A stretch of DNA of 21,410 nt. It comes from a virus. Below the pieces are notes generated by a model. That model did no database searches. It had not been told where the DNA came from and saw only the letters and a program-made list of their open reading frames with translations. Below are positions 1 to 21,410 of the stretch, in pieces. Where the stretch lies: the IMG/VR virus record IMGVR_UViG_3300027553_000007, positions 1-21,410 of that record; one strand, 5' to 3'. Every line of letters starts with the position of its first letter. Position 1 is the stretch's first letter. The translations under genes were made by a program, and so were the position numbers.

Positions 1-464
1 AATCTCAGAGACACGCCGTTGATCGTTCCAGTGTTGAATGGCACGACTGTCACTGCGATATTTACAGTTGACCCAGATGTCAGCTCAAATCCGTCAGGCA
101 ATTTTTTGCGTGATGCATCGACCTGACGTGGTGGGTTTGTGGCTTCGCCAGAGTAAGAGCCTTTTAGTTTAGCCTTACCAATCCAATCGCCCTGCTTATT
201 GTCATCAATCTTATATGGCAAACTTAATGGTTGCTCAGGCCACTTGCGTTTACTTGTCTCTAACGCCGCCGCATTTTTATATGACTGCATACAAATTGCG
301 TTCAGCTCTTTGCACTGCTCACCTGTAAGGTTAAACGACATCTCGTAAGCCGCCCCCTCTTCTTTGGGATCACATTTGACACTGCGAAACTCTTCTTGGT
401 CAAATCTGTATGTAGTGTTTAGTCTTGGATATAGCGCTTTCACGCCGTTTATTATGTGTTGCAT
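1..464 (-). CDS. Phage single-strand DNA-binding protein, partial (cut by window edge)
   Basis: The frame opens at an ATG at 464, preceded at 7-nt spacing by GGAG (472-475), and runs off the left edge after about 154 codons. The protein begins MQHIINGVKALYPRLN and continues with features I associate with OB-fold phage SSBs of the DUF2815/Enc34 and T7 gp2.5-like type: an N-terminal beta stretch, a central SLPYKI segment, a GKAKLKGSY strand and a late strand reading VTVVPFNTGTINGVSLRL. Such proteins coat single-stranded DNA during replication and recombination. Position supports the call, because it is co-directional with and directly downstream of a RecE-like exonuclease and a RuvC-like resolvase. 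The family call rests on pattern recognition; the C-terminus, often an acidic tail in this class, lies outside the window. Confidence 0.7.
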   Translation of the reverse strand, partial: MQHIINGVKALYPRLNTTYRFDQEEFRSVKCDPKEEGAAYEMSFNLTGEQCKELNAICMQSYKNAAALETSKRKWPEQPLSLPYKIDDNKQGDWIGKAKLKGSYSGEATNPPRQVDASRKKLPDGFELTSGSTVNIAVTVVPFNTGTINGVSLR

Positions 465-512
465 TTGGCAACTCCTTTTTGTTGTACGCAGTACCCCTGC
501 GCTGGGATTAGT

Positions 513-1307
513 TTATAAGCCGTGATCTTCGTCCAGATAAGCTGGAAGATTAATTGTATCCAGCTCAGGCCATCCAGTGTCAAAAGTGTTTGTATCTTGT
601 GCCACTTTAATTTTTCGCAATGTCTTAAACATCTCTGCCTCGGCGTACTTATTATATTTATCTGACATCTCATAGCAGGCTGTAGCGTATGAGCCTTTTT
701 CAGTAGCAATAAATATAAAGTTTGTAGTTTCAATTCCACATAGCTTTAAAACGTAACGATAAAAACATGCCTGCAAATCGTAGCGGAAATTTCTCACAGC
801 CTTATCAAAGCCGCGATAAGATGCGTCCAAGCATGACTTTAGATCTATTACTATGCCAGCCTCTTTTAACAATCCATCTGGACGAACCTTGAGATCTAAA
901 CCTGTTTCTAAACACGTCGCCATAAAGCTGTATTCAGCCAGCAGATCTTCATTGGTTAATAAATTTCTAGCCATTTTGTTTTGTAGGCAACCATCGACCA
1001 TTTTTTGACACTGCTCGTATTCACCTGTTGGTAGCAATATCTGATCATCACCTAAAAAATCTTCCTGCTCTTTCCAAGCCTTACTACCACGCCGTGATAA
1101 ACCTGAATTATACACAAGGTCTTTCTCTGGCTCTAGCATCATCGCATGAAATGCCGAGCCAAGAATCATAGCTGGCGTGGAATTAAACTTAGAGTTCTTC
1201 CAGTGGTATAATGATGACGTTGCAACTGTCTTTACAGCGCTTGACGAGATTGCAGGCAGTTCGTGGTATGCCTTATTTGACAGCTCTTCGCTGGGTATTA
1301 TCTGCAT
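513..1307 (-). CDS. RecE-like PD-(D/E)XK exonuclease (DUF3799/exodeoxyribonuclease VIII type)
   Basis: A 264-residue protein starting at ATG 1307 behind a good AGGAG site. It shows the ordered motifs of the RecE/lambda-exonuclease-like PD-(D/E)XK fold: GSAFHAMMLEP (His54 region), an acidic residue near Glu125, VRPDGL (Asp144), IDLKS (Asp155 and Lys157) and YDLQACFYRYVL (Tyr176, Gln179), the usual QxxxY-like helix. These would bind metal and degrade one strand of duplex ends, leaving single strands for an annealing or SSB protein. Length fits the phage version, without the long N-terminal region of E. coli RecE. It lies between the resolvase and SSB genes in one leftward unit, which fits recombination and replication-intermediate processing. 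All expected catalytic residues appear present. Confidence 0.85.
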   Translation of the reverse strand: MQIIPSEELSNKAYHELPAISSSAVKTVATSSLYHWKNSKFNSTPAMILGSAFHAMMLEPEKDLVYNSGLSRRGSKAWKEQEDFLGDDQILLPTGEYEQCQKMVDGCLQNKMARNLLTNEDLLAEYSFMATCLETGLDLKVRPDGLLKEAGIVIDLKSCLDASYRGFDKAVRNFRYDLQACFYRYVLKLCGIETTNFIFIATEKGSYATACYEMSDKYNKYAEAEMFKTLRKIKVAQDTNTFDTGWPELDTINLPAYLDEDHGL

Positions 1308-1322
1308 TTATATTCTCCTAAT

Positions 1323-1793
1323 TTACTTGTTTAAAACTTCTGCGCCATATAGCGCAATGAGTGCCGCTTCAGCGCGACCATCATCTTTCTTCCTGACAAA
1401 CTTCTCAGCATAATCAGGAAATCTCTGCATTGCCAATTGGCGGCTGGTATCTTTGTCAGATGTCAGGCCAAAGTGTTTCTTCCATTTCTGAGGCGTGACT
1501 AAATGCATTGGCGTTTTGTTAGCCGCCACACATGCAATCAATGCGCCATATCCCATACCAAATCTAAATGTGGCAACCGACGATTGGTTTGGCCTTGATG
1601 CCACCTGTTCAACTACAGCCATACGATCTTTAGCCTCTGGCTCTAACAAATGTAATAACGAATGAATATCAATTTCGTTTTTACCCTTTGAGTTTAAGAT
1701 GACAGGCATATCGATGACATCCAGATCTTTAGTGCGCGTGCAGTAATGTGCAATCGCTCCAGAGAAACCACAATCTACACCGACAACAATCAT
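1323..1793 (-). CDS. RuvC-like Holliday junction resolvase
   Basis: A 156-residue protein with an RNase H-like start, MIVVGVDCGFSGAIA, where Asp7 is the first metal ligand. A second acidic residue sits in VVEQV (Glu62), followed by a glycine-rich FGMGYGALIA helix and TPQKWKKHFGL. The C-terminal motif KKDDGRAEAALIALYG carries Asp137/Asp138 and Glu142. This order (D, E, D/E with a final ADALLIA-like helix) is typical of RuvC-type resolvases in phages and bacteria, which cut four-way junctions before packaging. Its ATG overlaps the stop of the upstream ribbon-helix-helix gene (ATGA), so the two are probably translationally coupled. The gene ends 15 nt before the exonuclease start. Confidence 0.85.
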   Translation of the reverse strand: MIVVGVDCGFSGAIAHYCTRTKDLDVIDMPVILNSKGKNEIDIHSLLHLLEPEAKDRMAVVEQVASRPNQSSVATFRFGMGYGALIACVAANKTPMHLVTPQKWKKHFGLTSDKDTSRQLAMQRFPDYAEKFVRKKDDGRAEAALIALYGAEVLNK

Positions 1794-1957
1794 TCATCTT
1801 CCTCTGGCTTTGCAACTTCAACGCCAGCTTTGGACGCCGCCATATAAGATGCCATCCTAACAAACGCATTAAAGCTCAGAGCCGATTTGTTGGCGGCCTC
1901 AGCAACGGCTTCATATTGAGCCTCACTAAAATTAATTAATACTCTCTTATCAACCAT
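1790..1957 (-). CDS. Small ribbon-helix-helix (Arc/CopG-like) protein
   Basis: A 55-residue frame starting at ATG 1957 behind AAGGAG (1966-1970 region) and ending in an ATGA overlap with the resolvase gene. The sequence opens with a short beta strand (VDKRVLINFS, residues 2-11), then a helix (EAQYEAVAEAANKSAL), the turn SFNAF, and a second helix (VRMASYMAASKA), ending in an acidic tail (PEEDE). That is the ribbon-helix-helix layout of Arc, CopG and MetJ-type DNA-binding proteins and of some mobilisation accessory proteins. In a phage it could be a dimeric transcriptional regulator; the tandem AT-rich repeats at the nearby promoters are possible operators. The target is inference. A nuclease-accessory role for the downstream resolvase is an alternative. 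Confidence 0.65.
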   Translation of the reverse strand: MVDKRVLINFSEAQYEAVAEAANKSALSFNAFVRMASYMAASKAGVEVAKPEEDE

Positions 1958-1983
1958 TTCTTTTCTCCTTGGTTTAATTATCT

Positions 1984-2011
1984 AAGCACTGCGACCTGAG
2001 CCACAGTGCTT
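1984..2011 (-). terminator. Intergenic hairpin after the peptidase-like gene
   Basis: AAGCACTG and CAGTGCTT form an 8-bp perfect stem that can be extended by a wobble and a G-C pair, leaving a loop of about 8 nt. It lies just past the stop of the 2017-2754 gene on the transcribed minus strand. The downstream tract (AGATAATTAAACC) is A/T-rich but lacks a clean U-run, so it may be a weak attenuator or an RNA-processing or stability hairpin rather than a full terminator. Confidence 0.5.
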
Positions 2012-2016
2012 ATTAA

Positions 2017-2754
2017 TTAAGCCGCTATTGCCTGCGCCTTATAATCCTTAATCGCCTGCAATGTGTCAACAACCTCAGACCATGAGTATGCAAAGTGAGT
2101 TTCAATAACCCCAAGATCAACGTAATCCCCACAGCCCTCAGCGTAGCCACCCAGCCAATATCTAGGCTCATCATCGTAGTAGTAATGTTCCATCTCGATC
2201 TCTATGCCCAGCTCCTTAGCCAATCGCCTAGCCTTACTTGCAGTTGCCCCAGCGTTTCGGTTTTTTGGCTTCTTAGCCACATGAGGTATCACCATGCCAT
2301 CTGGCGCAGTTAACTCATAAACCTCAGAAACTCTAGCGCGTCTCTTAACTCGCTTGTCTTTAATGCTCACGATTTCGCAAGTCAAACCACATACATATCT
2401 GCGACCTTGAACCAGTTGCCAGTGATGCCCAGCGACAACCAAAAATACACGCTCTGCATTGCGATACTTCACAGTGCCTCTTAACCAGCCAGCAAGTGTA
2501 ACGCCATCGGTGCGATTTAAACGCATACCATATGACTTCCGCGCAAAGCGGACGCCACACTCAGCAAATGCATCTCTGATTTGGCGAGTGCTAGTGCCTT
2601 TGACACTTCTCACACCACTGAGGTGACGAACAAGTCTCGCCGCCTCACCTGTTGTCATACCAGTGATTGCACTGACAACTGCCGCGCCACAGTAGCGGTT
2701 TCGATCCGCCTTTGTAGTGCCGTGATTAACTGGTTTGATTTTTAGCTTAGTCAT
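2017..2754 (-). CDS. C39/papain-like cysteine peptidase-fold protein
   Basis: A 245-residue protein; I place the start at ATG 2754 because GAGGAG lies just upstream, rather than at the in-frame ATG ten codons earlier, which would overlap that site. The N-terminal half reads NRYCGAAVVSAITGMTTGEAARLVR (Cys22), then a variable segment, then VFLVVAGHHWQLVQGRRYVCGL (His110/His111). This is the Cys...His arrangement of C39-like/papain-fold domains common in phages. In relatives I recall, an Asp follows the second strand; here the equivalent segment is YVCGL, so the third catalytic residue may be missing and activity is uncertain. Residues 160-245 are an extra region, basic then acidic and aromatic (EHYYYDDEPRYW). 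It is the first gene of the leftward unit, directly behind a strong promoter. Target unknown. Confidence 0.5.
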   Translation of the reverse strand: MTKLKIKPVNHGTTKADRNRYCGAAVVSAITGMTTGEAARLVRHLSGVRSVKGTSTRQIRDAFAECGVRFARKSYGMRLNRTDGVTLAGWLRGTVKYRNAERVFLVVAGHHWQLVQGRRYVCGLTCEIVSIKDKRVKRRARVSEVYELTAPDGMVIPHVAKKPKNRNAGATASKARRLAKELGIEIEMEHYYYDDEPRYWLGGYAEGCGDYVDLGVIETHFAYSWSEVVDTLQAIKDYKAQAIAA

Positions 2755-2768
2755 AATAAAGTCTCCTC

Positions 2769-2814
2769 GTTTGTGTTTATTCACTCAATATAACAGCTAT
2801 TCAGATGGCGTCAA
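2769..2814 (-). promoter_or_regulatory. Leftward sigma70-type promoter and leader (left arm of inverted repeat)
   Basis: On the minus strand the -35 box TTGACG (2809-2814) and -10 box TATATT (2787-2792) are separated by 16 bp. The arm continues GAGTGAATAAACACAAAC before the GAGGAG ribosome site of the peptidase-like gene. This arm matches the rightward arm (2849-2894) at 42 of 46 positions, so the two promoters are diverging duplicates. It should drive the whole leftward recombination set. Confidence 0.75.
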
Positions 2815-2820
2815 CAACAT

Positions 2821-2894
2821 AATGATATATAAAAGATATATTTTCCGCTTGACCGCATCTGAATAACTGCTATATTGAGTGAATAAACACAAAC
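2821..2894 (+). promoter_or_regulatory. Rightward promoter copy 1 with AT-rich upstream box
   Basis: An AT-rich 28-bp block (2821-2848, containing AATGATATAT and AGATATATTTT) abuts -35 TTGACC (2849-2854). A 16-bp spacer then precedes -10 TATATT (2871-2876), followed by a leader and GGAGA (2901-2905) before ATG 2913. The block occupies the UP-element position for this promoter. Because it lies between the two -35 boxes, it sits only 6 bp from the -35 of the leftward promoter as well. Two similar other copies at 3792 and 4490 make function very likely. Confidence 0.8.
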
Positions 2895-2912
2895 ATTAAC
2901 GGAGAATACAAA

Positions 2913-3323
2913 ATGAAAATCACAGTACAACATGCAAATCGTAACCGCGAAACTGGCAATATTGAAGAATTTACATCAGTTGCAGAAGTGCAAATCCCAG
3001 TAGAAATATCTGCATATGAAACAACTAATGATGCTCTTGAGTATGCATATCGTTGGACAAATAACATTGAGGGATCTTGGTCTAACGAGTTTTCTATAAT
3101 TACTATTGCAGATGGTAGCTCTATTATAAATGGTGATTTCAATAAAGATGTTACTGCATTAGAGCGTAGGGAAGATGGATTAGGTCTGCGATCTACAATG
3201 GCGTTTGATAGGTTTATTGTTGATGCACAAAGGCACGATGGCGAAATACTTCCAGAGCGCAGAAGAGTTTTTGAATGTGCATTTGTTGGCTTCAAAGAAT
3301 TACAAGTTGAGGAGACAGTATAA
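2913..3323 (+). CDS. Conserved phage protein of unknown function (first early gene)
   Basis: A 136-residue acidic protein behind GGAGA with 7-8 nt spacing. It has no signal peptide or membrane segment. The segment DALEYAYRWTNNIEGSWS and the later GLRSTMAFDRFIV resemble a widespread family of short phage proteins (pattern: leyA-R-T-N-GSWS ... RSTSVGDv ... V-GF), but I know no function for it. The C-terminal strand-like FECAFVGFKELQVEE ends the domain. It is the first gene behind rightward promoter copy 1, and its stop overlaps the next ATG (TAATG), so it starts a coupled three-gene set. Early host-takeover roles are common for genes in this position, but nothing in the sequence shows one. Confidence 0.75.
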   Translation: MKITVQHANRNRETGNIEEFTSVAEVQIPVEISAYETTNDALEYAYRWTNNIEGSWSNEFSIITIADGSSIINGDFNKDVTALERREDGLGLRSTMAFDRFIVDAQRHDGEILPERRRVFECAFVGFKELQVEETV

Positions 3324-3580
3324 TGGAAAATTTTGTAAAAGATTGGAAAGATCCAAAGTCTAATCGTAACACTGGCAGAAAGTGGAGATTGAGTGACGAG
3401 CTTGAGCAGGCTGGTTACTTTATCAGCCGCGATTATCCGCATGGATATATTATGCATAGGCATTCTCGAACAAGAGAAATTCATTGGAATACTACATTAA
3501 AAAATATGGATCAGTGGATCACATGGAAGAAAGATACACTGTTTGACCATGAAGACATTAATAATTGGGAGATTAAATAA
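3323..3580 (+). CDS. Small hypothetical early protein
   Basis: An 85-residue protein rich in Trp, His, Asp and Lys, beginning MENFVKDWKDPKSNRNTGRK. A central GYFISRDYPHGYIMHRHSRTREIHW segment looks like a beta-hairpin with many aromatic and basic residues, and could contact nucleic acid. There is no recognisable family motif, membrane span or cysteine pair. It starts within the stop of the preceding gene and its own stop overlaps the next ATG (both TAATG), so translation of the three genes is probably coupled. Confidence 0.7.
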   Translation: MENFVKDWKDPKSNRNTGRKWRLSDELEQAGYFISRDYPHGYIMHRHSRTREIHWNTTLKNMDQWITWKKDTLFDHEDINNWEIK

Positions 3581-3774
3581 TGAATACAACTTGGGAAAAT
3601 GCTTACAATGAAGCAATCGATTTGGCTGTTGAGTTTCCAGAAATTGAGCTTACATCAGCCCTAAAACAATTTGCGTTTAATCATGGCATCAAGGAAGGCG
3701 ATGACATGGCTAAATTTGTAAAATGGGGCTGGGAAAAAATGTACCAGCAATGGGCAGATTACGAGCGTAAATAA
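3580..3774 (+). CDS. Small acidic helical early protein
   Basis: A 64-residue protein that reads as mostly helical and acidic: a first helix around ENAYNEAIDLAVEFP, a second around LTSALKQFAFNHGI, and a Trp-rich C-terminal helix (AKFVKWGWEKMYQQWADYERK). I do not recognise the family. It is the last of the three coupled genes driven by rightward promoter copy 1, and promoter copy 2 begins 18 nt after its stop. Its size, charge and position fit a phage protein that binds a host partner, but that is speculation. Confidence 0.7.
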   Translation: MNTTWENAYNEAIDLAVEFPEIELTSALKQFAFNHGIKEGDDMAKFVKWGWEKMYQQWADYERK

Positions 3775-3791
3775 CTGCTAGGGTTAGGCAC

Positions 3792-3847
3792 AATGATATA
3801 TAAATGATATATTTAGTGCTTGACCCTATCTAAATAACTGCTATTCT
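3792..3847 (+). promoter_or_regulatory. Rightward promoter copy 2 with AT-rich upstream box
   Basis: The 28-bp AT-rich block (3792-3819) contains two direct copies of AATGATATAT, abuts -35 TTGACC (3820-3825), and is followed at 16 bp by -10 TATTCT (3842-3847). The stretch 3786-3826 is identical over 41 bp to 4484-4524 at promoter copy 3. It sits in the gap between two early genes and drives the gene at 3882. Confidence 0.8.
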
Positions 3848-3881
3848 ACTTAAATAAACATAAACACAAATGGAGATTAAC

Positions 3882-4469
3882 ATGGGCTGGCACGAAAACG
3901 ATTATCACGATAAATGGGATAACCCAAGATATGTAGCCGCAGTTGAGGCAAGCATAAAAGCCAATGCTAGAAAAAGCAGGGCTAAAAAGTTTTACGCCAA
4001 TGATGAGCGAGCGCAGGAAATTACAGAATTTCTAGCTGGCTCTAGCTACGATAATGCAGATAGCTTTCTTGGCAAAATGGAAACAGCATTAAATGACTAT
4101 GGGTCTTTAACTGAAGGCCAGCGCAATGCTGTTGTAAAAATTATTGACAAACGTGCGGCTCTGGTTGCCGAGCGCCAAGCGGCTGACGCTGACTGTAAGT
4201 GGGTGGGTGTTGTTGGTGAACGTCAGGCGTTCAGCCTAACAGTACAGCACGTTGTGGCTCTGGAAGGATATTACGGCACGACATACATTAACATATGCCG
4301 CGATGAGAATAATGACATCGTTGTTTATAAAGGATCTAATGGCTGGTCAAAAAAAGGCACTGATGTAACTTGCATGGCAAAAATTAAAGAGCATGGCGAG
4401 CGCGATGGTGTTAAGCAAACTATTATCCAGCGCCCTACAAAAGTAAAAATCAATGGTGAGGATTGGTAA
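3882..4469 (+). CDS. Conserved phage protein with probable OB-like C-terminal half
   Basis: A 195-residue protein. I start it at ATG 3882, with GGAG at 3872-3875, rather than at the in-frame ATG 3870, which would consume that site. The N-terminal half is helical and includes FLGKMETALNDYGSLTEGQRNAVVKII. The second half (from about WVGVVGERQAFSLTVQHVVALEGYYGTTYINICRDENNDIVVYKGS) is a run of beta strands ending in KEHGERDGVKQTIIQRPTKVKI, which reads like an OB-fold or similar barrel. I recall closely patterned phage proteins of unknown function, with the LTEGQ, EGYYGTTYI and GVKQTI...RPK signatures. A nucleic acid-binding role is plausible but not shown. It stands alone behind promoter copy 2. 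Confidence 0.75.
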   Translation: MGWHENDYHDKWDNPRYVAAVEASIKANARKSRAKKFYANDERAQEITEFLAGSSYDNADSFLGKMETALNDYGSLTEGQRNAVVKIIDKRAALVAERQAADADCKWVGVVGERQAFSLTVQHVVALEGYYGTTYINICRDENNDIVVYKGSNGWSKKGTDVTCMAKIKEHGERDGVKQTIIQRPTKVKINGEDW

Positions 4470-4489
4470 TACTTACTCAGGTCAGGCAC

Positions 4490-4545
4490 AATGATATATA
4501 AATGATATATTTAGTGCTTGACCCAATCTGATAATCTGTTAGATT
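4490..4545 (+). promoter_or_regulatory. Rightward promoter copy 3 with AT-rich upstream box
   Basis: The AT-rich block at 4490-4517 is identical to copy 2 and abuts -35 TTGACC (4518-4523); a 16-bp spacer precedes -10 TAGATT (4540-4545). Its leader repeats the 25 bp around the ribosome site of promoter copy 1 (4559-4583 equals 2891-2915), so both upstream and downstream parts are duplicated among the cassettes. It should drive the genes from 4581 onward. Confidence 0.8.
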
Positions 4546-4580
4546 ACTTAAATAACATAAACATTAACGGAGAATACAAA

Positions 4581-4871
4581 ATGACACTTACTGAAAATCA
4601 AAGCGCCGCAATGACTGCCTTAATCAAAAATTGCTTGGATGTTATGGGCGGCACTTGCGTTGCAGATTTAGTTGACGATCCTTGGGTATATGCGAGAGCT
4701 GAAGATCTTGTAAATGCTGGTTGGACGCAGAAGCAAGCCGAGGGTACTTTTGGATCATTAGTTGCTGGCGGTTATATTTATCACGATGTTGGTGGTAACT
4801 ACACTAATGATTTATATGCCCTTGATGGTTACGATGTAGATTTTAGCAATCTACTTCAGTTCCACAAATAG
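4581..4871 (+). CDS. Small early protein, possibly winged-helix
   Basis: A 96-residue protein starting at ATG 4581 behind GGAGA. An upstream in-frame extension to 4518 would start inside the promoter -35 box and is rejected. Residues 1-25 (TENQSAAMTALIKNCLDVMGG) form a helix, then come VADLVDDPWVYARAEDLVNAGWTQKQAEGTFGSLVAGGYI and a short wing-like tail (YHDVGGNYTNDLYALDGYDV). The helix, GWTQKQAEGTFGSLVAGG and beta order resembles a winged helix-turn-helix, which could make this a DNA-binding early regulator; I am not certain. First gene behind promoter copy 3. Confidence 0.7.
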   Translation: MTLTENQSAAMTALIKNCLDVMGGTCVADLVDDPWVYARAEDLVNAGWTQKQAEGTFGSLVAGGYIYHDVGGNYTNDLYALDGYDVDFSNLLQFHK

Positions 4872-4879
4872 GTGGTGGC

Positions 4880-4999
4880 ATGAATACTTCAATGATCATC
4901 GACGGATTGGCTATTGCACTTTTTGCTTTAGCCACCATCCACCTTCCAGAAATTATAGTTTATCTGGATACAATTATTAACATTAACTTAGGAGAATAA
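4880..4999 (+). CDS. 39-residue single-span membrane peptide
   Basis: A short frame, ATG 4880 to TAA 4997-4999, between two clear genes with the same direction. The product, MNTSMIIDGLAIALFALATI followed by HLPEIIVYLDTIININLGE, has one hydrophobic stretch (about residues 5-20) long enough to span or dock on the inner membrane, and an amphipathic second half. AGGTGG (4870-4875) precedes the start at short spacing, and the stop sits one base before the next gene's ATG. The filled gap and tight spacing favour a real gene. I cannot assign a role; small early phage membrane peptides often target host envelope processes or superinfection. Confidence 0.45.
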   Translation: MNTSMIIDGLAIALFALATIHLPEIIVYLDTIININLGE

Positions 5000-5000
5000 A

Positions 5001-5336
5001 ATGCGATTATATACTACACCAAAAGGGCAATGGGCTGGAACACAATCTGATGCAAAAAAACTGGGCGCATATGTTGAGTATGATGTGCCTACTAATAAAG
5101 CCGATTTGCTGGTTTTCTTAAATAAGTATAAAGTCAATGATTATGCTTATCAGGGATACAGCGCTCCGCTTGAGGAAAACCCTCAGCCAGCAGTTAAGAG
5201 CATTGTCACCCATCGGGAAAGCGCTTGGCATAATATCAATCGCGTGGCTGAGGAAGCTCCACTGTCAGAGCTTTCAACTGCCATGAATATTATCATGCTC
5301 AGAATACAAGAGTATCTGGAAGAGGGGGTGAAGTGA
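5001..5336 (+). CDS. Conserved phage protein of unknown function
   Basis: A 111-residue protein beginning MRLYTTPKGQWAGTQSDAKKLG, behind GGAGAA (4991-4996). The start pattern (xLYTTPxGxWxGTQxDAKK...VPTNKADLLxFLN) is one I recognise from many phages, often marine ones, without an assigned function. The first 45 residues look like a compact beta-helix unit. A proline-rich linker (APLEENPQPAVKS) leads to a helical C-terminus (SAWHNINRVAEEAPLSELSTAMNIIMLRIQEYLEE) suited to oligomerisation. No cysteines, signal peptide or membrane span. Its stop overlaps the next start by one base (TGATG). Confidence 0.75.
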   Translation: MRLYTTPKGQWAGTQSDAKKLGAYVEYDVPTNKADLLVFLNKYKVNDYAYQGYSAPLEENPQPAVKSIVTHRESAWHNINRVAEEAPLSELSTAMNIIMLRIQEYLEEGVK

Positions 5337-5623
5337 TGTCAGAGGACATCAAGCGCAAGTGGTGGATTTTCCACCACGAAAACCCCACCATTTATGAGCT
5401 ATTCAAGCGCTTTACTTTTGAGGTAATTGAGAGAGGCCATGACCAGTATAGCAGTAAAGCAATCTTTGAGCGCATTAGGTGGCATACCGATATTGAAACA
5501 AATGGCGAAGAGTTTAAAATGAGTAATAACTATACGCCATATTATGCACGTTTCTTTATGCATGAGCATCCCCAATATCAGGGATTTTTTAGAACACAAA
5601 TATTAACTGAAGAAAGAGAATAA
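5336..5623 (+). CDS. Conserved small phage protein (WHTDIET...NNxYxPYYAR family)
   Basis: A 95-residue protein; I choose ATG 5336 over the GTG one codon earlier because of the TGATG overlap with the preceding stop. It shows a pattern widespread in phages and prophages: FHHENPTIYELFKRFTFEVI, then YSSKAIFERIRWHTDIET, then a segment with NNYTPYYARFFMHEHPQYQGFFRTQ. The family is compact, helical and rich in aromatic and basic residues. I know of no firm function, though its recurrence near replication and nuclease genes suggests nucleic acid work. No sign of truncation. Confidence 0.8.
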   Translation: MSEDIKRKWWIFHHENPTIYELFKRFTFEVIERGHDQYSSKAIFERIRWHTDIETNGEEFKMSNNYTPYYARFFMHEHPQYQGFFRTQILTEERE

Positions 5624-5624
5624 A

Positions 5625-6302
5625 ATGCAAAGATTAATTATTAAATCAATTCATGAGCATGGCTTTGGCTTTGCTTTCACTCACAAAGAACACGACCAAG
5701 TGTACCTTCCACGAAAACTTTTATTTGAGGCTGGCATCACATCGTTGAAGCCAGCCGACGAAATAATAGGTGAAGTTATACCTAATTATATAGATAAATT
5801 GGATGGTGGCTGTAAATACATTTGCACTGAAATAGGTTATGCTCACAGATTTAGCGACCACATTGAGCCAATACCAAGGGGTTATGCAAGTGAAATTGAA
5901 TACATAAAACAGTTTTTTATTCTTCATGATGAAATTAAAAAATCAGATAAAAATCAGTTGAGAAATAATTTATACAATAGCTTTGAAAGGATTGATCCAT
6001 CTTTGCATAGGGCATTATTTGCTGAAATTGATAGACCTTCCTTATCGGTGCGTACCTATAATCTAATAAGAAATGAATTAGATCATATGAAAATTTATAA
6101 TTACGATTTATTAAGTTACACTCCAGCAGAATTATTACGCATCCCAAATCTTGGCAGAACGGCATTATATGAAGTGCAAAACCATTTAAATAAGTTTGGC
6201 TTAAAACTTAACACACCATTAGACCAAATTAAAGAAAAAGTAATGTCATCATTCATTGAGCATGTCTCTGACAATCTAACACATATATGGAAGGATCAAT
6301 AA
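5625..6302 (+). CDS. Fusion of cold-shock-like region with an RNA polymerase alpha-CTD-like domain
   Basis: A 225-residue protein. Residues 1-70 look like a cold-shock/OB barrel: HGFGFAFTHKEHDQVYLPRKLL resembles the KGFGFI...VFVHF core of CspA-type proteins, with later strands IIGEVIP and KYICTEI. Residues 88-135 are helical. Residues 138-196 follow the E. coli RpoA C-terminal domain along its length: LSVRTYNLIRNE aligns with LTVRSANCLKAE, and DLLSYTPAELLRIPNLGRTALYEV aligns with [24 protein letters not shown]. Arg143, Asn146 and Gly177 match Arg265, Asn268 and Gly296, the main UP-element contacts; Arg149 and Glu151 match Lys271 and Glu273. Lys298 and Ser299 equivalents are Thr179 and Ala180. 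No polymerase-assembly (alpha-NTD) region exists, so it probably acts in trans on DNA or transcription factors. It is in the early operon whose promoters carry AT-rich upstream boxes. Confidence 0.75.
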   Translation: MQRLIIKSIHEHGFGFAFTHKEHDQVYLPRKLLFEAGITSLKPADEIIGEVIPNYIDKLDGGCKYICTEIGYAHRFSDHIEPIPRGYASEIEYIKQFFILHDEIKKSDKNQLRNNLYNSFERIDPSLHRALFAEIDRPSLSVRTYNLIRNELDHMKIYNYDLLSYTPAELLRIPNLGRTALYEVQNHLNKFGLKLNTPLDQIKEKVMSSFIEHVSDNLTHIWKDQ

Positions 6303-6303
6303 T

Positions 6304-6528
6304 ATGACATTTTATACAACGCTCGTTCTCACATATGTCATTGGCGGCGTGGAGCTACAGGACACCACGCTCTATCGCAGTGCGCGTGAGTGTGGCGACG
6401 CATTGCCAGCAGTCTACAAACCATATGAGAAAATGGACAGCATGGCTCAGTGCATCGAAACTAGCCACGTCAGCTCATCATTTATTGTACCAAAGCTCAG
6501 GCCGAAAGGATTATCCAATGGCAAGTAA
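6304..6528 (+). CDS. Small conserved phage protein with two cysteines
   Basis: A 74-residue protein starting one base after the preceding stop, with AAGGA about ten bases upstream of the ATG. The sequence, MTFYTTLVLTYVIGGVELQD followed by TTLYRSARECGDALPAVY and later MAQCIET, has an N-terminal beta or weakly hydrophobic segment, a conserved-looking LYRSARECGDALPA motif and a second cysteine. I have seen this pattern in other marine-type phage genomes as a hypothetical protein. The two cysteines could form a disulfide if the N-terminal segment directs export, but it is a poor signal peptide. The last 11 bases overlap the next gene. Confidence 0.65.
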   Translation: MTFYTTLVLTYVIGGVELQDTTLYRSARECGDALPAVYKPYEKMDSMAQCIETSHVSSSFIVPKLRPKGLSNGK

Positions 6529-6736
6529 ATATTATCCATGCCCAGAATGTAATGGAGCAGGCGAAACGCTATTCGAGAAAGATTATAATATCTTCCATGA
6601 AACTTACCTGTATGAGAAAGCCGATTGCACAAATTGCGCTGGCACTGGCTTGATACTGCCAGAGATGCCAAAAGCTAGAACCCGTGTACCAGATTTGGAT
6701 GCCAACGGAAAATTTAAAGGACATGATGATGAATAA
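6518..6736 (+). CDS. DnaJ-type cysteine-rich zinc-binding protein
   Basis: A 72-residue protein starting at ATG 6518, overlapping the end of the preceding gene by 11 bases. It carries CPECNGAG (Cys8, Cys11) and CTNCAGTG (Cys37, Cys40), the CxxCxGxG repeats of the DnaJ central zinc domain, here as a single pair that would bind one zinc ion. No J-domain or substrate-binding domain is present. Stand-alone proteins of this kind are common in phages and may act as zinc-ribbon adaptors or in folding. The tail (ARTRVPDLDANGKFKGHDDE) is charged and probably flexible. A longer in-frame upstream extension overlaps the previous gene entirely and is not supported. Confidence 0.75.
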   Translation: MASKYYPCPECNGAGETLFEKDYNIFHETYLYEKADCTNCAGTGLILPEMPKARTRVPDLDANGKFKGHDDE

Positions 6737-6747
6737 GGAGATAAATC

Positions 6748-6945
6748 ATGAATGCAAAAGATTGCTACAAGGCTGTGACGAGATCAATAAAGTTGAACGA
6801 GAACGTGCAGGAAGATCTGAAGGGAACAGAAAAGAGAACCAAGAGCTTTTACATCTGGATGATGCAGGAGCAACTGGCGATACTGAACAACCTCGAACAC
6901 CAACTTTCGCTTATGCGACGAAAGAACAAGTCACCCAAGCAATGA
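6748..6945 (+). CDS. Small basic helical protein overlapping the next reading frame
   Basis: A 65-residue protein with a strong AAGGAG site (6736-6741) seven bases before ATG 6748. It is mainly helical and basic, with a segment (KSFYIWMMQEQLAILNNLEHQLSLMRRK) that could form an amphipathic coil. I do not recognise its family. The other forward frame is also open through this region and runs into the following gene, so one of the two frames here is a shadow. The ribosome site and the ATGA junction at 6942-6945 favour this frame up to its stop, with translation then coupled to the gene downstream. Confidence 0.55.
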   Translation: MNAKDCYKAVTRSIKLNENVQEDLKGTEKRTKSFYIWMMQEQLAILNNLEHQLSLMRRKNKSPKQ

Positions 6946-7358
6946 TGGATGAGCCTACGCATAAGTTTGAGATCATGTATTCACACCTGATGTATAATTT
7001 TGAGAAAGATCAGATTAAACGTGGCCTAAGAAACAACATAAATAAAAGCAACAGGCCACGCCAAGTCATAGCAAATAAATCTTCCCATAAGAATTTTGTA
7101 ACTGCCAGCGATCTTAGAAGAATTAAACCTATACCTAAAAAGAGGTGTGAGACTATACTAAAGTATATGAATACCAGCAAGCGCTACACAACCACTATGA
7201 TAAGTTTGAATAGTGGTATTGGCGTTTCTCAGATTGCTTGGGCGCTGAACGTCATGTACCAGCAAAAATTAGTTGACCGAATTTACGAGCGAACCACGCC
7301 AATTATCGGTAACGCAGGGGCAAGGTCATTGCGTTACGTTTACTTTAAGAAAAAATAA
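6942..7358 (+). CDS. Winged-helix DNA-binding-like protein
   Basis: Taken from ATG 6942, which overlaps the preceding stop (ATGA), this is a 138-residue basic protein. Residues 20-65 are a lysine/arginine-rich linker. Residues 69-138 read as a winged helix: helix CETILKYMN, helix TTMISLNSGI, recognition helix VSQIAWALNVMYQQKLV, and a two-strand wing (DRIYERTTPI ... ARSLRYVYFKKK). The frame stays open upstream to 6684, so an N-terminally longer product (up to 224 residues) cannot be excluded, but it would overlap the well-supported gene at 6748 completely. It is the last gene of the rightward unit, just before the terminator, and could be a late-acting regulator. Confidence 0.65.
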   Translation: MMDEPTHKFEIMYSHLMYNFEKDQIKRGLRNNINKSNRPRQVIANKSSHKNFVTASDLRRIKPIPKKRCETILKYMNTSKRYTTTMISLNSGIGVSQIAWALNVMYQQKLVDRIYERTTPIIGNAGARSLRYVYFKKK

Positions 7359-7363
7359 TGTAT

Positions 7364-7405
7364 CGTGTGGGAAAGCCATGCCCGACTTTGCCCACACGTT
7401 TTATT
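7364..7405 (+). terminator. Intrinsic terminator ending the rightward unit
   Basis: CGTGTGGG (7364-7371) pairs with CCCACACG (7391-7398). The stem extends through AAAG/CTTT past one bulged base, and TTTTATT follows. It starts 6 bases after the last rightward stop and lies in the gap between converging units, so it should stop rightward transcription before the late-gene strand. On the minus strand the following tract is A/T-rich, so it may also act on late transcripts. Confidence 0.85.
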
Positions 7406-7438
7406 ATGTAAATTTGCATAAATCTTCAAGCAGTTTAT

Positions 7439-7831
7439 TTAATCTATGAAACTGTTTATTACTTGCTTTAATAATTCGTCTTCATTCACAAACTGTTCTG
7501 GGTACAAGCGAGTTGATGTTTTTTTGATAATTGGATCATCTCCCCTAGCCCAATAGATCTTTCGTATATCATACGCCACCAATGCATATATATCGGATTT
7601 TTTATTGTTTCCCACTGGGCTTGTTCCCCAGCGATACTGGGTTTTATTTCCAGTTGTCTTGCTGGCAGTCTTAACTTGTAAAGTCAGAAGTTCGCCGCTT
7701 GGCGTTTTTAAATACGCATCGTCAACTTCATGCTGTACCAAAATGCAAGAAATGCCAGCAAAGGCTAATCTTGATAGAGCCAGAAATTCCCCAGCTCTAC
7801 CAATATTGTTACTATGCGTTGAGCCACTCAT
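7439..7831 (-). CDS. PD-(D/E)XK endonuclease-like protein (PF11645-type)
   Basis: A 130-residue protein if started at ATG 7831. Motifs in order are GRAGEFLALSRLAFAGI (Glu15 helix), VDDAYLKT (Asp38) and LLTLQVKTA (Gln52, Lys54), the E...D...QxK pattern of the PD-(D/E)XK family found in archaeal and bacterial homing-type or very-short-patch-like nucleases. A basic tail with YRWGTSP and DIYALVAYD completes the fold. Starts at 7882 and 7870 are also open and give up to 147 residues, with a longer overlap into the endolysin gene; none has a strong ribosome site. Its 3' end faces the terminator. It could degrade host DNA, resolve phage DNA or be a mobile-type nuclease; the sequence does not decide. 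Confidence 0.7.
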   Translation of the reverse strand: MSGSTHSNNIGRAGEFLALSRLAFAGISCILVQHEVDDAYLKTPSGELLTLQVKTASKTTGNKTQYRWGTSPVGNNKKSDIYALVAYDIRKIYWARGDDPIIKKTSTRLYPEQFVNEDELLKQVINSFID

Positions 7832-8432
7832 AAATCTTGTTTGTCTCAGTTGTTCTGTCCGTGAGGCCATGTTCGCCACCATTTACTCGGCGAGTGATTT
7901 TTAAAATTGTTTCGTCGTTCACACCATCGTCTGCAATGTCGAATAACTTGTTTTTATTAAAGAACCACATTGCCGTATCAAATGCGTAATCCTCAGCCAC
8001 CAGATCTGGGTCTGTCATAATATCAGGTAAGCCCATGTCAGAGCTGAATGCCCTGTAATTATTTTTCCCTGTGATCATAAGATAACCTTTTCCAGAAAAT
8101 AAAGCGCCTTCATTGGTATTAGCATCATTACCCATGCGACCACCATAAACCTTATTAGCTAATGCTGTTGGGTTTCGAGAATATCCCTCGCAGGACGCCA
8201 GATCAGGAAATCGGCTAGGCCAGACGCGCATCATACTATCCGCGCTGTAGTTCAGATTTTCTCTGGTATGCCGCCAGTGACCGCTTTCGTGGCTTGCCTG
8301 ACCCATTAGATGGGCGGCTCTCTCATTCGATAACTCATAATATTGAGCAATGGCCTTAGCCGTGTTTTTCCCAAAATGTCCGTCTGCCCCAACGCCGACT
8401 TTATCTTGCAATTTTTTCATTGCTTCTGTCAT
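7812..8432 (-). CDS. GH19 chitinase-like endolysin
   Basis: A 206-residue muralytic enzyme. The glycoside hydrolase 19 signature begins with HLMGQASHESGHWRHTRENLNYS, giving Glu49 as the likely catalytic acid and Glu58 as a second conserved acid. It continues with LANKVYGGRMGN, GKGYLMITGKNNYRAFS and YAFDTAMWFFNKNKL, ending ITRRVNGGEHGLTDR. Residues 1-30 (MTEAMKKLQDKVGVGADGHFGKNT) look like a short remnant of a peptidoglycan-binding repeat. No signal peptide, so it needs the adjacent holin to reach the cell wall, where it cleaves the glycan strands. Its ATG overlaps the holin stop by one base, and the nuclease gene overlaps its 3' end. Confidence 0.88.
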   Translation of the reverse strand: MTEAMKKLQDKVGVGADGHFGKNTAKAIAQYYELSNERAAHLMGQASHESGHWRHTRENLNYSADSMMRVWPSRFPDLASCEGYSRNPTALANKVYGGRMGNDANTNEGALFSGKGYLMITGKNNYRAFSSDMGLPDIMTDPDLVAEDYAFDTAMWFFNKNKLFDIADDGVNDETILKITRRVNGGEHGLTDRTTETNKIYEWLNA

Positions 8433-8794
8433 TATTTTTTACTCCCAAAATATTTACTTACACCACGCATCCCAATTGATGCACTCACAATACCACCTAA
8501 ACTGTATTGATACCAATCAGGCATATTAGACAGCGCGGCAAAACCAGCTTGCACAATGCCATTTCCCCAATCGCCACAAAACGCTAAAATTAATGGTATC
8601 GAGAAGAGCAGAGTTATCCACTCGTCTTTCCAGCTATTCTCAGTGGCTTTCATGGCGGCAATATCCCAATCGATCTCGCCAGTAGCTATTTTCATTTTTG
8701 TTTGGGCTTCAGCCTGCTTCACAGCAGTCTTGCCCTCGATCATAGTTCCAGCAAGATCTGCAACTTTGCCTAATAATCCTAGTCCAGCTATCAT
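8432..8794 (-). CDS. Three-helix holin (GTA_holin_3TM type)
   Basis: A 120-residue protein with a helical, lysine/alanine-rich cytoplasmic start (residues 1-52), the motif SWKDEWITLLFSIPLILAFCGDW, then a hydrophobic QAGFAALSNMPDWYQYSLGGIVSASIGMRGVSKYF. This matches the pattern of the three-transmembrane holin family first known from alphaproteobacterial gene-transfer agents, which permeabilises the inner membrane to release endolysin. The gene is directly coupled to the endolysin (TAATG) and overlaps the upstream EF-hand gene by 4 bases (ATGA). Family recognition is good; the exact number of membrane spans is inferred. Confidence 0.85.
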   Translation of the reverse strand: MIAGLGLLGKVADLAGTMIEGKTAVKQAEAQTKMKIATGEIDWDIAAMKATENSWKDEWITLLFSIPLILAFCGDWGNGIVQAGFAALSNMPDWYQYSLGGIVSASIGMRGVSKYFGSKK

Positions 8795-9108
8795 TTATCT
8801 TTTCCTTTCGCTAATGCGTTTGCCCCAAAGAATACAGATACGATGCCAGCAACAGATACAAAGTAAATGCTTGCCATTGAACCTAATATTTTGGCGGCTT
8901 CAATTAATCCAAATACATCTGCTAGAATGACCGCAAAGGGGTATAGGAGCATCCCTGACAGGGCATACCATGTCATTCTGCGTTGTGCATCACGCTGGGC
9001 GTCTTCATCCTGCATTCGTAAGCGCCTATCTTCCAGAGCCATGCGATCCCATTCAGCCTGATCGATTGATCCATTGCCATCTACATCAAATTTTTTAAAT
9101 TCATCCAT
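8791..9108 (-). CDS. EF-hand membrane protein, probable holin partner
   Basis: A 105-residue protein that begins with a canonical calcium loop: FDVDGNGSIDQAEW, with Asp8, Asp10, Asn12, Ser14, Asp16 and Glu19 at the ligand positions. A charged helix (residues 20-44, DRRLRMQDEDAQRDAQRR) leads to two hydrophobic segments, about 46-66 and 78-97. Similar EF-hand plus two-span proteins are familiar to me from marine phages, annotated as hypothetical or holin-like. It sits between the coiled-coil membrane protein and the holin in the lysis cassette with a 4-base overlap, suggesting a pinholin, antiholin or calcium-sensitive timing role, none of which is demonstrated. Confidence 0.75.
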   Translation of the reverse strand: MDEFKKFDVDGNGSIDQAEWDRMALEDRRLRMQDEDAQRDAQRRMTWYALSGMLLYPFAVILADVFGLIEAAKILGSMASIYFVSVAGIVSVFFGANALAKGKDK

Positions 9109-9109
9109 A

Positions 9110-9601
9110 TTAATCCGCCAGAGGATTATCCAGCGCCCTTTGTAGTTTCTTGGTTAACTTATCTTCCAGATCCTTCATCTCAATATCTTGAGTGCTGGAA
9201 ATTCTATTTCTTTGCGTTTCAAATCTTAGCTCCGCCTTATCTATCATTTCCCTAACTTTATCTTCAATTTCACGCACCATATCCTCAGTTCGATCCGCCT
9301 GCCTCTCAATGCCCAAAATATCATTTAGCAACCCAGTTTTGATCTCGCGTGTGTAATCCATAGTTTGTTGAATGTTAGCGTCCATTAATTCCATTTGAGT
9401 TTGGTATTCCTGCAAATCAAGGCCAGCAACCTCTTCAATCTTTTGCCACATTAGCAAGCCGCCATATAGGCCAGATCCAATTGTAGATAGAAACGCAAAT
9501 ATTGCCAATATTGACCCAGCCGTTAACTTCATGCCACCAGCTTTGATTTGGCGATCTGCCAGCCCATCAATTCCATCTGCAATTTTCGTTGTATCGACCA
9601 T
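9110..9601 (-). CDS. Membrane-anchored coiled-coil protein
   Basis: A 163-residue protein with a short soluble start, one membrane segment (about residues 28-52, ending GSGLYGGLLMW) and a long coiled coil from about 55 to 155 (EYQTQMELMDANIQQTM ... TEDMVREIEDKVREMID). No signal-peptide cleavage site. The shape is like an inner-membrane spanin subunit or a structural adaptor, and its position beside the lysis genes is consistent. However, I see no matched outer-membrane lipoprotein with a clear lipobox next to it, so the spanin idea is tentative. Its ATG overlaps the upstream gene's stop (TAATG). Confidence 0.7.
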   Translation of the reverse strand: MVDTTKIADGIDGLADRQIKAGGMKLTAGSILAIFAFLSTIGSGLYGGLLMWQKIEEVAGLDLQEYQTQMELMDANIQQTMDYTREIKTGLLNDILGIERQADRTEDMVREIEDKVREMIDKAELRFETQRNRISSTQDIEMKDLEDKLTKKLQRALDNPLAD

Positions 9602-9993
9602 TAGTTCTCAAATTCCACTTCTGAAGATTGCAAGTTTTTCATGGCGTCCAGCTCTTCCTGCAACATGCGAATTTCCATTTTACGTTGCAACAGTTCCACT
9701 TCAAATAATTTCTGGCACTCAATACGCTTCCTTGGTGCATTCAGTGGAATAACAATGCGAGCATAAACGCCAATATCTTTGCCTCTCGCGTCAGTGTTAA
9801 GGCCAGACAGCAGGCCAGTTAAGCCGTATTCCAGAAGTGTCGAGCCTGAGATAGAATTTGAGCATTCAATACTGCCAGATCTTATTCTGTCGGATTGTGT
9901 ATTCAGATTTGGCGTCGGTAACGCCAGAGACAGTGACGAGCTATCGGCAAACGCACTGCCAGCAATTAAGGATAGAATGATTGCATATTTCAT
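9601..9993 (-). CDS. Secreted protein with C-terminal coiled coil
   Basis: A 130-residue protein with a clear signal peptide (MKYAIILSLIAGSAFA, cleavage before Asp17). The mature part starts Ser/Leu-rich, has DIGVYARIVIPLNAPRKRIECQKLFEVELL (residues 73-102), and ends in a charged coiled coil (KMEIRMLQEELDAMKN). Cys44 and Cys93 could form a disulfide in the periplasm. The GVYARIVIPLNAP...RIEC...ELE pattern is one I recall from marine phage genomes, with no known role. Its 5' end overlaps the stop of the neighbouring secreted-protein gene by 4 bases. A periplasmic partner for the preceding membrane coiled-coil protein is a reasonable guess. Confidence 0.7.
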   Translation of the reverse strand: MKYAIILSLIAGSAFADSSSLSLALPTPNLNTQSDRIRSGSIECSNSISGSTLLEYGLTGLLSGLNTDARGKDIGVYARIVIPLNAPRKRIECQKLFEVELLQRKMEIRMLQEELDAMKNLQSSEVEFEN

Positions 9994-10382
9994 TTAGTTC
10001 CCCCTGTAATCTTTGAACATACCATAGATCTTACAAATGGCTTAGAACCTCGTTCTTTCATAGTCTTTGATATTGTGCATATATACTGCGCCTCGTCCAT
10101 ATCGCTCTTTTTAACATATACATCAAAGTTTTTTCTAGTTTGGTAATCAACTTTTATTATTCTATGCCTTGTGGAAAATGGAAGCCCCACAAAATTTTTA
10201 TCAAATAGTGCTATTCTGTAATATTTAACGCGCTCTCTCTGGTTAAATATAGACAGCTCAAATTTTACCACATCTTTAACTGTGGAATATTTCATTTTTG
10301 GGTAGGCTGGGGTCTGTTCGTGAGCAGATACGCCAGACCCCAATAACGTAATGACTACAAGTGCTTTTAATTTGGAATACAT
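9990..10382 (-). CDS. Secreted Ig-like beta protein, possibly pilus-chaperone-like
   Basis: A 130-residue protein with a signal peptide (MYSKLKALVVITLLGSGVSA). The mature part is rich in beta strands: VVKFELSIFNQRERVKYYRIALFD, then FSTRHRIIKVDYQTRKNFDVYVKKSDMDEAQYICTISK. The strand order and the xxIFNxxxxxxYYRI and RIIKV...FDVYV elements are like the first immunoglobulin-like domain of periplasmic pilus chaperones. No second domain is present, so a full chaperone is unlikely. It overlaps by 16 bases with the upstream pilin-like gene, supporting a functional pair. The chaperone comparison is inference; I do not recognise the family directly. Confidence 0.55.
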   Translation of the reverse strand: MYSKLKALVVITLLGSGVSAHEQTPAYPKMKYSTVKDVVKFELSIFNQRERVKYYRIALFDKNFVGLPFSTRHRIIKVDYQTRKNFDVYVKKSDMDEAQYICTISKTMKERGSKPFVRSMVCSKITGGTK

Positions 10383-10864
10383 GATGCAGTCGTTTGGGCA
10401 ATATAAGTGCCTCCCGTAAACGGCTTGTTACTTCCGCCGCCATACTCAGCCACACTTGATACAGCAAACCATGTAGAACCAGCAGTTGTTAATGAGTACG
10501 ATGTAGTCGCCCCAGAAACAGTTTTAGCGCTATCATATCCTGACATGCCAGCGTCACTGGTATTGCTCACTGCAACAGATCCCGTCCACGTTACAACGTC
10601 ATTTAAAGATGGTGATGATGTAAAACTTGTTGGGTATGTGATGTTGGCTGTGTAACTGTTTGCTATCGCAACATCGATGCGGATCTCTGGCAATATTCCA
10701 CCATCAGACGCCGATGTTGATAATTTGCTGGGCGTCGGATTTCCGTATGCGCCAGTTTTAGTTGTTTGGATTACACACTTAGCCGCCACATTGCCGACTA
10801 TGTCTACACTATTTGCAAAAGCTGGTGTGGCTAGTGCTAACAGTGGAATTGCTAAATATTTCAT
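10367..10864 (-). CDS. Secreted CsuA/spore-coat-U-like beta-sandwich protein
   Basis: A 165-residue protein with a signal peptide (MKYLAIPLLALATPAFA). The mature part is Ser/Thr/Gly-rich with alternating hydrophobic strands. It opens NSVDIVGNVAAKCVIQTTKTGAYGN and closes TTASCIPN, so Cys30 and the C-terminal Cys may form the disulfide typical of SCPU/CsuA-B pilin-type domains. It resembles those by pattern only, with no confirmed signature. The composition is unlike its neighbours and more like a surface adhesin. It could decorate the host surface during infection or be carried on the virion. The downstream gene, possibly a chaperone-like partner, overlaps it by 16 bases. Confidence 0.55.
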   Translation of the reverse strand: MKYLAIPLLALATPAFANSVDIVGNVAAKCVIQTTKTGAYGNPTPSKLSTSASDGGILPEIRIDVAIANSYTANITYPTSFTSSPSLNDVVTWTGSVAVSNTSDAGMSGYDSAKTVSGATTSYSLTTAGSTWFAVSSVAEYGGGSNKPFTGGTYIAQTTASCIPN

Positions 10865-10871
10865 ATTAACC

Positions 10872-11747
10872 TCACTTATTGTACTGCATGTCTACCATTT
10901 TTTCATGCTTTAGTTGTTGTGCCAAATTCGCCCTTAAAGCTCTTTTGTTATCTGGCATTTGTTTTTGACTTAATTTATGCTTATCTTTGTATATACCACC
11001 ATTTATCTTGAGATCATAGTACGTTTGCAAATTGGTTTGATTGTTAATCATATTGATAAGCTCATTTTGATTATAATCTTGAAACATAGTCAAAGCATTT
11101 TCAGCAGACATCAGACCCAGCTCTATTTTAGTTGGCTTATCATTATCTTCATCATCTTCTGGTATTTCAGCCTCGTCTGGATATTCGTATTCTTCCTCTT
11201 CAATAGTATTCACAACAGCATCATCTTCTAATGCATTATAAACTTCAACTATAGGCAATTTTGGCACTGGCTTCACATAACCAGCGCAACTTGGGTTTAG
11301 CTGTGGGTCATAGCACTCATCAACTCTAAATGTATAAATTACTGTGGCATCCTTGACGACGCCTTCACCTTCAACTGTGATAGACCCATCGCCCCAGCTC
11401 TCTAATGGTATGTTTGACAGTGGAAATGATTTTGTAATCGTATTGGATGGGACGCCAGACCAATCGTCAGTCTCGCTAAACGCATACCCATCGCCATCAA
11501 AATTAAGATTGCCGACAGTGACTTTCATGTCTGCGTCAGTTTCTTTTTCTGTTCTATACCTGTAAATCAGGCCATTTATATCAATGCCACCAATAGGCGG
11601 AAAGACAGATGACATAGCCCAGTTTAGACCATTTCTGGCGGCGTTAGCACTTGCACCATACTTAAATGGGTCTGCGCTAGAGTAAGAGCAACATAAACAA
11701 AGTGCCGATAATGACACCAAGCCCAATTTTAGTTTCAGCCTGTTCAT
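10872..11747 (-). CDS. Secreted protein with conserved DDWSG...GEGxVxDxxVIYTYR domain
   Basis: A 291-residue protein starting at ATG 11747 behind AAAGG. The first 25 residues form a signal peptide ending CSYSSA before DPFKYG; the cysteines do not make a standard lipobox. Residues 60-160 contain a conserved-looking beta domain: NLNFDGDGYAFSETDDWSGVPSN, then LESWGDGSITVEGEGVVKDATVIYTFRVDECYDPQLNPSC. I recognise this pattern from phage proteins without a role. A very acidic stretch follows (residues 180-205, EEEEYEYPDEAEIPEDDEDND), then a helical C-terminus. The gene start lies inside the upstream gene's 3' end (overlap about 70 bases). Confidence 0.7.
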   Translation of the reverse strand: MNRLKLKLGLVSLSALCLCCSYSSADPFKYGASANAARNGLNWAMSSVFPPIGGIDINGLIYRYRTEKETDADMKVTVGNLNFDGDGYAFSETDDWSGVPSNTITKSFPLSNIPLESWGDGSITVEGEGVVKDATVIYTFRVDECYDPQLNPSCAGYVKPVPKLPIVEVYNALEDDAVVNTIEEEEYEYPDEAEIPEDDEDNDKPTKIELGLMSAENALTMFQDYNQNELINMINNQTNLQTYYDLKINGGIYKDKHKLSQKQMPDNKRALRANLAQQLKHEKMVDMQYNK

Positions 11748-12228
11748 CAAAAAGCCTTTCTACTAGATTTTTCTGGTCTTCGCTAATACGCGCTTCCACA
11801 GCTTTCATCTCCCATTCAAGTCTGGCCTCATCTCCTATTTTCCCATTGATTGGACAGGGCGTGCCAGCGTTTTTCATTGCCTCTTTGACCCTATCGTCCT
11901 CGCAAAGCAGTGAAACTGACGCAACACGCATTCCGAGGTCTGATAATAGCTTACTTGCCCTTATGCGTTCACAGTTCAAGTCTTTTACAGTCTTGCCGCC
12001 AGAGATGCCTAATATCTGCGTTTGCACTGCGCCTGAGATCCCCACGACACATAAATCAGATCCGCTTGTGCTAACTTGTGGAGCTATAGCTGATGGTGGT
12101 GGGCTGTTAATTGTGGTATCCATAGACCCACTAGAATTGATGGTTGTATCTGTCTTTATTGTGTCATCTTCAGCATAAGCAAAACTGCCAAAAACAATGA
12201 AAAATCCAATTATTAGTAAACGTAGCAT
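11677..12228 (-). CDS. Secreted protein with C-terminal membrane span
   Basis: A 183-residue protein with a signal peptide (MLRLLIIGFFIVFGSFAYA), a Ser/Thr/Pro-rich segment (residues 20-58), and a conserved-looking core: GSDLCVVGISGAVQTQILGISGGKTVKDLNCERIRASKLL, then SLLCEDDRVKEAM and GTPCPINGKIGD. The core's cysteines suggest periplasmic disulfides. A charged helix and a C-terminal hydrophobic segment (GLGVIIGTLFMLLLL) anchor it in the inner membrane. Similar proteins are known to me as marine phage hypotheticals. About 70 bases of its 3' end also code the signal peptide of the following gene in another frame. Confidence 0.7.
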   Translation of the reverse strand: MLRLLIIGFFIVFGSFAYAEDDTIKTDTTINSSGSMDTTINSPPPSAIAPQVSTSGSDLCVVGISGAVQTQILGISGGKTVKDLNCERIRASKLLSDLGMRVASVSLLCEDDRVKEAMKNAGTPCPINGKIGDEARLEWEMKAVEARISEDQKNLVERLFDEQAETKIGLGVIIGTLFMLLLL

Positions 12229-12229
12229 T

Positions 12230-12472
12230 TTACTTCCGTTCTAGTATGCGATCCATCTTTGCGTCGATCAAATCTAGCCTGACGAACAATCTACTCATTG
12301 ACGCACTATTGTCAGATTTCGTCACATATTCCTCTCGCGTTCTGTTCAACAGAATTTGTAATCTGTTCAACTCTAAAACATATCCGCGTAAAACAAAACC
12401 CACAAACGCCAATGCGAATGTGAGCGTACCACTCCATAAATCAGCCATTTCCATTAGTATTTGCCCTGCCAT
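12230..12472 (-). CDS. Small membrane protein with coiled-coil tail
   Basis: An 80-residue protein: an N-terminal membrane helix (about residues 12-33, LWSGTLTFALAFVGFVLRGYV) followed by a basic coiled-coil region (LNRLQILLNRTREEY ... RLFVRLDLIDAKMDRILERK). It overlaps the upstream gene by 19 bases if started at ATG 12472; an in-frame ATG at 12454 would remove the overlap. The layout recalls small tail or lysis accessory membrane proteins, but I do not recognise a family. It begins the block of membrane and secreted proteins between head and lysis genes. Confidence 0.65.
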   Translation of the reverse strand: MAGQILMEMADLWSGTLTFALAFVGFVLRGYVLELNRLQILLNRTREEYVTKSDNSASMSRLFVRLDLIDAKMDRILERK

Positions 12473-12753
12473 ACTCTTAAATCCGCAAATTCTCCAGATG
12501 TTAATTTTCGTTTAACGACTTGATTAGCCGCTTCTGTGTCACTCCAGCTCACGCCAGCCTCTTTAAGCCAGACGCCAATTAAGGCCGCATCAACTTGTGC
12601 AATTAGCTTATGATCTGAGCCAAAAGTATTATCTGAATTTTGACGAGCGTATTCTGCGTCACGCATCATTTGGCTACCATCAAACGTGCGTTTTATGTTA
12701 ATTTCACCATTATCAGATATTTCAATTTTTTCTGCTATTTTTGAGCTTATCAT
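12454..12753 (-). CDS. Conserved protein downstream of capsid, possible head-completion role
   Basis: A 99-residue protein started at ATG 12753 behind AGGAG (12760 region), not at the TTG one codon earlier. A beta-like N-terminus (KIEISDNGEINIKRTFDGSQM) leads to helices reading MMRDAEYARQNSDNTFGSDHKLIAQVDAALIGVWLKEAGVSWSDTEAANQVVKRKLTSGEFADLRVW. The pattern of an FDGSQMLRDAEYAR segment plus LIGxWLKEAGVxW is one I associate with the gene directly following the capsid gene in marine phages, without an assigned role. The position fits a head-completion, adaptor or late regulator protein. It is separated from the capsid gene by the hairpin at 12775-12796. Confidence 0.7.
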   Translation of the reverse strand: MISSKIAEKIEISDNGEINIKRTFDGSQMMRDAEYARQNSDNTFGSDHKLIAQVDAALIGVWLKEAGVSWSDTEAANQVVKRKLTSGEFADLRVWQGKY

Positions 12754-12774
12754 CAAATCACTCCTGATAGTAAA

Positions 12775-12796
12775 TAAGGGGGGTTTCCCCCCCTTA
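12775..12796 (-). terminator. G/C-stem hairpin downstream of the capsid gene
   Basis: On the minus strand TAAGGGGGG pairs with CCCCCCTTA around a GAAA loop, followed by TTTACT. It begins about a dozen bases beyond the capsid stop. A GNRA-type loop closed by a 9-bp stem is very stable, and the short T-rich tail suggests partial termination. That would give more transcript for the capsid gene and those upstream than for downstream membrane and lysis genes. Confidence 0.75.
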
Positions 12797-12807
12797 CTAT
12801 AGTTAGT

Positions 12808-13761
12808 TTATGAAGTTGTGCAATCTGCTACCATGCCGTTTGCCGCTTCTGAAGTACATACCAATGTGAGTTCAGTGGTTAATTGTCTTTTTGAATTATC
12901 CCCTGTCTTACTTAGTTCAACATTTTTCATTGGACGTAGTGTAGCCACTTGCCATGTGTCGTTCTGCATTAAGAACACATCACGAGATCTGTTCTCTCTC
13001 GTTGGCCTTAGCGATATTTCGCCCCAAGGGGTTAAATATATGCTGATTGAATTGATAACACGCTCATCAGCGCCAACCACGTTTGCACGTTGGTTGTTGT
13101 TACCAGCAAATCCAAGACATTTTGTCATATTAAATGCTGACAAATATGCAGTCTTTGATCCTGTTCCGCCATTTTCCCAAACGCTTTGCATCACTGTATC
13201 AAACTTAGCTTGAGTGAATACTGTTTGTGTACCATCAGTACGAGCATTTGAACCTGTACCATTAGCATCAGCGCCGCCAGAACCTTTGACAGTGTTTGAT
13301 GTTAACCATGTTGGCGCACCAGCAAGTTCCCTCGCCGCACTTGCAGAACCCGTTACTTTTGCATTGTTATCGAAAAGAGCCTTTTCAATATCAAGTTTCA
13401 TGGTTTTACCAGCTTTGAGGATTTGATAGCTCATCTCCTTTGCCTTGGCTATTTTTGATAAGCCCTCATCAGTGTCACTGATAATTATGGCGTCTTTAAA
13501 AATTTGAGTTCTATTGTTCAAACGAGTAACTCCAGAAACCGCAGATGCAGTTGTGTCATCGCCCTCGATATGAGCATTAGCCGCAGACGCTCTTAGCGTG
13601 TCTGTTGACCATTCATGCAAAGTTGATTTTGCAGTTGTTTTTCTACACGCAGATAAAAATGGGGTTTCGTCTGGTGAAATGTTATAAATAATATCTTGGA
13701 TGTCCTCTTTGATACTATTAGCGTTATCGATTGAATCGAACGTATTACTAGGCTGAGCCAT
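12808..13761 (-). CDS. Major capsid protein, SU10/DUF5309 family
   Basis: A 317-residue protein with a good AAAGGA site. The N-terminal part matches the pattern of the SU10-type (DUF5309) coat proteins: TFDSIDNANSIKEDIQDIIYNISPDETPFLSACRKTTAKSTLHEWSTDTL, then RASAANAHIEGDD and VSGVTRLNNRTQIFKDAIIISDTDEGLSK. The remaining sequence, with EMSYQILKAGKTMKLDIEKAL and a late LTTELTLVCTSEAANG, completes an HK97-like fold. Hundreds of copies would build the icosahedral shell around the scaffold. It lies directly after the scaffold gene and before a hairpin terminator, the usual place for the coat gene. No cleavage site or fused protease is evident. Confidence 0.9.
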   Translation of the reverse strand: MAQPSNTFDSIDNANSIKEDIQDIIYNISPDETPFLSACRKTTAKSTLHEWSTDTLRASAANAHIEGDDTTASAVSGVTRLNNRTQIFKDAIIISDTDEGLSKIAKAKEMSYQILKAGKTMKLDIEKALFDNNAKVTGSASAARELAGAPTWLTSNTVKGSGGADANGTGSNARTDGTQTVFTQAKFDTVMQSVWENGGTGSKTAYLSAFNMTKCLGFAGNNNQRANVVGADERVINSISIYLTPWGEISLRPTRENRSRDVFLMQNDTWQVATLRPMKNVELSKTGDNSKRQLTTELTLVCTSEAANGMVADCTTS

Positions 13762-13802
13762 ATTATTGTGTCCTTTCAGAGACTTAGAAGACTAACTTAA
13801 TG

Positions 13803-14789
13803 TTAATCATTGTTTAACATCAGGCTCAATGCATCATCGATTGAACCTGTTTTCATTAAGCGCTGTTGCGCCTTTTGTTGCTCCGCTTGAATGCCAGTTG
13901 ATTTTCGCTTCTTTACGCCAGCCTTAACGACAGGACGAGCTTTCTCGCCTTTTGTCTGCGTAGCCTTACGCTTAGATTTCAATTCCCGATATTTCCTCGC
14001 ATCATTCAATGCCTCGATGTATCTCGCGTCAGTTACCATAGACATTTCGTCTTCAGTAAATCCGTAAGCCACACCAGTTTGAACCAGCGATTGTTTTAAT
14101 GCTTCACCCTTAATAGGATCTGCAATTTCTGGAATACGCTTTCTAAGAACCTCGGCCTGCTCTTGCAGATACGACTGATGCGCCTGCGACTGAGCTTGCT
14201 GTTGTTGGTGTTGTAAAGTTTGAACCTGATACATTGATTGATCATATTCAGTCTTCGCCGTATCGTACTGCATCTTCATTTCCATATAACCAATGGGGTC
14301 TTTTTCAAAGAGTTCAGTATTAGGGGGCGTAGGTGCTACCAACGATCCATTTTGTATCTGATTTGCTAAACCAAGAGCTTGCGCTTCTCGCCTCGCTATT
14401 TCGGCTTCCTTCTGATCAAACTGCTTTCGCAATTGAGCTATTTCTTGAAACCTTTTGTTAATCGCCTTCTGTCCAGCCGCATCACGTTGTAACTCAGCCT
14501 CTGTCCAATATTGCTTCTCTCCGTCTACTGTGACTTCAATCATTCTTTCTTGGTCAGGCTCAGTGTCATCAGCCTCTGTTTCTTCGTAGTCGATTTCGCT
14601 ATCATCCTCGCTGGATAGCTCTTCAGCGTCATCTGAACCCTCGTCTTCAGTTTCCATTTCTTCAGCTTCGCCGTCGCTAACTGCTTCCACTTGTTCTGGA
14701 GCTTCGTTCAAATTTTGTTCCTGATCATTTTCCGCGTCAGGTGATACGATCATGCTGTCTACAGCTTCTTCTAGGGTAGTCGATTTCAT
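13803..14789 (-). CDS. Capsid scaffold protein
   Basis: A 328-residue protein behind AGGAAG. The first 85 residues are extremely acidic (EEMETEDEGSDDAEELSSEDDSE), followed by ITEVTVDGEKQYWTEAELQRDAAGQKAIN-like sequence and a long coiled coil (residues 110-140). Gln-rich helices come next (QTLQHQQQQAQSQAHQ), then a conserved-looking RIPEIADPIKGEALKQSLVQTGVAYGFTEDEMS, and a basic C-terminus (KSKRKATQTKGEKARPVVKAGVKKRKS), usual for the coat-binding end of scaffolds. The acidic-coil-basic layout and the place between portal and coat genes identify it. It would guide procapsid assembly and then leave or be degraded. Confidence 0.85.
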   Translation of the reverse strand: MKSTTLEEAVDSMIVSPDAENDQEQNLNEAPEQVEAVSDGEAEEMETEDEGSDDAEELSSEDDSEIDYEETEADDTEPDQERMIEVTVDGEKQYWTEAELQRDAAGQKAINKRFQEIAQLRKQFDQKEAEIARREAQALGLANQIQNGSLVAPTPPNTELFEKDPIGYMEMKMQYDTAKTEYDQSMYQVQTLQHQQQQAQSQAHQSYLQEQAEVLRKRIPEIADPIKGEALKQSLVQTGVAYGFTEDEMSMVTDARYIEALNDARKYRELKSKRKATQTKGEKARPVVKAGVKKRKSTGIQAEQQKAQQRLMKTGSIDDALSLMLNND

Positions 14790-14794
14790 CGGTG

Positions 14795-15034
14795 CTACTT
14801 CCTTTGTTTATCAAGAATTAACTCTGCCGATATTGCGGCGTCGAGTGTAATTTCAATTTCATTTAAAGCCCTCACTATTGAATGAGCTTCCTCACGCGCA
14901 TCAACGTCTGATGCACTACTTTCTGCAAAGATCTTCATTTGATCTTCACGAACATTTTCTACAAATTTCTGAAAAGCAGTATCGTTTTTTAAACGTCTGG
15001 CCTCTTCAGCTTCTAATCTTATAACTTGCGCCAT
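14795..15034 (-). CDS. Small protein between portal and scaffold genes
   Basis: A 79-residue, mainly helical acidic protein: MAQVIRLEAEEARRLKNDTAFQKFVENVREDQMKIFAESS, then AREEAHSIVRALNEIEITLDAAISAELILDKQRK. It matches the usual short gene following a P22-like portal in many phages (DPAFQ...VREDAL... and RALNEIE patterns), thought to be structural or an assembly accessory, but not characterised. Its ATG overlaps the portal stop (TAATG), and the scaffold starts six bases after its own stop, so it is in the same translational chain. Confidence 0.7.
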   Translation of the reverse strand: MAQVIRLEAEEARRLKNDTAFQKFVENVREDQMKIFAESSASDVDAREEAHSIVRALNEIEITLDAAISAELILDKQRK

Positions 15035-17112
15035 TATGACATATTTCCTTGTGCAATGCCACCAATCATGCGGTTTTTATCCTGCTCTGATTTTACTCTG
15101 GCAACGTCAACTTTAGTGCCATATTCACCATAAATCTTGGCGGCGTCTACAAGTAAATCTTGCGCCATTTGATCGCGTTTCAAATCATCTGCCTGAGCAT
15201 TCTTCGCCATGTCCATTTGTAACTTGGCGGCGTCGGCTTGCATCTTGGCTTGCACTTTCATTTGCTCTGCCTGCAAGAATGCCGCGTTTGGATCTTGTGG
15301 TTGACCCTGAGCCGCTTGTGCCGCCTGCTGTTGCTGTAGCATTTGCATCTCAATTTCTTCAGTTATTGGCGCAAAATACCTGTCGGCATTTCGTATTCCT
15401 GCAACTGCCAATTGGTCAGCTAATGTATTGCGAATATTGGTGAGGCTCACTAGACCATTTTGAGCGCCATACGTCTGATATACAAGTTGTTGCATTTGTA
15501 GGGCTTGGTTAAGCGCCATTGCTTTTTCCTCTTCCCTGCCAGTTCCTAATCCGACGTTAATCATCACGTCCATTGAGCCATCCCAAATGCGCGGATCTAC
15601 AGGCACAAACGAGCCGTTCATTCGCATCATTTGCTCTTCATCAATATTCTTGTGGGTTAGGCGCAACATAAGGCCAAATAGGTCTTTCATACCATCCGCA
15701 AGGTTTCTCACCATTACTTCGGTTTGACCAGCTCCAGCCTGTATTGTGGCCTGCACAGCCGCTTTAGTAGTAGACTGCATTGCATCTGGGTCTAACCCCA
15801 TAGAGGCTCTGGAGACGCCTGTTTTGCTCTCTACAAGCCCATCTAAGTAAGTTAATGCACTTAATGTCTGCCCAGCGTGGAATGGCACTGATAAATCTTG
15901 AACCTGACCCATTTGTTGCATACGCACGATTGCACCAATTTCGTTATTCAGTAAATCATCGATATTAACGCCAGATGTCACTGCCAGACGCGGATTGTTT
16001 GTCATTGCGACGTTATCCAATATGCCTCGTAAAACTGATGTTGCCGCGTCCTGATCATCCATCACTATCTCAGCTAGAGATCTGCCATAAAAAGTATGTG
16101 GCTCTGGATCAATTTCAAATTTAGCAAATGGCACTTCATCGCATGGCTCTAAATCAAGTAATTTATACTTTGTGCCGCCACAAGTTAATTTGTGTAGGAT
16201 TGGTATTCCCGTCCCGTCCGCGTCAATTCTCATATATGCTTGGGTAATTGTCACGCTTTTCATTGCTGGATCTGCTGGATCTTCATCACTAAAATCAGTG
16301 TCGTATCCGCGTCGAGCAAATTCTTCACTTGATGATGTATCGCCGCCACCCTCAAAGCTATCTAATCCAAATATCTCATCAGGGTCAAATCCCATTGCAA
16401 CAACGTCGCCAGCTCTCATCTCAGTTCTGTGAGCTACCAGATATGCATCTTTCATTGTCCTTGCATCTCGACTTATGAAAAATTCCTCTGGTGGCACGCT
16501 TTCAATACATAATTCGCCAGTTTCTTTTTGTCGGCTGATCTTTGCGCTGTGAATAGGCATCTGCATTTCCATGCCCATTTCATCAACTTCAATTGACATT
16601 TCCATAGAATGCTCAAGCACTGTAACTTCATCGTCTTCGATCAGGTATGTGTATTCATCGTCAGATAAATCTGTATATGTGAATATTTCTGCTTCTGGAT
16701 ATGTCATCCAGTATGCCTTTACGATACCTTGCTTCTTAACAAGTGCATCTTGGAACGCATCATTAATTACGCGGTAACCATTTAATCTGGTAAATTCGTG
16801 GTGCATAAATTCTGTAGCTTGATCTGCCATAGCCACATCTTCTGCGCCTCGTGGTATATATTCCACTGGCTTTGCAGTGCTTAGGAAAATACGCATTAAA
16901 CTTGGCTTAACAGCGCGTACTGTGTCACGCACTTTAGTTGCCACAACGCTACTGCGCCCATCCTCGTGACCTAAGTGAACCTCGCCATCGTAGTATTCTT
17001 GTGCCTTAATTCTATCTTCAGCAATCTCGCCCTCGACAAAAGAAACAGCATCCTCAATGGCATCCGAAACTATACCCTCGATTTCAATTATAGATTTTGG
17101 TTTTAGTTCCAT
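15034..17112 (-). CDS. Portal protein, P22-like
   Basis: A 692-residue protein behind AAGGAAA. It has portal hallmarks: an early AQEYYDGEVHLGHEDGRSSVVATKVRDTVRAVKPSLMRIFLS, a wing with ESVPPEEFFISRDARTMKDAYLVAHR, YKLLDLEPCDEVPFAKFEIDPEPHTFYGRSLAEIVMDDQDAATSVLRGILDN, and a stem region TYLDGLVESKTGVSRASMGLDPDAMQSTTKAAV. The C-terminus is an Ala/Gln-rich coiled coil (MLQQQQAAQAAQGQPQDPNAAF), similar to the barrel of P22-type portals. Twelve copies would form the DNA channel at one capsid vertex, docking terminase and the tail machine. The gene precedes the scaffold in the usual order. The length is normal for this family. Confidence 0.9.
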   Translation of the reverse strand: MELKPKSIIEIEGIVSDAIEDAVSFVEGEIAEDRIKAQEYYDGEVHLGHEDGRSSVVATKVRDTVRAVKPSLMRIFLSTAKPVEYIPRGAEDVAMADQATEFMHHEFTRLNGYRVINDAFQDALVKKQGIVKAYWMTYPEAEIFTYTDLSDDEYTYLIEDDEVTVLEHSMEMSIEVDEMGMEMQMPIHSAKISRQKETGELCIESVPPEEFFISRDARTMKDAYLVAHRTEMRAGDVVAMGFDPDEIFGLDSFEGGGDTSSSEEFARRGYDTDFSDEDPADPAMKSVTITQAYMRIDADGTGIPILHKLTCGGTKYKLLDLEPCDEVPFAKFEIDPEPHTFYGRSLAEIVMDDQDAATSVLRGILDNVAMTNNPRLAVTSGVNIDDLLNNEIGAIVRMQQMGQVQDLSVPFHAGQTLSALTYLDGLVESKTGVSRASMGLDPDAMQSTTKAAVQATIQAGAGQTEVMVRNLADGMKDLFGLMLRLTHKNIDEEQMMRMNGSFVPVDPRIWDGSMDVMINVGLGTGREEEKAMALNQALQMQQLVYQTYGAQNGLVSLTNIRNTLADQLAVAGIRNADRYFAPITEEIEMQMLQQQQAAQAAQGQPQDPNAAFLQAEQMKVQAKMQADAAKLQMDMAKNAQADDLKRDQMAQDLLVDAAKIYGEYGTKVDVARVKSEQDKNRMIGGIAQGNMS

Positions 17113-17121
17113 GTTTTTTCC

Positions 17122-18810
17122 TTAATATGCTTTATCTCTTGCGAATTGCACTTGCTCATCTGTTGCGGCAATTGCGCCTTTAGTTGCTCCAGATGTTAAT
17201 GAGTTTGCCGCCGCTTCTAAAGCTCTAAATGCGGATGGGTTTGCAGTCTTAACTTGATCAGCTAATCCATTGGCTACAATTGCTTGGAAAAGCTCAACTC
17301 TTTGTTTTAGAGATTGTTCTCTTACATGCCTTAATCCTGCCAAACCAGCAGTTGACGCTAAACCTATTGATGTGGCGATAATTGGATCGACGCCTGCAAG
17401 TAAGCTACCCACACCTACGCCAGCTCCGCCCATTGCTGAGATAGGGTTATTGCCGCCAGACGATGACAGACCCATTTTACTTAGATTTCCGATTAAGTTT
17501 CCAAGAGGTGTACCCTGCTGTATTTCAGCTAGTAACTTTTGTTCTTCCTTACTAAACTGCGATCTTTTCTTTTTGCTATTTAGTATACTTTTAACTTGAT
17601 TTTTTAAACCACTTTCTAAACCACCTCTGTAGTTTGGCGCAGTGTTTAATATTTCCTCAATAACACCAGCTTTAGACATTTTAGCCCAAAGGCCACGCGC
17701 CTTTTGTATGGTATCCACAACATTGTCTGCCGAGCCAGAAACAAGTTGGTCTGGGCTTAACTCTGCCATATATTTATCTATTGCATCTAAAATAAATCCG
17801 CCTGCACGTTGCTCTGACTTATTGCCAAAATCTGCCATTGGCGTCTTTGACGTCATCCTTAGCTCTTCTAAATCTTGTATGCCAAACGATTTATTAATAT
17901 CTTTACTAAAATCTTTAATAGCACCTCGAATGTCATCAATAACGCCAGCGCTTTTTGGCGTTAAGCCTCTATTAAAGTTATCACCACTACGCCTCGCCGC
18001 AGTTAGTGCGTCGTCAATTATAACCTGTAGTGATGCTGGGTCTATTTTTAAACCATTTTTCATAGCATCGTCATAAAAAACGCTTGCTTCATTTTTAAGT
18101 TGTTCAACTGACTTCGCACCTTCAGCCGCCGCTTTTTGCGCTTTTTTGCTTAAAAAATCCTTTAAGAGATCTTGCACAGTTCTGCCTGCAACTTGAAATG
18201 TCCCACCAAGTATTGCGCCAAAAGCCGCGCCTGTTGGTACTGCCATTAAGCGATCCATTGCGTCGCCCTCGGAAGATCCAGCCGCGTATGCTCCGCCAGT
18301 GCCAGATCCCAATGTGACCGCTTGCTTTACATTTTTAGCAACACCAAGAGGAACAGCCGCGCCCCCAGCAAACTCAGAGCCGTATGCTTTTATAGGATCT
18401 GTCTCCCTAAACTCACCAATTCGCTCACGCTCTCTTTGTAACTCTTGTTGGTAAATATCACCTAAAGACCTATCATCACCACTTACAATTTTTTTAAGGC
18501 CAGCAGTTCCGCCTGCAATAATTTCATCACCAAACCCAAAAGTAGCACCTTGGAATAATCCGCGAGCTGTACCCGTTAAATCTCCGCCGACACTTGGCTT
18601 ATTAGCGTTGTTAAAGCCAACAGTTTGTCCTTGCTTGCCAGCTTCTACAAGAAAATCTGTTACCTGATTTTTTTCTAAATCTAACTGTTTAGCAAAACCA
18701 ACTAATGGTTTGTCGCTGTAAAACTTTTTATAAACGCCAAACAATAATTGGGCGTCAGTTTTATCTTGGTACTGTGGGTACTTTTGGCGCAGTTTTTCAA
18801 TAGCTGACAT
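17122..18810 (-). CDS. Probable internal virion or DNA-ejection protein
   Basis: A 562-residue protein behind AAGGTAAG. Its start, MSAIEKLRQKYPQYQDKTDAQLLFGVYKKFY, is a short helical motif typical of phage internal proteins. Residues 75-215 are Gly/Ala-rich with weak hydrophobic stretches (GFGDEIIAG, GSEFAGGAAVPLG, GSGTGGAYAAGSSEGD, VPTGAAFGAILGG), a layout common in DNA-injection or membrane-inserting virion proteins. The middle (215-430) is helical and charged; the C-terminal part returns to Gly/Ser/Ala-rich sequence (SSSGGNNPISAMGGAGVGVGSLLAG). It lacks a recognisable lysozyme or transglycosylase motif. It is located just upstream of the portal. Role inferred from composition and place. 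Confidence 0.65.
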   Translation of the reverse strand: MSAIEKLRQKYPQYQDKTDAQLLFGVYKKFYSDKPLVGFAKQLDLEKNQVTDFLVEAGKQGQTVGFNNANKPSVGGDLTGTARGLFQGATFGFGDEIIAGGTAGLKKIVSGDDRSLGDIYQQELQRERERIGEFRETDPIKAYGSEFAGGAAVPLGVAKNVKQAVTLGSGTGGAYAAGSSEGDAMDRLMAVPTGAAFGAILGGTFQVAGRTVQDLLKDFLSKKAQKAAAEGAKSVEQLKNEASVFYDDAMKNGLKIDPASLQVIIDDALTAARRSGDNFNRGLTPKSAGVIDDIRGAIKDFSKDINKSFGIQDLEELRMTSKTPMADFGNKSEQRAGGFILDAIDKYMAELSPDQLVSGSADNVVDTIQKARGLWAKMSKAGVIEEILNTAPNYRGGLESGLKNQVKSILNSKKKRSQFSKEEQKLLAEIQQGTPLGNLIGNLSKMGLSSSGGNNPISAMGGAGVGVGSLLAGVDPIIATSIGLASTAGLAGLRHVREQSLKQRVELFQAIVANGLADQVKTANPSAFRALEAAANSLTSGATKGAIAATDEQVQFARDKAY

Positions 18811-18824
18811 TATTGCTTACCTTA

Positions 18825-20039
18825 TTAATTAAGACCTAGTGGGTCATTATTTTCCGCATCTATTTGTGGGGTACTATTTCCTGTAACACCTAATTTTTCG
18901 TAATATTCTTGCTCTGACCCACCCATAACGTAATGCATCAATGTTTCTTGAACAGCTTGTTGCACTTTTGTCTGCTCTTCAATCGCCTCATTTAGCCATA
19001 TTCTTAAATCTTCTGGTGATAAAGTTGATGATGGCATTGCCGTACTTTTAGCTAAATCCAACTCACCCTTACTTAATGCGCCAAATGTAACAGACCCTAT
19101 AACATTTAAGGCAAGTTCGTTTCTAATTTGATTGATAGTTGCAGACGCCGCAGTTACATCTGGTAAGAAATTAACAAGGACACCAGTTTGGCCACCCTTA
19201 TCCAACTGCTCTAATACTCTTTTATATTTATTAATATTGCTGGTAACCATAGTATTAGTTTGCTTGGCTTGGTCTACCATTTTACCTCGTGCAATGCCTC
19301 TACTCTCTGCAAACTTTTTATCGCCAGCAAGTTTCACCTCAACTTCGCCTTTGCCTTCTGCTTTAGCTCCAGCAATTGCCTTTTGATTTTCAAAGTTAGT
19401 TTCAGTTGCAGTTCTGACAAATTTAATTGCCTCTTCGCCTGATAGAGTTCTGTTATCTGCCGTTCTAACTTCTACTTTGCCATCTTTGTATTTAATCATT
19501 ACGCCAGATAGATCTGGTAAGTCTGTTACAGACTGCACATTAACATTTCCAGTTAATCCAGCTTTATACAGCTCTAGTGATCTTTTCTTTTCAAATAATC
19601 TATCTTGCCCTCTTTCCTCTAACAACAATTTAGTTGCGTCAGATGGCGTTAAAGCTCCAGATTGAACAGCTTCAGCTAAATCATTTCTATTAATAGATTT
19701 TAAATATTCTACTGTTTTATTTTTATTACCACCAGCAACTCTTTGTGCGCCACGCTCTCTAATAGCCTCGCCAGCTCTTAGCTCTGGCAATATAAGTGGG
19801 TCTAAACTTGCCGCAAAATTCTCTAGCCCAGATAATCCTGTTGTGCCAGATCTTGTGGTAAGTTTATCAAATAATCCAGCCATGCCAGTTCTTGGCTGTG
19901 GCTGACCCTGCATCTGGGTTTGACCACCGCCAGTTGCCAGAGGATTAACTTGCTTTTGAATTGCCTGTTGCTGTTGCAATGGGTAGTTTCTTTGCAAATT
20001 TGTTTCCTCTAATGGGTTTCTACTTGGAAATCCGATCAT
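18825..20039 (-). CDS. Probable virion protein of unknown function
   Basis: A 404-residue protein. A Gln-rich start (YPLQQQQAIQKQ ... GGGQTQMQGQPQ) is followed by GLENFAASLDPLILPELRAGEAIRERGAQRVAGGNKNKTVEYLKSINRNDLAEAVQSGALTPSDATKLLLEE, a pattern I recall from marine phage virion gene clusters. The remainder is helical, with FLPDVTAASATINQIRNELALNVIGSVTFGALSKGELDLAKSTAMPSSTLSPEDLRIWLNEAIEEQTKV, which resembles lytic transglycosylase-free ejection-type proteins. It starts within the previous stop (TAATG), 14 bases before the next gene. No membrane span or enzyme motif. Virion association is inferred from its place. Confidence 0.65.
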   Translation of the reverse strand: MIGFPSRNPLEETNLQRNYPLQQQQAIQKQVNPLATGGGQTQMQGQPQPRTGMAGLFDKLTTRSGTTGLSGLENFAASLDPLILPELRAGEAIRERGAQRVAGGNKNKTVEYLKSINRNDLAEAVQSGALTPSDATKLLLEERGQDRLFEKKRSLELYKAGLTGNVNVQSVTDLPDLSGVMIKYKDGKVEVRTADNRTLSGEEAIKFVRTATETNFENQKAIAGAKAEGKGEVEVKLAGDKKFAESRGIARGKMVDQAKQTNTMVTSNINKYKRVLEQLDKGGQTGVLVNFLPDVTAASATINQIRNELALNVIGSVTFGALSKGELDLAKSTAMPSSTLSPEDLRIWLNEAIEEQTKVQQAVQETLMHYVMGGSEQEYYEKLGVTGNSTPQIDAENNDPLGLN

Positions 20040-21370
20040 TATTTCATACCCCCGATTACATTAGCTCCGAGCTGTAAGTAGTTGAAAAGGCCAGGATTCA
20101 TGCTGTTTGTTGTGCTAGATTGGTTGGGTGTTGAGCCTAGCGCCGCCAATGGCGCAGATAGTGCTTGCATTGGTGAACCAGTGTATCCTGCATATTGAGC
20201 CTTAGCCGCATCGATAAGTGCCTGTTGCATTCCCTGTTGTAGAATACCTTGCTGTGATTGCTGATTTTGGATTGCTTGACCAGTGCCAAATGCCTGCTGA
20301 CCTAATGCACCCATTTGATTTGCCGCCTGCAACTTAGCTTGGTTTGCATTAGCCAATGCATTCTGATTAGCTATTTGAGCAGACATCGCATTGGTTGCGC
20401 CGTATTGATTTGCTTGATTTAGCGCCGCCATGTTTGATAAGGCCATCTGGTTAGATGCACCTGAGCCAAATTGAGCCGCTTGGTTTTGCGCCCCCATGTT
20501 TGCCGCCGCCGCTTGATTTGCGGCTGTTGCACCAAATTGTCCAGCCTGATTTAATGCCGCTTGGTTTGCTAAGTTTGACTGTTGACCAAATCCAGCAGTA
20601 GTTGTGCCAGCCGCTAGATTTGCATTCTGGTTAGCCAATGCCGCTTGCTGGGCTGTTCCTATATCTTGCATAGCCATCTGCTGTGCTTGCGTGTATCCAG
20701 CTTGTCTGAGGCCAGATGCAGTTCTTGCCGCTTGATCAGCGAATGCACGATTTGTTTCAGCCTCGGCAATGCCCTGACGAGATCCGCCAAATGCATTCGC
20801 AGATGTTGCCTGAGCGCCTAATTGGTTTTGAGCCATTAGTCTTGATCGCTCGATGTCACCCAATGCCTGATCTACAACTTGGCTTTCAAATGGATTTGTG
20901 TATGCGCCTAAGTTAGTGTTTGCCAATTGACCAGCTTGCACGTTTTGAGCTGTGACTGTCGGAGATTGTCCGATGGTGGACGCCCCGTAATTTGCGCTGG
21001 TCATTGCGCTTGGGTTGTATCCTGTAGCTGATGCGTTTGCCGCATTATATGCAGTTGGCCTTACAGCCATTGGAGCGTAATTCATCGCCGCCTGAGTGCC
21101 TTGCATAGCCTGCTGTAATCCACCAGCCGCCGCTTGGTTAACATTAAAGTTACCTTGTGGGGCTAATGGCTGTGGTTGCGGTCTGCCTCTTGGGTCAGCA
21201 TACAGGGGCGCAGATGCTATTTGCCCAGCGCCACCCATATCTTGAGGTATGCGTGCGCCATATCCTGCCTGAAATTGCGGCTCAGTGCCACCCCTTCTCA
21301 TTAAAGGGGGTTGACCACTCAACGACCCAACTTGACCACCCATCGGCCTCATTTGTCCACCACCAGCCAT
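20039..21370 (-). CDS. Ala/Gln/Asn-rich repeat structural protein
   Basis: A 443-residue protein behind GAGG, low in charged residues. Residues 159-230 hold the most conserved-looking part (NPFESQVVDQALGDIERSRLMAQNQL, then AFGGSRQGIAEAETNRAFADQAARTASGLRQAGYTQAQ), a signature seen in many phage virion proteins. Residues 269-334 form three tandem 22-residue units starting NQAALNQAGQFGATAAN, NMGAQNQAAQFGSGASN and NMAALNQANQYGATNAM, with a looser fourth at 335-356. The Gln/Asn/Ala composition suggests a long helical or beta-helical rod. It could be an internal virion or tail-tip protein. It is the first full late gene in the window. Confidence 0.65.
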   Translation of the reverse strand: MAGGGQMRPMGGQVGSLSGQPPLMRRGGTEPQFQAGYGARIPQDMGGAGQIASAPLYADPRGRPQPQPLAPQGNFNVNQAAAGGLQQAMQGTQAAMNYAPMAVRPTAYNAANASATGYNPSAMTSANYGASTIGQSPTVTAQNVQAGQLANTNLGAYTNPFESQVVDQALGDIERSRLMAQNQLGAQATSANAFGGSRQGIAEAETNRAFADQAARTASGLRQAGYTQAQQMAMQDIGTAQQAALANQNANLAAGTTTAGFGQQSNLANQAALNQAGQFGATAANQAAAANMGAQNQAAQFGSGASNQMALSNMAALNQANQYGATNAMSAQIANQNALANANQAKLQAANQMGALGQQAFGTGQAIQNQQSQQGILQQGMQQALIDAAKAQYAGYTGSPMQALSAPLAALGSTPNQSSTTNSMNPGLFNYLQLGANVIGGMK

Positions 21371-21371
21371 A

Positions 21372-21410
21372 TTAAGCCTCTTTTCTTTTAAAATTTGTCA
21401 TCTTATTCAT
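21372..21410 (-). CDS. C-terminal end of an upstream gene, partial
   Basis: The frame ending at TAA 21372-21374 is open to the right edge and codes MNKMTNFKRKEA in its last twelve residues. It could be the basic tail of a gene lying mostly outside the window. A 12-residue peptide starting at the edge ATG is much less likely. The stop is one base before the start of the next gene's ATG, and the GAGG for that gene lies inside this frame, as elsewhere in the operon. Confidence 0.4.
   Translation of the reverse strand: MNKMTNFKRKEA

Follow-up and report, generated by a model that had tools for sequence, protein, structure and literature searches.

The window, as we call the whole stretch analysed, is a 21.4-kb virus record (21,410 nucleotides) with podovirus-type head genes, including a portal (phrog_1216) and a capsid protein (phrog_1328). 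The portal is closest to that of Octadecabacter Antarctic DB virus 2, at 46%, and a megablast of the window against phage records returned no match. The leftward genes run in the order g4, g3, Holliday-junction resolvase and exonuclease VIII-like protein, while the rightward genes are small accessory genes. The first gene of the leftward operon, g4 (2017-2754, minus strand, 245 aa), has no assigned function and no match in Pfam or PHROG; relatives of g4 are found in unrelated alphaproteobacterial phages, among them Roseobacter CRP-901 (55%), Erythrobacter XM05 and the giant Brevundimonas phages. It is followed by g3 (1790-1957, minus strand), which encodes a ribbon-helix-helix-like protein of 55 aa. 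On the plus strand, three copies of an AT-rich box precede the accessory genes: g5-g6-g7 (2913-3774) lie behind copy 1, g8 (3882-4469, phrog_27218) behind copy 2 and g9 (4581-4871) behind copy 3. Further along the same strand, g12 (5625-6302, 225 aa) combines a cold-shock-like N domain with a C domain resembling the C-terminal domain of the RNA polymerase alpha subunit (alpha-CTD). An alternative-frame ORF (6335-6736, plus strand) overlaps g13 and has a zinc-binding motif that resembles, at scores under the Pfam cutoffs, the DnaJ central domain or Anti-TRAP.

The initial annotation described 28-bp boxes directly adjoining TTGACC, and all the coordinates were correct (2821-2848, 3792-3819 and 4490-4517). 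The spacer from TTGACC to the -10 element is 16 bp at each, as had been reported, with -10 sequences TATATT, TATTCT and TAGATT at copies 1, 2 and 3, and all three rightward promoters also have an extended -10 (TGn). A scan of the record for the box found exactly these three copies. As claimed, there are two ATGATATAT-like units in each, at a distance of 11 bp. The cores, all on the plus strand, are ATGATATATAAAAGATATATTTT at 2822-2844 in copy 1, with units at 2822-2830 and 2833-2841, and ATGATATATAAATGATATATTTA at both 3793-3815 (copy 2) and 4491-4513 (copy 3). The promoter of copy 2 occupies 3820-3847 (TTGACC, 16 bp, TGc TATTCT) and that of copy 3 4518-4545 (TTGACC, 16 bp, TGt TAGATT), both on the plus strand. 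Copies 2 and 3 are identical over 41 bp, as noted (3786-3826 and 4484-4524); this exact repeat is maximal, and 30 dinucleotide-preserving shuffles of the window gave longest repeats of 13-16 bp. The labels 'early' and 'promoter' for these cassettes are predictions from the DNA sequence.

The box is not a full palindrome: its core is a direct repeat, and only the flanking arms are inverted. The left arm of copy 2, GGTTAGGCAC (3782-3791), is the inverted partner of GTGCTTGACC at 3816-3825 and includes a degenerate reverse -35; two related contigs (L009/L118) carry its perfect form, GGTCAAGCAC. The left arm of copy 3, GGTCAGGCAC (4480-4489), is likewise the inverted partner of GTGCTTGACC at 4514-4523.

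What had been overlooked is that copy 1 is the common centre of two back-to-back promoters. The region from 2769 to 2894 is a mirror image, with arms of 46 nt (2769-2814 and 2849-2894) that are 91% complementary and separated by 34 nt. The leftward promoter has a -35 TTGACG (2809-2814, minus strand), a 16-bp spacer and a -10 TATATT with TGn (2787-2792, minus strand), and precedes the g4-g3-g2-g1 operon. Its rightward partner has the -35 TTGACC (2849-2854, plus strand) and -10 TATATT with TGn (2871-2876, plus strand). Of the 34 bp separating the two -35 elements, 7 bp lie at either end and the two 9-bp units, 2 bp apart, in the middle; each -35 is thus 7 bp from the nearest unit and the double site is centred between the promoters. 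This divergent placement is kept in relatives, and we refer to copy 1 as the master copy.

Searching 2.9 million viral contigs with an IUPAC pattern for the box followed by TTGAC gave 39 stretches, every one with genes of the same phage group. Dropping the -35 requirement raised the number to 42, of which 39 were those found with TTGAC; the other three (L236-L238) have no homologues of window genes and were taken as chance matches. On this evidence core and promoter are inseparable. The related phage contigs hold 45 distinct box instances, and in all of them the two 9-bp units lie 11 bp apart, as paired sub-sites at a fixed helical spacing near promoters. The records are mostly metagenomic fragments, with 1-3 copies of the cassette per contig. 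One contig of 39,852 bp (G025, with L120/L121) was left out of the copy-number count; we rejected it as a near-complete genome with three boxes, since its two ends carry different alleles of the same early region and it is probably chimeric. A repeat search of the early regions of boxless relatives showed no equivalent repeated box.

Conservation was measured on 44 distinct instances, taken as 170-nt haplotypes that are phylogenetically linked and so not independent. Mean entropy per column was lowest in the -35 (0.03 bit) and the 20-bp core (0.10) and higher in the -10 (0.48), bearing out the claim that the box is kept more strictly than the -10. Still higher values were found for the 7-bp linker (0.75), the promoter spacer (0.80) and the left flank (0.89-1.34). 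Within this near-invariant core each unit has a fixed G. In lineages with a portal identity of about 81% (G052/G066 and L204/L205), the core retains 90-95% identity and the promoter spacer 31-44%. Such conservation gives good support to a protein-bound, two-site element in front of putative early promoters.

The sequences establish that the element exists, that it is strictly conserved and coupled to a promoter, that it is divergently placed, that it has spread over different genes and that an inversion is tolerated. To explain these we propose that the box is a two-site operator within a portable sigma-70 early-promoter cassette, read by a phage protein that is most likely g3 and forming a self-limiting early switch; we would put the chances of this whole proposal at about even. 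Protein binding, the identity of the reader, the sign of control and its timing are the parts that we infer. A sequence-specific DNA-binding protein encoded by the phage would occupy the pair of head-to-tail ATGATATAT units, which are spaced by one helical turn and lie at about -61 to -42, immediately before the -35. At the master copy a single occupancy event would govern the leftward recombination and regulator operon and the rightward accessory operon jointly, and extra copies would bring further accessory genes into the same regulon. As g3 would be made from the leftward operon whose promoter carries the box, the switch could limit itself, probably by shut-off. We guess at shut-off because small repressors are commonly encoded in the operon that they control; since the core is placed upstream of the -35 and does not overlap it, an activator would be as compatible as a repressor.

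The initial annotation had left open a choice between a two-site UP element and a two-site operator. The operator half of that suggestion is now favoured and the UP half less so. If the box were a UP element, host alpha-CTDs would bind its AT-rich DNA and give strong, constitutive early promoters that need no phage regulator. The box is AT-rich, abuts a strong -35 with an extended -10 beyond it and occupies the position expected of a UP element (about -38 to -59). UP elements are employed by T4 early promoters (PMC2988021), and AT-rich UP elements raise promoter activity in Rhodobacter sphaeroides (PMC11497788), so help from host alpha-CTD could coexist with an operator. However, the boxes match only 5-6 of 14 positions of the E. 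coli UP consensus in the canonical register and 7-8 of 14 at the best shift, while shuffled sequences average 7.7-8.1 and rrnB P1 scores 11 of 14. A fit no better than that of shuffled sequence makes the UP consensus insufficient as an account of the box, although this is not fatal to the idea, as the alphaproteobacterial optimum may differ from that of E. coli. The strict bases weigh against it as well: swaps between A and T should be tolerated, and conserved guanines in both units would not be expected if the element were recognised as generic AT DNA with a narrow groove, and point instead to base-specific reading. The box thus resembles the UP elements of bacterial and T4 early promoters (PMC2988021) in being AT-rich and lying at about -60 to -38 of strong sigma-70 promoters, but differs in lacking a consensus match, in the strictness of its bases and in being common to two promoters. 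We regard a UP element as a rather unlikely explanation.

The operator proposal needs a reader, and g3 is our preferred candidate. It has a weak NikA-like Pfam match, and Foldseek returned mostly ribbon-helix-helix proteins (FitA, NikA, Arc, CopG and AmrZ) with probabilities up to 0.94 and E of about 1 for a tiny model; the strand is not formed in the monomer model. A tblastn search of g3 against phage records gave no match. All box phages with coverage of the locus have the gene, and it also occurs in boxless relatives. Among box phages the predicted DNA-contact strand, VDKRVLINFS, varies in 1 of 10 columns, against 22 of 51 overall, and only 1.6% of random 10-column sets of g3 were as invariable. 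Ribbon-helix-helix strands are conserved for dimerisation as well. The g3 of boxless relatives differs from VDKRVLINFS, a difference that could be plain phylogeny. In AmrZ, which is also a ribbon-helix-helix protein, alternating strand residues touch bases and two dimers occupy two half sites (PMC3325190); if g3 behaves likewise, its residues R5, L7 and N9 would face the DNA. Just upstream of the g3 homologue, three other contigs (L152, L154 and L157) have a AGGATGTAACGTCCT palindrome and more ATCCTA/TAGGAT copies around a putative promoter, possibly an operator of different sequence upstream of diverged g3 proteins.

Other phage proteins, g12 or g15, could be the reader instead. In the case of g12, the fusion of alpha-CTD-like and cold-shock-like domains would compete with host alpha-CTD on the boxes or replace it. 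The C domain scores 28.3 bits against Pfam RNA_pol_A_CTD (cutoff 23.8), and the AlphaFold model (mean pLDDT 81) matched in Foldseek the Caulobacter alpha-CTD on AT-rich DNA (9zum, probability 1.00), as well as cold-shock proteins. All alleles have the same residue at the position that aligns with R265 of E. coli, and the gene belongs to the early cluster, on the downstream side of the boxes. However, its presence does not track the box: an alpha-CTD domain is found at 27 box loci and missing from 6, and among boxless relatives 10 have it and 3 do not. Alleles that are just 30-40% alike also accompany near-identical boxes. This inconsistent co-occurrence weakens the case for g12 as a dedicated reader, and we consider that role improbable. 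A related idea, that g12 is an alpha-CTD look-alike, detached from polymerase and fused to a cold-shock-like domain, which sits on AT boxes at the UP position of the phage's early promoters and blocks or replaces host alpha-CTD, a subunit mimicry that might extend to host promoters, seems to us very improbable.

We found no annotated counterpart of the g12 alpha-CTD-like protein in isolate phages, the matches being only to rpoA or rpoA-like genes. Elsewhere in the group the locus is varied. In five boxless relatives (L149, L150, L151, L155 and L156) the N domain of g12 is joined to a winged-helix-looking domain instead, in L118, L107 and L160 it stands alone, and L145/L085 have the alpha-CTD domain behind an N part of unrelated sequence. 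The g12 locus is one at which DNA-binding modules are being swapped.

A mosaic of small genes separates the core leftward genes from the core rightward genes, which begin at g12. The cassette precedes at least 15 different, unrelated gene families and its left neighbours vary too; across contigs one core is found with different promoter tails and ribosome-binding regions. In several relatives (L009/L118/L161 and their kin) the g8/g9 junction has its core in exactly the inverted orientation, set between the arms GGTCAAGCAC and GTGCTTGACC (GCAC/GTGC), with promoter and gene intact. If the inverted copy is functional, the core need not have a single orientation.

The changing neighbours on both sides, the swapping of promoter tails among boxes and the inversion of the core between its arms would also suit a recombination seam, a short stretch of homology between shuffled genes kept uniform by gene conversion and not by protein binding, like the PeSL cassettes of T4. 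What is conserved speaks against this: only the core and the -35 are, while homogenisation would carry the adjacent spacer and left flank along, and the single-copy lineages G052/G066 still keep the core. A seam is in our judgement quite unlikely. The promoter early stem-loop (PeSL) elements are described, in work cited in PMC4503421, as mobile cassettes of T4-type phages. The box is like a PeSL in being an early-promoter cassette repeated at the junctions of shuffled small genes and unlike one in having a binding-site-like core as its conserved part and no terminator-like stem-loop. Such a structure was missing at all three boxes in the window, and we do not count them as PeSL elements.

Bacterial genomes bear on whether the reader belongs to phage or host. 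Among about 85,000 species-representative bacterial and archaeal genomes there was a single box match, on a 3.4-kb contig in a Rhodobacteraceae bin. That contig itself carries homologues of g1, g2, g3 and g5 and is therefore phage-like; together with the isolate relatives it suggests that the marine box phages have Rhodobacteraceae as hosts. The core, with one mismatch allowed, was absent from the 297 other genomes of the family of this match, which argues against a host regulon site, and so against mimicry of a host operator, and for a phage reader. The same absence, together with the strict sequence and the fixed 11-bp register, makes it extremely unlikely that a host nucleoid protein or AT-DNA silencer such as a MucR-type protein reads the box, even though AT-rich DNA that contains TpA steps, in what is probably an alphaproteobacterial phage, would suit one.

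Returning to the operator proposal, a close parallel is immI of phage P22, where the ribbon-helix-helix repressors Arc and Mnt act at divergent promoters. Both systems have a small ribbon-helix-helix protein (a candidate here), an operator between divergent promoters and paired sub-sites about one turn apart. In contrast to immI, the units of the box are head-to-tail, lie upstream of the -35 and recur before accessory genes; the likeness is one of general design, and binding to the box is our supposition. The lambda OL/OR operators and the stoperators of mycobacteriophage L5 are repeated repressor sites, and the box is like them in that one short site recurs along a phage genome for what would be coordinated control. 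It differs in being coupled to a -35 at a fixed distance and, in the records examined, confined to the early region. No stoperator-type sites away from promoters were found in the box clade, where TTGAC follows every core at a fixed distance.

If the proposal is right, early gene control in widespread, mostly uncultured marine phages can be approached through one defined sequence, the box, and the membership of accessory genes in the early regulon can be predicted from it. Two proteins would also come into view, a candidate repressor and a phage protein that has an RNA-polymerase alpha-CTD-like domain. The natural inversion of the core and the 45 natural variants are ready-made test constructs.

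A sister phage group (L191-L197, L207-L217, L231 and L232) is boxless and has homologues of the alpha-CTD-like protein, g13, g15, g3, g2 and g1 arranged in a single direction. In another contig (L205, 1065-1200), direct repeats of 22-38 bp surround TGGACATGTCC...CGGACA.
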